A stretch of 64,000 nucleotides of DNA from Micromonospora peucetia. GTDB lineage: Bacteria > Actinomycetota > Actinomycetes > Mycobacteriales > Micromonosporaceae. The notes under the pieces are model-generated. The model was given only the letters and a program-made list of their open reading frames with translations. It was not told where the DNA came from and made no database searches. The stretch spans positions 3,906,001 through 3,970,000 of the forward strand of contig NZ_FMIC01000002.1 in the NCBI RefSeq assembly GCF_900091625.1, given 5' to 3'. Below, piece by piece: positions 1-64,000 of this stretch. How positions within the stretch are numbered: position 1 is the stretch's first letter; every line of letters begins with the position of its first letter. The position numbers and the translations under genes are program-made.

Positions 1-2
1 AC

Positions 3-95
3 ATCGTCCGCGTCCCGCTGGCCGAGGCCACCCGTGAGCTGAAGACCGTGCCGCTGGAGCGGTACGCCGAGGCCGAGGTCTTCTTCGGCAGCTGA
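3..95 (+). CDS. pfkA: 6-phosphofructokinase, C-terminal end (partial)
   Basis: Only the last 30 residues and the TGA stop are inside the window. They read as the typical actinobacterial ATP/PPi-dependent phosphofructokinase tail, with the segments ELKTVPLERYAEAEVFFG near the stop. The enzyme phosphorylates fructose 6-phosphate in glycolysis. The gene runs in from the left edge and is followed by 70 bp without a clear terminator before proC. The call rests on a short but characteristic tail. Confidence 0.72.
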   Translation: MVRVPLAEATRELKTVPLERYAEAEVFFGS

Positions 96-165
96 TCGAT
101 CCACGGCGTCGCGGCGGGCCGCCCGGCCCGCCGCGCGCCGGCTCACGGCGAGGGGGTACGACCCG

Positions 166-987
166 ATGGCGGGTTCGGTGCACACGGTCGCGGTCATCGG
201 GGCCGGCAAGATCGGTGAGCTGATGCTCAGCGGGCTGCTGCGGTCGGGATGGCCGGTGGACCGGCTGCTGGCCACCGCCCGCCGGCCCGCCCGCGCCGAG
301 GAGCTGACCGCCCGGTACGGGGTCCGGGTGGTCGACAACCTCACCGCCGTGGACGAGGCGGAGGTGCTCGCCGTCTCGGTCAAGCCGCAGGACGCGGCGG
401 CGCTGCTGGACGAGATCGGGCCCAAGGTGCCGGCCGACAAACTCGTGATCTCCCTCTGCGCCGGCCTGCCGACCAGCTTCTTCAACCGCCGGCTGCCCGA
501 GGGCACCCCCGTGGTGCGGGTGATGACCAACACCCCGGCCCTGGTCGACGAGGCGATGACCGCGATCTCCGCCGGGGCGCACGCCACCGGCACGCACCTC
601 GCGCTGGCCGAGGAGATGTTCACGCCGCTGGGCGCGACGATCCGGGTGCCCGAGTCCCAGCAGGACGCGGTGACCGCGCTTTCCGGCTCCGGGCCGGCGT
701 ACTTCTACCTGCTGGTCGAGGCCATGATCGACGCCGGCATCCTGCTCGGCCTGCCCCGGCAGGTCGCACACGAGCTGATCGTGCAGACCGCCATCGGCTC
801 GGCCGTGATGCTGCGCGACTCCGGCGAGCACCCGGTGAAGCTGCGCGAGGCGGTCACCTCGCCGGCCGGCACCACCATCTCCGCCGTGCGCGAGCTGGAG
901 AAGCACGGCGTACGCGCGGCGCTGCTCGCCGCGCTGGAAGCGGCCCGCGACCGCGCCCGCGAACTGGCCGCCCAGGCCGTGGACTAG
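166..987 (+). CDS. proC: pyrroline-5-carboxylate reductase
   Basis: Encodes a 273-residue cytoplasmic enzyme that reduces 1-pyrroline-5-carboxylate to proline with NAD(P)H. The N-terminus has the Rossmann motif VIGAGKIGE (residues 9-17), and the C-terminal half has the family signature around SGSGPAYFYLLVEAM and the SPAGTT segment. Length is normal for ProC. The ATG at 166 follows a purine-rich GAGGGGG ribosome site. The gene ends four bases before the convergent PIN-domain gene, so no separate terminator fits between them. Confidence 0.95.
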   Translation: MAGSVHTVAVIGAGKIGELMLSGLLRSGWPVDRLLATARRPARAEELTARYGVRVVDNLTAVDEAEVLAVSVKPQDAAALLDEIGPKVPADKLVISLCAGLPTSFFNRRLPEGTPVVRVMTNTPALVDEAMTAISAGAHATGTHLALAEEMFTPLGATIRVPESQQDAVTALSGSGPAYFYLLVEAMIDAGILLGLPRQVAHELIVQTAIGSAVMLRDSGEHPVKLREAVTSPAGTTISAVRELEKHGVRAALLAALEAARDRARELAAQAVD

Positions 988-991
988 GCCG

Positions 992-1543
992 CTACAACAG
1001 GCCGTTGCGGCGTGCGTACCCCGGGAACTCCGCGCCGCTGCAGGGCAGCCGGTGGCCGGTCCGCCGGAGTGCCTCGATGATCGCACCGGCGCCGGTTTCC
1101 GTCAGCTTGCCCTCGCCGCATCCGCCGGCCAAAAGCCAGATCGTCCCGTGAACGGGCAGGCCGTGGGCTCGGCCGACCCTGGTGGCCTCTTGGTCGTCGG
1201 TGATGGCGACTCCGCCGTAGATGTCCGCGGCGGCGAAGACGCTGGCCTCACCCATGTCGCGGGCGCCGGCCCCGATCCTGCGGACCCAGTCCGCGAAACA
1301 CCGGATCTCGGTGGGCTGGTCGAGGGCGATGATCTGCATCCACTCCAGGTCCAGCGTGCCACTGAGGGCAGGGTGCTGCTCCACACCGGAGCGAAGCTCG
1401 TCCAGCACCACGGCCGTGGAGGCGCACGGGTGGTCGATGACCATGGTCGCCAGGACGTCGAGGCGGTCGGCGAGCGCGAAGTGGTTCAGCACCATGGTGT
1501 CGAAGACCCACATGCGTCCGTCGCCGGCGCTGTGGCTGCTCAC
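992..1543 (-). CDS. PIN-domain protein, probable toxin/RNase partner
   Basis: A 183-residue protein with the pattern of a PIN-fold nuclease: a hydrophobic strand ending in VFDTMVLN (Asp15), a conserved acid in VVLDELRSG (Glu49), GEASVFAAA (Glu99) and an AITDDQEA strand (Asp116/117). These acids normally bind metal in PIN RNases. The GTG start overlaps the stop of the upstream XRE/ImmA gene as GTGA (1540-1543), so the two are translationally coupled. In many type II toxin-antitoxin loci a PIN RNase follows a DNA-binding antitoxin, and this order matches. Toxicity is inferred; it could be a PIN-like protein with another role. Base composition is lower in GC than proC, which suggests acquisition. 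Confidence 0.7.
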   Translation of the reverse strand: MSSHSAGDGRMWVFDTMVLNHFALADRLDVLATMVIDHPCASTAVVLDELRSGVEQHPALSGTLDLEWMQIIALDQPTEIRCFADWVRRIGAGARDMGEASVFAAADIYGGVAITDDQEATRVGRAHGLPVHGTIWLLAGGCGEGKLTETGAGAIIEALRRTGHRLPCSGAEFPGYARRNGLL

Positions 1544-2634
1544 AGCGTCAGATCCGCATCGTCGCGCGGGGGTAGGTCATCGCGGGCGATCTGCCCGTGC
1601 AGGAGTTCGACAGCCCGCGAACCGGTCACCAGGTGGCGCCGCCAGGCCTCCATGACCGCGTGCGAATAGCCGGGTGGGACGCGTACCGCGTCAAGATCGG
1701 GCTGTGGTGACCACCCCACCGCGTCCATGAATTCGGCGCGCGTGGGGCTGGCCTGGCTCAGCTTCCTGCGCGTCGTCACGTCGACCCAGCCTGCCTGCTC
1801 CGCCTGCCGTAGTGCGAGCGACCACGAAGTGCGGTAGCGGGCGGCCAATCCGATGAGCTCCTCACGGAGATTGCCGTTTCGGCTGCAACCCGCAAAGGCG
1901 GCGAGTGGCAGGAGGAGTTCGGCGGCGAAGGCGTTGATGAGGCCCTCGCGGTCCGCCCGGGACAGGTGCACCGCAAGGTCGCTGGAATACTCGTCGCCGA
2001 GCACCAGGTGGCCGAGTTCGTGGGCCGCTGTTGCCCGCCGCCGTCCAGGATCACCGTTGGTGCTGACAACTGCCACGGCGAGATCACCGTCGACCAGCGA
2101 GGCGCCGTCGCCGGGTAGCTCGCTGACGAGAACGTACTGGCCGCTCAGTTCGCTGAATTCCATGAGCGTGTCGATCGGGGCATCGCCCACCCCGTGCGCC
2201 CGGCGCAACCACCGGGCGGCCATCCGGGCTTCATCTTCGGACTTGAGGTGTCGGTCGTAGCGCGTCGGGGGGCGGGCGCGCAGCGTCCCCGCGTCGAGCA
2301 TCTGGCGTACGTCGCCGAGCCACGCGGACAGCGCGATGTCAAGCCGTTGGGACTTACGCGCCGCGTCCGTGTCACTGTCCTCGGCGAGCAGTTCGGCGCG
2401 CCGCGAGATGACCGCCGGCCGCCGCTGCAGCAGGTAGTCGATCGGCACGTCGAGCGCGGTGGTCAGGCGGATGAGTTCCAGGGCGTCGATGCGGCGGCCA
2501 CCCGACTCGACCTTCGCGATCATCGTCCGGTCAAGCCCGACGCGCGCCGCCAACTCGGCCTGCGAAATACCGGCGCCGAGGCGTGCCTGGCGGATCTGCT
2601 CGCCGACGGTCGTCCAGTCGCTGTCATCGACCAT
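1540..2634 (-). CDS. XRE-family regulator fused to ImmA/IrrE metallopeptidase
   Basis: A 364-residue two-domain protein. Residues about 10-62 form a Cro/C1-type helix-turn-helix (ISQAELAARVGLDRTMIAKVESG). Residues about 150-260 carry a COG2856 (ImmA/IrrE, DUF955) zinc peptidase with the HELGH site at residues 205-209. Such proteins bind an operator and can be inactivated by, or carry out, proteolysis in prophage, ICE and toxin-antitoxin regulation. A GTG 18 bp upstream is in frame, but the ATG at 2634 is preferred: a GATTAT -10 box lies exactly six bases upstream and a perfect palindrome sits there too, implying a leaderless, autoregulated transcript. It is coupled to the PIN gene. Confidence 0.85.
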   Translation of the reverse strand: MVDDSDWTTVGEQIRQARLGAGISQAELAARVGLDRTMIAKVESGGRRIDALELIRLTTALDVPIDYLLQRRPAVISRRAELLAEDSDTDAARKSQRLDIALSAWLGDVRQMLDAGTLRARPPTRYDRHLKSEDEARMAARWLRRAHGVGDAPIDTLMEFSELSGQYVLVSELPGDGASLVDGDLAVAVVSTNGDPGRRRATAAHELGHLVLGDEYSSDLAVHLSRADREGLINAFAAELLLPLAAFAGCSRNGNLREELIGLAARYRTSWSLALRQAEQAGWVDVTTRRKLSQASPTRAEFMDAVGWSPQPDLDAVRVPPGYSHAVMEAWRRHLVTGSRAVELLHGQIARDDLPPRDDADLTL

Positions 2635-2635
2635 G

Positions 2636-2650
2636 GTGCGATAATCGCAC
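2636..2650. promoter_or_regulatory. 15-bp palindromic operator overlapping the XRE/ImmA promoter
   Basis: GTGCGAT, a single A, then ATCGCAC form a perfect 7-1-7 palindrome ending one base before the ATG at 2634. The -10 box GATTAT (minus strand, 2646-2641) is inside it, so a bound repressor would block RNA polymerase. The XRE protein encoded immediately downstream is the obvious candidate ligand. No good -35 hexamer is visible. That the site is bound is inferred. Confidence 0.7.
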
Positions 2651-2652
2651 AC

Positions 2653-2982
2653 TTTCGTCGATTCGCGTGTTCGATGGGAAGGTCCGAGGTGATCGGCGGC
2701 CCGTCACCACCAGCCCTCGCCCGGGCTGCCTGCCGCCCCGCCCGTGTGCTCATCAGCCACCACGCCAGCCTGCGGTTAAGGAGCGGTCGACCGCTATGTC
2801 GCGATGACCCGAGCAACCCAGCAACTCGTGATTCTGACCAGATCCTGACGGCCTGATCGCCGCCTGGCGATCATGAGGACCGCTGCCGAAGCTCGGCGCT
2901 GCCGTCAGGCCCGCCGCCGGCGCGTCGAGTTGATCGGTGGATCAGCCCGACAACGCCGGCCAGCCAGACGCGGAACCGGTCC
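2653..2982. other. intergenic region with one hairpin
   Basis: No credible gene is seen here. The stretch is less GC-rich than its surroundings near the XRE promoter. TGATCGCC (2854-2861) and GGCGATCA (2866-2873) form an 8-bp stem with a four-base loop, without a T run, about 110 bp beyond the end of the muramidase gene; it may terminate that transcript or be incidental. Confidence 0.4.
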
Positions 2983-4275
2983 TCAGTAGAGCAGGTGGGG
3001 CTTGCGTCGGCGGTTGAACTCCGCCAGCTCGCCGGACCAGGCGGCGACCACGTCGTCCACGTCGGCGCCCGCGTCGATCATCGTGCGCAGCCGCGGTGAC
3101 CCGGTCAGCTTGTCGATCCAGTACGGCCGCACGGCGTCCCACGAGTCGCGCCGCCACGCGAACGCCTCGTACTTGTGTGCCTCCACCAGCATCGCGACCC
3201 CCGTACGGATCGGGTCGTACTTCGCCCGGTCGACGACCTTCACCTCGACCCCGGCGCAGAGCTTGTTGAGCAGCGCGGGCTTCTGCCCGGCGGACGTCGG
3301 CGTGAAGTACGCCTCGCGGAACTCGACGCCGGGCAGCTCGCGGGCGTTGAGCCGGTCGGACCAGTGGTAGTCGAAGTCGTTGGCCAGGCCGCCGATCAGC
3401 TCGAACGGCTTGCAGGTGCCCCGGCCCTCGGTGATCGAGGCGACGCCCTCGAACAGGCCGGTGCCGGGGTAGACCAGCGCGGTGTCCGTGGTGGGCATGT
3501 TCGGGCTGGGCATCACCCAGGGCAGGTCGGTGTCGGGGGCGAGCTTGTCGCGCTTCCAGTGCCGGCACTTCACGACGTGCAGGTCGACCGGCCGTCCGGC
3601 GGCGGCGGGCAGGAACTCGGCGTTGAAGAAGCTGGCCAGTTCGCCGACGGTCATCCCGTGCTGCTGGACGATCTCCTTCAGCCCCACCCCGGAGGTGTAC
3701 GCGGTGGTCATCATCGGCCCGTAGGCCCGGCCGCCGACCGGGTTCGGCCGGTCCAGCACCACGTACCGCTTGCCGACGCGGGCGGCGGCCACCATCGAGG
3801 TGTACATGGTCCAGATGTACGTGTAGAAGCGGACGCCGACGTCCTGGATGTCGAAGACGACGGTGTCGACGCCGGCCTCGGTGAACATGGTCTCCCACTT
3901 GGCCTGGGAGGCGCCGTACGCGTCGTAGACGGTGATCCCGGTGCGGGCGTCGACGCCGGTGCCCTCGCTGCCCCCGGCCTGCGCCGAGCCGCGGAAGCCG
4001 TGCTCGGGGCCGAACGCGGCGGCCAGCCGTACCGCGCCGGAGCCGTGCATCAGGTCGACCAGGTGCCGGTAGGCCGAGTCCACGCCGGTGGGGTTCGAGA
4101 TGACGCCCACCCGCTGGCCGGCGAGTTCGGCGAAGTCGGATCGGACCAGCACGTCGAGACCGGTCTCCACGTGGCGGATGCCAGGTGCGGCGTGGCCGGC
4201 CACACCGGGGGCCGTCGCCGCGACCGCGCCCGCGGTCACCGCACCCGCTCCGGCCAGGAACTTTCTACGCTCCAT
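2983..4275 (-). CDS. namZ: exo-beta-N-acetylmuramidase (NamZ, DUF1343), Tat-exported
   Basis: A 430-residue secreted protein of the DUF1343 family, whose founding member NamZ releases terminal MurNAc from peptidoglycan fragments (glycosidase family GH171). The N-terminus MERRKFLAGAGAVTAGAVAA is a twin-arginine signal. Family blocks include RVGVISNPTGVD, AAFGPEHGFRG, VFDIQDVGVRFYTYIW, VVLDRPNPVGG, DLPWVMPSPNMPT and SITEGRGTCKPFE. It is monocistronic and probably acts outside the cell in muropeptide recycling or predation on other cell walls. Its promoter carries two copies of a 13-bp repeat. Full length, no damage seen. Confidence 0.9.
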   Translation of the reverse strand: MERRKFLAGAGAVTAGAVAATAPGVAGHAAPGIRHVETGLDVLVRSDFAELAGQRVGVISNPTGVDSAYRHLVDLMHGSGAVRLAAAFGPEHGFRGSAQAGGSEGTGVDARTGITVYDAYGASQAKWETMFTEAGVDTVVFDIQDVGVRFYTYIWTMYTSMVAAARVGKRYVVLDRPNPVGGRAYGPMMTTAYTSGVGLKEIVQQHGMTVGELASFFNAEFLPAAAGRPVDLHVVKCRHWKRDKLAPDTDLPWVMPSPNMPTTDTALVYPGTGLFEGVASITEGRGTCKPFELIGGLANDFDYHWSDRLNARELPGVEFREAYFTPTSAGQKPALLNKLCAGVEVKVVDRAKYDPIRTGVAMLVEAHKYEAFAWRRDSWDAVRPYWIDKLTGSPRLRTMIDAGADVDDVVAAWSGELAEFNRRRKPHLLY

Positions 4276-4299
4276 GTCGCCCCTCCCATCGGTTTGGTC

Positions 4300-4344
4300 G
4301 AAACTTAGCTACACGTGGATGCCCCGTCAAGGAAAGTTAGCTAC
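4300..4344 (-). promoter_or_regulatory. namZ promoter with 13-bp direct repeats
   Basis: On the minus strand TTGACG (4330-4325) and TAAGTT (4307-4302) are separated by 17 bp, a good vegetative promoter. Two near-identical 13-mers in plus-strand sense, GAAACTTAGCTAC (4300-4312) and GAAAGTTAGCTAC (4332-4344), lie 32 bp apart, about three helical turns. One overlaps the -10 box and the other lies just upstream of -35, the geometry of a two-site operator. The regulator is unknown. Confidence 0.65.
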
Positions 4345-4469
4345 GAAGTCGGGGTGGGCGGGCGGGCCGCTGAGCCGGCCCGCTACGCCGACCGGTCCGG
4401 CCCGTGACCGCCCGACCGGTTCGGCCCGCGGCGTCCCGGCCGGGCGGTCGCGTGCTCCATACTGGCCCG

Positions 4470-4820
4470 GTGTTCACCCTCGCCCAGGCCCGCCACCTGA
4501 TCGCCACCCTGCGCCCGCGCGTCGACGAGCTGATCCGGCTGCGGGCCGACCTGGCCGAGCTGCGGGTCGACCTGGCCGACCACGGTGCCAGCCCGCTCGG
4601 CGGACTGGCTGAGGTCAAGGGGCTGGAGGCACGGCTGCACGCCCTCGTCGAGGAGTTGCACTCCCACGACATCCAGGTCAAGGGCATCGCGCCGGTCCTG
4701 CTCGACTTCCCCGGCGAGCGGGACGGCCGGCCGGTGCTCTGGTGCTGGTTGGAAGGGGACACCGACGTGCGCTGGTACCACCGGGTGGAGTGCGGCTTCG
4801 CCGGCCGCCGCCCGGTCTGA
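4470..4820 (+). CDS. DUF2203 family protein
   Basis: A 116-residue cytoplasmic protein matching DUF2203: an N-terminal helical part (FTLAQARHLIATLRPRVDELI) and the C-terminal block VKGIAPVLLDFPGERDGRPVLWCWLEGD, ending in a YHRVECGFAGRR segment. No biochemical role is known to me. An ATG further upstream (4404) is in frame, but the GTG at 4470 matches the family start and has CATACT at 4458-4463, six bases upstream, as expected for a leaderless mRNA. A strong hairpin follows the stop. Confidence 0.8.
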   Translation: MFTLAQARHLIATLRPRVDELIRLRADLAELRVDLADHGASPLGGLAEVKGLEARLHALVEELHSHDIQVKGIAPVLLDFPGERDGRPVLWCWLEGDTDVRWYHRVECGFAGRRPV

Positions 4821-4826
4821 TCGACG

Positions 4827-4860
4827 CGGCGGGGGAGGAGCCGGCTCGTCGCCCCCGCCG
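4827..4860 (+). terminator. hairpin after the DUF2203 gene
   Basis: CGGCGGGGG (4827-4835) pairs perfectly with CCCCCGCCG (4852-4860) around a 16-base loop that itself holds the palindrome GAGCCGGCTC. It begins seven bases after the stop codon. There is no T run, as is usual in these genomes. Confidence 0.65.
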
Positions 4861-4906
4861 GTGGTGCTCAGGCCAGGGACGCACCTCGTAGCCTAGCTCC
4901 GTCGAG

Positions 4907-4938
4907 ACGGACGCACCTTCCGTGATGCGACCGTCCGT
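4907..4938. terminator. weak hairpin between convergent genes
   Basis: ACGGACG (4907-4913) and CGTCCGT (4932-4938) form a 7-bp stem with an 18-base loop just beyond the end of the minus-strand oxidoreductase gene. It may terminate that gene. Confidence 0.35.
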
Positions 4939-4961
4939 GAAGGCCGCACCACGGCGGCCGT

Positions 4962-5636
4962 TCAGCGGGTGGCTTCGGCCAGGGCGGTGCGCACCCTGGC
5001 GGCGTCGGCCGGCGCCTCGCGCTCCCAGTTGGCTGGGTCGGCCGAGTAGATGGTTCCGTACGCCGGGGTGTCCGGCTGGTGGCGCCAGCTCTCGGTGAGG
5101 GGCCCGGCGTCCACGGCGTCGTAGCCGATCCGATCGAGGAAGGCCGTCGCCTCCGCCTTCGCGCCCGCGTCGTCGCCCGCGATGGGCAGCGCGCTGCGGT
5201 CGCCAGCGCCGGTCGACCGGGCCAGCGCGTGCAGGTGCTTGAAGAAGATGTTGTTGAACACCTTCACCACCCGCGACTGCGGCAGGTGCCGCTGGAGCAG
5301 CTCGCTGCTGGTGGTGGAGCCGGAGTCGAGCTCGGGGAACCGGCCGTCGCGCTCCGGGTAGTAGTTGTTGGTGTCCAGCACGAGCTTGCCGGCGAGCGGC
5401 TCGACCGGCACGTCCCGGTACGCCTTGAACGGGATGGTGACGACCACCAGATCGCCGGCCGCTGCGGCCTCCCGGGCGGTGGCCCCCCGGGCACGCGGGC
5501 CCAGCTCATCGACGAGATCCTTGAGGGTCTCCGGGCCGCGCGAGTTGCTCAGCACCACCTCGTAGCCGGCCGCCACCGCCAGCCGCGCCACTGTGCCGCC
5601 GATGTGTCCACTGCCGATCAGTCCCACTGTTGTCAT
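4962..5636 (-). CDS. NADPH-dependent oxidoreductase, F420-dependent reductase-like (COG2085)
   Basis: A 224-residue Rossmann-fold protein. The start MTTVGLIGSGHIGGTVARLA has the GxGxxG dinucleotide site, followed by VVLSNSRGPETL, VVVTIPFKAY and VLDTNNYYPERDG, the pattern of the NAD(P)-binding domain of F420:NADP oxidoreductases and related reductases. Substrate unknown. The ATG at 5636 is chosen because it overlaps the upstream stop as ATGA (5633-5636) and begins the family domain; an in-frame start 33 bases upstream would only add an unrelated tail. A small inverted repeat abuts the start. Confidence 0.85.
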   Translation of the reverse strand: MTTVGLIGSGHIGGTVARLAVAAGYEVVLSNSRGPETLKDLVDELGPRARGATAREAAAAGDLVVVTIPFKAYRDVPVEPLAGKLVLDTNNYYPERDGRFPELDSGSTTSSELLQRHLPQSRVVKVFNNIFFKHLHALARSTGAGDRSALPIAGDDAGAKAEATAFLDRIGYDAVDAGPLTESWRHQPDTPAYGTIYSADPANWEREAPADAARVRTALAEATR

Positions 5637-6121
5637 GTTGGTTCCCAACTCTGTTCGCGGTGACGACACTCCCCACCGAGATGGTCGACAATTCCGCCTG
5701 GCGCCTGGCGGCGGGGCCGTTCGGTCCGGAAGCCCGCAGCGCCGTCGCGGCGGACCGCCGCCACCACCCGCTCGACGCGCTCGCCGGTCGTCGGGTCGGT
5801 CCAGACGAAGACCACCGGCCGGGCCGCCGTGAACAGTTCCCAGACGAACGGCGGCAGGTCCTCGGGCGACATCCGGATGTAGCAGGCCGCGTTGTCGACC
5901 TGACCGGACAGGTGGTCCAGCACGAAGCGGTGCCGCCCCGGATCGTCGAGGTGCTCGGGGAACGGCGGCAGGTGCCGCAGCCGGCCGTGGTCGCGCAGCA
6001 CGTCGTCAGGCACGGCGGCGTCGAGCACCACCCGGCCGGCGTCGAGCGGTCGCTGGATGCTGACGTGGTGGTCGGGCGGGACCTGGCCCGGTGGGAGCGT
6101 CTCCCGCACCGCGAAGAACAT
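5633..6121 (-). CDS. hypothetical protein, coupled to the oxidoreductase gene
   Basis: A 162-residue protein I do not recognise. It looks genuinely coding: the ATG has a strong GGAGGGGG ribosome site, it ends in an ATGA overlap with the oxidoreductase gene, and its composition is that of a normal soluble protein, with segments such as RHRFVLDHLSGQVDNAACYI and VVFVWTDPTTGERVERVV. No signal peptide, membrane span or known motif is seen. The last 30 residues are Arg/Gly-rich and less protein-like. A TACGAT -10-like box lies at 6163-6158 on the minus strand. Function unknown; a role linked to the adjacent reductase is only suggested by the coupling. Confidence 0.6.
   Translation of the reverse strand: MFFAVRETLPPGQVPPDHHVSIQRPLDAGRVVLDAAVPDDVLRDHGRLRHLPPFPEHLDDPGRHRFVLDHLSGQVDNAACYIRMSPEDLPPFVWELFTAARPVVFVWTDPTTGERVERVVAAVRRDGAAGFRTERPRRQAPGGIVDHLGGECRHREQSWEPT
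5637..5649. repeat. 13-bp inverted repeat abutting the oxidoreductase start
   Basis: GTTGG (5637-5641) and CCAAC (5645-5649) flank three bases, immediately upstream of the ATG at 5636 and inside the end of the upstream gene. It may be a small RNA hairpin affecting coupled translation; it may also be chance. Confidence 0.3.
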
Positions 6122-6220
6122 CCCGCCCCCTCCACCCGGACCAACCGCGTGTCGCCGATCGTAGTCCGATCGACACGTAGCGGCACGGCGAAGTCCATGC
6201 CGGACGTCCGCCGCCCCGCG

Positions 6221-6715
6221 TCAGGCCGTCGGGGGCAGCACCTTCTCGATGGCGGCGCGCAGGTCGGCCGAGGTCGGCTCGACGGTGGGCGCGAACCGGG
6301 CCGCCACCGTGCCGTCCGGAGCGACCAGGAACTTCTCGAAGTTCCACCGCACGTCGCCCGTGTGCCCCTCGGCGTCGGCGGTCCCCACCAGTGCCGCGTA
6401 GAGCGGGTGGCGACCGGGACCGTTCACGTCGATCTTCTCGGTCAGCGGGAAGGTCACTCCGAAGTTGACCTGGCAGAAGTCGCTGATCTCGGCGGCGCTG
6501 CCCGGCTCCTGGCCGGCGAACTGGTTGCAGGGCACGCCGAGCACCACCAGGCCGCGGTCGGCGTACTCGTCGTGCAGTGCCTGGAGGCCGGCGTACTGCG
6601 GGGTGAGGCCGCAGCGCGAGGCGACGTTGACCACCAGCAGCGCGCGTCCGCGGTACTGCGCGAGGTCGGCCGGGCCGCCGGCCAGGGCATCGATCCGGGT
6701 GTCGAAGACGGTCAT
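6221..6715 (-). CDS. glutathione peroxidase family thiol peroxidase
   Basis: A 164-residue thioredoxin-fold peroxidase. It shows the peroxidatic cysteine in NVASRCGLTPQY (Cys35), the family block LVVLGVPCNQFAGQEPG and the C-terminal VRWNFEKFLVAPDG with the Trp-Asn pair of the active site. It is a Cys rather than selenocysteine form. Actinomycetes lack glutathione, so a thioredoxin- or mycothiol-linked electron source is more likely; that is inference from the host group. It reduces hydroperoxides in the cytoplasm. Monocistronic as far as can be seen. Confidence 0.92.
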   Translation of the reverse strand: MTVFDTRIDALAGGPADLAQYRGRALLVVNVASRCGLTPQYAGLQALHDEYADRGLVVLGVPCNQFAGQEPGSAAEISDFCQVNFGVTFPLTEKIDVNGPGRHPLYAALVGTADAEGHTGDVRWNFEKFLVAPDGTVAARFAPTVEPTSADLRAAIEKVLPPTA

Positions 6716-6871
6716 GGGCCGAGGCTACGCGCCGCCGCGCGCCGCCGTCGGCCTGCCGCCAGGCCGTGGCCCTGCCCGCTGCCGGGCCGCCGCCGCGCCG
6801 CCGCTCGGCTGCCTGGGGGTCGGCGGTAAGAGGCTGGTCGCGCTCCCAAGAGGAATCGATACATGTACATC

Positions 6872-6901
6872 TTGACGAATCGGTGACGGCGTGAGTAGCG
6901 T
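6872..6901 (+). promoter_or_regulatory. chitinase promoter
   Basis: TTGACG (6872-6877) and TAGCGT (6896-6901) are 18 bp apart, a reasonable vegetative promoter. Transcription would start near 6908, upstream of the operator-like palindromes. Confidence 0.55.
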
Positions 6902-6915
6902 CTCACCATCAATCT

Positions 6916-6938
6916 GGAAAGTTTCCTAACTGTTTAGG
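6916..6938. promoter_or_regulatory. palindromic operator in the chitinase leader
   Basis: GGAAA-G-TTTCC (6916-6926) is an 11-bp palindrome, and CCTAA (6925-6929) with TTAGG (6934-6938) forms a second overlapping one. Both lie between the predicted transcription start and the ATG at 6949, where a bound repressor would block elongation. The core GGAAAGTT is shared with the namZ promoter repeat. Regulator unknown. Confidence 0.5.
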
Positions 6939-6948
6939 GAGACGCCGC

Positions 6949-8574
<1,626 letters not shown>

Positions 8575-8600
8575 GCTGAGCGCCGACGCACCACCCACCT

Positions 8601-8635
8601 GGCGGGGAGGGACCACGCACCGGTCCCTCCCCGCC
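8601..8635 (+). terminator. strong hairpin terminator of the chitinase gene
   Basis: A perfect 14-bp stem: GGCGGGGAGGGACC (8601-8614) pairs with GGTCCCTCCCCGCC (8622-8635) around seven bases, 26 bp after the chitinase stop. No T run follows. Confidence 0.85.
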
Positions 8636-8673
8636 GGCTGTGCCCCGGCCGGCTTGGGGGAAGCGTCTCCGGC

Positions 8674-8733
8674 CCGGTTCGGGCGCGGCCATCCGGTTCG
8701 GGCGCAGCGGCCATCCGGTTCGGGCGCGGCGAC
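8674..8733. repeat. three tandem copies of a 19-22 bp unit
   Basis: Three consecutive units begin with CCGGTTCGGGCGC at 8674, 8693 and 8715; the middle one is 22 bp and the outer ones 19 bp. They lie between the chitinase terminator and the lipoprotein gene. Function unknown. Confidence 0.7.
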
Positions 8734-8805
8734 GTCCGGGCACGCGCGTCGATGTGACAGACTCGCCGCTCAACGGGCTCGATGTCCACGGCGACGGAGG
8801 TGGCG

Positions 8806-9288
8806 ATGCGCGCGACGCGCGGGAGACTGGCGGCGGGCGCCGTGCTGCTCGGAACCCTGCCCCTCGCCCTGTTCGGCTGCGGCATCGGCGAGGAGGACGA
8901 TCCGGCGACCAAGCCCGGTCGGGCCCCCGCCGAGGAGGCCGCCACGAAGTCGCGGGAGCGGGTGCAGGCCTACCTCGACGCGATGACGGCCAAGGACGTC
9001 GCGGCCGGGCGCAGCCAGCTCTGTGTCGCCCTCCAGGAGAGCTTCGACGCCGCCGCGACCGGCCCCAACGGCGACTTCGCCGAGCATTTCAAGGTGCCGC
9101 AGGCCGAGATCACCGACATCCGCTCCGGCCCCCGAGGCCAGGAGGTGAGCACGTCGGTCTCGGTCGCCGCCGGTTCCGGCACGATCATCCGGCCGCTGCT
9201 GTTCACGGTCACCCGCGACGGCGCCGACTGGTGCATCGCCGCCGAGGCGCCGGGCGGCAACACGCCGGCCCCGGCCGCCACGCCCTGA
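8806..9288 (+). CDS. putative lipoprotein
   Basis: A 160-residue exported protein. After a short basic start (MRATRGRLAAG) a hydrophobic stretch ends in a lipobox-like LALFGCG, so the Cys should be lipidated and the protein anchored outside the membrane. The mature part has a helical segment (RERVQAYLDAMTAKDVAAG) and strands resembling small NTF2-like/DUF4878-type folds, with a Pro/Ala tail. No catalytic motif. An in-frame ATG at 8782 exists, but GGAGG at 8796-8800 places the start at 8806. Function unknown. Confidence 0.7.
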   Translation: MRATRGRLAAGAVLLGTLPLALFGCGIGEEDDPATKPGRAPAEEAATKSRERVQAYLDAMTAKDVAAGRSQLCVALQESFDAAATGPNGDFAEHFKVPQAEITDIRSGPRGQEVSTSVSVAAGSGTIIRPLLFTVTRDGADWCIAAEAPGGNTPAPAATP

Positions 9289-9303
9289 CCTGCGCTCGGG
9301 TGA

Positions 9304-10782
<1,479 letters not shown>

Positions 10783-10832
10783 CGCGAGGAGTGAGCTTGC
10801 GAGCCCCGCAGTCGGCGGCCGAGAGGATCACT

Positions 10833-11867
10833 GTGGCTGACCCACTCGTCGACCTTCGCTCGGACACGGTCACCCGGCCGACCCCGGGGATGCGCGAGGC
10901 GATGGCCACCGCCGAGGTCGGTGACGACGTCTACGGCGAGGACCCGACCGTCAACGCGCTGGAGGCCGAGGTCGCCGCGCTGTTCGGGCACGAGGCGGCG
11001 CTGTTCGCCCCGACCGGGTCGATGGCCAACCAGATCGCCCTGCAACTGGTCGTGCCGCCGGGCGACGAACTGCTCTGCGACGCCGACGCGCACGTGGTGA
11101 CGTACGAGATCGGGGCCGCCGCCGCGTACGGTGGCATCTCCTCGCGGACCTGGTCACCGGTGGGCGCGGACCTCGACCCGGACGTCGTCGCCGCGATGAT
11201 CCGTCCCGAGGGCTACCACGCGGTCCCCACCCGGGCGATCGCCGTCGAGCAGACCCACAACCGGGGCGGCGGCGGGGTGATCCCGCTGGCCACCCTGCGT
11301 GAGCTGCGCCGGATCGGCGACGACGCGGGCGTGGCCCTGCACTGCGACGGGGCCCGGATCTGGCACGCACACGTCGCCGACGGCGTGCCGCTGGCCGAGT
11401 ACGGCGCCCTCTTCGACACCCTGTCGGTCTGCCTCTCCAAGGGGCTCGGCGCGCCGGCCGGCTCGCTGGTCGTCGGCAGCGCCGACAAGATCGCCCGGGC
11501 CCGGGTGATCCGCAAGCGGATGGGTGGCGGGATGCGGCAGGCCGGTGTCCTCGCCGCCGCCGGCCGGTACGCCCTCGCCCACCACGTCGACCGGCTCGCC
11601 GCCGACCACGCGAAGGCGGCCCGGCTCGCCGAGGCGATCGCTCCGTTCGGGGTGCTGGCCACGGCTGTCCGGACCAACCTCGTGCCGCTGGACCTGGCGA
11701 AGGCGCGGCTGGACGCGCACGCCCTGGCCGCCGCCGCCCGCGCCGAGGGCGTCCTGGTCTCGGTGCTCGGCCCCCGCACCGCCCGCCTGGTCACCCACCA
11801 GGATGTCGACGACGCCGGCATCGACCGGGCTGTCGAGGTCCTCACCCGCGTCCTGCGCGACACCTGA
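10833..11867 (+). CDS. ltaE: low-specificity threonine aldolase
   Basis: A 344-residue fold-type I PLP enzyme that splits threonine (or allo-threonine) to glycine and acetaldehyde. It starts [24 protein letters not shown], the conserved family start, with [16 protein letters not shown] and the PLP-lysine region [17 protein letters not shown]. The GTG at 10833 is chosen because GAGAGG lies six bases upstream and the family begins at LRSDTVT; an in-frame GTG at 10791 would add 14 unrelated residues. It follows aroG closely and may be cotranscribed. Some members act on other beta-hydroxy amino acids. Confidence 0.9.
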
Positions 11868-12022
11868 GCCGAACGGCTCCGGCAGGAGCACATGCGGTCT
11901 CGACCGCACGACGACGACGCCCTGCCAGCGGTCGGCCGCCCGCAGCTCGGACCACCAGCCCGATTGTGGTCCGGGCGCGAACATCGACTCCCGCCTTCTA
12001 TTGGAAGGCCAACTGTCGCGTC

Positions 12023-12042
12023 GGCCCGGCGAGGGCCGGGCC
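12023..12042. terminator. bidirectional hairpin between convergent ltaE and nfo
   Basis: GGCCCGGC and GCCGGGCC form an 8-bp stem with a GAGG loop, between the convergent ends of the aldolase and endonuclease IV genes. The rest of 11868-12127 shows no convincing gene. Confidence 0.55.
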
Positions 12043-12127
12043 TGAGAGCAGCGGAACGAGGGGCCAGGCGACCGTCGGCGTGGGTAGCGCGTGGATCATC
12101 AGGCGGTGGTGCCGCCGCCTGTCGAGG

Positions 12128-12991
12128 TCAGGGGTGCAGTCGCCGGAGGGTGGCGATGTCGGCGGCGTGGCCGACGTGCTGCTCCGTCGGGGTCTCCACC
12201 ACGACCGGTACGCCGGCGGTGGCCGGATGCGCCATCAGCTCGGCGAACGCCGTCTCGCCGATGGTGCCCCTGCCGATGTTCTCGTGCCGGTCCCGGGTGG
12301 AGCCGCAGAGATCCTTCGAGTCGTTCGCGTGCACCAGCCGCAGCCGGTCGGCACCGACCGTCGCCACGAGCGTGTCCAGCGTCGCGGTCATGCCGCCCTC
12401 GGCGGCCAGATCGTGCCCGGCGGCCCAGGCGTGGCACGTGTCGAAGCAGACCCCGAGCCAGGGGTGCCCGTCCACCGCGTCGAGATAGGGCCCGAGGTGC
12501 TCCGCCCGGGAGGCGAGCGAGCGACCGCCGCCCGCGCTCGGCTCGACCAGCAGCCGCGGGCCGTCCGCTGCCGCCGTCTCGTCGAGCAGCGGCAGCAGCG
12601 TCTCGCGTACCTGCCGCATCGCGGCTTCGGCGTACCGCTCGTCGACCGAGCTGCCGGCGTGGAAGACCACACCCTCGGCGCCGATCGCCCGGCCCCGGCG
12701 CAGTGCGTGGGCGAGCGTCTCCGCCGAACGCTCGACCGTGTTCGCGGTGGGGGAGCCGAGGTTGACGAGCAACGACGCGTGGATGAAGACGGGCAGGCCC
12801 CGCTCGCCGCAGCCGTCGCGGAACAACGTGTCCTGGGCCGGGTCGCCGGCCGGCAGTGCCCAGCCCCGCGAGTTGGACACGTAGACCTGCACGACCTGTG
12901 AGCCGGCCGCGTCGGCGTACGGCAGGGCGGTCTTCGCCAGACCGCCTGAGGTGGGCGTGTGCGAGCCGACCGGCCGGGGTTGTGCCGACAT
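12128..12991 (-). CDS. nfo: deoxyribonuclease IV (AP endonuclease)
   Basis: A 287-residue TIM-barrel endonuclease IV that cuts DNA 5' to abasic sites in base excision repair. Recognisable segments are QVVQVYVSNSRGW, PVFIHASLLVNLGSP, GVVFHAGS, RLLVEPSAGGG, LGVCFDTCHAWAAGHD, LRLVHANDSKD and RDRHENIGRGTIG; the His, Glu and Asp residues in these blocks are the three-zinc ligands. The ATG at 12991 is taken because the family begins there; upstream in-frame sequence overlaps pknL. The start lies two bases downstream of the pknL stop (12994), so the two are coupled. PSAGGG replaces the usual ENTAGQG, as in other actinomycetes. Confidence 0.9.
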   Translation of the reverse strand: MSAQPRPVGSHTPTSGGLAKTALPYADAAGSQVVQVYVSNSRGWALPAGDPAQDTLFRDGCGERGLPVFIHASLLVNLGSPTANTVERSAETLAHALRRGRAIGAEGVVFHAGSSVDERYAEAAMRQVRETLLPLLDETAAADGPRLLVEPSAGGGRSLASRAEHLGPYLDAVDGHPWLGVCFDTCHAWAAGHDLAAEGGMTATLDTLVATVGADRLRLVHANDSKDLCGSTRDRHENIGRGTIGETAFAELMAHPATAGVPVVVETPTEQHVGHAADIATLRRLHP

Positions 12992-12993
12992 CG

Positions 12994-14985
12994 CTACATG
13001 CACCCGAGGGTGACCGGGGTGCCCGGCGGCACCTCCGTGTTCTCCGGGTTCTGGAACCGGACGATGCCGTTCGGGTTGAACTGGATCGCCACCGGGAAAC
13101 CCTGGCTCTCCAGCTGCTGCTTGGCCTGCTGGCACGGCAGGTCGATGACCCGGGGCACGACGACCAGCGGCGGGCCCTTGCTCAGCTCGAGCTTGACCTT
13201 CGCACCCCGCTCCACCCCGGAGCCGTCCGCCGGGCTCTGCCCGAGGACCTCGTCCCTGGGCTTGTCGGAGTCCTTGTAGGTGGGCGGCTCCACCAGCACC
13301 AGGCCCAGCTGGGCGAGGATCGTCCGCGCCTCACCCAGGCTCTTGCCGACCAGGTTCGGCACCGAGATCGGAGCCTTGCCCTTGCTCAGGATGACCGTGA
13401 CCTTGTCGCCCGGCTTGACCTCGGTGCCGGCCTCCGGGTTGACGGCCACCACGACGCCCGAGGGCAGGTTGTCGTCGTAGCGGGCGGTGCCCTTCGCCAC
13501 CACCAGCTTCGCGGCGAGCAGATCTGCCTCGGCGAGCTCGAACTCCTTGCCCACCACGTCGGGCACCGGGAAACGCTCCGGACCCATCGATAGGGTCAGC
13601 GTGATCGTGTCGCCCTTGACGATCCGGCTGGCGGAGGCCGGGTCCTGCGCCAGGACGGCGTCCTTCGGGACCTTCTCGTCGTAGCGCGGGTCGGCGTAGC
13701 TGAGGACGAACCCGGCGCGGGCGGCCTGCGCCTCCGCGTCGGCCTTCGTCATGGCCACCAGCTGCGGCGCCTCCGTGTAGCGCCCGGCCCCGAACCACCA
13801 GCCGCCGCCGGCGGCCACCAGGACCAGCACCACCACGGCGGCGACGACCGCCATCCGGCCCCGCGGGTCGCCCATGACCTGGGTGCGCAGCGCGGACAGC
13901 CGCGACCACAGGCTCTCGCCCTCCTCGGGCTCGGCCCGCCGGCGGCCCGCCCGTGGGGCGCCGCCCTCGGGCAGCCGGGCCCAGGCGGGCCGCTCGGCCG
14001 GCCGGACCGCCGCGACCATCATCGTCGGCCCGGCCATCGGCTCGTCGGACACCCGGCGCAACACGGCGGTACGCGAGTTCGCGTCCGCGTCGCCCAGGTC
14101 GTCCCGGACCGCCTGCACCTCGGCGAGCAGCGCGCCGGCATCGGTCGGCCGGGCGCCCGGATCACGCCGGGTGGCCCGGGCGACCAGTTCGTCGAGCGCC
14201 TTCGGCAGGCCCGGCACCAGGGTCGACGGTGCCGGAACGTCATTGTCGACGTGCTGCCAGGCGACGTCGACCGGGCGGTCCCCGTCATAGGGCACCCGAC
14301 CGGTGAGCATCTCGAACAGCACGATGCCGGCGGAGTAGACGTCGGTGCGGGGGTCGGCGTGGCCGTCGGTGACCAGCTCCGGGGCCACGTACGCGACCGT
14401 GGCCATCAGCTGGTTGCCGTTCTCGTCGTCGGCGCTCGCCTCGACGGCCCGGGCCAGCCCGAAGTCGGCGACCTTGACCACGCTGTCGACCAGGTTGGCC
14501 GTGCCGCCGGTGGGGGCCTCGGCGACCAGGACGTTCTCCGGCTTCACGTCGCGGTGCACCAGCCCCGCCCGGTGTGCGGCGGCGATCGCGGCGAGCATCT
14601 GCTCGGCGATGGCCAGCGCCTCGTCGGGGTTGAGCCGGCGCCGCTCGGCGAGCACGTCACGCAGGGTGCGACCGCGGACATACTCCATCACGAGGTAGGG
14701 CAGGCCGGAGTGGGTGCCCTGGTCGTAGACCGCGACGACATTGGGGTGGGTCAGCCGGGCGATGGTCTTCGCCTCGTCGGTGAACCTCGCCACGAAGCCC
14801 GTCGTCCGCGCTCGCGCCTCCGGGGCCTGGGACGGGTGAATGATCTTGACCGCCACGGTGCGCTCGAGGCGCTCGTCGGTGGCGGTGTACACGGTCGCCA
14901 TGCCGCCACGAGCCACGCGACCGCGGATGCGGTAGCGCCCGTCGATCAGCGAGCCCAGCAACGTGTCGGCGACCTGTGTGTCCAT
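12994..14985 (-). CDS. pknL: Ser/Thr protein kinase with four PASTA domains
   Basis: A 663-residue membrane kinase. Residues about 17-275 are a Hanks-type domain with GRVARGGMATVY, VAVKII, HRDVKPEN, DFGLARA and the APELVTDG segment. A juxtamembrane linker leads to one span (about 378-397, VVAAVVVLVLVAAGGGWWF), then four extracellular PASTA repeats to the C-terminus, which bind peptidoglycan fragments. Such kinases tune cell-wall synthesis. In M. tuberculosis PknL lies next to Rv2175c, its substrate, and here the homologous gene is divergent. TAGACT (14999-14994, minus) ends eight bases before the ATG with TTCAAC upstream, implying a leaderless or near-leaderless mRNA. Confidence 0.93.
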   Translation of the reverse strand: MDTQVADTLLGSLIDGRYRIRGRVARGGMATVYTATDERLERTVAVKIIHPSQAPEARARTTGFVARFTDEAKTIARLTHPNVVAVYDQGTHSGLPYLVMEYVRGRTLRDVLAERRRLNPDEALAIAEQMLAAIAAAHRAGLVHRDVKPENVLVAEAPTGGTANLVDSVVKVADFGLARAVEASADDENGNQLMATVAYVAPELVTDGHADPRTDVYSAGIVLFEMLTGRVPYDGDRPVDVAWQHVDNDVPAPSTLVPGLPKALDELVARATRRDPGARPTDAGALLAEVQAVRDDLGDADANSRTAVLRRVSDEPMAGPTMMVAAVRPAERPAWARLPEGGAPRAGRRRAEPEEGESLWSRLSALRTQVMGDPRGRMAVVAAVVVLVLVAAGGGWWFGAGRYTEAPQLVAMTKADAEAQAARAGFVLSYADPRYDEKVPKDAVLAQDPASASRIVKGDTITLTLSMGPERFPVPDVVGKEFELAEADLLAAKLVVAKGTARYDDNLPSGVVVAVNPEAGTEVKPGDKVTVILSKGKAPISVPNLVGKSLGEARTILAQLGLVLVEPPTYKDSDKPRDEVLGQSPADGSGVERGAKVKLELSKGPPLVVVPRVIDLPCQQAKQQLESQGFPVAIQFNPNGIVRFQNPENTEVPPGTPVTLGCM

Positions 14986-15149
14986 CGGCAGGCAGTCTAT
15001 GTGTCCAGGAGGTGAAGGTTGAACAGGATGCTACAGCCGGGGTGCGACCATGACTGCCCCGGCGCGCTCGCTTGTTCCGTCGGCCCTGTTCAGCCCACCT
15101 GTCGGGGTGCCGTTGGCCCCGGCCGGGCGGGACATGGCAGGGTGGTCCG

Positions 15150-15542
15150 GTGACCGACTCCGTACCCGCCGACCGGGCCGTGCCCGGCCCCGAATCCGCC
15201 GGCCCTGCCGATGCCGCCGACTGGCTGACCCTGCCGGACGTGGCCGAGCGCCTCGACGTGTCGATCAGCAAGGTCCACCAGATGATCCGGGACCGGGAGC
15301 TGATCGCGGTGCGCCGCGACGGCGTCCGCCGGATGCCGGCCGACCTGGTGGCCAACGACACGGTGCTCAAGCACCTGCCCGGCGTACTCAACCTGCTGGC
15401 CGACGCCGGATACGACGACGAGGCCGCGCTGCGCTGGCTCTACGAGCCGGACGACACCCTGCCCGGCGCCGCCCCCGCGAAGGCGCTCGCCGGCGACCAG
15501 GCCCGCGAGGTCAAGCGCCGAGCCCAAGCCCTGGGCTTCTGA
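15150..15542 (+). CDS. Rv2175c-family DNA-binding protein
   Basis: A 130-residue regulator: an acidic, variable N-terminus (about 25 residues), a MerR/excisionase-like helix-turn-helix (WLTLPDVAERLDVSISKVHQ), and a C-terminal winged part (VANDTVLKHLPGVLNLLADAG, EALRWLYEPDD). It resembles Rv2175c, which is phosphorylated by PknL in M. tuberculosis and then loses DNA binding. Here it is divergent from pknL, supporting the same pairing. CAGGGT (15138-15143) lies six bases before the GTG, implying a leaderless mRNA. DNA targets unknown; the pknL/Rv2175c intergenic region itself is a candidate. Confidence 0.85.
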   Translation: MTDSVPADRAVPGPESAGPADAADWLTLPDVAERLDVSISKVHQMIRDRELIAVRRDGVRRMPADLVANDTVLKHLPGVLNLLADAGYDDEAALRWLYEPDDTLPGAAPAKALAGDQAREVKRRAQALGF

Positions 15543-15590
15543 CCCACCCCCTCCCCGCTCCACCCCGCCCTCGCCCTGCCCGCTCGTCCC

Positions 15591-15660
15591 GCCCCGCCCC
15601 GCCCCGCCCCGCCCCGCCCCGCCCCGCCCCGCCCCGCCCCGCCCCGCCCCGCCCCGCCCC
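15591..15660. repeat. 14 perfect tandem GCCCC units
   Basis: Seventy bases of uninterrupted GCCCC repeat. The minus strand is GGGGC repeated 14 times, a strong candidate for G-quadruplex formation. It begins 48 bp after the Rv2175c-like stop codon. Confidence 0.95.
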
Positions 15661-15740
15661 GCCGCCCGCCCCGGCCTGCCCCCAACCCGCTCCCGCCAAC
15701 CCGTCCCCGCCCCCGCTCCCGTCCCCGCCCCAGCCCCTCG

Positions 15741-15809
15741 CGATCTTGCACTTGATGCCCCGACATCTGGGGCGCATCGGACAAAATGCGGGCCGAAAGT
15801 GCAAGATCG
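15741..15809. repeat. 69-bp dispersed palindromic repeat, copy 1
   Basis: Perfect 13-bp terminal arms, CGATCTTGCACTT and its complement, enclose a variable centre. Copy 2 lies at 49438-49506 in the opposite orientation. Aligned, both are exactly 69 bp and share about 50 positions, in blocks CGATCTTGCACTT (1-13), GCCCCGACA (17-25), CATCG (35-39), GGGC (50-53) and GAAAGTGCAAGATCG (55-69). Both have a C-rich tract on the left and G-rich DNA on the right. Confidence 0.85.
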
Positions 15810-15817
15810 ACGGGACT

Positions 15818-15991
15818 AAGACCAAGACCAGGGCCAAGACCAGGGCCAAGACCAAGACCAAGACCAAGACCAGGGCCAAGACCAAGACCAGGGCCAAGAC
15901 CAAGACCAGGGCCAAGACCAGGGCCAAGACCAGGGCCAAGACCAGGGCCAAGACCAGGACCAAGGCCAGGACCAGGACCAGGGCCAAGGCC
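15818..15991. repeat. array of 29 hexamers of the form ARGRCC
   Basis: 174 bp made of 29 consecutive hexamers, mostly AAGACC and AGGGCC, with AGGACC and AAGGCC variants toward the right end. The reverse strand gives a long open frame of alternating Leu/Val/Ala, which is an artefact. No gene is seen anywhere in 15543-16076. G-rich sequence continues to the polyprenyl synthase stop. Confidence 0.9.
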
Positions 15992-16076
15992 GGGGACGAG
16001 CGGCTAGGGCCAGGGCCGAGCAGGGAGGGCCGGGCGCGGGCCAGGGCAGGGAGGGGTAGGTGCGGGCGGGGGTGGG

Positions 16077-17159
16077 TCAGTCGGCGCGGCGGGTGGCGGC
16101 GATGGCCAGGTCGACCAGGGCCTGCCGGGCCTCGGTGTCCAGGTCGACGGCGGCCAGCGCGGCCAGCGCGGTGTCGGTCAGCACGCCGATCCGCTGCTCC
16201 GTACGCGCCAACGCCCCGCTGCCGTCGATCAGCTCGCGCAGCCGGGCGACCCCGGCCTCGTCCAGCCCCGGGTCACCGAGCCCGCCGAGCAGCAGTTCCC
16301 GGCCCGCCCTGTCGGTCGTTTCCAGGGCCGCCGCCACCAGGTAGGTCCGTTTGCCCTCGCGTAGGTCGTCACCGGCCGGCTTGCCGGTCTGGGCGGGATC
16401 GCCGAAGACCCCCAGTACGTCGTCACGGAGTTGGAAGGCCTCACCCAGCGGCAGCCCGTACGCGGAGTACGCCGCCCGGACCTCCGCCGGCGCGTCGGCC
16501 AGCGCGGCGCCGAGCAGCAGTGGCCGTTCGACCGTGTATTTCGCCGACTTGTAGCGGGCGACCTTGCCGGCCCGCTCCACCGAGGTGTCCCCGGTGACCT
16601 GGGTCAGCACGTCGAGGTACTGGCCGACGGTGACCTCGGTACGCATGGCGTCGAAGACCGGCCGGGCCCGGGCCACCGTGTGCGGGTCCAGCCCGGCGGA
16701 GTGCAGCAGCTCGTCCGACCAGACCAGGGACAGGTCGCCCAGCAGGATCGCCGCGGCGTCGCCGAAACCGTCCGCGTCGCCGCCCCAGCCGGCCGCCCGG
16801 TGCCTGGCCGCGAACCGCCGGTGCACCGCCGGCTCGCCGCGCCGGGTGTCGGACCGGTCCATCAGGTCGTCGTGGATCAGTGCACTGGCCTGTACGAACT
16901 CCAACGCGGCCAGGGCGGTGACCACCTGGTCGGTGTCCACCCCGCCGGCTCCCCGGAACCCCCAGTAGGCGAACGCCGGCCGCAGTCGTTTGCCGCCGCC
17001 GAGGACGAACGCCTCGATCGCTTCGGCGAGTGGAGCCAGGGCGTCGTCGACCTCGGCCATCCAGGCGCGCTGGCTGGCCAGGAACTCGGTCAGGGCCTTG
17101 TCGATCCGTTGGCGCAGCCCGGCGCGGTCGACGGGGGAAACAGGAGCAGCGTGGGTCAC
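16077..17159 (-). CDS. polyprenyl (geranylgeranyl-type) diphosphate synthase
   Basis: A 360-residue all-helical prenyltransferase that condenses isopentenyl diphosphate with allylic diphosphates. The first Asp-rich motif is ALIHDDLMDRSDTRRG and the second is FQLRDDVLGVFGDP; GGGKRLRPAFAYW is the substrate-binding loop. It corresponds to idsA2 in the mycobacterial order (pknL, Rv2175c, idsA2, metF). The product chain length cannot be read safely; GGPP is likely, and it could feed the carotenoid pathway or quinone and lipid-carrier synthesis. The GTG start at 17159 fits the family. Confidence 0.88.
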   Translation of the reverse strand: MTHAAPVSPVDRAGLRQRIDKALTEFLASQRAWMAEVDDALAPLAEAIEAFVLGGGKRLRPAFAYWGFRGAGGVDTDQVVTALAALEFVQASALIHDDLMDRSDTRRGEPAVHRRFAARHRAAGWGGDADGFGDAAAILLGDLSLVWSDELLHSAGLDPHTVARARPVFDAMRTEVTVGQYLDVLTQVTGDTSVERAGKVARYKSAKYTVERPLLLGAALADAPAEVRAAYSAYGLPLGEAFQLRDDVLGVFGDPAQTGKPAGDDLREGKRTYLVAAALETTDRAGRELLLGGLGDPGLDEAGVARLRELIDGSGALARTEQRIGVLTDTALAALAAVDLDTEARQALVDLAIAATRRAD

Positions 17160-17168
17160 GCCACGACG

Positions 17169-18575
17169 CTAGCCGGTCGGGTCGGACCCCGTCGCGCCAC
17201 CGGGGGGCCGACGCGCCGTACGCCCCGCCGGAGCCCGCCGGCCGGTCGGCCCAGGTGGGGGCCCCGAACGGGGCAGGTACGGAGTGGCCGCGGTGGCGAG
17301 CGCCCGGTACCGCCGGACGGCCGGCACGTCGCCGTGCCCGGCCAGCAGCCGGCGTACCTCGGCCAGTTGGCCCACTGCGCGGGGCGACCCGGCGCGTACG
17401 GCGTCGAGCAGCGCCTCGCCGGCCACCGCGCAGGCCCGCTCCACCTCGCCGAGTCGCAGGTAGCCCCGGGCCAGCCAGCCGCCGTAGATCGCGGCGGTGC
17501 GGGGGCTGCGCCGCCGGACGGCGTGCAGCGGTGCCTCGGCCGGGAGCGGTCGGCCCATCGCGACCAGCGTGCGCCCGGCCATCGCGGCCAGCTCCGGCCC
17601 GTCGAGCCAGTAGAGCCACGGTGGCTCCCGGCCCGGCTCCGGCGCGTCGGTCAACCGGCAGGCCGCGTCGAGCGCCTGTCGGGCCGCCCCGGCCCGGCCG
17701 CCCAGCGCCGCGGCCAGGGCCACCCGGTGCAGCAGCAGGGCGCGCAGGCCGGGGCTGGCCGACTGCCGTGCCCCGGCGTACGCGATCCGGGCCAGCACCA
17801 GCGCGCCCTGCGGGTCGCCGACGCCGGTGAGCAGGTGGCTGGCTGAGCCGAGCACGTGCCCGGCGAGCGCCGGGTCGCCGGCCGCCGCGGCGGCGCGTAG
17901 CGCCAGCCGGTAGGTGTCCAGTGCGCCGGCGGCGTCTCCGGCGTCCGCGGCGAGCCAGCCGGCGAGCTGGGCGGACTCGGCCAGCCCGGGCAGCAGCCGA
18001 CGGCGCTCGGAGGGGCCACACCCGGACAGCGCCCGCACCGCCCGCCCCAGCCGGTACGCCCCGAGCCCGGCCAGGTCGGCCCCGCCGGCGAGGTCGTCGA
18101 GCCGGCGCAGCTCCGCCAGCCGCACCGGACCCTCCCGCCCGCCGTCGGCCTCCTGCGGGGACGTCGACGCCGGCCCGGGTGGCCCGGCTGGGGGGCGGTG
18201 ACCTGCTGCCGGAGCGCCGGGCAGCAGCACGTCACGCGGGTCGGCCACCCAGCGCTGGGCCAGGGCGAGCAGTGCGGCCCGGGGCCGGGATCCGCCGAAG
18301 GTCGGCGGTGCGTCGAGGCCGCGGGTGCGGGTCGCGGCGGTGGACAGCAGGTCGACCGGCACCGCGAGGACGACGGCGAGCCAGCCGAGCCAGAACTCGC
18401 CGGGGACGCGCAACTGCCGCTCCCACCGGGAGACCTCGTTCCTACTGAGGGTCGGCACGCCGGACGCGGCGCAGAGCTCGGCTGCGACTCGCAGCTGGCT
18501 CCAGCCGCGGGCCAGCCGGAGCTGGGCGAGCAGCGGCCCGAGCAGTTGCGGGCCGGGCGGCGGGGGCGGCGTCAT
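17169..18575 (-). CDS. XRE-type regulator with TPR-like helical repeats
   Basis: A 468-residue protein with an N-terminal helix-turn-helix (LLAQLRLARGWSQLRVAAELC, SRNEVSRWERQLR) followed by a long Ala/Leu/Arg-rich region of repeated helical pairs like those of actinomycete XRE-TPR regulators. The end is a Pro/Gly/Arg-rich tail. The ATG at 18575 has GGAGG four bases upstream and removes an implausible proline-rich extension of the open frame. It ends ten bases before the synthase start, so the two may be cotranscribed. Ligand and targets unknown. Confidence 0.75.
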   Translation of the reverse strand: MTPPPPPGPQLLGPLLAQLRLARGWSQLRVAAELCAASGVPTLSRNEVSRWERQLRVPGEFWLGWLAVVLAVPVDLLSTAATRTRGLDAPPTFGGSRPRAALLALAQRWVADPRDVLLPGAPAAGHRPPAGPPGPASTSPQEADGGREGPVRLAELRRLDDLAGGADLAGLGAYRLGRAVRALSGCGPSERRRLLPGLAESAQLAGWLAADAGDAAGALDTYRLALRAAAAAGDPALAGHVLGSASHLLTGVGDPQGALVLARIAYAGARQSASPGLRALLLHRVALAAALGGRAGAARQALDAACRLTDAPEPGREPPWLYWLDGPELAAMAGRTLVAMGRPLPAEAPLHAVRRRSPRTAAIYGGWLARGYLRLGEVERACAVAGEALLDAVRAGSPRAVGQLAEVRRLLAGHGDVPAVRRYRALATAATPYLPRSGPPPGPTGRRAPAGRTARRPPGGATGSDPTG

Positions 18576-18887
18576 CGGTCCTCCGGGCGGGCGTCGGCGC
18601 GGCGGCGGCGTGGGCCCCGGACCGGGACCGGTGCGCCACCGGTGGATGCTGACCCCCGCGCGTGCCCCCGGTGGGTCGGCCTCCGCCGGGCCCACCCCGC
18701 GCAACCCCATGACTACTCCGGGGGTACGACGCTTTCCGGCCCGCGGCCCAATGGGCGAGGCAGCGGGGGAGACGGTGACGGCGCGGTGTCCCGTCGTCAG
18801 GCTGGCCGTCGGCAGGTTCGTGCGGTCCTGTGTCCACCAGTGTGGGAAGGTCTCGGCACTGAGCCTCCGGCCGGCTAGAGTCGTGGC
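18576..18887. other. divergent intergenic region, regulator/metF
   Basis: About 310 bp without a credible gene. It holds the ribosome site of the regulator gene at the left end and the metF -10 box TAGAGT (18876-18881) at the right end. No other structure was found. Confidence 0.5.
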
Positions 18888-19805
18888 GTGGCGCTCGGTC
18901 TTCCATCAGTCCTCCCCAATCCGCAGCCGGCGATCGGGGAGCTGATCCGTGACCGCCAGCCGACATTCTCCTTCGAGTTCTTCCCGCCGAAGACCGAGCA
19001 GGGTGAGCGGCTGCTGTGGCAGGCGATCCGCGAGCTGGAGTCGCTGCGCCCGTCGTTCGTCTCGATCACCTACGGCGCGGGCGGGTCGACCCGCGACACC
19101 ACCGTCGCGGTCACCGAGCGGATCGCCACCGAGACCACCCTGCTGCCGATGGCCCACCTCACCGCTGTCAACCACTCCGTGGCCGAGTTGCGCCACGTCA
19201 TCGGTCGGCTCGCCGGGGTCGGGGTGCGCAACGTGCTCGCCGTGCGGGGCGACCCGCCGGGCGACCCGGGCGGCGACTGGGTGCGCCACCCCGAGGGCGT
19301 GCTGTATGCCGAGGACCTGGTCCGGCTCGTACGCGACGCCGGCGACTTCAGCGTCGGGGTGGCGGCGTTCCCCTACAAGCACCCGCGCTCATCCGACGTG
19401 GCCGGCGACACGGCGCACTTCGTCCGCAAGTGCCGGGCCGGCGCCGACTTCGCGATCACCCAGATGTTCTTCGACGCCGACGACTACCTGCGGCTGCGCG
19501 ACCGGGTCGCCGCCGCCGGCTGCGCCACCCCGATCCTGGCCGGCGTGATGCCGGTGACCCAGATCGGCACCATCGAGCGCTCGGTGCAGCTCTCGGGGGC
19601 GCCCTTCCCGCCGGCCCTGGCCGAGCGGTTCGCGAAGGTCGCCGACGACGCGGAGGCGGTGCGCCGGCTCGGTGTCGAGCAGGCCAGCGAGATGTGCCGG
19701 CGGCTGCTCGACGAGGGCGTGCCGGGGATCCACTTCATCACCCTCAACCGCTCCACCGCCACCCGCGAGGTCTGGCAGAACCTCCAGGCCGGCGCGCGGG
19801 TGTGA
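18888..19805 (+). CDS. metF: methylenetetrahydrofolate reductase
   Basis: A 305-residue flavoprotein that reduces 5,10-methylene-THF to 5-methyl-THF, supplying methyl groups for methionine. Family blocks are FSFEFFPPKTEQGE (catalytic Glu), SITYGAGGSTRDTT, AHLTAVNHS, LAVRGDPPGD, VAAFPYKHP, FAITQMFFDADDY and GVMPVTQI. The GTG at 18888 is preceded by TAGAGT and six bases, so the mRNA is probably leaderless. Position next to the polyprenyl synthase matches mycobacterial Rv2172c. Confidence 0.94.
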   Translation: MALGLPSVLPNPQPAIGELIRDRQPTFSFEFFPPKTEQGERLLWQAIRELESLRPSFVSITYGAGGSTRDTTVAVTERIATETTLLPMAHLTAVNHSVAELRHVIGRLAGVGVRNVLAVRGDPPGDPGGDWVRHPEGVLYAEDLVRLVRDAGDFSVGVAAFPYKHPRSSDVAGDTAHFVRKCRAGADFAITQMFFDADDYLRLRDRVAAAGCATPILAGVMPVTQIGTIERSVQLSGAPFPPALAERFAKVADDAEAVRRLGVEQASEMCRRLLDEGVPGIHFITLNRSTATREVWQNLQAGARV

Positions 19806-19848
19806 CCCCGGTGCCGCGACACCTGAGCGGCGGTGCGACGGTTGTTCC

Positions 19849-20538
19849 GTGGTGGGCACACAGCTGAACTGGGACGATTACGCCACGGCCTGGGCGCGGC
19901 TGCACGGGGGCTTCGACCCTCGGGCGGCGACCCCGGTCGTCCGCGCGTGGCTGCGGTTCTCGTACCACCTCGGGTTCGTGCTGGGCCGGCTGCGGGTCGG
20001 CCCGACCCCGGTCACCGTGGTCGGCGTGCTGCTCTGCGCCTGCGTGCCGCTGTTCGCCGTACGGCCGCAGGACGGCCCGTTCCTCGCGGCGCTGTTCGTG
20101 CTGCTCGCCGCGGTGGCGGACAGTGTCGACGGCGCGGTGGCGGTGGCCACGAACCGGACCACCCGGCTCGGCTACGTCTACGACTCCCTGGCCGACCGGC
20201 TCGGTGAGGTCGCCTGGCTGGCCGCGTTCTGGCTGGTCGGCGCGCCGGGGGCGCTCGTCGTGACCGCCGGGGTGCTCTCCTGGCTGCACGAGTACGTCCG
20301 TGCCCGGGCGGTCTCCGCCGGGATGCGGGAGCTCGGCGCGGTGACCGTGGGGGAGCGCCCCACCCGGGTCGCGGTGGCCCTGGTCGGGCTGCTGCTGGCC
20401 GGGTTGACCGGGCTGATCGAGCCGGACCTGGCCGCCGGCACGATCACCATGGCGACCGCTGTCTGGGTGCTGCTGGCAGGGTTCGGCCTCGGCCAGTTGC
20501 TCTCCACCGTCCGCCGGGCCCTGATCGACGCCGGCTGA
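19849..20538 (+). CDS. CDP-alcohol phosphatidyltransferase family protein
   Basis: About 229 residues with several membrane spans. The CDP-alcohol motif D-x2-D-G-x2-A-R-x8-G-x3-D-x3-D is present as DSVDGAVAVATNRTTRLGYVYDSLAD (counted across the motif), except that the usual Arg after the Ala is Val. All four Asp residues that bind metal and the glycines are kept. The family transfers phosphoalcohols to lipid acceptors in the membrane; the substrate here is unknown. GTG at 19849 or 19852 can start it; both follow metF by under 50 bp, so the pair may be an operon. Confidence 0.82.
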   Translation: MVGTQLNWDDYATAWARLHGGFDPRAATPVVRAWLRFSYHLGFVLGRLRVGPTPVTVVGVLLCACVPLFAVRPQDGPFLAALFVLLAAVADSVDGAVAVATNRTTRLGYVYDSLADRLGEVAWLAAFWLVGAPGALVVTAGVLSWLHEYVRARAVSAGMRELGAVTVGERPTRVAVALVGLLLAGLTGLIEPDLAAGTITMATAVWVLLAGFGLGQLLSTVRRALIDAG

Positions 20539-20586
20539 CCGTACGCCGACCCGGCGTGCAGGGCTGGACCGGCCAGCCGGAACGTC

Positions 20587-20603
20587 AGGAAGGGCCCCTT
20601 CCT
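20587..20603. terminator. 17-bp palindrome between convergent genes
   Basis: AGGAAGGG, one C, then CCCTTCCT. It lies between the ends of the phosphatidyltransferase and the carotenoid oxidoreductase genes. The same AAGGAAGGGCC core occurs in the leuS terminator, so this may be a recurrent terminator type in the genome. Confidence 0.55.
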
Positions 20604-20629
20604 CTACCTCAGGCGTTGACAACCCGGGG

Positions 20630-22117
20630 CTACCAGGCGGGGCCGATCTCGTCGGCGACGATCTGGGCGGAGAGGGTCACCATCGGCAGGCCGCCGCCCG
20701 GGTGGCTGGAGCCGCCGACCAGCCACAGCCCGTGCGCCGGGCCCCGGTTGGCCGGGCGCAGCAGGCCGCCCGCGGTGCCGTAGATCGATCCACCGGGTGC
20801 GCCGGTCGCGTCGTCCAGGTCGGCCGGGGTGCGGACCTCCCGGAACACCAGCCGGTCCCGCACGTCGACGCCGCGCTCGGCCAACACGTCGAGGACCCGG
20901 TCGGCGTACGCCTCGGCGAGGCCGGGCCGGCGCCAGTCGACGGCACCGGGGGCGGTGCCGTGGCGAGGGGCGTTGACCAGCACGAACCACGCCTCGTGGC
21001 CGGCCGGCCGGACCATCGGGTCGTCGGCCACGGTGACGAAGACGGTGGGGTCCGCCGCCGGCCGGGCCCGCACGCCGCGCCCCGGGTGGCCGAAGACCGC
21101 GTCGAACTCGGCGTCGTAGCCGTGCGGGAAGAACACGTTGTGGTGGGCCAGCCCCGTGTCCCCGGCGACGCCGAGCAGCAGCACGAAACCGGCCAGGCTG
21201 CGGTCGGTCAGCCCGGCCAGCCGGCGCGGGCTGGGCAGCAGGTCCCGGTAGAGGGTGAGCGCGTCGACGTTGGACACCACCACGTCGGCGGGGACCGGCG
21301 TGGTGACGCCGCGCAGGCGTACGCCGTGCACCCGGCCGCCCGCGGCGTCGATCCGGGTGACCGTGGTGCCGGTCTGCACGACCACGCCGAGGTCCAGGCA
21401 GCGGGTCAGCAGCGCGTCGGCGAGCGTGCCCAGCCCGCCGCGCAGGTACCAGCCGCCGAAGGTCAGCTCGGCGTAGGGCACGGCGACCAGCGCGGCCGGC
21501 GCCCGGCGCGGGTCGGCGCCGGTGTAGGTGGCGTACCGGTCCAGCAGCATCCGCAGCCGGGGGTCGGACAGGTGCCGTCGGCCCAGCCCGCGCAGCGTCC
21601 GGCCCGGGCCGATGGCGGCCAGGTCGCCCAGCCGCCAGGACAGGGCGGCCAGGTCCACCGGGGAGTCGATCGGGCGGCGCAGGATGTCCCTGTTCGACGC
21701 CTGCCACACCCGCGCGGCCCGGCGCCACAGGCGCTGCCACTCCCCGGCGGCCCGGTCGCCGAAGGCCGCGCCGATCCGGGCGGCGAACTCGGCCGGGTCC
21801 GCGCACGAGTCGAGGGCCGGGCCGCCGCCGGGGAAGACGTGCCGCACGATCGGGTCCACCGGCGTCAGGTCCAGGTACTCGTCGAGCTTCGCGCCGGTCG
21901 ACTCGAACAGGTCGTGGAAGACGTCGGGCAGGGTGAGCAGGCTCGGCCCGGTGTCGAAGTGGAACGGGCCGGCCGGGGTGTCGTGGACGTACCGGCCGAG
22001 CTTGCCACCGACGGTGTCAGCGCGTTCGAGCACGGTGACCTGGTGCCCGGTGGCGGCCAGCCGGGCGGCGGTGGCCAGGCCTCCCACCCCGGCGCCGACG
22101 ACCACGATCCGCGCCAT
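20630..22117 (-). CDS. CrtI/CrtD-family carotenoid desaturase
   Basis: A 495-residue FAD-dependent oxidoreductase. The N-terminus [20 protein letters not shown] with the [11 protein letters not shown] block binds FAD; the C-terminus [18 protein letters not shown] is the family signature. It is last in a five-gene operon with CruF and a glycosyltransferase, so a 3,4-desaturase role (CrtD-like) on an acyclic carotenoid end is more likely than phytoene desaturation, as in the Salinispora sioxanthin subclusters. The exact reaction is inferred from context. The start is 11 bp after the glycosyltransferase stop. Confidence 0.85.
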
Positions 22118-22128
22118 GCCGGGCCTCC

Positions 22129-23283
22129 CTAGGTGACGGGGCGGCCACGCCAGGACAGGCGACGCCGCTTCCGCAGATGGTACGACCGCAGGGTCAGCCA
22201 ACCGAGGACCCCGACCGACACGGGGTGTGCCAGCGCGTCGGGCCACCACCGGCCGCCGGTGGCCCGGGCGCTGACCGCCCGTCCGGCCACCCCGAGCAGG
22301 TAGGCGGCCAGCGCCGCGGCGGCCACCGCCGGCGCGCCGACGGCCAGGGCTGCCACCGCCAGCAGCGGGGGAGCGGTGTAGAGCAGGAGCAGCACGGTCA
22401 CCACGGCGGCTGCGGCTGCCGGGTGGCCGAAGGTCGCCCAGAGCGACTTCGAGTAGCCGTCGCGCAGTTGCGGCCAGTCCTCGTACATCCGGCAGGTGGC
22501 CAACCGCGAGCCGTCGGCGAGGGCGATCCGGCCGCCGGCCCGCTTGACCGCGCGGGCCAGCTCGACGTCCTCCAGGATCTTCTCGGCCACCACGGCGTGC
22601 CCGCCGGCCGCGTCGTAGCCGGCCCGGTCCAGCACCAGGAACTGCCCGCCGGCGGCGGCCAGCGACGGCCGCCGCGAGCGCTCCATCGCCCGCAGCGGCA
22701 GGAAGGTCAACCACAGCCACTGCAACAGCGGCTGGACCAGCCGGTCGGACGCCGTCACCACCAGGATCCGGGGGTACGGCGACAGCAGCGTCACCCGCGC
22801 GGCGCGCAGTTCGGTGACGGCCGCCGCGACCGCGTCCGGGGCGAGCACCACGTCGGCGTCGACGAAGACCAGCACGGTTGCCGCGGGGTCGGCCCGGGTG
22901 GCCAACTGCCAGCAGGCGTGCGGCTTGCCCAGCCAGCCCGGCGGCGGGGCGACCCCGTCGAGCAGGGTGACCCGGGGGTCGTCGCCGGCCACGGCGCGGA
23001 CCACGTCCGCCGTGCCGTCGGTCGACCCGTCGTCGAGCACCACCACGCGCAGCCCCGGTACGCCCCGCTGGGCGAGCAGCGCGCGCAGGCACGGGGCGAC
23101 CCGCCCGGCCTCGTCGCGCAGCGGCAGCAGCACCGCCACGGGCTCGGTGACCGGCGCCGGCCCCTCGGCCGGTCGGCGCAGCCAGCAGCCGGCGTTGACC
23201 AGGGTGTGCGCGGTCAACACGGTCAGCGCGGTCAAAACGGTCAGCGCGGCCACGCCGGGCAGCAGCGTGAGGACGCCGGTCAT
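22129..23283 (-). CDS. membrane family 2 glycosyltransferase (carotenoid)
   Basis: A 384-residue protein with an N-terminal hydrophobic segment, a GT2 domain ([52 protein letters not shown]) and two or three C-terminal membrane spans. GT2 enzymes of this shape glycosylate hydroxylated carotenoid ends in cyanobacteria and actinomycetes. The ATG overlaps the CruF stop as ATGA (23280-23283), so it should act on the tertiary hydroxyl that CruF makes. A 61-residue upstream extension of the frame is discarded because it overlaps CruF in another frame. Confidence 0.82.
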
Positions 23284-24215
23284 GCCGTCGCGTCGACGCC
23301 GGGACGCTGTGGCTGACGGGGCCGGTGCCGGTCGACGCGGCGGGCGCGGACCAGCGTGACCGCCAGCGGCACGGCGGCCACCGACATGCCGACCGCGCCC
23401 CACAGCGCCGAGGCGGGCAGGTCGAGGAAGACGGCGTGGGCCAGCACGCTGGAGAAGTACGTCCACAGCCAGAGCGCGAACATCGGGTCGTCCCGCCGGT
23501 CGGTGGTGGCCACGGCAGGTCCGGCCAGCGGGCGCAGCGCGCTCATCATCAGCACGGCGAAGAGCAGCCAGCCCAGGTAGTTGCTCACCGGGATGCCGGG
23601 CAGGCCGGGCAGCGCGGGGGTGGCGTCGCGCCAGACCCAGTAGCCCTCGGCCACCATCTGCGGGTCGAGGAAGAGGTCCCAGGCGGCCAGCCCGACGGCG
23701 GCCAGCGCGATCCGCCGGACACCGAACGCGCCGCCCCGTCGCCCCAGCCGGCCTCCGGCGTCGCCCCGGTGCCCCGACTGGCCTCCGGCGTCGCTCCGGT
23801 GCCCCGACTGGCCTCCGGCGTCGCTCCGGTGCTCAGGCCGGCCGGCATCGCCCCCGGTCAGCCGGGTGGCGGCCAGCCAGGCCGGCCAGGCCATCCAGGT
23901 CCAGGCCAGCGGGATGATCAGCGGCACCCCGGCCAGCTTCGGCCCCAGCTCGCCCGAGTAGTCGTAGCTGCCGAACGGGAAGCCGGTGGCCACGCCGAGC
24001 GCCTCGATGGCGAACCCGCCGACCGTGGCCACCGCGACCAGCGCCGCCGCCGTACGGGGGCCCCGGCTGAGCAGCGCGTGGCCGACCGAGAGGAGGTAGC
24101 CGAGCACGACGGTGGCGACGGTCAGCCGGGCCCGGGTCTCCCCGGTGGTCAGTGGGTAGCAGATCTGCGCCAGCACCAGCACGGTCAGCAGCGCCCAGGA
24201 CAGCCGTCGGGTCAC
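23280..24215 (-). CDS. cruF: CruF-like carotenoid 1',2'-hydratase
   Basis: A 311-residue integral membrane protein of the CruF/carotenoid biosynthesis family, which adds water to the psi end of acyclic carotenoids. Seven or so hydrophobic spans and the blocks GFPFGSYDYSGELGPKLAGVP, WDLFLDPQMVAEGYWVW and IPVSNYLGWLL identify it. The GTG at 24215 overlaps the GNAT stop as GTGA. The cytoplasmic loop at about residues 120-155 carries a decapeptide repeat (SDAGGQSGHR) encoded by 30-bp tandem DNA repeats, which is not a family feature. Confidence 0.85.
   Translation of the reverse strand: MTRRLSWALLTVLVLAQICYPLTTGETRARLTVATVVLGYLLSVGHALLSRGPRTAAALVAVATVGGFAIEALGVATGFPFGSYDYSGELGPKLAGVPLIIPLAWTWMAWPAWLAATRLTGGDAGRPEHRSDAGGQSGHRSDAGGQSGHRGDAGGRLGRRGGAFGVRRIALAAVGLAAWDLFLDPQMVAEGYWVWRDATPALPGLPGIPVSNYLGWLLFAVLMMSALRPLAGPAVATTDRRDDPMFALWLWTYFSSVLAHAVFLDLPASALWGAVGMSVAAVPLAVTLVRARRVDRHRPRQPQRPGVDATA
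23761..23820. repeat. two 30-bp tandem repeats inside cruF
   Basis: Units at 23761-23790 and 23791-23820 differ at one base; degenerate copies flank them on both sides (23731-23760, 23821-23850). Being multiples of three, they lengthen a loop of the CruF protein without shifting frame. Confidence 0.8.
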
Positions 24216-24787
24216 GGCGTGACGCGGCCGGGCGGGGTGGGTGTCGGGGGCGCCAGCGGCAGGTCCCGACCGAGCACGCCGAACGGGCGCTCGTCGCCGG
24301 GAAAGTGGAAGTCGCGCAGGACGTCGACGAAGCCGAACCGGCGGTACAGCCGCCAGGCCCGGGACCGCTGCTCGTCGGCCTCCGGGGTGGAGAGCAGCGT
24401 GGTCGTCCCCTCCGCCAGGCTGAGCAGTGCCCGCAGCTGCCCCGCGCCCAGGCCGTGCCCCTGCGCGGGCGGGCGGACGTGCAGCTCGACCACCTCGAAG
24501 CAGTGGGTCAGCCAGCGCTGCCGGGCCGGGGCCTCCAGCGCCCGCCAGACCTGGTCGTGCCACCACTGCCCGGAGGCGCCGAGGTAGCCGTAGCCGAAGC
24601 CGGCCAGGTGGCCCTCGCTGGTCAGGCTGGCGACAGCGCGGAAACCGGGCCGGCGTACGTGGGTGGCGATGTAGCCGCGCCGGGCCTCCAACAGCTCCGG
24701 CCGGTATCCCATCGCCTCGCCGTAGACGGCCACCACGTCATCCAGCCGTCGGACGAGATCGTCCGGCGTCCACCGCACCAACCTCAT
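24212..24787 (-). CDS. GNAT-family N-acetyltransferase in the carotenoid operon
   Basis: A 191-residue acyltransferase-like protein. It shows the GNAT fold order, with VVELHVRPPAQGHGLGAGQLRALL giving the R/Q-x-x-G-x-G/A acetyl-CoA loop and the RRFGFVDVLRDF C-terminal strand. It is locked into the carotenoid operon by ATGA overlap with the crtA-like gene and GTGA overlap with cruF. A carotenoid role for a GNAT is not established to my knowledge; it might acylate a sugar, an amine or the pathway proteins, or simply be a passenger. The ATG at 24787 is chosen because of the overlap. Confidence 0.78.
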   Translation of the reverse strand: MRLVRWTPDDLVRRLDDVVAVYGEAMGYRPELLEARRGYIATHVRRPGFRAVASLTSEGHLAGFGYGYLGASGQWWHDQVWRALEAPARQRWLTHCFEVVELHVRPPAQGHGLGAGQLRALLSLAEGTTTLLSTPEADEQRSRAWRLYRRFGFVDVLRDFHFPGDERPFGVLGRDLPLAPPTPTPPGRVTP

Positions 24788-25521
24788 GCCCGTGTACCCT
24801 CCACCGCTCCCGGGTCGCCGTCCGCGACCCACCCCAGCACCGCCCGGTCACCCACCACGTCGCGTACCTCGAACCGCGCGAAGAGTTCCTCCGCGTACCA
24901 CCCCTCGGTGGGGGTCCGCATGATCGCCGCCCGGTGCTCCGGGTGACGGTACGCGAACGCCACGAGGTCCGTCGGGTCGCGCCACACGCTCACCGTGCCC
25001 TGCCAGCCCAGCGGGGCCTCGCCGACGCCGAACCGGGCCAGCAGGCCGGGCGCGGCGTGCAACGCGGCGGCCACCGGAGGGACCGCCCGCCAGAAGGTGG
25101 CCGCCCGCCGTGGCCGTAGCCGGGCCCGGGTCAGGGCCAGCACCGGGCCGGTGGCCCGGCCGCCGGGCGGCGCACCGAACGGCCGGCGGCCCGACCACTC
25201 GCCCCGGCTGCTCAGCGGGCGCAGGTCGACCCGAACGGCCGCGTGGGCGATCCGCGCCCAGGCGCGTCCCACCGGTGAGTCGTCGAAGCCGGCCGAGGCG
25301 GCGGGGGAGTCCCACACGGTCAGCGCCGCCCATCGGGTCAGGTCGGCGTCGCCCGGCCCGAACCCGGTGCCGGTCCCGGTGCCGAGCAGCTTGCCGAACC
25401 GTACGCCGGGCAGCGCGCGCAGCCGGCGGGGGTCGACCGCCATCCGGGCCAGCGCCCGGGGCAGCGCGGCGCGGTTGGTGCGCCACACGTGCAGCGTGAC
25501 CAGTTCCGGGACGTCGGTCAC
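24784..25521 (-). CDS. spheroidene monooxygenase-like protein (CrtA family)
   Basis: A 245-residue protein resembling CrtA, the heme oxygenase that introduces keto groups at C2 of acyclic carotenoids. Recognisable parts are LVTLHVWRTNRAALPRALARM, FGKLLGTGTG, WAALTVWDSP and VSVWRDPTDLVAFAYRHPEH with WYAEELFARFEV near the end. It is first in the five-gene operon, so its presence suggests a keto-modified product. Assignment is by family resemblance; the actual oxidation site is unknown. Confidence 0.78.
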   Translation of the reverse strand: MTDVPELVTLHVWRTNRAALPRALARMAVDPRRLRALPGVRFGKLLGTGTGTGFGPGDADLTRWAALTVWDSPAASAGFDDSPVGRAWARIAHAAVRVDLRPLSSRGEWSGRRPFGAPPGGRATGPVLALTRARLRPRRAATFWRAVPPVAAALHAAPGLLARFGVGEAPLGWQGTVSVWRDPTDLVAFAYRHPEHRAAIMRTPTEGWYAEELFARFEVRDVVGDRAVLGWVADGDPGAVEGTRA

Positions 25522-25585
25522 GCCGTCGGTCCGGCCTCGCGGCGCGGTGGCGGCGCCACGTTGCCGAGCCCCACGGTCCGCTCGC

Positions 25586-26074
25586 TCACGCCACCTCGGC
25601 CGGGGCGCCGCCGGTGACCCGTAGCAGCTCCGGGTACGTGGTGGGGAAGACCGCCTGCGGCACGCCGCCGGCCGCCCAGATCTCGTCGTACGACTCCAGC
25701 GCGGTGTCGACCAGGGTGCGCAGCGGGCGCGGGTGGCCGACCGGGGCGACCCCGCCGATCACCTGCCCGGTGTGCGTGCGGACGAACTCCGGGGTGGCCC
25801 GGCGCAGCCGGGTGACCCCGAGGGACGCGGCCAGGCCGGCGGTGTCCACCCGGTGCGCGCCGGAGGTGAGCACCAGCAGCGGTACGCCGTCCGCCTCGAA
25901 GACGAGCGAGTTGGCGATCTGGCCGACCCCGATGCCGAGTGACTCGGCGGCGGCTGCGGCGGTGTGGACCGCGTCGGGCAGCAGGCGGACGGCGCTCGGC
26001 ACGCCTGATCCGTCCCGGGCGCCCGCGGCGTCGAGCACGTCCTGCACCGCCCGTACGTTCGGGTGTGACTGCAT
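25586..26074 (-). CDS. YbaK/EbsC-type aminoacyl-tRNA deacylase
   Basis: A 162-residue single-domain protein of the YbaK/ProRS-editing family, which hydrolyses mischarged tRNA (typically Cys-tRNA-Pro). Segments IGVGQIANSLVFEADG, PLLVLTSGAHRVDT and VIGGVAPVGHPRPLRTLVD are characteristic; the Lys usual in the QIxKS position is Asn here, a variation also seen in YbaK paralogues with altered specificity. ATG at 26074 or 26083 could start it; GGAAG lies upstream of both. Standalone gene. Confidence 0.83.
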   Translation of the reverse strand: MQSHPNVRAVQDVLDAAGARDGSGVPSAVRLLPDAVHTAAAAAESLGIGVGQIANSLVFEADGVPLLVLTSGAHRVDTAGLAASLGVTRLRRATPEFVRTHTGQVIGGVAPVGHPRPLRTLVDTALESYDEIWAAGGVPQAVFPTTYPELLRVTGGAPAEVA

Positions 26075-26108
26075 GCCGGCCATTCTTCCCGGTACGCCGC
26101 CCGGCGGC

Positions 26109-27140
26109 TCATCCGGCCGTGCCGGCTGCACTCCGAGCGGCGCCGGCTGGCTCAGTGCGGGACGGTGACGGTGTCCGGCGTGGGCGTGGCGGCCCGGCCC
26201 GGGGCGGGGCGGTGGGCCGTGCCGGGGCGATCCGGGCCGTCTCGGCCAGCGCGACGCCGACCAGCACCAGGAGCCCGCCGGCGAGCTGGGCGGTGTTGAG
26301 CCTCTCACCGGCGCCGATGACGAACCAGGCGACCGCCGAGGCGAGCACCGGCTCGGCCATGCCGAGGATCCCGACGCTGGTCGCGGGGAGGTGCCGCATC
26401 GCCCCGGCCACCAGCAGGTACGGCGCGACAGAGCCGAGCAGCACCGCGTACCCGCAGAGCAGCGCCACGGGCACGCCCCCGTCGGTGTCGGCGGCCAGCG
26501 GCTCCCAGCCGCCGGTGCCGCCGGTGACCGCTCGGGTGAGCAGGCCCGCCACGGCGGAGGCGCCGAACGCCCAGGTGCACAGCGACAGCGTGTCCCGGCG
26601 CGCCGTGCCGTGGGCGCCCAACACGTAGTAGACGGCGAGGAAGACCGCGGCGCCGAGGCCGGCGAGCACGCCGAGGCCGTCCAGCTTCAGCTCGCCCCAC
26701 ACCTCGGCCACGCAGCCGAGGCCGACCAGGCTCAACATCAGGCCGGCCCAGAGCCGCGGGCGTACCCGGTGGCGCTGGCCGAACCGGGCCCAGAGGGCGA
26801 CCAGCAGCGGGGCGGTGTACTCGAACAGCAGCCCGATCCCGACCGGCAGCCGGGAGATGGCGACGAAGTAGAGCATCGGCACGGCGAAGAACCCGGCCAG
26901 CCCGTACCCGATCAGCAGCGGCAGTTGGCCGGGGGTGACCCGGAGCCGGCGGGCCCCCGGGCGCAGCACCAGGCTCAGGACCAGCAGCCCGGTGAAGGCG
27001 CCGGCGGCGCGCAGCAGGGTGAGCTGTGGGACGTCCAGGCCGGCGCGGAGCACCAGCTTGGAGACCGTGCCGTTGACGGCGAAGAGCACGGCCGAGGCGA
27101 GCACCATGGCGACCCCGAGGGTGGGGCGTGGGGTTGTCAC
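26109..27140 (-). CDS. EamA/DMT-family transporter
   Basis: A 343-residue inner-membrane protein with about ten hydrophobic spans in two EamA repeats (first begins LGVAMVLASAVLFAVNGTVSK, second LGVLAGLGAAVFLAVYY). The family exports metabolites or amino acids such as threonine and homoserine. A Pro/Arg-rich cytoplasmic tail of about 40 residues follows the last span. Substrate unknown. The gene is divergent from the SOS operon. Confidence 0.87.
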   Translation of the reverse strand: MTTPRPTLGVAMVLASAVLFAVNGTVSKLVLRAGLDVPQLTLLRAAGAFTGLLVLSLVLRPGARRLRVTPGQLPLLIGYGLAGFFAVPMLYFVAISRLPVGIGLLFEYTAPLLVALWARFGQRHRVRPRLWAGLMLSLVGLGCVAEVWGELKLDGLGVLAGLGAAVFLAVYYVLGAHGTARRDTLSLCTWAFGASAVAGLLTRAVTGGTGGWEPLAADTDGGVPVALLCGYAVLLGSVAPYLLVAGAMRHLPATSVGILGMAEPVLASAVAWFVIGAGERLNTAQLAGGLLVLVGVALAETARIAPARPTAPPRAGPPRPRRTPSPSRTEPAGAARSAAGTAG

Positions 27141-27229
27141 GAGCGGAGGCTACCGCCGCCCAGGTCAGGGGCTGAAGGCACACCAGTCGTTACGCCGGCT
27201 GGTACGTCGACCGACGTCCGCGCCACACG

Positions 27230-27258
27230 TTGCGTTTTCGTCGGGGGGAGGGTGTACT
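27230..27258 (+). promoter_or_regulatory. promoter of the SOS mutasome operon
   Basis: TTGCGT (27230-27235) and TGTACT (27253-27258) are 17 bp apart, and the first LexA box begins 12 bp downstream, at or just past the expected transcription start. Confidence 0.55.
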
Positions 27259-27270
27259 GTCAGCAGAAGT

Positions 27271-27286
27271 TAGAACGGGTGTTCGA
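27271..27286. promoter_or_regulatory. LexA (SOS) box 1
   Basis: TAGAACGGGTGTTCGA matches the actinobacterial LexA consensus TCGAAC-N4-GTTCGA at all but one defined position. It lies at the presumed transcription start of the HEPN-imuA'-imuB-dnaE2 operon. Confidence 0.88.
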
Positions 27287-27291
27287 TTGCC

Positions 27292-27307
27292 TCGAACGCC
27301 CGTTCCA
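27292..27307. promoter_or_regulatory. LexA (SOS) box 2
   Basis: TCGAACGCCCGTTCCA matches the LexA consensus with one mismatch, 21 bp (two turns) from box 1, on the same helix face. Two in-phase boxes suggest cooperative, tight repression. Confidence 0.85.
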
Positions 27308-27411
27308 ACAGCCCCGGGGTGGTGTTTCGCGGCGCCGACTCCGGGCAGTGCGGCTTCGCGGGCCGCACCTGGGTTCCGGGCAGTCGCGAGTCCGGGCCCG
27401 TCAGGCAGGAG

Positions 27412-27450
27412 CGTCGCCCGCCGCCCACGACCCCCGGGCGGCGGGCGACG
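27412..27450 (+). terminator. 15-bp hairpin in the SOS operon leader
   Basis: CGTCGCCCGCCGCCC (27412-27426) pairs perfectly with its complement (27436-27450) around nine bases. It lies in the roughly 350-base leader between the LexA boxes and the HEPN gene. Without a T run it may be an attenuator, an mRNA stabiliser or a structural element. Nothing else was seen in this leader. Confidence 0.5.
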
Positions 27451-27610
27451 AACCCGCCGGTAACGCCGGCCGGGTGTGGTGTGGGGAAGCGTCCATACCC
27501 GGCCGGCCACCCCACCGGTGCGTCTTCCTCCGCACCACTCGACCCGGCGTCCCGCCGGCGGCCCAGGGCCGTCTCCGGGGCGGCCTCGGCCACGTGGAGG
27601 AGACAGTCCC

Positions 27611-28060
27611 ATGCCGACCAACCCGGCTCAGGCACCGATGGTGCCGGCGCACGTGCTGCCGCACCGCACCCCCGCCCAGCTTCTTGCGGTGGCCCGGCAT
27701 GGGCTGGCCGAGGCCGCCCAGACCCGTCCCGACGGCCTTCGTTACGCGGCCGCCCACCTGGCCGCGCTCCGGGCAGCGGCGGCCGTGCTCGCCGCCCGGG
27801 CGCGTCCCGCCCCCACCCGCCGCAACCGGGTCACCAGCGTCTGGATCCTGCTCTCCGGCGTCGCCCCCGAGCTCGACGAGTGGGCCCGGTTCTTTGCCCT
27901 CGGCGCCGGCAAGCGGGCTGCCGCCGAGGCCGGCATCCCACGGGTCGTGACCGCCAGGGAGGCCGACGACCTGCTGCGTTCCGCCGAGCAGTTCGTCACG
28001 GTGGTGGAGACCGCACTCGGTGTGGTTCACCAACCGGCGCTCGACGGCCTTGCGGCCTGA
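27611..28060 (+). CDS. SAV_6107-family HEPN-domain protein in SOS operon
   Basis: A 149-residue helical protein of the actinobacterial SAV_6107 HEPN family. GLRYAAAHLAALRAAAAVLAA is the family core and contains Arg44-x4-His49, the Rx4-6H pattern that forms the active site of HEPN ribonucleases. GGAGGAG seven bases upstream of the ATG sets the start. It is the first gene after two LexA boxes, 80 bp before imuA', with no visible promoter between, so it should be induced by DNA damage together with the mutasome. RNase activity is inferred from the motif only. Confidence 0.82.
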   Translation: MPTNPAQAPMVPAHVLPHRTPAQLLAVARHGLAEAAQTRPDGLRYAAAHLAALRAAAAVLAARARPAPTRRNRVTSVWILLSGVAPELDEWARFFALGAGKRAAAEAGIPRVVTAREADDLLRSAEQFVTVVETALGVVHQPALDGLAA

Positions 28061-28140
28061 CCCGGTGCCGTCGCCCAGCCAGGTGGTGCCCGGGCGCCAC
28101 GCGCACGTCTGATCCGACAGCACGACAGGGGGTAGGTCCG

Positions 28141-28884
28141 ATGGCGGGCCGGATGGTGGTCGGCTCCGCCGCGCTGGCCGGTCTGGTGCGCCTGGCGAGC
28201 GCGCCGGATCCGGCGGGTGGTCACCGGGTGTTGCCGGTGGCCCCGGAGCTGACCGGGCTGCTGCCCAGCCGAGGGCTGCGGCGGGGCAGCACGATCGCGG
28301 TCGCCACCGGCCAACCCCGGCGCAACGGCGGCACCTCGCTGGTCCTGGCGCTGCTCGCCGAGGCGTCCCGGGCCGGCTCGTGGTGCGCCGTGGTCGGGGT
28401 CCCGACGTTCGGGGCGGGCGCTGCCGCCGAGTCGGGCATCGCCCTGGACCGGCTCGCCCTGGTGCCCCACCCGGGCCCGGAGTGGGCCACCGTCATCGCC
28501 GCGCTGATCGACGGGGTGGACGTCGTGGTCACCGCCGTGCCGACGGCGGTCTCCGCCTCGGTCGCCAACCGGCTGGCCGCCCGGGCCCGGCAGCGGGGCA
28601 GCGTCCTCGTCCCCTACGGGCGGTGGGATGGCGCGGACGTGACCCTCCAGGTGGTCCGGGGTGCCTGGGAAGGGCTCGGGCAGGGGCGGGGCCGGCTGCG
28701 CCGCCGCGAGGTCACCGTCTCCGCGCGCGGACGTGGGGCCGCGGCCCGCCCCAAGGAGATCAAGGTCTGGCTGCCCGGGGACGGGCTCACCCGGGTCATT
28801 CCCCGCTCCGCTCCCGCCGCCGTCGCCCCCGCATCCCCCGGTCCGTCCCGTCGTGGCGCGCTCACCCTGGTCGGTCCGAGGTGA
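28141..28884 (+). CDS. imuA': ImuA' mutasome accessory protein
   Basis: A 247-residue RecA-like protein without a recognisable Walker A site, as expected for actinobacterial ImuA'. Segments LTGLLPSRGLRRGSTIAVAT, LVLALLAEASRAGSWCAVVG and ALDRLALVPHPGPEW follow the RecA fold order. In mycobacteria ImuA' binds RecA and joins ImuB and DnaE2 in error-prone translesion synthesis. The ATG at 28141 follows GGGGGTAGG; upstream in-frame sequence belongs to the HEPN gene region. It ends in a GTGA overlap with imuB. Confidence 0.85.
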   Translation: MAGRMVVGSAALAGLVRLASAPDPAGGHRVLPVAPELTGLLPSRGLRRGSTIAVATGQPRRNGGTSLVLALLAEASRAGSWCAVVGVPTFGAGAAAESGIALDRLALVPHPGPEWATVIAALIDGVDVVVTAVPTAVSASVANRLAARARQRGSVLVPYGRWDGADVTLQVVRGAWEGLGQGRGRLRRREVTVSARGRGAAARPKEIKVWLPGDGLTRVIPRSAPAAVAPASPGPSRRGALTLVGPR

Positions 28885-30443
28885 CCGGCGCGCCCGTGCG
28901 GACCCTGCTGCTCTGGTGTCCGGACTGGCCGGTCCTCGCAGCGGAGATCGTCGACGGGGTGCCCGCCACCGACCCGGTCGCCGTGCTGCACGCCAACCGG
29001 GTGGTCGCCTGCTCCGAGCGGGCCCGCGCCGAGGGGGTGCGTCGAGGGCTGCGCAAACGGGAGGCGCAGGGGCGCTGCCCGCAGCTCACCGCCGTCGAGC
29101 ACGACCCCGGGCGGGACGCCCGGGCGTTCGAGCCGGTGGTCGCCGCCGTCGAGGAACTGGTCGCCGGCGTCGAGGTGGTACGCCCCGGCGCGTGCGCGGT
29201 GGCGGCCCGGGGGCCGAGCCGCTACCTCGGAGGCGAGGAGGCAGCCGCCGAGCGGATCGTCGAACACGTCGCCCAGGCCTGTGCGGTGGAGAGTCAGGTC
29301 GGCATCGCCGACGGGGTCTTCGCCGCCGGGCTGGCCGCCCGCGACGGACGGGTCGTTCCGCCCGGCGGGACACCGGGGTTCCTCGCCGACCTACCGGTCG
29401 AGGCGCTCGGTCGTCCGGTCCTGACCGACCTGCTGCGCCGGCTCGGCGTACGCACCCTGGGCGACTTCGCCGCGCTGCCCACCGGCGACGTACTGGCCCG
29501 GTTCGGCTTCGACGGCGCGCTGGCCCACCGACTGGCCGCCGGGCGGGACCACCGTCCGCTCGCCGTCCGGCAACCCCCGGTCGACCTCGCGGTCACCGCC
29601 GACCACGACGAGCCGCTCGACCGGGTCGACGCGGCGGCCTTCGCCGGCCGGGCGCTCGCCGAACGGCTACACGACCGGCTCGCCGCGTACGGGCTGGCCT
29701 GCACCCGTCTCGGCATCGAGGCGGTCACCGCGCACGGCCAGGAACTGCACCGGGTCTGGCGGCACGACGGGCTGCTCACCGCCGCGGCCATCGCCGACCG
29801 GGTGCGCTGGCAGCTCGACGGCTGGCTGTCCGGCAGCGCCGGCCGGGCCGGCACCCGACCGACCCGACCGACGGCGGGCATCATCCGGCTGCGGCTGGTT
29901 CCGGACGGAGTGATCGCGCAGGCCGGCCTGCAACCCGGCCTGTGGGGGGAGACCGGCGAGGAACGGGAGCGGGCGCACCGGGCGTTGAGCCGGGTGCAGG
30001 GCATCCTCGGTCCAGAGGCGGTGGTCACCGCGGTGCTCGGCGGCGGGCGCTCGCCGGCCGACCAGGTACGCCTGGTGCCGTGGGGCGACGAACGCCTTCC
30101 GGGCCGGCCCGTCCCGCCGCCGTGGCCCGGCCGGCTGCCGCCGCCCGCGCCGGCCGTGGTGCTGCCGGACCCGCTCGCCGCAGCCGTGCACGACGCCGTC
30201 GGCGAGCCGGTCGCGGTCAGCGCGCGGCTCCAGGTCAGCGCCGAGCCGGCCCGGCTGACCGTGGGCGCCGCCCGGCCGGTCGAGATCGTCGGCTGGGCCG
30301 GTCCGTGGCCGGTCGACGAGCGCTGGTGGGCACCGACCGAGGCCCGTCGTCGGGCCCGGTTCCAGGTCTGCCTGGCCGACGGTACGGCCCTGCTGCTCGC
30401 CGTCGAGGCCGGGCGGTGGCTGGTGGAGGCGATCTATGACTGA
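28881..30443 (+). CDS. imuB: ImuB, inactive Y-family polymerase adaptor
   Basis: A 520-residue Y-family-like protein. The usual metal-binding DxD near the N-terminus is replaced (TLLLWCPDWPVLA), so it should be catalytically dead. The palm, fingers and little-finger order is kept (ACSERARAEGVRRGLRKREA, LRRLGVRTLGDFAALP). In mycobacteria ImuB bridges the beta clamp, ImuA' and DnaE2. A helical C-terminal region with PLAAAVHDAVGEPVAV and the family end AGPWPVDERWW follows. Starts within imuA' (GTGA). Confidence 0.88.
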   Translation: MTGAPVRTLLLWCPDWPVLAAEIVDGVPATDPVAVLHANRVVACSERARAEGVRRGLRKREAQGRCPQLTAVEHDPGRDARAFEPVVAAVEELVAGVEVVRPGACAVAARGPSRYLGGEEAAAERIVEHVAQACAVESQVGIADGVFAAGLAARDGRVVPPGGTPGFLADLPVEALGRPVLTDLLRRLGVRTLGDFAALPTGDVLARFGFDGALAHRLAAGRDHRPLAVRQPPVDLAVTADHDEPLDRVDAAAFAGRALAERLHDRLAAYGLACTRLGIEAVTAHGQELHRVWRHDGLLTAAAIADRVRWQLDGWLSGSAGRAGTRPTRPTAGIIRLRLVPDGVIAQAGLQPGLWGETGEERERAHRALSRVQGILGPEAVVTAVLGGGRSPADQVRLVPWGDERLPGRPVPPPWPGRLPPPAPAVVLPDPLAAAVHDAVGEPVAVSARLQVSAEPARLTVGAARPVEIVGWAGPWPVDERWWAPTEARRRARFQVCLADGTALLLAVEAGRWLVEAIYD

Positions 30444-30609
30444 GCGCGCGGTCACCGGTCAACGCCCGCTCGGTCGGCTCGGTCGGGCCGGTCGGTCCGG
30501 TCGGGCCGGGTGGGGCATCGTCCTGCTGGTGGGGGACGAGGCCCGGCTGGTTGGCCGACCGACGCTGTCGAGCTGCCCCATTCACGGGACCACCGGCCAC
30601 CGGCCCCCG

Positions 30610-30657
30610 GATCTTGGAGAGTTGCGGCCCCTCCCGGGGCCGAAATCTTCCAAGATC
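30610..30657. repeat. 48-bp imperfect palindrome before dnaE2
   Basis: Outer arms GATCTTGGA and TCCAAGATC (9 bp) and inner arms GGCCCC and GGGGCC (6 bp, loop TCCC) are separated by partly matched 7-base segments. It lies 30 bp before the dnaE2 start codon. It recalls the GATCTTGCA ends of the 69-bp element but differs in length. It may be a hairpin controlling dnaE2 expression relative to imuB. Confidence 0.65.
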
Positions 30658-30686
30658 TCTCCGGCTCTCAGCTTGGAAGGGCTCGG

Positions 30687-33600
30687 ATGAGCTTCCACAA
30701 CCCGGAGCTGCCCTGGTCGGAGTTGGAGCGCGTGCTCTCCGGCCGGAGACCCGGAACCGGTCGATCGGGCACCGGCATGTCGGGCACGGGCACGCCGGGT
30801 GCGGGCGTGTCGGGTGCGGGCGTGTCGGAGGTGGGCCGAGCGGGCGCGGGTGTGTCTGGGGAGGGGCGGGGCGGCGGGAAGGGCGGCCGGGTGCGCGACG
30901 AGCGGCTCCTGCACGTGGTCGACCCGCTGGCCATGGACGCCGACGGCGGCGACTCTCCCGCCTGGAGCCGCAGGCGGGAGCACTACCGGCCGCCCGAGGT
31001 GGCTCGCCCCGATGACCCGGTCCCGTACGCCGAGCTGCACGCGCACACCAACTTCAGCTTCCTCGACGGCGCCAGCCACCCGGAGGAACTGGCCGAGGAG
31101 GCGGCCCGGCTGGGCCTCACCGCGCTCGCCGTCACCGACCACGACGGTTTCTACGGGGTGGTGCGCTTCGCCGAGGCGGCCCGCGCGCTGCACCTTCCGA
31201 CGATCTTCGGCGCCGAGCTCTCCCTGGATCTGCCCGGCCCGCAGAACGGCGAACCCGACCCGCTCGGCCGGCACCTGCTGCTCCTCGCCCACGGCCACGA
31301 GGGGTACGCCCGGCTGGCGACGACCATTGCCCGTGCCCAGCTGCGCGGCGGGGAGAAGGGCCGCCCGGTCTACGGCGGGCTGGAGGAGGTCGCCGCCGCA
31401 CTGCGCGACCACGTGCTGGTGCTCACCGGCTGCCGCAAGGGGCACGTGCCGGGGGCGCTGCTCACCGAGGGGGTGGACGCGGCGTCCCGCGAACTGGATC
31501 GGCTGACCGCCCTGTTCGGCGCGGAGACGGTGGCGGTGGAGCTGACCGACCACGGGCACCCGGTCGACGCCGACCGCAACGACGCGCTCGCCGAGCTGGC
31601 GGCGACGGCCGGCCTGCCCACGGTGGCCACCAACAACGTGCACTACGCCACCCCGGGCCGGCGGCGGCTGGCCACCACCGTCGCGGCCGTCCGGGCCCGG
31701 CGCAGCCTGGACGAGATCGACGGCTGGCTGCCCGCGGCCGGCACCGCCCACCTGCGCGGCGGCGCCGAGATGGCGGCCCGGTTCGCCGCCTACCCCGGGG
31801 CGGTGGCCCGGGCCGCCGAGTTCGGCGCCGAACTCGCCTTCGACCTCCAACTGGTCGCGCCCCGGCTGCCGGCGTACCCGGTGCCGCCCGGGCACACCGA
31901 GATGAGCTGGCTGCGCCACCTGACCGCGCAGGGGGCACAGGAGCGCTACGGCCCGCCCGAGGCACACCCGAGGGCGTACGCGCAGCTCGACCACGAGCTG
32001 AACATGATCGAGGAGTTGGGCTTCCCCGGCTACTTCCTGGTGGTCTACGACATCGTCGCCTTCTGCCGCGAGCAGGACATCTACTGCCAGGGTCGGGGCT
32101 CGGCGGCCAACTCGGCGGTCTGCTACGCGCTGCGGATCACCAACGTGGACGCCGTCCGGCACCGGCTGCTCTTCGAGCGCTTCCTCGCTCCGGAGCGCGA
32201 CGGCCCGCCGGACATCGACGTGGACATCGAGTCCGACCGCCGGGAGGAGGTGATCCAGCACGTCTACACCCGCTACGGCCGGGAGCACGCCGCCCAGGTC
32301 GCCAACGTCATCTCGTACCGGCCCCGCTCGGCGGTGCGGGACGTGGCCAGGGCGTTCGGGTTCTCGCCCGGCCAGCAGGACGCCTGGAGCAAGCAGATCG
32401 ACCGCTGGGGGGCCGTGGCACCCGTCGACGTGGCGGACATCCCCGAGCAGGTGGTCGCGTACGCCAACGAGTTGCAGACCTTTCCCCGGCACCTGGGCAT
32501 CCACTCCGGCGGCATGGTGATCTGCGACCGGCCGGTGATCGAGGTGTGCCCGGTGGAGTGGGGGCGGATGCCGGGCCGCAGCGTGCTCCAGTGGGACAAG
32601 GACGACTGCGCCGCCGTCGGCCTGGTCAAGTTCGACCTGCTCGGGCTCGGCATGCTCTCCGCGCTGCACTACGGCTACGACATGATCGGGACGAGCCTGG
32701 ACCTCGGCGACATGACGCTGGACGACCCCGAGGTCTACGACATGCTCTGCCGGGCCGACTCGGTCGGGGTGTTCCAGGTGGAGAGCCGCGCCCAGATGGC
32801 CACCCTGCCCCGGCTGAAGCCCCGCGAGTTCTACGACCTGGTGGTCGAGGTGGCGCTGATCCGGCCCGGCCCGATCCAGGGCGGCTCGGTGCACCCGTAC
32901 ATCCGGCGCCGCAACGGCCAGGAGCCGGTGACCTACCCGCACCCGCTGATGCGCAACGCGCTGGAGAAGACCCTCGGTGTGCCGCTGTTCCAGGAGCAGC
33001 TGATGCAGCTCGCCATCGACCTGGCCGGCTTCGACGCCGCCGGGGCCGACCAGTTGCGCCGGGCGATGGGCGCCAAGCGCTCCGCCGAGCGGATGGCCAG
33101 CATCGCCGACCGGCTCTACGCGGGCATGGCCGAGCGGGGCATCACCGGCGAGCTGGCCGACGACGTCTACCACAAGCTCTCCGCGTTCGCCAGCTACGGC
33201 TTCCCGGAGAGCCACGCGATGAGCTTCGCCTACCTGGTCTACGCCAGCTCCTGGCTCAAGCGCTACCACCCGGGGCCGTTCCTGGCGGCGTTGCTCAACG
33301 CCCAGCCGATGGGCTTCTACTCGCCGCAGACCCTGGTCGACGACGCCCGCCGGCACGGGGTGCGGGTGCGTCGGCCGGACATCAACGCCAGTGGGGCGAA
33401 GGCGGTGCTGGAGTCCACCCCGCGGACCCGTTGGGGCAGCGCGCCGGGGGAGCCGCCGCACGCCTGGGGGCTGGACGGGCCGGCCGTGCGGCTCGGGCTC
33501 TCCGCCGTGCGTACCCTCGGCGACGGGGTGGCCGAGCGGATCGTGGCGGAACGGGTGGCGCGTGGGCCGTACCGCGACATGCCGGACCTGGCCCGGCGGG

Positions 33601-34181
33601 TGGGTCTCACCGCCGCGCAGTTGGAGGCGCTGGCCACCGCGGACGCCTTCGCCTGTTTCGGGCTGTCCCGGCGGCAGGCCCTCTGGGCCGCCGGCGCGGC
33701 GGCCCAGGACCGGCCGGGCCGACTGCCGGGCACGGTGACCGGCACAGCCGCGCCCACCCTGCCCGGGATGGAGGCGGTGGACCGGCTGGTCGCCGACGTC
33801 TGGGCGACCGGGCTGTCGCCGGAGAGCCACCCGGCCCGCTTCATCCGCCCCCGGCTGGATGCCATCGGCGCGGTGCCGATCGCCCGGCTCGGCCGGGTGG
33901 AGCCGGGGCAGCGTGTCCGGGTCGGTGGGATCGTCACCCACCGGCAGCGGCCCGCGACCGCCGGCGGGGTCACCTTCCTCAACCTGGAGGACGAGACGGG
34001 GATGCTCAATGTCACCTGCTCCCCGGGCCTGTGGCAGCGCTACCGTCGAGTGGCCCGCACCAGCGCCGCACTGGTGGTGCGGGGCCGGTTGCAGCGGCAC
34101 GAGGGAGTGATCAACCTCACTGCCGACCGGCTGGACGCGATCGAACCGCCGGTCAGCCCGGCCTCGCGCGACTTTCGCTGA
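30687..34181 (+). CDS. dnaE2: error-prone DNA polymerase III alpha subunit DnaE2
   Basis: A 1164-residue C-family polymerase for damage-induced mutagenesis. Order: N-terminal MSFHNPELPWSELERVLSGR, PHP domain (YAELHAHTNFSFLDGAS), palm with the catalytic acids in PPDIDVDIESDRREEVI, fingers with the Gly-rich GRGSAANSAVCYAL, and a C-terminal OB fold (VGGIVTHRQRPATAGGVTFLNLED). The ATG has GGAAGG six bases upstream. Residues 23-62 are eight pentapeptide repeats (GTGMS/GAGVS type), an insertion before the conserved DGGDSPAWSRRRE block, encoded by 15-bp tandem repeats. Fourth gene of the SOS operon, about 240 bp after imuB. Confidence 0.95.
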   Translation: MSFHNPELPWSELERVLSGRRPGTGRSGTGMSGTGTPGAGVSGAGVSEVGRAGAGVSGEGRGGGKGGRVRDERLLHVVDPLAMDADGGDSPAWSRRREHYRPPEVARPDDPVPYAELHAHTNFSFLDGASHPEELAEEAARLGLTALAVTDHDGFYGVVRFAEAARALHLPTIFGAELSLDLPGPQNGEPDPLGRHLLLLAHGHEGYARLATTIARAQLRGGEKGRPVYGGLEEVAAALRDHVLVLTGCRKGHVPGALLTEGVDAASRELDRLTALFGAETVAVELTDHGHPVDADRNDALAELAATAGLPTVATNNVHYATPGRRRLATTVAAVRARRSLDEIDGWLPAAGTAHLRGGAEMAARFAAYPGAVARAAEFGAELAFDLQLVAPRLPAYPVPPGHTEMSWLRHLTAQGAQERYGPPEAHPRAYAQLDHELNMIEELGFPGYFLVVYDIVAFCREQDIYCQGRGSAANSAVCYALRITNVDAVRHRLLFERFLAPERDGPPDIDVDIESDRREEVIQHVYTRYGREHAAQVANVISYRPRSAVRDVARAFGFSPGQQDAWSKQIDRWGAVAPVDVADIPEQVVAYANELQTFPRHLGIHSGGMVICDRPVIEVCPVEWGRMPGRSVLQWDKDDCAAVGLVKFDLLGLGMLSALHYGYDMIGTSLDLGDMTLDDPEVYDMLCRADSVGVFQVESRAQMATLPRLKPREFYDLVVEVALIRPGPIQGGSVHPYIRRRNGQEPVTYPHPLMRNALEKTLGVPLFQEQLMQLAIDLAGFDAAGADQLRRAMGAKRSAERMASIADRLYAGMAERGITGELADDVYHKLSAFASYGFPESHAMSFAYLVYASSWLKRYHPGPFLAALLNAQPMGFYSPQTLVDDARRHGVRVRRPDINASGAKAVLESTPRTRWGSAPGEPPHAWGLDGPAVRLGLSAVRTLGDGVAERIVAERVARGPYRDMPDLARRVGLTAAQLEALATADAFACFGLSRRQALWAAGAAAQDRPGRLPGTVTGTAAPTLPGMEAVDRLVADVWATGLSPESHPARFIRPRLDAIGAVPIARLGRVEPGQRVRVGGIVTHRQRPATAGGVTFLNLEDETGMLNVTCSPGLWQRYRRVARTSAALVVRGRLQRHEGVINLTADRLDAIEPPVSPASRDFR
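30753..30872. repeat. eight 15-bp repeats in the dnaE2 N-terminus
   Basis: In-frame minisatellite giving GTGRS, GTGMS, GTGTP, GAGVS, GAGVS, EVGRA, GAGVS, GEGRG. The length can change without frameshift. Confidence 0.8.
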
Positions 34182-34281
34182 CGCGAGTGATCCACATTAC
34201 GGTTTTCCGCGCCCGGCGGAGGGACAATCCAGCTCGCGCAGGCAGAGTGGCCCGCGCGAGCACGAGGGGGACGAACGATCA

Positions 34282-34455
34282 ATGGGTAACAACGAGCACA
34301 GCGGCGGGGTGGCGAACTCCCGGCGGACCCGGCTCAACGCCGGTTGGACCCCGAGCCACCACATCGAGCCGCGCGAGTACGAGATCGTCGAGGGCCCGGT
34401 GGCCAACGCCCTGCGGTCGCGGGCCGAGGACGACGCCGTCGCTGGCGAGTCCTGA
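34282..34455 (+). CDS. small conserved-looking protein, 57 residues
   Basis: Starts MGNNEHSGGVANSRRTRL, includes WTPSHHIEPREYEIVEGPVA and ends in an acidic tail. GAGGGGG lies about a dozen bases upstream of the ATG. Composition and codon use look coding, and the protein has no membrane span. I do not recognise the family. It stands alone between dnaE2 and the methyltransferase gene, with its own 100-bp upstream region. Confidence 0.6.
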   Translation: MGNNEHSGGVANSRRTRLNAGWTPSHHIEPREYEIVEGPVANALRSRAEDDAVAGES

Positions 34456-34458
34456 CCT

Positions 34459-34524
34459 CCCACCCGGGCGCGTCCGCGGAGTTGGCCGGGCGTGTCCGCA
34501 CCTCCCCACCCGGGCGCGTCCGCG
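34459..34524. repeat. 20-bp direct repeat
   Basis: CCCACCCGGGCGCGTCCGCG occurs at 34459-34478 and 34505-34524, 46 bp apart, in the gap before the methyltransferase gene. No function can be assigned. Confidence 0.7.
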
Positions 34525-34590
34525 CGGAGCCGGCCGGGTCGCCGCAGGTGCGGCTCGGTGGGGCTGGACCGGGTGACTAGGCTCGACCAG

Positions 34591-35337
34591 GTGGAGCAGA
34601 CCCCAGGCCGGCTCGCCGGGCCGCCGCTGACCCCCCGTACCGCCGTGATCTGGTCGGTGCTGCGCGCCGAGCTGGAGCGTCGCGCCGGCACCGCGCTGAC
34701 CGTGCTCGACGTCGGCGGCGGCACAGGCGGCTTCGCCGTGCCGCTCGCCCAGGCCGGGCACCGGGTCACCGTGGTCGACGCCAGTCCCGACGCGCTCGCC
34801 GCGCTGACCCGCCGGGCCGCGGAGGCCGGCGTGGCCGAGCGGGTCCGGGCCGTGCAGGGCGACGGCGACGCGCTCGCCGGCCTGGTCGAGCCGGGCAGTG
34901 CCGACCTGGTGCTCTGTCATGCCGTGCTGGAGGTTGTCGACGATCCGGCGGCGGTGGTGGCGGCGCTGGTCGCCGCGCTGCGCCCGGGCGGCGCGGCGAG
35001 CGTGCTGGTCGCCGGCCGGTCCGCCGCGGTGCTCGGCCGGGCGATGAACGGGCACCTGGACGTCGCCGCCGTGCTGGCGGCCGATCCGGTCGGCGCCGCC
35101 GGCGCCCGGGACACACTGCGCCGGCGCTACGACGCCGACGGCGCCGCCGCGCTGCTCGGCGCCGCCGGGCTCGTGGTCGAGGAGATCCACGGCGTACGCG
35201 TGCTCGCCGACCTCCTCCCCGCCGCCGTCGCCGACGGCCAGCCGGCCGCCCTGGTCGAGTTGGAGCGGGCGCTCGCCGCGCAGGCGCCCTGGCGGGACCT
35301 CGCCGCCCAACTGCACCTCTTCGCCCGCCGCCCGTGA
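34591..35337 (+). CDS. class I SAM-dependent methyltransferase
   Basis: A 248-residue Rossmann methyltransferase. Motif I is VLDVGGGTGGFAVPLA, with VTVVDASPDAL and the ADLVLCHAVLEVVDDP post-II segment. C-terminal ...AQLHLFARRP. Substrate unknown. The GTG at 34591 is preceded by TAGGCT (34578-34583) and seven bases, suggesting a leaderless mRNA. It overlaps the next gene as GTGA, so the two should be coupled. Confidence 0.85.
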   Translation: MEQTPGRLAGPPLTPRTAVIWSVLRAELERRAGTALTVLDVGGGTGGFAVPLAQAGHRVTVVDASPDALAALTRRAAEAGVAERVRAVQGDGDALAGLVEPGSADLVLCHAVLEVVDDPAAVVAALVAALRPGGAASVLVAGRSAAVLGRAMNGHLDVAAVLAADPVGAAGARDTLRRRYDADGAAALLGAAGLVVEEIHGVRVLADLLPAAVADGQPAALVELERALAAQAPWRDLAAQLHLFARRP

Positions 35338-36485
35338 CCGACCCGCTGGAGATCGTCGGGCCGCGCTACGGCGACAGCAGTCTCGCCGACATCCTGCCCG
35401 CCGCGCTCGCGGTGCTCGGTGTGCCCGGCGCCACCGACGCGCTCGGGCTGGGCGCCGCGCTGCCGGGGGTACGCCGGATCGCGGTGCTGCTCGTCGACGG
35501 TCTCGGCTGGCACCAGATCCCGACCGCCGCGCCGTACGCGCCGACCCTGGCGGGGCTCGCCGCGACCGCCGGCCGGCCGCTGACCTCCGGCTTCCCGTCG
35601 ACCACGCCGACCAGCCTGGTGACGCTGGGCACCGGTGTCGCACCCGGCGTGCACGGCGTGCTCGGTTTCACCGTGCGGGTGCCCGGGACCGACCGGGTGC
35701 TCAACCACATCGAGTGGACGGCCGACCCGGCGCCGCTGCGCTGGCAACCGGTCCGTACCCAGCTGGAACGGGCCCGGGCCGCCGGGGTCGCGGTGACGGT
35801 GGTGAGTCGACCGGAGTTCGGCGGCAGTGGTCTGACACTGGCCGCCAACCGGGGCGGCGACTACCGCGGCGCGGCCGGCGTCGACGCGCTCGCCGAGCGG
35901 ATGCTCGCCGCCCTGGCCGCCGGGCCGGGGCCCACGCTGGTCTCCGGCTACCACCCCGACCTGGACCGGCACGGCCACCTCACGGGCGTCGACTCGGCAC
36001 CCTGGCGGATCGCCGCGGCCGAGGTGGACCGGCTGCTCGCCCGGCTCGTCGACGGGCTGCCACGCGACGCCGCGCTGCTGGTCACCGCCGACCACGGCCA
36101 GCTCGACGTGCCGGCCGGGGACCGCTTCGACCTGGACACCGACCCCCGGCTGCGGGCCGGGCTGGAGGTGGTCGCCGGGGAACCCCGGGTCCGCTACCTG
36201 CACGTCACCCCGGGCGCCCTGGACGACGTCGTGGCCGCCTGGTCGACGGTGCTCGGGGCGGCGGCCCGGGTCCGTACCCGCGACGAGGTGGTGGCCGCCG
36301 GCTGGTTCGGCCCGGTGGCGGAGGAGCATCTGTCGCGCATCGGCGACGTGGTGGTGATCTGCAACGCCACGTACGCGGTGACGGCCTCCCGGTCGGAGCC
36401 GCCCGCGGTGTCCCGGCTGGTGGGGTACCACGGGGCGGACACGGCGGCCGAGATGACCATTCCGCTGCTGGTCGTACGCGGCTGA
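35334..36485 (+). CDS. alkaline phosphatase-fold nucleotide pyrophosphatase/phosphodiesterase
   Basis: A 383-residue hydrolase of the alkaline-phosphatase superfamily. RIAVLLVDGLGWHQ gives the first metal Asp, FPSTTPTSLVTLGTG the nucleophilic Thr, YHPDLDRHGHLTG and LLVTADHGQLDV the remaining metal ligands. The family cleaves phosphodiester or pyrophosphate bonds of nucleotides. No clear signal peptide, so it is probably cytoplasmic. Coupled to the methyltransferase by GTGA overlap, which suggests a shared but unknown pathway. Confidence 0.87.
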   Translation: MTDPLEIVGPRYGDSSLADILPAALAVLGVPGATDALGLGAALPGVRRIAVLLVDGLGWHQIPTAAPYAPTLAGLAATAGRPLTSGFPSTTPTSLVTLGTGVAPGVHGVLGFTVRVPGTDRVLNHIEWTADPAPLRWQPVRTQLERARAAGVAVTVVSRPEFGGSGLTLAANRGGDYRGAAGVDALAERMLAALAAGPGPTLVSGYHPDLDRHGHLTGVDSAPWRIAAAEVDRLLARLVDGLPRDAALLVTADHGQLDVPAGDRFDLDTDPRLRAGLEVVAGEPRVRYLHVTPGALDDVVAAWSTVLGAAARVRTRDEVVAAGWFGPVAEEHLSRIGDVVVICNATYAVTASRSEPPAVSRLVGYHGADTAAEMTIPLLVVRG

Positions 36486-36572
36486 CCGGACCGGTGTCCC
36501 GCCTGCCGCGCGGGGCGGTCGCTGGCCCGCCGGGCGATCGGGCTCAGCGGTTCGCGGAGCGCGCCGCCGTGC

Positions 36573-37145
36573 TCACCGGCCGCTCCCGGTGAGCCCCTCG
36601 ATGGCCTGCACGAGATCGTCGGCGGTGGGGGCGGACCGGGGGTCGAGCACCCACTGGAGCACGGCGCCGTTGATGAGGGCCAGGGCGAGCGAACCGTAGC
36701 GTCGCGCCTGATCCTCCGAGACCTCCGCGGGCGCGAGGTCCAGCACCAGCGCGGCGAGTTCCCGCCGGCTGGCGGTGTAGCTGGCCACGAGCTGGTCCCG
36801 CACCTCGGGGGCGAACTCCGCCTGAGCGTAGGCCTGCACGCTCGCCACCAGGATGGACCGTTGCTCGTGGGCGACCTCGAGCACGCCGTCGAGGAAGCGC
36901 CGGAGGCGGGCCAGTGGCGCGTCCCCGGGCTCGGCGACGACGGCCTCGGCGATCGCGTCGCCCCAGGCGTCGAAGGTTTCCAGGAGGGCGGCGTTCAGCA
37001 GGGCGTCCTTGCTGCCGAAGTGGTAGCCGATGGAGCCGAGGTGGGCGCCGGTCGTCGCCACGATGTCCCGGGCCGTGGTGTGGGCGTAGCCCTTTTCCAC
37101 CAGGCACCGCTTCGCCCCCGCCAGGAGTTCCTCTCGCTGTCCCAC
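36573..37145 (-). CDS. TetR-family repressor of the adjacent MFS exporter
   Basis: A 190-residue regulator: N-terminal helix-turn-helix (AGAKRCLVEKGYAHTTARDIVATTGAHLGSIGYHFGSKDALL) followed by an all-helical ligand domain. The pattern is a standard TetR. It is divergent from the MFS gene over an 81-bp region with three repeats, so it should repress that exporter and itself. TAGACT (37157-37152, minus) ends six bases before the GTG, so the mRNA is leaderless. The inducer is probably a substrate of the pump. Confidence 0.9.
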   Translation of the reverse strand: MGQREELLAGAKRCLVEKGYAHTTARDIVATTGAHLGSIGYHFGSKDALLNAALLETFDAWGDAIAEAVVAEPGDAPLARLRRFLDGVLEVAHEQRSILVASVQAYAQAEFAPEVRDQLVASYTASRRELAALVLDLAPAEVSEDQARRYGSLALALINGAVLQWVLDPRSAPTADDLVQAIEGLTGSGR

Positions 37146-37173
37146 GGGAGGAGTCTAGCCGCTCTTGGACAGG

Positions 37174-37217
37174 CGTCTTGTACATCCGTCTTGTACAAGC
37201 GTCTTGTACGTGCGTAC
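37174..37217. promoter_or_regulatory. TetR operator array: three 13-bp direct repeats
   Basis: CGTCTTGTAC plus three bases recurs at 37174, 37187 and 37200, then a partial CGTAC at 37213. The palindrome CTTGTACAAG spans 37190-37199 and GTAC-N4-GTAC follows at 37207-37217. The middle repeat supplies TTGTAC as a -35 for the MFS promoter, 18 bp before TACATT. A repressor here would shut both divergent promoters. Confidence 0.75.
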
Positions 37218-37226
37218 ATTCGCCGC

Positions 37227-38765
37227 ATGACCACCTCTGTTCCTCTCCGTGCCGGTGGCCGGGAGTGGCTCGGCCTCGTCGCGCTCGTCATTCCCGCCCT
37301 GCTCGCCTCCATGGACCTCTCCGTCCTGTTCATGGCCGCGCCCCGGATCAGCGCCGAGCTCGCGCCGAGTGCCGGCCAGTACCTGTGGATCATGGACATC
37401 TACGGCTTCGTGATGGCCGGTCTCCTGGTGACCATGGGCAGCCTCGGCGACCGCGTGGGACGCCGCAGGCTCCTGCTCGTCGGGGCTGCCGCGTTCGGTG
37501 CGGCATCCCTGCTGGCGGCGTTCGCCACCACCCCGGTGCTGCTCATCGCCGCGCGGGCCCTGCTCGGCATCGGCGGGGCGACCCTCGCGCCCTCGACGCT
37601 CTCGCTCATCCGCGGCATGTTCGCCGACGACAACCAGCGTCGTACCGCGATCGGGATCTGGACGGCCGCCTTCACCGGCGGCATCGCGATCGGCCCCATC
37701 GTCGGCGGCCTCCTGCTGGAGCGGTTCTGGTGGGGCTCGGTGTTCGTCATCAACGTCCCCGTCATGCTCCTGCTGCTCGTCGTCGGCCCGTTCCTGCTGC
37801 GCGAGTCGAAGGACCCGAACCCGGGCCGGTTCGACCCGCTCAGCTCCGTGCTCTCCCTGGCCGCCGTCCTGCCGGTCATCTACGCCGTCAAGCACTTCGC
37901 CGAGAAGGGGGCCAACCCGTTGTCGCCGGCCACCCTCCTCGTCGGTCTCGCCGTGGGCGCCCTCTTCGTACGCCGGCAGCGCCGCAGCGAACATCCGATG
38001 ATCGACGTACGGCTCTTCTCGACGAGTTCCTTCTCCGCCGCCATCGGCGCGAACACGGCCATCACCTTCGCGAGCGCGGGCATGGGCCTGCTCGCGGTCA
38101 CCTTCATGCAGACGGTGCTCGGCCTCAGCCCGTTCGACGCCGCGCTCTGGATGCTCCCGACCATCGTGGGAAGCGTCATCGGGGTCGCCCTCGCGTCCGC
38201 GCTCGCCCCGCGCACCCGGCCGGCCGTCCTCGTCGCCACGGGCCTCGCCCTCGCCGCGGGCGGATTCCTGCTGGTCAGCGCCATGCGGGTCGACGCGCCG
38301 GTCTGGTGGCTGATCGCGAGCTACGGGCTGCTCACCCTCGGCGTCGGGATGACCAGCACGCTGGCGACGTCGCTCGTGCTCACCACGGCGCCGCCCGAGC
38401 GGGCGGGATCCGCCTCCGCGATCTCCGAGACGAGCACCGAGTTCGGCGGCGCCCTCGGCATCGCCGTGCTGGGCAGCATCTCCGCCGCCACCTACCGGGC
38501 GGAGATGGACACCGCGGTACCGGCCGGCCTCGACGACGAACTCGCCCACACCGCCACCGACACCGTCGGCGGCGCCCTCGCCGTGGCTGGCCAGGTCCCG
38601 GCCGAGGCGGCCGGCGTACTGCTCGACCGGGCGTTTGCCGCATTCACCGAGGGCTTCACGGTCACCGCCGTCATCGGCGCGGCGATCCTCCTGCTCGGCG
38701 CGCTCGTCAGCGCCGTCGCCCTGCGGCGGGTGCCCGCCGCAGGGCCGCCCTCCGGCTCGCACTGA
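37227..38765 (+). CDS. MFS multidrug exporter (DHA2 type)
   Basis: A 512-residue membrane transporter with about 14 hydrophobic spans. It has the MFS loop motif GDRVGRRRLLLVGA and the DHA2 signature region IAARALLGIGGATLAPSTLSLIRGMF; PIVGGLLLERFWWGSVF is typical of SmvA/QacA relatives, which use proton antiport to expel drugs or cations. TACATT (37215-37220) lies six bases before the ATG, implying a leaderless mRNA. Regulation by the divergent TetR is expected. Substrate unknown. Confidence 0.92.
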   Translation: MTTSVPLRAGGREWLGLVALVIPALLASMDLSVLFMAAPRISAELAPSAGQYLWIMDIYGFVMAGLLVTMGSLGDRVGRRRLLLVGAAAFGAASLLAAFATTPVLLIAARALLGIGGATLAPSTLSLIRGMFADDNQRRTAIGIWTAAFTGGIAIGPIVGGLLLERFWWGSVFVINVPVMLLLLVVGPFLLRESKDPNPGRFDPLSSVLSLAAVLPVIYAVKHFAEKGANPLSPATLLVGLAVGALFVRRQRRSEHPMIDVRLFSTSSFSAAIGANTAITFASAGMGLLAVTFMQTVLGLSPFDAALWMLPTIVGSVIGVALASALAPRTRPAVLVATGLALAAGGFLLVSAMRVDAPVWWLIASYGLLTLGVGMTSTLATSLVLTTAPPERAGSASAISETSTEFGGALGIAVLGSISAATYRAEMDTAVPAGLDDELAHTATDTVGGALAVAGQVPAEAAGVLLDRAFAAFTEGFTVTAVIGAAILLLGALVSAVALRRVPAAGPPSGSH

Positions 38766-38774
38766 CCGCGCGGT

Positions 38775-38859
38775 CCGCCCGGGAGCGCCCGGACGGGATC
38801 TTCGAGCGTGGCCGCGTTCGCGCCGAAGGACGGGGCCGCCCGGGAGCGCCGGGACGGGA
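38775..38859. repeat. 24-bp direct repeat before dinB
   Basis: Two copies starting CCGCCCGGGAGCGCC, at 38775-38798 and 38836-38859, match at 23 of 24 bases. The 200-bp MFS/dinB gap shows no gene. Confidence 0.6.
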
Positions 38860-38965
38860 CTGCCAGGTCGGGATCGCCCTCCCGCGCCGGCCCGTCCGGT
38901 GGCCGTCGTCGCCCCGGGCGGCCCCGTCCGGATGGAATGTCGCAGGTCCGGGCTAGCCTGCGGGA

Positions 38966-40225
38966 ATGGGCCGCAGCCAGTCGTTGCCCCGGGGCGACGA
39001 TCCCCGGTTCGGGCCGGACGCCGACGATTCCGGCTGCCCGATCCTGCACGTCGACATGGACGCCTTCTTCGCCTCGGTCGAGGTCCGCCGCCAGCCGGAG
39101 CTGCGCGGTCGGCCCGTCGTGGTCGGCGGGACCGGCCCGCGCGGGGTGGTGAGCTCGGCCAGCTACGAGGCCCGGCGCTACGGCGTGCGTAGCGCCATGC
39201 CCACCGCCCGGGCCCGGGCGCTCTGCCCGCACGCGGTCTACCTGCCGCCGGATTTCCCGCAATACTCGGCGGCCTCCCGGGCGGTCATGCAGATCTTCCG
39301 GGACGTGACCCCGCTGGTCGAGCCGCTCTCCCTGGACGAGGCGTTCCTCGACGTGGCCGGGGCCCGACGGCTGTTCGGTCCGCCGGCCGCCATCGCCCGG
39401 CACATCCGCGAGCGGGTCGTCGGGGAGCAGGGCCTGACCTGTTCGGTCGGGGTCGCCCCGAGCAAGTTCGTGGCCAAGCTCGGCTCGACCCGCGCCAAGC
39501 CCGACGGCCTGCTCGTCGTCCCGGCCCCCCGGGTGCTCGACTTCCTGCACCCGCTGCCGGTGTCGGCGCTGTGGGGGGTGGGGGAGCGGTCCACCGAGAC
39601 GCTGCGGCGCCTCGGCCTGGCCACCATCGGCGACCTCGCCGAGGCGCCGGTCGGCATGCTGCGCAAGGCGCTCGGTGCGGCGTCCGCCGCCGGGCTGCAC
39701 GAGCTGGCCTGGGGGCGGGACCCGCGCCGGGTCAGTCCCGAGCAGGTGGAGAAGTCGATCGGCGCCGAGGTGACCTTCGACGCCGACGTGGTTGATCCCC
39801 TGGAGATCCGCCGGGCGTTGCTCGCCCTCTCCGAGAAGGTCGGCATCCGGTTGCGCCGGGCCGGGCAGGTCGGGCGGACCGTGTCGCTGAAGGTGCGGAT
39901 GGGCGACTTCCGCACCGTCAGCCGGTCCCGCACCGCGGGCGTGCCGACCGACGTCGCCCGGGAGATCTTCGACACCGTCTGGGCGCTCTACACCGTGCTC
40001 GACCCGGGTGAGCCGATCCGACTGGTCGGCGTACGGGTCGAAGGGCTCGCCGCCGCACACGAGACTCCGCGACAGCTCACTCTCGGTGCGCCCGAGCGGG
40101 GCTGGCGGGAGGCGGAGGCCGCAGCCGACGCCGCGGCTGCCCGTTTCGGGCGGTCCGTCATAGGTCCGGCCAGTCTGCTGGGGGTCCGCGACGGGCGACG
40201 AAATGAAAATCCACCCCGGCCGTAG
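38966..40225 (+). CDS. dinB: DNA polymerase IV
   Basis: A 419-residue Y-family translesion polymerase. Catalytic acids are in ILHVDMDAFFASVEVR and LSLDEAFLDVAGA; SYEARRYGVRSAMPTARA is the fingers region, VGVAPSKFVAKLGSTRAKPDG follows, and the helix-hairpin-helix is VSALWGVGERSTETLRRLGL. Unlike ImuB it keeps the metal ligands, so it should be active. TAGCCT (38954-38959) ends six bases before the ATG, implying leaderless mRNA. No LexA box was seen upstream. Confidence 0.94.
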   Translation: MGRSQSLPRGDDPRFGPDADDSGCPILHVDMDAFFASVEVRRQPELRGRPVVVGGTGPRGVVSSASYEARRYGVRSAMPTARARALCPHAVYLPPDFPQYSAASRAVMQIFRDVTPLVEPLSLDEAFLDVAGARRLFGPPAAIARHIRERVVGEQGLTCSVGVAPSKFVAKLGSTRAKPDGLLVVPAPRVLDFLHPLPVSALWGVGERSTETLRRLGLATIGDLAEAPVGMLRKALGAASAAGLHELAWGRDPRRVSPEQVEKSIGAEVTFDADVVDPLEIRRALLALSEKVGIRLRRAGQVGRTVSLKVRMGDFRTVSRSRTAGVPTDVAREIFDTVWALYTVLDPGEPIRLVGVRVEGLAAAHETPRQLTLGAPERGWREAEAAADAAAARFGRSVIGPASLLGVRDGRRNENPPRP

Positions 40226-40340
40226 GTCGTCCCGCTTTCCGACGCGCGAGGGCCCTCGTAGACTTGCGGGTAAGCAGCCGGCTGGCTGCCACGGTCTGTC
40301 GGCCCGACCGGGCCGACCAACGTGACCGGGGAGGAGTGCC

Positions 40341-40736
40341 GTGCCGCTCTCGGAGCACGAGCAGCGGCTGTTCGAGCAGATCGAGCGGTCGCTTGCCGAG
40401 GACCCCAAATTCGCCTCGGCCGTGCGCGCCAGCGATCCGCGCTTCCACGCGCGGCGTCGCCTGCTCGTCGCTGCCGGCGTGATGATCGCCGGGCTGGCCC
40501 TGTTGGTCTACGGCGCGGTGATCAAGACTCCGCCGCTGGCAGTGGCGGGTTTCGTCGTCATGCTGGCCTCGGCCGCGTTCGCGGTGCAGTCGCATCGCCG
40601 GGCGCAGTCACCGGACCTGCACGTCGTGGGCGGGACGACGAGTCGTCGTCGCCCCCGCGGACGCTCGGGTCGTCGGCCCTCGATCCTGGATCGGATCGAA
40701 GACCGGTGGCGGCAGCGCCCGGAGGGGCACCGCTGA
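40341..40736 (+). CDS. DUF3040 membrane protein
   Basis: A 131-residue small membrane protein. MPLSEHEQRLFEQIERSLAEDPKFA is the DUF3040 start, followed by two membrane spans (about 42-63 and 69-87) and a basic Arg-rich tail. GGGAGGAG sits four bases before the GTG. Conserved in actinobacteria near dinB and the dcw cluster; function unknown. A perfect hairpin follows. Confidence 0.88.
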   Translation: MPLSEHEQRLFEQIERSLAEDPKFASAVRASDPRFHARRRLLVAAGVMIAGLALLVYGAVIKTPPLAVAGFVVMLASAAFAVQSHRRAQSPDLHVVGGTTSRRRPRGRSGRRPSILDRIEDRWRQRPEGHR

Positions 40737-40776
40737 GCCCGACCCGCCGCTGAGGCGGGCCGCGCGACGACGAGTC

Positions 40777-40800
40777 GGCCGCCGGGACGCCCCGGCGGCC
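40777..40800 (+). terminator. terminator hairpin after the DUF3040 gene
   Basis: GGCCGCCGGG (40777-40786) and CCCGGCGGCC (40791-40800) form a perfect 10-bp stem with an ACGC loop. The rest of 40737-41046 holds only CGTCCGG-type short repeats (about 40886-40930) and no gene. Confidence 0.7.
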
Positions 40801-41046
40801 CCTGGCGATTCCGCGCGCCCGCACGCCCGCCGAGGTGGTGACCGCCCAACTCGTCGTCCTCGGGGCGTGCGTCTTCACGTTGCCCGGTGTCTCGGCGTCC
40901 GGCGTCCGGCGTCCCGCCGTCCGGCCGTCCCCCGCCCCTGCCCCTGCCAGAAGACTGGCTCGATGACCGCGAGGTGCCGCGAGACGGTCCGGCGACGGGC
41001 CGGTGGGGCGGGGTGCTGTGCCCCTACCGGCCCGTTCGTCATTCGG

Positions 41047-43524
41047 TCAGCGGGCCATCCGGTTGGCCAGCAGGCGACGCGGGTTCCAGCGCAGCAGCCG
41101 GTGACGGGCCCGCCCGCCCGCCGCCACCAGCCGGGACGACGCCTCGGCCGTGGCCACCCGCCAGCGCAGCAGCACCGACGGCGGCAGCACCGCCGCCACC
41201 AGGCGGGTACGCCGGTCGGCCTGGGCGGCGAGTGTGGCGCGTACGGCGCGCAGCGCCGGCAGGAGTTGCTCGCCGATCAGCGGATCGCGGGCGTAGCGGG
41301 CGCGCTCCTCGGCGCGGCCGAGCAGGCGTACCGCCGTGGTCGCCCCCGCGTCGGCGGTGAGCGACTCCCGGGACAACCGGTCGGCGGTGGCCCGGGGGGT
41401 CTCCGTCCGGTCCACCCGGACCCGGTAGTCCACCAGCGTGTCGAGTAGTTCGTCCCAGGCGGCGTGCGCGTCCGCCCGCGCCCGCTCCGCGTCCGCCAGC
41501 ACCACCACCCGCCGCCCGTCCGCGGGCGTCTCCCCGGCGTCGCCGGCCGCCCCGGGGCGCACCGCCGTCGCGACCGGTGCCGCCGGGCCGCTGCGCCGCC
41601 GCCGCAGGGCCGCGCGGCGCAGTGCCGGCACGGCGAGCAGGGCAAGCAGGGCGAGCACCGTGCCGGCCGCGTACCAGGGCCAGACCGGGCCCTGCTCGAC
41701 GGTGGTCTGGCCGCCGAGCGCCAGGCCTCCGTCGATGTCCTCCTCGGGGCCCTCCGGCCTCGCCGGGCCCGCCGACGGGTCGACGCCGCCGGGGGCGCTC
41801 GACGAGCCGGGAGCCGGTGCCTCCTCCTCCGGGGCGTCGGTGTTCGGCGCCCAGGTCGACCGGGTCGAGCCCTGCACGCCGTAGGCCGGGGTGGCGTCGA
41901 AGGGCACCCAGCCGACGTCGTTGAAGTAGACCTCCGTCCAGGCGTGCAGGTTCCGGTTGGTCAGGGTGTACGTGCCGTTGCTGGAGTTGCTGCCGTTGGC
42001 GAACCCGAACGCCACCCGGGCCGGGATGCCGGCGGCCCGGACCAGCCACGTCAGCGCGGCGGCGTACTGCTGGCAGAAGCCGACCTTGTTGTTGAGGAAG
42101 TCGACGATCTCCTGCCCGCTGGTGCCACCCTTGGTGCTGTACGAGTAGGTGAAGCCGTTGTCCGCCGAGAAGTGGTCGTAGATCGCGCGGACCTTGTCGT
42201 ACTCGGTGGCCTTGCCCCGCACCAGCGTGGAGACCAGCTCCTCGACCTCGGGCACCGGCGGCGGCGGGGGATGCAGGCGCCGTACCGCGTGGTCGGCCGG
42301 CAGCGGCTGGGACAGCCGCAGGACCGCCGGAGTGTACGTCGAGCGTACGTAGTCGAACTCGTAGCGCTTGTCGCGCGAGTTCTCGCGGTTGGAGAAGACC
42401 ACCTGAAGGCTCGGGTCGTACGCCCAGTTGCCGTTCAGGCCCTCGGTGCGCACCGGCTCGGTGTAGACCGGCAGCAGCGGCATGTTGAGGGTCTTCGTCA
42501 CCTCGACCGTGGCTCGGTAGCTCCGCTGCTCGACGCCCCGCGCGGACGGTGCCGGCAGGTCGTTGACGGGCTGGCCGGTCGGGGTGCTCACCCGGAAGCC
42601 GTCCGGCGCGAGCTTGTCGGCCACCCCGAAGCGCAGGTAGAACGGGTCCTTCTCGTTCGTGGTGACCTTGACCAGGTCGGTGACCTTGGACTCGTTGAGC
42701 TGCCCGCTCAGCGCCGCGAACAGGTCGATCCTGCCGGGGGTGCCGCCCTGTCCGGGGCGGCCGTTGCCGGTGCCGTTGCCGGTGCCGGCACCCAGGGTGT
42801 CCAGCAGCCCGCCGGTCATCCCCGGTACGGCCAGCGGCAGCACCACGGCCAGCGCCACACCCACCGCCGCCAGCCGCCGGCCGGCGGCGGCCAGCGGCGA
42901 GGCCTCCCAGACGTCGACGTCCCGCCCGTCGCCGGTGAACCGCCGGCCGAACCGGCGGACCCGGTCGACGTTGTCGGTCACCAGCAGCCAGAGGAAGCCG
43001 GCGGCGCCCACGACGAACGGCACCGCCGGGACGCTGTCCACGTAGACCGCGACGGGCACCGAGTAGATCGCCAGCATCGGCAGGCCGGCCAACGCCGGCC
43101 GGCGCAGCCCGACGGCGAGCAGGTCGACCACCACGGCGACCCCGCCGATCCCGAGCACCGTGACGAACAGCAGCGGGTCGGTGTCGGGCACCTTGACGCC
43201 GTAGGAGCGCATGTCCTCCGCCGAGCTGCCGAGCAGCTCGCCGAAGTGGGTGAAGGTCGACGGGGTGGGCACGATGCCCAACAGTTCGCCGCCGCCGGGG
43301 AAGATCCAGGTCAGAGCCAGGGTCAGGCCGCCCAGCATGGCCAGCGCCTGGCCCCAGAGCGGAACCCGGGCCAGCCGGGCGAGCGCGGCCGCGGCGGCGA
43401 CCACGGCCACCGCGATCGTCGCCTGGATCAGCCACGTCCAGCGTTCGAAGATGGCCGACAGCGGCGCGGCGGCGAGCAGTGTCGCCGCGGCGGCCACGAA
43501 GCCCAGGTTCCGGTGGGCGATCAT
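41047..43524 (-). CDS. transglutaminase-like membrane protein (TgpA type)
   Basis: An 825-residue protein: six or so N-terminal spans (DUF3488), an extracellular transglutaminase-like domain and a C-terminal span followed by a DUF4129-type tail. The catalytic triad regions are GFCQQYAAALTWLVRAAGIPA (Cys), LHAWTEVYF (His) and WVPFDATPAYG (Asp). The family is found with MoxR and DUF58 genes, and this is the third gene of such an operon. It probably acts on surface peptides or proteins; the substrate is unknown. The ATG at 43524 has GGAAGGG upstream. Confidence 0.88.
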   Translation of the reverse strand: MIAHRNLGFVAAAATLLAAAPLSAIFERWTWLIQATIAVAVVAAAAALARLARVPLWGQALAMLGGLTLALTWIFPGGGELLGIVPTPSTFTHFGELLGSSAEDMRSYGVKVPDTDPLLFVTVLGIGGVAVVVDLLAVGLRRPALAGLPMLAIYSVPVAVYVDSVPAVPFVVGAAGFLWLLVTDNVDRVRRFGRRFTGDGRDVDVWEASPLAAAGRRLAAVGVALAVVLPLAVPGMTGGLLDTLGAGTGNGTGNGRPGQGGTPGRIDLFAALSGQLNESKVTDLVKVTTNEKDPFYLRFGVADKLAPDGFRVSTPTGQPVNDLPAPSARGVEQRSYRATVEVTKTLNMPLLPVYTEPVRTEGLNGNWAYDPSLQVVFSNRENSRDKRYEFDYVRSTYTPAVLRLSQPLPADHAVRRLHPPPPPVPEVEELVSTLVRGKATEYDKVRAIYDHFSADNGFTYSYSTKGGTSGQEIVDFLNNKVGFCQQYAAALTWLVRAAGIPARVAFGFANGSNSSNGTYTLTNRNLHAWTEVYFNDVGWVPFDATPAYGVQGSTRSTWAPNTDAPEEEAPAPGSSSAPGGVDPSAGPARPEGPEEDIDGGLALGGQTTVEQGPVWPWYAAGTVLALLALLAVPALRRAALRRRRSGPAAPVATAVRPGAAGDAGETPADGRRVVVLADAERARADAHAAWDELLDTLVDYRVRVDRTETPRATADRLSRESLTADAGATTAVRLLGRAEERARYARDPLIGEQLLPALRAVRATLAAQADRRTRLVAAVLPPSVLLRWRVATAEASSRLVAAGGRARHRLLRWNPRRLLANRMAR

Positions 43525-43540
43525 GAGGGGACCCTTCCGT

Positions 43541-44839
43541 TCATCGCATGCCGCCGGCCACCGTCTCGGCCATGGCCGCCCGCAGCGCGAAGCCCTGCGA
43601 ACCGCGGGCCGCCTGCGGCCACAGCGCGGGCAGCCCGGTGCCATGGTCGACCCCGATGACCCGCCAGCCGCTCTGCAACATGGCCAGCGCGGCGGCGCCG
43701 TGCGCGTGGTCGGCCTCTGCGCGTGCCTTCGTGGGCAGGTTGAGCCAGGTGGAGCTGTCGAGCAGGAAGCCGACGCAGGTGGCACCGTTGCCCCGCAGCC
43801 CGGCCAGCAGCTCGGCCTCGGCCGTGCTCACCGAGCCGAACAGACCGATGATCAGGCCGCCGTCCGCCCGCTGCCGGACCCGCTGCACCAGCGTGGTGAG
43901 CTCGCCGACCTTGTCGAGCCGGACCTCGGCGAGGTGGTCGAGCAGCACCCCGTCACCGGCCGCCTCGGACGCGTCCACGTCGGCGCCGGAGCCGGTGACC
44001 AGGCGCAGTTTGTAGCCGGCCTGCCGCAGGTGCACCGAGATGCTCGCGGCGGCGGAGACCGCCCACTCGAAGGAGGCCGTCGGCCCGTCGCCCCGGTGGC
44101 CGTACGCGCGGGTGTCCAGCACGACGGTGGCCCGGCTCTCCCAGGGCTGCTCCTCCCGGCGCACCATCAGCTCGCCGGTGCGCGCGGTCGACTTCCAGTG
44201 CACCCGCCGCAGGTCGTCGCCCATCCGGTACTCCCGGGTGGCGGCGTCGTCCTCGCCGTGCACCGCGACCGAGCGGGCCCGGCTGTCGCCGCTGCCGGCG
44301 TACTCGCCGGGCAGGCGCACCGAGGGCAGTGGGGTGACCTGCGGGATGACCGTCAGATGGTCGGTGCTCGGGAAGGCGCGGCTCAGCTCGCACAACCCGA
44401 ACGGGTCGGTCATCCGGACCACCAGCGGGCCCACCTCGTAGCGGCCCCGCACGTCGGCCCGCACCGTGTAGGCCACCGAGCTGGCCTGGTGGGCGCCGAG
44501 CCGCTCCAGCACGACCCGGGGCCGGCTGCCCAGCGCGTACGGCAGCCGGTCCTCCAGCAACAGGGTGCCGGTGGGCAGCCGGGACAGGTTCTGCAACCGC
44601 AGCACCACCCGGGAGTTCGCCCCGACAGGCACCCGGTGTGGGTCCAGCGACCGGTTGCAGGCCAGCTTGTAGCGGCTGCGCCCGACGTAGGCCGCGGCGA
44701 GCAGCGGCAGGATGGCCAGCAGCACGGCCACCCGGAGCAGGTCCTTCTCGCCGAGGATGCCGGCCGAGATCGTTGCCGCGACCGCGGCGGCGAGGAACGA
44801 ACGGCCGCGGGTGGTCAGCCCTCGCAGCCCGTCGCGCAT
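43541..44839 (-). CDS. DUF58 domain protein
   Basis: A 432-residue protein with two N-terminal hydrophobic segments, a beta-rich middle and a DUF58/VWA-like domain with the conserved DDLRRVHWKSTARTGELMVRREE block. DUF58 proteins accompany MoxR ATPases and are thought to be their clients. Start ATG at 44839, one base from the end of moxR, so coupling is likely. Probably membrane-bound. Confidence 0.9.
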   Translation of the reverse strand: MRDGLRGLTTRGRSFLAAAVAATISAGILGEKDLLRVAVLLAILPLLAAAYVGRSRYKLACNRSLDPHRVPVGANSRVVLRLQNLSRLPTGTLLLEDRLPYALGSRPRVVLERLGAHQASSVAYTVRADVRGRYEVGPLVVRMTDPFGLCELSRAFPSTDHLTVIPQVTPLPSVRLPGEYAGSGDSRARSVAVHGEDDAATREYRMGDDLRRVHWKSTARTGELMVRREEQPWESRATVVLDTRAYGHRGDGPTASFEWAVSAAASISVHLRQAGYKLRLVTGSGADVDASEAAGDGVLLDHLAEVRLDKVGELTTLVQRVRQRADGGLIIGLFGSVSTAEAELLAGLRGNGATCVGFLLDSSTWLNLPTKARAEADHAHGAAALAMLQSGWRVIGVDHGTGLPALWPQAARGSQGFALRAAMAETVAGGMR

Positions 44840-44840
44840 G

Positions 44841-45896
<1,056 letters not shown>

Positions 45897-46200
45897 GGGC
45901 CTCCTCCTCGTCGCCGGACGGCAGCTCTGTTTAGAGCACCTGGACCCGCCGTAGGGTTCGCGACGCCGAGCCTCGTCTGCCGCATAAATCTCATTGGTCT
46001 CTCAGGCTAACCATGTTTGTCGCTGTCGCCGACCCCCGCAGGTAGACGGTCGGTTACGCACCGAATATTCGCCGGGTCGTGGGATCCGGCGGTTGCTCTC
46101 GGTGTCGGCCATGATCACGAAGGGCGGCTGCGACGGGTACGTCCGGGGTTCGGTCGTCCCGGCCCGTGGTGGCGGGCGGCGTGTGGGACCCGACGGCGGG
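45897..46200. other. divergent intergenic region, moxR/leuS
   Basis: No gene seen. A TAGCCT box on the minus strand near 46008 could drive moxR. The right end is the leuS leader described separately. Confidence 0.35.
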
Positions 46201-46206
46201 TACACT
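46201..46206 (+). promoter_or_regulatory. -10 box of the leuS leader transcript
   Basis: TACACT ends seven bases before the ATG of the leader peptide, placing the transcription start at or next to that ATG. No good -35 is visible. Confidence 0.6.
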
Positions 46207-46213
46207 CCCGGTC

Positions 46214-46252
46214 ATGGTCGGTTTCTTCCTGCTTCTTACCGCGCCGTGCTGA
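46214..46252 (+). CDS. leuL: leucine leader peptide of leuS
   Basis: A 12-residue frame, [12 protein letters not shown], then TGA. Codons 6-8 are CTG CTT CTT; CTT is rare in this high-GC DNA, so ribosomes should pause when Leu-tRNA is scarce. The frame starts seven bases after a -10 box, so it is probably leaderless. Its stop lies in the left arm of a 10-bp hairpin followed by an intrinsic terminator, the layout of amino-acid attenuators. Confidence 0.75.
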
Positions 46253-46303
46253 TGCGCTGACGCGCGACAGCACGGCGGCCCCTCCTGCGCGAGGGGCTTT
46301 TTT
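46242..46303 (+). promoter_or_regulatory. leuS transcription attenuator
   Basis: CGCCGTGCTG (46242-46251) pairs perfectly with CAGCACGGCG (46268-46277). Immediately after, GCCCCTC (46278-46284) pairs with GAGGGGC (46291-46297), and TTTTTT (46298-46303) follows: a classic intrinsic terminator, striking in such GC-rich DNA. A possible antiterminator is CGCGACAG (46263-46270, bulged A) with CTGCGCG (46285-46291). leuS begins 170 bp downstream. Confidence 0.8.
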
Positions 46304-46472
46304 GTGCCCTAAGCCGGACGCCCCGGCGGCTGGCACCGGCGCCGGCCCTCGGGGTGGCGCGGCGCCGGCGGCGGGCAGACCCGAGCCATACCGACATGAC
46401 CGCGCCGAGCGAGGTCAGCACCCAGCCCGGCCGTGGCGTGGCCGGCGGCGACGAGCGAAGCGAGGAGACGCC

Positions 46473-49331
<2,859 letters not shown>

Positions 49332-49338
49332 CCCCGGC

Positions 49339-49391
49339 GTAAGGAAGGGCCTTCTCCTGTCGTTCTTGGATAGGAGAAGGCCCTTCCTTAC
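49339..49391 (+). terminator. 20-bp perfect hairpin after leuS
   Basis: GTAAGGAAGGGCCTTCTCCT (49339-49358) and its exact complement (49372-49391) enclose 13 bases, starting seven bases past the leuS stop. The GGAAGGGCC core is also in the palindrome at 20587. Confidence 0.9.
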
Positions 49392-49437
49392 ACCCCGCCC
49401 GCCCACCCCTACCCCCGCCCAACCCCACCCGTGCCCG

Positions 49438-49506
49438 CGATCTTGCACTTTCCGCCCCTGAAATAGGCGATGAGCGGCTTTTGTCGGGGCGGAAAGTGCA
49501 AGATCG
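49438..49506. repeat. 69-bp dispersed palindromic repeat, copy 2
   Basis: Perfect 21-bp arms (49438-49458 and 49486-49506) begin CGATCTTGCACTTTCCG and enclose 27 bases. Inverted relative to copy 1 at 15741. Left flank is C-rich, right flank (49514-49562) is G-rich with GGGGTGG runs, as for copy 1. It lies between the leuS terminator and the stop of the convergent permease gene. Confidence 0.85.
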
Positions 49507-49563
49507 ACGCGTCGAGGTGGGGCGGGCGGGGTGGGGTGGGGTGGGCGGGGCGGGGTGGGGTGG

Positions 49564-50418
49564 TTACGGGTCGCGGCGGTGGATGGCGGTGATGGCGGTC
49601 AGGGTTGCGGCCAGGGACCAGGCGGCGAGGGTCAGCCAGGAGCCGGTGACGGTGGCCGGGTACGGGACGGGGTTGATGATGTCGGGATGCACCTCGATCA
49701 GTCGCAGCCAGGCGGCGAGGGGCAGGGTGTCGTACAACTCGGCGATCCACCGGTGCTCGTCGCGGTCGACCACCATCGGTAGGAGCAGGAGCACCGTGGT
49801 GGCCGCGAACACGGCTGCGGCGGCGTGCCGGGTGAGCGCGCCCAGACCCATCCCGACCAACGCGCACACGGGCACCAGCACGGCGCTCGCCACGACGGCG
49901 CGCAACACCCCCGGCTCGCCGATCGACCAGCCGGCGCCCCGGTCGGCGAGGATCGCCTGGGACACCCAGAACGCGGTCGCCGCGGTGAGCGTGCCGAAAA
50001 CGAGCATGACCCCGGCCAGCACGACGGCCTTCGCCGCGACCATCGCCCGGCGGGCGGGCACCGCGGCGAACGTGGCCCGGATCAGCCCGCTCTGGTACTC
50101 GCCGACGATCGTCAGGGCGCCGAGGGTGGCCGAGGCGAGGATCAGCAACAGGTAGCCGGCCTCGGGGAAGGCGTCGCGCACCGGCCCGTAGAGGCGGAAC
50201 ATCTCCCGCCGCTCCTCGGGGTACGTCGGCCAGTTCCGGTGGTCGGCGAGGCTGGAGTTGACGCTGACCCCGATCACGAACAGGAAGACCAGCGGCAGCG
50301 TCCAGCGGGTCGAGCGCAGCGACCACAGTTTGATCCACTCGGCGGCCAGCAGGTCGCGGAACCGGGCCGGGTCGGCGGTCACGGTCGGTCGGCGGGTCAG
50401 TTCGGTCACGGCGGTCAT
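49564..50418 (-). CDS. ABC-2 type exporter permease
   Basis: A 284-residue membrane protein with six hydrophobic spans, starting with a cytoplasmic segment (DLLAAEWIKLWSLRSTRWT) typical of ABC-2 permeases. ATLGALTIVGEYQSGLIRATFAAVPAR is the conserved GxExxxG-like region. GGAGGAG precedes the ATG, which overlaps the ATPase stop as ATGA. Substrate unknown; the NarL-type two-component genes next door suggest a drug or envelope-stress exporter. Confidence 0.86.
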   Translation of the reverse strand: MTAVTELTRRPTVTADPARFRDLLAAEWIKLWSLRSTRWTLPLVFLFVIGVSVNSSLADHRNWPTYPEERREMFRLYGPVRDAFPEAGYLLLILASATLGALTIVGEYQSGLIRATFAAVPARRAMVAAKAVVLAGVMLVFGTLTAATAFWVSQAILADRGAGWSIGEPGVLRAVVASAVLVPVCALVGMGLGALTRHAAAAVFAATTVLLLLPMVVDRDEHRWIAELYDTLPLAAWLRLIEVHPDIINPVPYPATVTGSWLTLAAWSLAATLTAITAIHRRDP

Positions 50419-51329
50419 CGGGTCTCCTCCCCGGCGAGGTACTCGACGCTGTCGGCGGTGAGCTCCATGAAGGCTTCCTCCAGCGAGGCGGTGTGGGTGG
50501 TCAGCTCGTGCAGCCCGATGCCGTGGGCGAGGGCGAGGTCGCCGATCCGGGCGGCCGTCAGGCCCGTCACGACGAGCGCTCCGGCGTCGGCCGGCCGGAC
50601 GTCCGCACCCTCGGCTTCCAGAACGGCGGCCAGCGTCGCCGGGTCGGGCGTACGGACGGCCACGCTGGCCCGGGTGCCGCGGGCGGCGAACTCGGCGAGG
50701 CTCTGTTCGGCGATGAGTCGACCCCGGCCGATCACCACGAGGCGGTCGGCGCAGTGCTCCATCTCGCTCATCAGGTGGCTGGAGACGAAGACCGTACGTC
50801 CCTCGGCCGCCAGCCGCCGGAACAGGTCCCGTACCCACCGCACCCCTTCGGGGTCGAGGCCGTTGAACGGCTCGTCGAAGAGCAGCACGGGCGGGTCGCC
50901 GAGCAGCGCGGCAGCGATGCCGAGCCGCTGCCGCATGCCGAGCGAGAAGCCGCCGATCCGCCGCTTTGCGGCGGCGGCCAGCCCCACCTCCCGCAGCACC
51001 TCGTCGACCCGGGTGCGCGTGATGCCGTTGCTGCGGGCCAGGGCCGACAGGTGGGCCGCGGCACTTCGTCCACCGTGCACGTCACCGGCGTCGAGCAGTG
51101 CGCCGGCGTGACGAAGCCCGCGCGGCCGGTCGGCGAACCGGACCCCGTCCACCGTGACGGTGCCGCTGGTCGGCGCGGTGAGCCCGAGGATCATCCGCAG
51201 CGTGGTGGACTTGCCGGCCCCGTTGGGGCCGAGGAACCCGGTCACGTGGCCGGGGCGCACGGTCAGGGTGAGGTCGTCGACGGCCGTCGTGCGGCCGTAC
51301 CGTCTCGTCAGGGACTGAAGTTCGATCAC
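50415..51329 (-). CDS. ABC transporter ATP-binding protein
   Basis: A 304-residue ATPase: Walker A LGPNGAGKSTT, signature FSLGMRQRLGIAAALL, Walker B VLLFDEPFNGLDPEG, with a C-terminal extension of about 80 residues as in drug-exporter DrrA types. The GTG at 51329 begins the family domain (VIELQSLTRRYG); the longer frame adds a Pro/Gly-rich leader that overlaps the divergent promoter and is rejected. First gene of the transporter operon. Confidence 0.9.
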   Translation of the reverse strand: MIELQSLTRRYGRTTAVDDLTLTVRPGHVTGFLGPNGAGKSTTLRMILGLTAPTSGTVTVDGVRFADRPRGLRHAGALLDAGDVHGGRSAAAHLSALARSNGITRTRVDEVLREVGLAAAAKRRIGGFSLGMRQRLGIAAALLGDPPVLLFDEPFNGLDPEGVRWVRDLFRRLAAEGRTVFVSSHLMSEMEHCADRLVVIGRGRLIAEQSLAEFAARGTRASVAVRTPDPATLAAVLEAEGADVRPADAGALVVTGLTAARIGDLALAHGIGLHELTTHTASLEEAFMELTADSVEYLAGEETR

Positions 51330-51462
51330 CTGCCCCACGCTGCCGGGCGGCGGCCGGCGCGGCGTCGCCCCGGCGGCCACAACCGACGGTCGGACCCCCG
51401 CCCCGGGGCGTACGCCCACGGGCCGATGCCCCGGCGGCGGCGCGCTGGCTACCGTGGACGGC

Positions 51463-52692
51463 ATGGATGCGACCGCGCCGCCGCCGCGCCGCGCCCCGTC
51501 GAGGGTGCGGGCGGCCCTGCCCTGGGTCGGCGTCGCGCTGCTGCCGGTCGCCGTGCTCCTCGCCCCGACGATGGCGTCGAGCCGGAGCGGCGTGGGGTTC
51601 GGCGACTGGTGGTTTCCCGAGCGCTACCTGGTGCCGCTGCTGGCCGTGGTCCCGCCCGCCGGCCTGCTGCGGCGCCGTCCGGTGCTGGCCCTGACGTTGA
51701 TGCTCGGCGCGGCGTGCGTTGTCACCGCGGCCGTCGGCGTCCCGGAGCCCGGCTACCTGACCGACATCTGGTACGCGCAGTTCCTGGCGATCGACCTGGT
51801 GGTGGGGCTGGTCGCGGCGAGAAGGTCCCGCCGTGTCTCGGTGCCGGTGGCCGTCGTGGCGCTCGTCGTGCAGATCGCCGCGGGCTTCGTGAACCCCTCC
51901 AGCGACCCGGTGAACCGGGCCACGTTCTCCATGCTGGCGGTCGTCACCGCGTGGACGGTCGGCAACTCCGTGCGGGCCCGGCGCGGTTACGCGGAGGCCG
52001 TCCGGGCGCACACCGCTGCCGAGGCGGTCACCGCGGAGCGGCTGCGCATCGCCCGCGAACTGCACGACATGGTCGCGCACAGCATCGGGGTGATCGCCAT
52101 CCAGGCCGGCGTGGGCGCCCGGGTCATCGACACCCAACCGGCCCAGGCCCGCGCCGCGCTCGCCACCATCGAGGCGACCAGCCGCGAGACGCTGGCCGGC
52201 CTGCGGCGTACGCTCGGCGCGTTGCGCCGCCCGCAGTCGGAGTCGGCGTCGCTGGATCCGACGCCGGGGCTCGACGACCTCGACCGGCTGGTCGTGGCCG
52301 CCGCCGACGCCGGGGTACGGGTGGACCTGCGGCGCGACGGCGAGCGGCGGCCCCTCCCGGCCGACCTCGACCTCGCCGCGTTCCGGATCGTCCAGGAGGG
52401 GCTCACCAACGTGGTACGACACGCCGGCACCGACCGGTGCCTGGTCACCGTCACGCACGGCCCCGACGAGATCGCCGTGGAGGTCGTCGACGACGGCCGG
52501 GGTGGCACGGTCGGCGGCGAGGGGCACGGGCTGGTCGGCATGCGTGAACGGGTCGACCTGGCCGGTGGCCGGTTCCACGCCGGGCCGCGCCCGGAGGGCG
52601 GCTTCCGGGTGGCGGCGTGGCTGCCGGTGCCACCGGCATCGCCGACGGCGACGGAGCCGGTCGGATCGCGGGCCGGGACGGGGGACCGATGA
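51463..52692 (+). CDS. sensor histidine kinase (NarL-type partner)
   Basis: A 409-residue membrane kinase. About five N-terminal spans (residues 20-170), then a HisKA_3 domain with LRIARELHDMVAHSIGVIAIQ (phospho-His in the ELHD box) and a HATPase region (IVQEGLTNVVRHAG, VEVVDDGRGG, HGLVGMRERVDLAGG). The ATG at 51463 is favoured over a GTG at 51454 because TACCGT ends seven bases before it, implying a leaderless mRNA. ATGA overlap with the response regulator gene; divergent from the ABC exporter it may control. Confidence 0.92.
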   Translation: MDATAPPPRRAPSRVRAALPWVGVALLPVAVLLAPTMASSRSGVGFGDWWFPERYLVPLLAVVPPAGLLRRRPVLALTLMLGAACVVTAAVGVPEPGYLTDIWYAQFLAIDLVVGLVAARRSRRVSVPVAVVALVVQIAAGFVNPSSDPVNRATFSMLAVVTAWTVGNSVRARRGYAEAVRAHTAAEAVTAERLRIARELHDMVAHSIGVIAIQAGVGARVIDTQPAQARAALATIEATSRETLAGLRRTLGALRRPQSESASLDPTPGLDDLDRLVVAAADAGVRVDLRRDGERRPLPADLDLAAFRIVQEGLTNVVRHAGTDRCLVTVTHGPDEIAVEVVDDGRGGTVGGEGHGLVGMRERVDLAGGRFHAGPRPEGGFRVAAWLPVPPASPTATEPVGSRAGTGDR

Positions 52693-53345
52693 CCGTCCGG
52701 GTGCTGCTCGTCGACGACCAGCCACTGATCCGCGCCGGCCTGCGGGTGCTCATCGCCGACGCCCCCGACCTGGACGTCGTCGGTGAGGCGGGGACCGGGA
52801 CCGAGGCGGTGCGGCTGGCCCGCGAGGTCGTGCCGGACGTGGTGCTGATGGACCTGCGGATGCCCGGCATGGACGGCATCCAGGCCACCCGGGCGATCAC
52901 CGCGCACGGCGGATCCGCCCGGGTCCTCGTGCTCACCACCTTCGACGACGACGAGCACGTGCACGCCGCGTTGCGCGCCGGCGCGAGCGGTTTCCTGGTC
53001 AAGGACATGGCGCTGGACGACATCCTCGGCGCGGTCCGGGTGGTCGCCGCCGGGGACGCGCTGATCGCCCCCGGGGTCACCCGCCGGCTCATCGCCGAGT
53101 TCGCCCGCCGGCCCACCCCGGCCGCCCCGAGCCGGACCCTCGACGGCGTCACCGAGCGGGAACGCGAGGTGCTCACCCTGGTCGGCCGGGGCCTGTCCAA
53201 CGGCGAGATCGCCGCCGAGCTGGTGATCAGCGTTGCCACCGCCAAGGCGCACGTGGCCCGGCTGTTCACCAAGCTCGGCGCCCGCGACCGGGTGCACCTC
53301 GTCATCGCCGCCTACGATGCGGGGCTGGTGTCCGCGGCGGGGTGA
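52689..53345 (+). CDS. NarL/FixJ-family response regulator
   Basis: A 218-residue regulator: receiver domain with LLVDDQPLIRAGL, phospho-acceptor Asp in VVLMDLRMPGMDG and Lys in GFLVKDM, then a LuxR helix-turn-helix (LTEREREVL-like VTEREREVLTLVGRGLSNGEIA, VATAKAHVARLFTKL). It pairs with the kinase just upstream through the 4-base overlap. Targets are probably the divergent ABC exporter promoter; not proven. Confidence 0.94.
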   Translation: MTVRVLLVDDQPLIRAGLRVLIADAPDLDVVGEAGTGTEAVRLAREVVPDVVLMDLRMPGMDGIQATRAITAHGGSARVLVLTTFDDDEHVHAALRAGASGFLVKDMALDDILGAVRVVAAGDALIAPGVTRRLIAEFARRPTPAAPSRTLDGVTEREREVLTLVGRGLSNGEIAAELVISVATAKAHVARLFTKLGARDRVHLVIAAYDAGLVSAAG

Positions 53346-53364
53346 GGCGCGGACACCACCGGCC

Positions 53365-54048
53365 TCAGCTCGGGCCGGGGCGGCGTTGCCGTTCGGCACG
53401 CCACCAGCGGCGGATCAGCACGATGCTGGCGACCAGGCCGAGCGCGGCCGGGGCCGCCCCGAACCAGTTGACGTCGCCCGGGGAGGTGACCGCCGCGCCC
53501 ACCGCCGCGTAGCCGAAGGCGGTCGGCGCGGAAGCGAGCACGCTGCCGGTGAGGAACGGCAGCACCCGGGCGCCGGTGGTGCCGTAGCCGTAGCTGACCA
53601 GCCCGAAGCCGGCGATCGGCAGCAGCCGTACGGTGATCACACCGAGGACGCTCTGCCGGGCGAACCAGCCGTCCAGCCGGGCCAGCCGTCCGCGTACCCG
53701 GTCGGCGACGAACTCCCGCCCGAGCAGGCGGCCGACCGCGAAGCCCAGTACCGCCGCGAGCAGTGCGGCAGCCAGCGCGTACGCGGCGCCCTCCAGCGCG
53801 CCGAAGATCGCCCCCGAGGCGAGCGTGATGAAGGTCCGGGGGACCAGTGCGACCAGCAGCAGCGCCCCGCCGCCGACCGCTGCCACGGGGGCGAACCCGC
53901 CCAGCCGGTCGGCCAGGCCGGGCAGCTCCTCCGTCTCGGGCAGGGGAACGACGAGCAGTGCCGCCCCGAAGGTGGCGAGCAGGAGCAGCAGCAGCGCGAA
54001 CCGGACGACCGACGGCTGCCGTGACAGCCGCCGGACGGACTGGATCAT
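53365..54048 (-). CDS. VTT-domain membrane protein (TVP38/TMEM64 family)
   Basis: A 227-residue membrane protein with an N-terminal span and a VTT (DedA-like) core: LVALVPRTFITLASGAIFG, FAVGRLLGREFV, VITVRLLPIAGFGLVSYGYG. The family contributes to lipid and membrane homeostasis, perhaps carrier-lipid recycling. ATGA overlap with gatD puts it in the murT-gatD operon, an unusual and suggestive pairing with lipid II amidation. Last gene of the operon. Confidence 0.85.
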   Translation of the reverse strand: MIQSVRRLSRQPSVVRFALLLLLLATFGAALLVVPLPETEELPGLADRLGGFAPVAAVGGGALLLVALVPRTFITLASGAIFGALEGAAYALAAALLAAVLGFAVGRLLGREFVADRVRGRLARLDGWFARQSVLGVITVRLLPIAGFGLVSYGYGTTGARVLPFLTGSVLASAPTAFGYAAVGAAVTSPGDVNWFGAAPAALGLVASIVLIRRWWRAERQRRPGPS

Positions 54049-54764
54049 GCCCGGGCTGCGGCCACCGCGGTGCGGCGCTCGGCGCGGAGCCGGTCCGACC
54101 AGGTGTCGTCCAGCGGCGGGAGCTGGTGCACGCCGGTGGCCCAGCGCAGCAGCAGGTCCGCCAGGGCGGGGTTGCGGGCCAGGGCCGGGCCGTGCGAATA
54201 CGTGCCGAGCAGCTTGCCCCGCCACGCCCCCTCGGTGGCGCCGTCGTTGCCGACCCCGGCGGTGACCCGGGCCAGCGGGGAGACCCCGGGGCCGAGGTGG
54301 GTGCGCCCGCCGTGGTTCTCGAACCCGGTCAGCGCCGGTACGCCCAGCCGCGGGTCGATGTCGCCGGCCAGCTCGCCGACGGCGCGGGTCGGCCCCCGGT
54401 CGGAGGAGAAGTCGAGCAGTTCCAGCCCGGCGCAGAGGGTGCCCTTGGCGAAGAAGGAGGTGCCGAGGAGCTGGTAGCCGGCGCAGACACCGAACACGAC
54501 CGAGCCCTGGGCGGCAGCCCGGTGCAGGCCGCCGTCGGCGAGCAGCCGCTGCGCGCCCAGCGCCTGCGGGCCGTCCTCGCCGCCGCCGATGAGGTAGATG
54601 TCGGCGGTGGAGGGGAGGCGCTGGTCGGAGCGCACCTCCAGCACCTCCACCGGGAAGCCGCGCTGCCGTGCCCGGCGGGCGAGGATCAGCGCGTTGCCGC
54701 GGTCGCCGTAGGTGGAGAGCAGGTCGGGGTAGATCCAGACGATGCGCAGGCTCTCAGTTGACAC
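54045..54764 (-). CDS. gatD: lipid II isoglutaminyl synthase, glutaminase subunit
   Basis: A 239-residue class I glutamine amidotransferase: GSVVFGVCAGYQLLG carries the nucleophile Cys and LLGTYSHGPALARNPALAD the His. Together with MurT it amidates the D-Glu of lipid II stem peptides. The GTG at 54764 lies inside the end of murT (11-base overlap), so they are coupled. The start is the only one that fits the family; the longer frame upstream is murT in another phase. Confidence 0.92.
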   Translation of the reverse strand: MSTESLRIVWIYPDLLSTYGDRGNALILARRARQRGFPVEVLEVRSDQRLPSTADIYLIGGGEDGPQALGAQRLLADGGLHRAAAQGSVVFGVCAGYQLLGTSFFAKGTLCAGLELLDFSSDRGPTRAVGELAGDIDPRLGVPALTGFENHGGRTHLGPGVSPLARVTAGVGNDGATEGAWRGKLLGTYSHGPALARNPALADLLLRWATGVHQLPPLDDTWSDRLRAERRTAVAAARA

Positions 54765-56016
54765 GGTCCAACTCCGCTCGGATGTCCTGGAACGCGGTGT
54801 AGTTCGCGATGACCTCCAGGCGCCCCGGGGGCACCGACCGGATGGCGTCGTCGAACGTCCGCACATGCTGGAAGGGCACGTCGTTGACCTCCAGCCGGAC
54901 CGCGAGGTCGTACGCGCGGTCGCCTGTGATCAACACCTGCCGGCCCCGTAGCGGGGCGAAGTCGACGTCGAAGAGCCAGGAGGTGTCCAGCCCGTCGGGG
55001 TCCCGGGCGTTGATGGAGAGCAGTGTCGGGGCGAGGTCGGCCATGTCGAACGCCTCCAGCCAGCTGGCCGGGTTCTTCGCCAGCAGCAGCCGGATGTTGC
55101 GCCCGTCCCGGTCGACCTGCGCGTAGCGGCCCGCGACGGAGGAGACGGTGCCGAGCTGGAGCACCGCGTCGACGGGCCGGACGCCGAACTCGGCGGCGAC
55201 GGCCAACGCGGTCGCGGCGTTGCCGACGTTGACCTTGCCGGGAAGCTGGAGCTTGACCTTGTGCCAGGCCCCGGTCGGGTCGACCACGCCGTCGTCCTCC
55301 ACCGTCCACTGCGGCTCGGGCCGGCGCAGCGGGCAGCCGCTGCACCACCACTGGTCGCCGGAGCGCTGGATGGTGGAGCCGCACTCGGGGCAGACCCAGG
55401 AGTCGTCGTGCCAGCGCTGCCCGGCGCTGAACCAGGTGACGTGCGGCGGGGCGATGCGGTGGTCGTGGTTGGGCGGCGGGGTCGCGGCCCACACCACCAT
55501 CGGGTCGTCGGCGTTGGCGACGATGCGGACGTCGGTGTGCCGGACCAGCGCGGCACGCCAGAGCTGCGCCATCATGGCGACCTCCTTGGCCCGGTCGAGC
55601 TGGTCGCGGGAGAGGTTGAGCAGCGCCACCACGTGCGGCTCGGTGGCGTCGAGCACCTGGGCGAGGTAGTGCTCGTCGACCTCCAGCACCGCATAGGGCG
55701 TGCTGCCGGCCTTGGCGAGCGCCGAGGTGTGCCCGGTCGGCATGTTGGCGCCGAACGAGTTGGTGGCGACCCGGCCGAGCACCCCGACGGCCGCGGCGGT
55801 GAGCCGGGTGGTGGTGGTCTTGCCGTTGGTGCCGGAGATCAGGGCGATGGCGCGCCCCGCCGACAGGTGGGCCAGCAGGTCGGGGTCGATCTTCAGGCCG
55901 ATCCAGCCGCCGATCACGGAGCCGTCACCGCGCCCCGCGGCCCGCGACAGTGCCGCGGCGGTCCGCGACACCGAGCTGGCCACCTTTGCCCGCAGGGGCA
56001 TCTTCGCGTCCGTCAC
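54754..56016 (-). CDS. murT: lipid II isoglutaminyl synthase, MurT subunit
   Basis: A 420-residue Mur-ligase-like protein: ATP site [14 protein letters not shown], central Mur domain ([18 protein letters not shown]), a four-Cys zinc ribbon ([11 protein letters not shown] with WCSGC) and the C-terminal DUF1727 block. It supplies the ATP-dependent half of D-Glu amidation. TAACCT (56029-56024, minus) ends seven bases before the GTG at 56016, implying a leaderless mRNA. A later in-frame ATG at 56001 is possible. Confidence 0.93.
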
Positions 56017-56240
56017 CCGAGCGAGGTTACCGGACCGGCGACCCCGCCAGATCGCCGCCGACGGCGAACCGTTCGGCCGGGGTGGTCCGGCGGGGCGGTC
56101 GAACCACGCTCAGCCGGATGGAGTCGATCTATGTCGGAAAGCGGACGGGCCCGGCGGGCCGCGCGGCCCTCCACTCCGCTCCACCCCGATTGACGTGCGG
56201 TTTTGCGCGCCGAAAGGCCGCGCCGCGCGGGCGAATCTGG

Positions 56241-56280
56241 TTGCGGGTGGAGGGAAGTGGAGTAGAGTGGGGCGCAATGG
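56241..56280. promoter_or_regulatory. mraZ promoter with MraZ boxes
   Basis: GTGG occurs at 56247, 56257 and 56267, with ATGG at 56277, each exactly 10 bp apart, the repeat spacing bound by MraZ. TTGCGG (56241-56246) and TAGAGT (56263-56268) give a promoter inside the boxes, so MraZ should repress its own dcw cluster. A 7-bp hairpin (56314-56334) follows in the leader; nothing else was found in 56017-56356 besides the murT promoter. Confidence 0.78.
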
Positions 56281-56356
56281 TGAGGCCGGGAGGGCCCACC
56301 GGCCCGGGGGGTCAGCGGCGCCGCGAACGCCGCTAAAGGGCGAGGGGGTTGGGCCG

Positions 56357-56788
56357 ATGTTCCTCGGCACCCACACCCCGCGCCTGGACGACAAAGGCCG
56401 GTTGATCCTCCCGGCGAAGTTCCGGGACGAGCTGGCGGGGGGTGTCGTGATCACGAAAGGGCAGGATCGCTGCCTCTACGCCTTTCCGATGCCCGAGTTC
56501 CAACGGATCGCGGAGCAGTTGCGCGCGCAGCCGATGACGAACAAGGCGGCCCGGGCCTACAGCCGGGTCTTCTTCGCCAGCGCCCACGACGAGGTGCCTG
56601 ACAAGCAGGGCCGGGTGACGATCCCGGCCCACCTGCGGAACTATGCCGCCCTCGATCGGGATCTGGTCGTGATCGGCGCGAGCACCCGGGTGGAGATCTG
56701 GGACAAGACAGCCTGGGAGACCTACCTCGCGGAGAGCGAAGACGACTTCGCCGACATCGAGGAGGGGGTGCTGCCCGGCGGTCTGTAG
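56357..56788 (+). CDS. mraZ: transcriptional regulator MraZ
   Basis: A 143-residue protein with two SpoVT-AbrB-like MraZ domains: [25 protein letters not shown] and ARVFF-type second half ([23 protein letters not shown]). It forms ring oligomers that bind repeated boxes and control cell-division gene expression. First gene of the dcw cluster; the promoter carries its expected boxes. The ATG at 56357 has GAGGGGG upstream. Confidence 0.96.
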
Positions 56789-57017
56789 GGCGTGACGGCG
56801 CCCGACGTACTGCGAGATCTCCACCCGCTTTCGAGTTCCTGGCGCCCCTTCCCCGGTGCCAGGCGCACGACCCGATCGGTAGGGCCGCGGCCTCCGGCGG
56901 GCGGGAGCGGATGGGGATCTGGCGGTACGACGGCACGGCGTCGTCCGACGACGGACGCATGAAGGACGAAGGTTCAACACCAGTGGGGGTCGACATGGGG
57001 AGCTACGCGGCACGCAC

Positions 57018-58100
57018 GTGCCGGTGCTGCTCGAGCGGTGTCTCGAGTTGCTGGCCCCCGCGCTGGGCCGGAGCGGGCGGACGGTCCACGTCGACGCGAC
57101 GCTGGGCCTGGCCGGGCACGCCGAGGCGGTGCTTGAGGCGCATCCGGAGACGGTGCTGATCGGGCTGGACCGGGACACCGAGGCGCTTGCCCACGCACGC
57201 GTCCGGCTGGCCCGTTTCGCCGACCGCGTCCACCTGGAGCATGCGGTCTACGACGAGCTGCCGGAGGTGCTCGACCGGCTGGGCTACCCGGCGATCGACG
57301 GGATCCTGTTCGACCTGGGGGTTTCCTCACTGCAACTCGACGCGCCCGACCGCGGGTTCGCCTACGCGCAGGACGCCCCGCTGGACATGCGGATGGACCA
57401 GACCCGTGGGGTGACCGCCGAGGAGGTGGTCAACACCTACACCCATCCGGACCTGGCTCGGGTGCTGCGGGTCTACGGCGAGGAGAAGTTCGCGGGCCGG
57501 ATCGCCTCGGCGATCATCCGCGAGCGCGAGCGGGCCCGGATCACCTCGTCGGCGCGGCTGGCCGAACTGGTCAGGGAGTCCATCCCGGCACCCGCCCGAC
57601 GAACCGGCGGACACCCGGCCAAGAGAACGTTTCAGGCTTTACGGATCGAGGTAAACAAGGAGTTGGCAGCGCTGGAGACGGCGCTGCCAGCCGCGCTCGA
57701 CAAGCTCAACGTGGGCGGCCGCATGGTGGTCCTGTCCTACCACTCGCTGGAGGACCGGCTCACCAAGGCGGCGCTCAGTGACCGGGTCCGCAGCAAGGGC
57801 CCGATCGACCTCCCGGTCGAACTGCCCGGGTCCGGTCCGACGTTCCGGCTGCTCAGCCGGGGCGCCGAACTGCCCGGGGAGGCGGAGGTCGCCGCGAACC
57901 CGCGGGCCGCCTCGGTGCGGCTGCGGGCCGCGGAACGGCTCGACCCGGACGCGGCACAGCAGGGGCGTACCGACCGCGAACGGTACCGCCGGCGGGTCAA
58001 GGCGATGCACCAGCCAGGGACGGGGACTCCCGGATCCGACCCGGATCCGACAGACCCCGGGGGACGGGACAGGGACGGACGAAGAGGGGGAGGGACATGA
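57018..58100 (+). CDS. rsmH: 16S rRNA (cytosine1402-N4)-methyltransferase
   Basis: A 360-residue SAM methyltransferase (MraW). [49 protein letters not shown] and [13 protein letters not shown] are family blocks. In this frame the first start is GTG 57018, which gives MPVLLERC. The residues GELRGTH that normally precede are encoded just upstream in the same frame (56997-57017), but the nearby ATG (56995) is in another frame because the G run has four rather than five Gs. This could be a sequencing error, a true deletion, or use of GTG 57018. ATGA overlap with ftsL follows. Confidence 0.85.
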
Positions 58101-58702
58101 CTATTGACAAGCGCGACCGCCGGGACGTCACCGGCGGCGGGCAGCGCACACCGCGGTCGGGGGGCCGGACCGCGGCGGAGCGGACCACGCGCATCGGGAC
58201 CGGCATGCCGCCGGCGGACCGGGTGAACCGGCAGGGGGAGACTCGCGCCCGGGGGGCGCGCGAGTTCCCGACCCAGGGCAGCGCCGCGCTGCGTCCGGCG
58301 GAGCGGGACGACGCCGGTACGGCGCGTGCGCCCCGGCTGCGGGTGGCGCCGCCGCCGCCGGTGAAGGTGCCGCGGGCACCGTTCGCCGCGCTGGTGCTGG
58401 TGCTGGTGGTCGGCGGGGTGCTCGGCATCCTGCTGGTCAACACGAAGATCAACGAGAACGCCTTCCGGCTGGAGAAGCTCCAGGAGCAGCAGGCCAGGCT
58501 CGACGTGGAGCAGCAGCAGCTGAACAAGCAGATCGCCGACGCGGAGGCCCCGGGCAACCTGGAGGCCCAGGCCCGCAGGCTCGGTCTGGTGGAGGCGGGC
58601 GAGCCGGCCTACATCCGGCTGCCCGACGGCAAGGTGATCGGCGTGCCGCAGCCGGCCGAGGGCCAGCCCTCGATCACCAGCCAGCAGGGCGCGGGAGGCT
58701 GA
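58097..58702 (+). CDS. ftsL: FtsL-like cell division protein
   Basis: A 201-residue bitopic membrane protein at the usual FtsL position between rsmH and ftsI. A long basic, disordered cytoplasmic part (about 92 residues) precedes one span ([21 protein letters not shown]) and an extracellular coiled coil ([20 protein letters not shown]), then [20 protein letters not shown]. FtsL with DivIC/FtsB links the divisome to FtsW/FtsI. ATG overlaps rsmH by four bases. The N-terminal extension is typical of actinomycetes. Confidence 0.88.
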
Positions 58703-58707
58703 CGACA

Positions 58708-60921
58708 GTGCCGCCGAGATCGGATGAACCGCGCCGGGACGCCACAGGCTCCCGGCGCGGTTCGTCCCGTAACACCGGTGGCCGGGGCGCCGAACCGCGC
58801 TCCGGCGAGCCGGGGGTCGGTGGCATCTCCGACGCCCGGGCGTACACCCCGCGCGGGCGCACCGTGCGCGAGCAGCGCGCCGGCGGACGCGCCGAGCGGA
58901 CCCCCGACGCCGGCCCCACCGAGCAGCGCCGGACCCCGCGCAGCACCCGCTCCGGCGACCCGTTCCGCCCCGCCCTGCAGGTGCTCGACGGCGGGCGCGG
59001 GGGCGCCGGCCGGGCCGGCCGGCGGGAGGCGGCGGGCCGCCCCGGCGTCGTCCGCACCGTCACGCCGCGCACCCCACGCCACGACGACGACCCGCCGGCG
59101 CCGCGCCGCCGCACGACCCCGCGCCCCGCGCGCCGGCCGGACCGCCCGGCCGCCCGGCGGCCGTCGCGCAAGCCGCCGAAGCCGCCCCGGCTGGCCGATC
59201 CCCGGCGCCGGCTGCGGCTGGGCACCGTGCTCACCCTGACGCTGTTCGCCGTCATCGGCATCCGGCTGGTCGTCCTCCAGACCGTGGAGACCCCGGCGTA
59301 CGCCGACCGCGGCGTCGCCGACCGGTTGCGCACCGTCACCCTGCCGGCGGCGCGCGGCGCCATCTACGACCGGTCCGGCGCCCCGCTGGCGCACAGCGTC
59401 GAGGCCCGCTACGTCTACGCCGACCCGACCCAGATCGAGGACCAGCAGGCCACCGCCAGGGCGCTGTCCCCGCTGCTCGGCATCCGGGCCTCCGAACTGG
59501 CCGAGAAGATGAAGCCGCGCAAGCGGGACAACGGCAAGGACTCGCAGTTCGAGTACCTCGCCCGGGGGGTGGACATCGCCCAGGCCCGGCGGATCATCGC
59601 GCTGGGGCTGCCCGGCATCTACACCCACCGCGACGAGCGGCGCGAGGTGCCCGGCGGCGACCTCGCGGCCAATCTGCTCGGCTTCACCAGCCAGGACATG
59701 GTCGGGCTGGAAGGGCTGGAGGCCCGCTACGACGACCTGCTGCGCGGCAAGGACGGCAAGCGGGTGTACGAGGTCGGGCTCGGCGACCTGACCGCCCCGA
59801 TCCCCGGCGGCTACAGCGAGACGACCAGGGCCAAGCCGGGCAGTTCCCTCCAGCTCACCACCGACCGCGATTTGCAGTTCATGACGCAGCGGATGCTCAG
59901 CAAGCACATGGCCCAGAGCAAGGGCAGCACCGGCGCGGCGGTGGTGATCGAGATTCCCTCCGGCGAGGTGCTGGCCCAGGCCAGCCACCCCACCTACAAC
60001 GCGGCGAAGCCGGTGCCGAGCGAGCCGACCGACCGGGAGGACGCGGCCACCAGCTTCGTGGTCGACCCCGGCTCGGTGCACAAGGCGATCACCTTCGGCG
60101 CCGCGCTCCAGGAGCGGGTGATCACCCCGGACACCACGCTGCCGATCGCCAACAGCATCAAGAAGGGCGACACCTGGTTCTCCGACACCCACCGGGCCGG
60201 CGGAAAGCGGATGAGCCTGCCCGGCATGATGGCGTACTCGTCCAACGTCGGCACCATCCAGATCGCCGACAAGCTCGGCCCGGAACGCCTGATCGACTAC
60301 CAGAAGCGGTTCGGCCTCGGGGAGCCGACGCGGGTCGGCATGCCGGGCGAGGCCAGCGGACGACTGCTGCCGGCCGACAAGTGGAGCGAGTCGTCGCACG
60401 GGTCGGTGCCGATCGGGCACAGCGTCGACGCCACACCGCTGCAGATGGCCGCCGCCTACGCGACGATCGCCAACAACGGCACGTACGTGCAGCCGCGCCT
60501 GGTCAAGGAGGTGATCGGGCCGGACGGGAAGCGTACGCCGACCGAAGCACCGGTGACCCGGTCGGTGCTCAGCCCGGAGAACGCCGCCGCGCTGCGGCAC
60601 ATCCTGGAGGCGGTCACCACGGTCGAGGACGGCACCGGAAAGGCCGCGGCGATCCCGGAGTGGCGGGTCGCCGGCAAGACCGGCACCGGCTGGCGGCTGG
60701 TCGACGGGCGCAAGCAGCCCGGCGAGGTGGCCTCGTTCATCGGGATGGCCCCGGCCGAGAAGCCCCGCTACGTGATCGCGGTCTTCGCGCACACCCCCTC
60801 CGGCGGGGGCGGGGACATCGCGGCCCCCGCGTTCCGGGACATGATGCAGTTCACGCTGCGTCACTACGGGGTGCCGCCGAGTGGGGAGAAAGCCCCGAAG
60901 TTCACGGTCTATCCGCGCTGA
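58708..60921 (+). CDS. ftsI: septal peptidoglycan transpeptidase (class B PBP)
   Basis: A 737-residue class B penicillin-binding protein. A long disordered Arg/Pro-rich cytoplasmic region (about 165 residues), one span (LGTVLTLTLFAVIGIRLVVLQ), a PBP dimerisation domain (ARGAIYDRSGAPLA) and the transpeptidase with SVHK at Ser456-Lys459, SSN at 511-513 and KTG at 657-659. It cross-links septal peptidoglycan. GTG start five bases after ftsL, cotranscribed. The unusually long cytoplasmic tail may host phosphorylation or partner binding. Confidence 0.93.
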   Translation: MPPRSDEPRRDATGSRRGSSRNTGGRGAEPRSGEPGVGGISDARAYTPRGRTVREQRAGGRAERTPDAGPTEQRRTPRSTRSGDPFRPALQVLDGGRGGAGRAGRREAAGRPGVVRTVTPRTPRHDDDPPAPRRRTTPRPARRPDRPAARRPSRKPPKPPRLADPRRRLRLGTVLTLTLFAVIGIRLVVLQTVETPAYADRGVADRLRTVTLPAARGAIYDRSGAPLAHSVEARYVYADPTQIEDQQATARALSPLLGIRASELAEKMKPRKRDNGKDSQFEYLARGVDIAQARRIIALGLPGIYTHRDERREVPGGDLAANLLGFTSQDMVGLEGLEARYDDLLRGKDGKRVYEVGLGDLTAPIPGGYSETTRAKPGSSLQLTTDRDLQFMTQRMLSKHMAQSKGSTGAAVVIEIPSGEVLAQASHPTYNAAKPVPSEPTDREDAATSFVVDPGSVHKAITFGAALQERVITPDTTLPIANSIKKGDTWFSDTHRAGGKRMSLPGMMAYSSNVGTIQIADKLGPERLIDYQKRFGLGEPTRVGMPGEASGRLLPADKWSESSHGSVPIGHSVDATPLQMAAAYATIANNGTYVQPRLVKEVIGPDGKRTPTEAPVTRSVLSPENAAALRHILEAVTTVEDGTGKAAAIPEWRVAGKTGTGWRLVDGRKQPGEVASFIGMAPAEKPRYVIAVFAHTPSGGGGDIAAPAFRDMMQFTLRHYGVPPSGEKAPKFTVYPR

Positions 60922-61012
60922 CCGGCCACGCCGCGACATCATCGTTGAGTGCGGACGAACCACCGGGGCGGCTGTGCGGTCGGAACCGGACGACCGGGTA
61001 GGGTCTGACGCC

Positions 61013-62536
61013 GTGCCCGGCAATCCTCGTCCCCGTACCGTGATCGGTGTCCGGCTCGGCGACCTCGCCGCCCGGCTCGCCGTCGAGCCCCCGGAGGGCG
61101 CCGCCGAGCTGGTGGTGACCGGGGTGACCCACGCCAGCCAGGAGGTCCGCCCCGGCGACCTGTACGCGGCCCTGCCGGGCGCCCGCCGGCACGGGGCGGA
61201 GTTCGCCGCCAGCGCGGCGGCGGCCGGCGCGGTGGCCGTCTTGACCGACCCGGCGGGTGCCCCGGCGGTGGCCGAGGCGGGCCTGCCGGCGTTGGTGGTG
61301 TCCGACCCGCGCGCGGTGCTGGGCACCCTCGCCGCGGCCGTCTACGGCGACCCGACCGAGGGCCTGACGGTGATCGGGGTGACCGGCACGGCCGGCAAGA
61401 CCTCGACGGCCTACCTGGTCGAGTCCGGCCTGCGCGCCGCCGGCCACACCACCGGCCTGATCGGCACCGTGGAGACCCGCCTCGGCGACCTGGTGATCGA
61501 CAGCGTGCGCACCACGCCCGAGGCCACCGACCTGCACGCCATGCTGGCCGCCGCCCGGGAACGCGGCGTCACCGCTTTGGTCATGGAGGTCTCCAGCCAC
61601 GCCCTGGCGATGGGCCGGGTCGGCGGTGTCCGGTTCACCGTCGGCGGCTACACCAACTTCGGCTCCGACCACCTGGACTTCCACGCCGACTCGGCGGACT
61701 ACTTCGCCGCGAAGGCGCAGCTGTTCGACGGGCGCTGCGCGGTGGAGGTGCTCAACCACGACGACCCGGCGCTGAAGCCGCTGTACGGCCCGGCCACGGT
61801 CACCTACTCGGCGGCCGGCGACCCGACCGCCACCTGGTGGGCCGGCGGGGTCGGCGGCGAGGGGTACGCGCAGCGGTTCACCGCGCACGGCCCGGGCGGG
61901 CTGGTGCTGCCGGCCGGCGTGGCGCTGCCGGGCCGGCACAACGTGGCCAACGCCCTGCTGGCAATCGCCACGCTGGTTGCCGCCGGGGTGGACCCGGAGA
62001 CCGCCGCCGCCGGGGTGGCCGCCTGCGGCGGGGTTCCCGGCCGGCTGGAGCTGGTGAGCGCCCCCGGCCCGGTCCGGGGCGTGGTCGACTACGCACACAA
62101 GGCGGACGCGATCGTCGCCGCGCTGGCCGCGCTGCGCGAGTTCGGCGCCGGCCGGTTGATCTGCGTGATCGGTGCCGGAGGCGACCGGGACCGGGGCAAG
62201 CGGCCGGTGATGGGCGCCGCCGCGGCGGAGGGAGCCGACGTGGTGCTGGTGACCGACGACAACCCGCGCACCGAGGACCCGGCGGCGATCCGCGCCGAGG
62301 TGCTCACCGGTGCCCGGCGCGCCGGCACGACGGCCCGGATCGAGGAGGTGGCCGACCGGCGGACGGCGATCGACGCGGCGGTCCGGCTGGCCGGGCCGGG
62401 CGACGTGGTCGCGGTGCTCGGCAAGGGCCATGAGCGCGGGCAGGAGATCGGTGGCGAGGTGCTCCCGTTCGACGACCGCACCGAGCTGGCCGACGCGCTG
62501 CGCGCGCGCTTCGCCGACCCGGCGGGTCAGCGGTGA
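61013..62536 (+). CDS. murE: UDP-MurNAc-L-Ala-D-Glu:meso-DAP ligase
   Basis: A 507-residue Mur ligase adding the third stem-peptide residue. ATP site is VTGTAGKTSTAYLVE, with EVSSHALAMGRV and the specificity motif DDNPRTEDP; DNPR indicates meso-diaminopimelate rather than lysine. TAGGGT (60999-61004) precedes the GTG by eight bases, suggesting an internal, leaderless promoter within the dcw cluster. GTGA overlap with murF. Confidence 0.95.
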   Translation: MPGNPRPRTVIGVRLGDLAARLAVEPPEGAAELVVTGVTHASQEVRPGDLYAALPGARRHGAEFAASAAAAGAVAVLTDPAGAPAVAEAGLPALVVSDPRAVLGTLAAAVYGDPTEGLTVIGVTGTAGKTSTAYLVESGLRAAGHTTGLIGTVETRLGDLVIDSVRTTPEATDLHAMLAAARERGVTALVMEVSSHALAMGRVGGVRFTVGGYTNFGSDHLDFHADSADYFAAKAQLFDGRCAVEVLNHDDPALKPLYGPATVTYSAAGDPTATWWAGGVGGEGYAQRFTAHGPGGLVLPAGVALPGRHNVANALLAIATLVAAGVDPETAAAGVAACGGVPGRLELVSAPGPVRGVVDYAHKADAIVAALAALREFGAGRLICVIGAGGDRDRGKRPVMGAAAAEGADVVLVTDDNPRTEDPAAIRAEVLTGARRAGTTARIEEVADRRTAIDAAVRLAGPGDVVAVLGKGHERGQEIGGEVLPFDDRTELADALRARFADPAGQR

Positions 62537-63957
62537 TCGCGCTCAGCCTGGCCGAGGTCGCCTCGGCGGTCGACGGTCGGCTGGCCGGCGCGGACCCGCA
62601 GGTCCGGGTCACCGGGCCGGTCGAGTTCGACTCGCGCAAGGTGGGTCCGGGCGCGCTCTTCGTCGCCTTCCCGGGCGAGAAGGTGGACGGGCACGACTAC
62701 GCCGCCGGGGCGGTGCGGGCCGGCGCCGTGGCGGTGCTCGGCACCCGGGAGGTGCCCGGCGTGCCGATGGTGCTGGTCGACGACGCGCTGGCCGCGCTGG
62801 GCCGGCTGGCCCGCGCGGTGGTCGACCGGCTGCCCGGGCTCACCGTCATCGGGTTGACCGGCTCGTCGGGCAAGACCACCACCAAGGACCTGATCGCCCA
62901 GCTCACCGCGCGGCTCGGCCCGACCGTCGCCCCGCCCGGGTCGTTCAACAACGAGCTGGGGCACCCGTACACGGCGTTGCAGGCCGGGCCGGAGACCCGC
63001 TACCTGGTGATGGAGAAGGGCGCCCGCGGGGTGGGACACGTGCGCTACCTCTGCGACGTGGTGCCGCCCCGGATCTCCGTGGTGCTCAACGTCGGGGTGG
63101 CGCACATCGGCGAGTTCGGCTCGGTGGAGACCATCGCGCTGGCCAAGGGCGAGTTGGTCGAGGCGCTGCCCGCCGACGGCCTGGCCGTGCTGAACGCCGA
63201 CGACCCGCTGGTCGACGCGATGGCCGCCCGTACGGTCGCCCGGGTGATCCGCTACGGCGAGGCGGCGCACGCCGACGTGCGGGCCGAGGACGTGACGCTG
63301 GACGACCGGGGGCGGCCCGCGTACACCCTGGTCACCCCGGAGGGGACCGCGCCGGTGCGGCTCGGGTTGACCGGCCGGCACCAGGTGTCCAACTCGCTCG
63401 CCGCCGCCGCGGTGGCCCGCGAGCTGGGCATGCCGCTGGCCGAGACGGCCACCGCGCTGGGTGCGCTGGGCCTGGTCTCCACCCGCCGGATGGACGTCTT
63501 CGAGCGCGCCGACGGGATCACCGTGATCGACGACTCGTACAACGCCAACCCCGCCTCGATGGCCGTCGCGCTGCGCGCGCTGGCCGGCATCGGGCGGGAG
63601 CGGCGCACCGTCGCGGTGCTCGGCTACATGGCTGAGCTGGGCCCGTTCGAACGCGACGGGCACGCCGAGGTCGGCCGGCTAACGGCCGAACTGGGCGTCG
63701 ACCGGCTGCTCGTGGTGGGCGAGCCGGCCGCGCCGATCCACGAAGGCGCGACATCGGTAGGTGACTGGGGAGGAGAGTCGGTGCTGCTCACCGATCAGGC
63801 GGCGGCCGTCGAGGTGCTGCGGAGCGAGTTACGGCCGGGAGACGTCGTCCTGGTGAAGGGCTCCCGGTACCGCACCTGGGAGGTGGCCGACGCGCTGCGC
63901 GCGGACGCCGCCGGCAAGGGTGCCAACGGGACGGCGACGGAGGGCGGCGCCGCATGA
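62533..63957 (+). CDS. murF: UDP-MurNAc-tripeptide:D-Ala-D-Ala ligase
   Basis: A 474-residue Mur ligase that adds D-Ala-D-Ala. IGLTGSSGKTTTKDLIAQL is the ATP site; PPGSFNNELGHPYTALQ, MEKGARGVGHVRYL and VIDDSYNANPASM are characteristic. It starts within the end of murE (GTGA) and overlaps mraY (ATGA), so murE-murF-mraY are coupled. Full length. Confidence 0.95.
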   Translation: MIALSLAEVASAVDGRLAGADPQVRVTGPVEFDSRKVGPGALFVAFPGEKVDGHDYAAGAVRAGAVAVLGTREVPGVPMVLVDDALAALGRLARAVVDRLPGLTVIGLTGSSGKTTTKDLIAQLTARLGPTVAPPGSFNNELGHPYTALQAGPETRYLVMEKGARGVGHVRYLCDVVPPRISVVLNVGVAHIGEFGSVETIALAKGELVEALPADGLAVLNADDPLVDAMAARTVARVIRYGEAAHADVRAEDVTLDDRGRPAYTLVTPEGTAPVRLGLTGRHQVSNSLAAAAVARELGMPLAETATALGALGLVSTRRMDVFERADGITVIDDSYNANPASMAVALRALAGIGRERRTVAVLGYMAELGPFERDGHAEVGRLTAELGVDRLLVVGEPAAPIHEGATSVGDWGGESVLLTDQAAAVEVLRSELRPGDVVLVKGSRYRTWEVADALRADAAGKGANGTATEGGAA

Positions 63958-64000
63958 GGGCGGTCATCGTCGCCATCGGGGTGGCCTTCCTGGTGTCGCT
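63954..64000 (+). CDS. mraY: phospho-MurNAc-pentapeptide transferase, start only
   Basis: The first 15 complete codons (MRAVIVAIGVAFLVS) are in the window: a hydrophobic N-terminal span at the usual mraY position. ATG overlaps the murF stop. MraY makes lipid I on the inner face of the membrane. Identified mainly from gene order. Confidence 0.8.
   Translation, partial: MRAVIVAIGVAFLVS

Follow-up and report, generated by a model that had tools for sequence, protein, structure and literature searches.

Among the described systems closest to the palindromes reported here, REPIN/RAYT elements consist of paired inverted repeats that are linked to a specific gene (PMC3116915). The antitoxin AbiEi is described as a repressor of its own promoter, where it binds a pair of inverted 23-bp boxes whose 11-bp outer arms are conserved and where it also bends the DNA; in a mycobacterial AbiEi relative, the boxes are placed 10 bp further apart (PMC7319586, PMC3985639). 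The palindromes reported here share features with both systems: they are short inverted repeats of extragenic DNA with conserved outer arms, and many of their families accompany a gene that is predicted to encode an AbiEi-like protein fused to a DUF559 nuclease.

Palindrome copies in the window and in the source genome

The window (the whole stretch of 64,000 nucleotides that was analyzed) contains two 69-bp palindromes in opposite orientation, as the first-pass annotation had reported; these are referred to as family A. The features considered are the following:

15543..15740, + strand: C-rich tract with CCCCG repeats, from the stop of the left gene to copy 1 (from the sequence)
15741..15809, + strand: family-A element, copy 1 (69 bp), with 13-bp inverted ends, GCCC/GGGC boxes and three RCAWW blocks
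15810..16076, + strand: purine-rich tandem-repeat tract right of copy 1, the first 100 bp without G excess
30610..30657, + strand: 48-bp GATC-ended palindrome of a different family, the right 21 bp identical to the element at L413
49400..49437, + strand: C-rich tract left of copy 2 (from sequence and skew)
49438..49506, − strand: family-A element, copy 2 (69 bp), interior reversed relative to copy 1, perfect arms of 21 bp
49507..49563, + strand: G-rich tract right of copy 2 (from sequence and skew)

The claimed agreement at about 50 positions and the perfect outer arms of 13 bp (copy 1) and 21 bp (copy 2) were reproduced, with copy 1 matching the reverse complement of copy 2 at 50/69 positions (46 in direct register). 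The 13-mer end, with up to two mismatches allowed, occurred six times in the window compared with 0.30 expected occurrences, and four of these six matches were the ends of copies 1 and 2. The prediction of many further copies also proved correct: a scan of the genome (7.37 Mb, two contigs) for exact 13-bp ends with a spacer of 28 to 58 bp retrieved 57 copies (reversed control: 0), so that the family is neither limited to the two copies of the window nor random in length. In a sample of 1.39 Mb of the source genome (75 stretches around the exact and near matches listed, five element-poor stretches and the window), 95 end pairs were present when few mismatches were allowed, 75 of them 69 bp and 20 of them 70 bp long; one weak match was dropped and 94 elements were kept for analysis. 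Lone family-A ends in the same DNA amounted to 13 with two mismatches and to two with at most one mismatch, of which one is a duplicated arm and the other probably matched by chance.

Among the matches listed, family-A copies were sparse between 4.2 and 6.8 Mb of G000:C2 compared with the rest of the chromosome. At L228:7911-8008, a family-A left arm immediately precedes a complete element (possibly the remnant of an element hit by another), and element pairs exactly 25 bp apart were present at L063:8055-8217 and L127:5671-5837 (source genome and Virgisporangium). Rfam families gave no match above the gathering score in the window. Phage spread of family A was rejected, as no viral contig carried the family; the broad superfamily pattern occurred in 28 viral stretches, which was taken as near chance.

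Element plan and superfamily

The plan of the 69-bp element type (GATCTTGCA), built from 45 oriented 69-mers, comprises a 13-bp end, three variable bases, GCCC, CGRC with three RCAWW blocks, GGGC, a further three variable bases and the 13-bp end in mirror image. The internal stretches are indeed variable, as had been noted, but the middle of the element is ordered by the GCCC/GGGC boxes and by the RCAWW blocks, which are spaced 9 bp apart (C at positions 24, 33 and 42); the phased AT blocks are consistent with bent DNA. At position 11, the arm combinations of the source genome were 65 CG, 12 CC, 11 GG, 5 GC and 1 CA, and pairing of family A (0.74) was close to the expected value (0.70): the arms vary independently at this position, which speaks for double-stranded half-sites. 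In a set of 147 mixed-species elements, pairing at position 11 reached 0.71 versus 0.54 expected, with positions 14, 15 and 18 to 20 also above chance; this excess is put down to differences between species. The arms of the short (53 to 56 bp) class looked correlated when judged by eye, and a hairpin may be the recognized form of the element.

Family A is part of a superfamily that is defined by the inverted half-sites GATCWWGNRSTT. The pattern GATCWWGNRSTT-N31..47-mirror was present in 61/150 Micromonosporaceae genomes and 20/44 genera with up to 176 matches per genome (reversed control: 0). Class-wide it was present in 25/384 genomes and numerous only in Micromonospora, in family f34 (genus g106, up to 54) and in one genome of family f46 (16); many of the single class-wide matches may be due to chance. 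Other families at the fetched loci possess different GATC ends and measure 53 to 56 bp or 65 to 71 bp from GATC to GATC. The element at L413, which shares its right 21 bp with the 48-bp palindrome of the window, adjoins a different nuclease paralogue in the source genome.

Site occupancy in related genomes

Empty sites, which had been named as a feature to look for in relatives, were found. The closest relative (G025, approximately 90 to 95% nucleotide identity in the flanks) was devoid of the element at 7/7 sites with both flanks aligned (two one-sided sites were left uncounted), and the C/G tracts were missing or much shorter there. Site L074:6983 was compared in 30 relatives, two of them without the right flank; the element was absent in all 28 with both flanks, the gaps ranging from −23 to 127 bp. 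The copy 1 site was recovered with both flanks in 23/30 relatives: one carried family A, 11 carried another palindrome (55-bp class with different GATC ends) and 11 were empty. In G025, this site consists only of a 90-bp gap that is partly C-rich, then G-rich, and contains no element. Since the empty relatives G025 and G017 keep a short C-to-G stretch at this site, the flank bias can exist without the element and may precede or outlast it. Some element sites were common to several species.

Eight copy pairs in the source genome share at least 80% of the interior, compared with a mean of 0.4 pairs in column shuffles (the shuffle baseline was taken from 75 69-mers, the observed set of 94 being somewhat larger). 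Outside these close copies the likeness fades within approximately 5 to 15 bp, on which ground a larger co-moving unit was rejected. Copying of the flanks via the hairpin was likewise rejected, the signal being slight only (exact outward match of at least 10 bp in 5.8% of 173 compared with 0.07% of cross pairs). Target-site duplications are unreadable because the flanking tracts hide the junctions.

Gene context and strand bias of the flanks

According to a simple codon-based gene caller, the 94 family-A elements are situated in 50 convergent, 34 tandem, 8 divergent and 2 undecided gene settings, and 30 of the 34 tandem-setting elements are closer to the upstream stop. Both copies of the window lie between convergent genes and thus 3' of genes, as originally annotated. 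The orientation of the element interior agrees with the gene direction in 16/34 tandem cases.

The C-rich left and G-rich right flanks that had been described for both copies were confirmed for copy 2 (skew −0.37/+0.64) and for the left side of copy 1 (−0.57), but not for the right side of the latter (−0.08 in the first 100 bp, which consist of AG-rich repeats). On the + strand, the elements generally have C-rich DNA on the left and G-rich DNA on the right, both signs being as expected in 50 of the first 54 elements. A skew switch from below −0.35 to above +0.35 (100 bp) occurred at 71 sites in the 1.39 Mb, 70 of which are family-A elements and the remaining one another palindrome of the same superfamily; the opposite switch occurred twice. 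As the stretches were mostly picked around elements, these counts show specificity, not density. In tandem pairs, the bias upstream/downstream was 0.53/0.40, 0.42/0.39, 0.22/0.23 and 0.11/0.10 and faded over 150 to 200 bp. Tandem repeats covered 24% of the element flanks versus 1 to 2% of other intergenic DNA, and 74 other intergenic inverted repeats had no C-to-G bias on average. Within the superfamily, the flank bias of GATCATGA (21 elements) and GATCAAGA (8 elements) equals that of family A; it is weaker or one-sided in GATCATGG (5 elements) and smaller groups, and weak in the f34 elements and the 48-bp palindrome family. The suggested function as an mRNA 3'-end structure is weakened by the independent arms at position 11 in the source genome, by the lack of a preferred orientation in tandem settings and by the similar bias upstream and downstream in tandem pairs.

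A separate hairpin (GTAAGGAAGGGCC...GGCCCTTCCTTAC) is present at window positions 49339-49391, immediately after a gene which we take to be leuS; a similar hairpin occupies the same place in G025, and it looks like an ordinary terminator-type repeat.

The linked gene

A Y1-type (RAYT) transposase had been proposed as a possible mobilizer. The respective domain (PF01797), searched in the source genome, 22 relatives of the same genus and 14 others, does not track the elements: it was absent from the element-rich genomes G003 (33 copies), G017 (11) and G021 (10) and present in G009, G016 and G020 with 0 copies each, and 0/6 Y1 loci were bracketed by elements. Likewise, no autonomous long element that shares these ends and carries a transposase was present in the 1.39 Mb of the source genome. 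Of the proposed REP/MITE-like element with a mobilizer, the dispersed occurrence, the many copies, the empty sites and a linked enzyme are thus retained, but a mobilizer of the Y1/RAYT type is not supported.

The linked gene is predicted to encode a fusion protein, with an N-terminal part of AbiEi antitoxin-like fold and a C-terminal nuclease part (DUF559) that resembles Vsr and I-Bth0305I; the nuclease is PD-(D/E)XK-like, not HUH. Foldseek and VIA-align matched the nuclease part to the catalytic domain of the Vsr/I-Bth0305I type, which indicates likeness of fold, not of function; VIA-align also lists TnsA and MenT1 folds for single parts of the protein. The nuclease residues are invariant in 16 aligned proteins.

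Same-family element pairs 850 to 1200 bp apart, the spacing being approximately 1,020 bp, bracket the DUF559 genes at 28/50 Micromonospora loci and 31/78 of all loci among the matches listed (the best matches plus 20 hand-picked lower-scoring ones, orthologous loci not being independent); such pairs were present at 0/88 control loci (the probable leuS, the two site genes and Y1 transposases). The bracketing pairs of Micromonospora comprise 13 different end 9-mers. Among the 69 DUF559 loci with enough sequence, 27 had elements on both sides, 16 on one side and 26 on neither (16 of the latter from other genera and 10 from Micromonospora), compared with 7/811 other genes. In the source genome, two of the six DUF559 paralogues (L410 and L412) have no flanking element; the corresponding element families may have disappeared or diverged beyond what the test detects. 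The only other family-A pair of this kind in the fetched DNA of the source genome (L061:7069-8063, copies 859 bp apart) encloses a ROK-family gene.

Protein identity and likeness of the element ends were correlated (Mantel r −0.50, 0/5,000 permutations as extreme), and the protein tree, in which some rows are short, groups the element end types. Family-A copy number, which ranges from 0 to 57 within the genus, had a median of 29 in genomes with an orthologue of the family-A gene (n=10) versus 1 in those without (n=21), kinship being ignored and the ten orthologue loci not being independent. Family A without an orthologue occurred in G029 (25 copies), G030 (19), G024 (10) and G021 (10), in part draft assemblies or relics. 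The predicted abundance of the GATCATGCA family in G007 and G031 was borne out (22 and 22 copies); elsewhere, this family had 1 to 3 copies in six genomes and none in 23. The outside flanks suggest that the family-A gene is syntenic in the source genome, L087 and L078.

Proposed mechanism and alternative explanations

At the level of sequence, comparison of the genomes demonstrates that the gene is bracketed, that the element ends correspond to the protein subfamily, that copy number follows the presence of the cognate gene, and that an element has inserted at a new gene 3' end. We consider it probable, if by no great measure, that the palindromes are dispersed sites of the AbiEi-operator type that are recognized as double-stranded DNA by the cognate AbiEi-DUF559 fusion, whose cutting would drive their spread. 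Each element would consist of two inverted half-sites with a conserved outer box of 12 to 13 bp, the half-site spacing being about 31 bp (53 to 56 bp from GATC to GATC) or about 41 to 47 bp (65 to 71 bp). From the AbiEi-like plan, the two spacing classes a helical turn apart and the phased AT blocks, we infer that the fusion protein binds its elements and would thereby also control its own gene; in many genomes the nuclease gene lies between two copies of its own element about 1.0 kb apart. The nuclease would cut the DNA at the bound element or next to it, and repair of the break would copy a short stretch containing the element to other intergenic positions; recurrent rounds of cleavage and repair next to bound elements may build the C-rich/G-rich repeat tracts. 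This cutting and repair model is favored because it would explain the insertion, the flank symmetry independent of transcription and the conserved catalytic-type residues.

The same elements could be domesticated regulatory or chromosome-structure sites, with a DNA-bending fusion that marks gene ends, an incidental nuclease and copies that serve the host. Conserved ends, AT blocks phased at 9 bp, the 3'-end location and the positions common to several species would suit such sites; the copy number swings within the genus, the sister species empty at seven of seven sites, the different families at the same site and the invariant nuclease residues would not, and we regard this explanation as unlikely. 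That the inverted ends, fixed length, recent copies and hot-spot insertion betray an ordinary MITE with an undetected conventional transposase, the nuclease genes riding along or sitting in insertion hot spots, appears quite improbable in light of the fetched DNA of the source genome, which contained no long element with these ends and few lone ends, and of the bracketing pairs, which occur at DUF559 genes with 13 end 9-mers in Micromonospora and at no control gene.

Bidirectional Rho-dependent terminators, in which C-rich RNA would be followed by a roadblock and which would read alike from both sides, would agree with the succession of C-rich tract, element and G-rich tract that is found at gene 3' ends on either strand. 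This reading was rejected on the flank symmetry of tandem pairs, where the bias is nearly as strong downstream, a side that no sense transcript approaches; the unbiased flanks of the 74 other intergenic inverted repeats also argue against it, and it is given very little probability. A REP/RAYT (REPIN) system proper, i.e. a single-stranded hairpin moved by a Y1 tyrosine transposase, would follow the same logic of paired inverted repeats tied to a specific gene and would account for the above-chance arm pairing of the mixed-species set. With Y1_Tnp present independently of the elements, position 11 free of a pairing constraint in the source genome and a linked gene of the PD-(D/E)XK-like, not the HUH, type, it is hardly credible here.

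Under the preferred cutting and repair model, the partner gene that many families possess between two copies of their own palindrome points to an undescribed route of DNA spread in bacterial genomes. The broader proposal is that an antitoxin-type repressor, equipped with a fused Vsr-like nuclease, multiplies its own operators across the genome, with ends specific to each subfamily and with C-to-G repeat tracts that grow through its cutting and repair beside bound sites. Such a third spreading route beside transposases and RAYTs is tentative and has, in our view, slightly less than an even chance; that the system is categorically new is stated with moderate confidence. The open-access literature that was searched yielded no publication that describes these elements or connects DUF559 with dispersed repeats.

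Comparison with known systems

The results link abundant intergenic palindromes of actinobacteria to DUF559, a widespread domain of unknown function that is joined here to an AbiEi-like part, and make sequence-matched protein-DNA pairs available for direct testing. If the nuclease drives the spread, DNA-binding parts of toxin-antitoxin systems would have been reused in a self-spreading system that works in the manner of REP/RAYT, though with an enzyme of unrelated type. In that case, cutting and repair would have left the strand-biased repeat tracts as their footprint, and the recognition of DNA by AbiEi-type domains could be worked out from the natural collection that the diverged families provide.

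Bacterial MITEs such as NEMIS and ERIC are small, intergenic, palindromic and inserted in some lineages; the present elements differ from them in that no transposase was found in the DNA searched and in that the interiors diverge while the ends stay fixed. The likeness to homing endonucleases (EDxHD/Vsr-like, I-Bth0305I) concerns the type of catalytic domain, as judged by fold; unlike in I-Bth0305I, no intron or intein was seen, and what is repeated here, in many dispersed copies, is presumably the binding site itself. With REPIN/RAYT, the elements share short inverted-repeat units in extragenic DNA and several families, each with a linked gene. They are distinguished by the predicted AbiEi-Vsr-like nuclease fusion in place of the HUH Y1 enzyme, the behavior of double-stranded half-sites in the source genome, the near-fixed length of 53 to 56 or 65 to 71 bp and the C-to-G tracts. 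Like the AbiEi operators of Streptococcus agalactiae abiE and Mycobacterium tuberculosis rv2827c, they consist of two inverted boxes whose outer arms are conserved, have such a pair next to the gene, fall into spacing classes approximately one helical turn apart and are accompanied by a protein of AbiEi fold; in contrast to these operators, up to 176 pattern matches are scattered per genome, the protein contains a nuclease domain, and the unit of about 1 kb fits one gene only.
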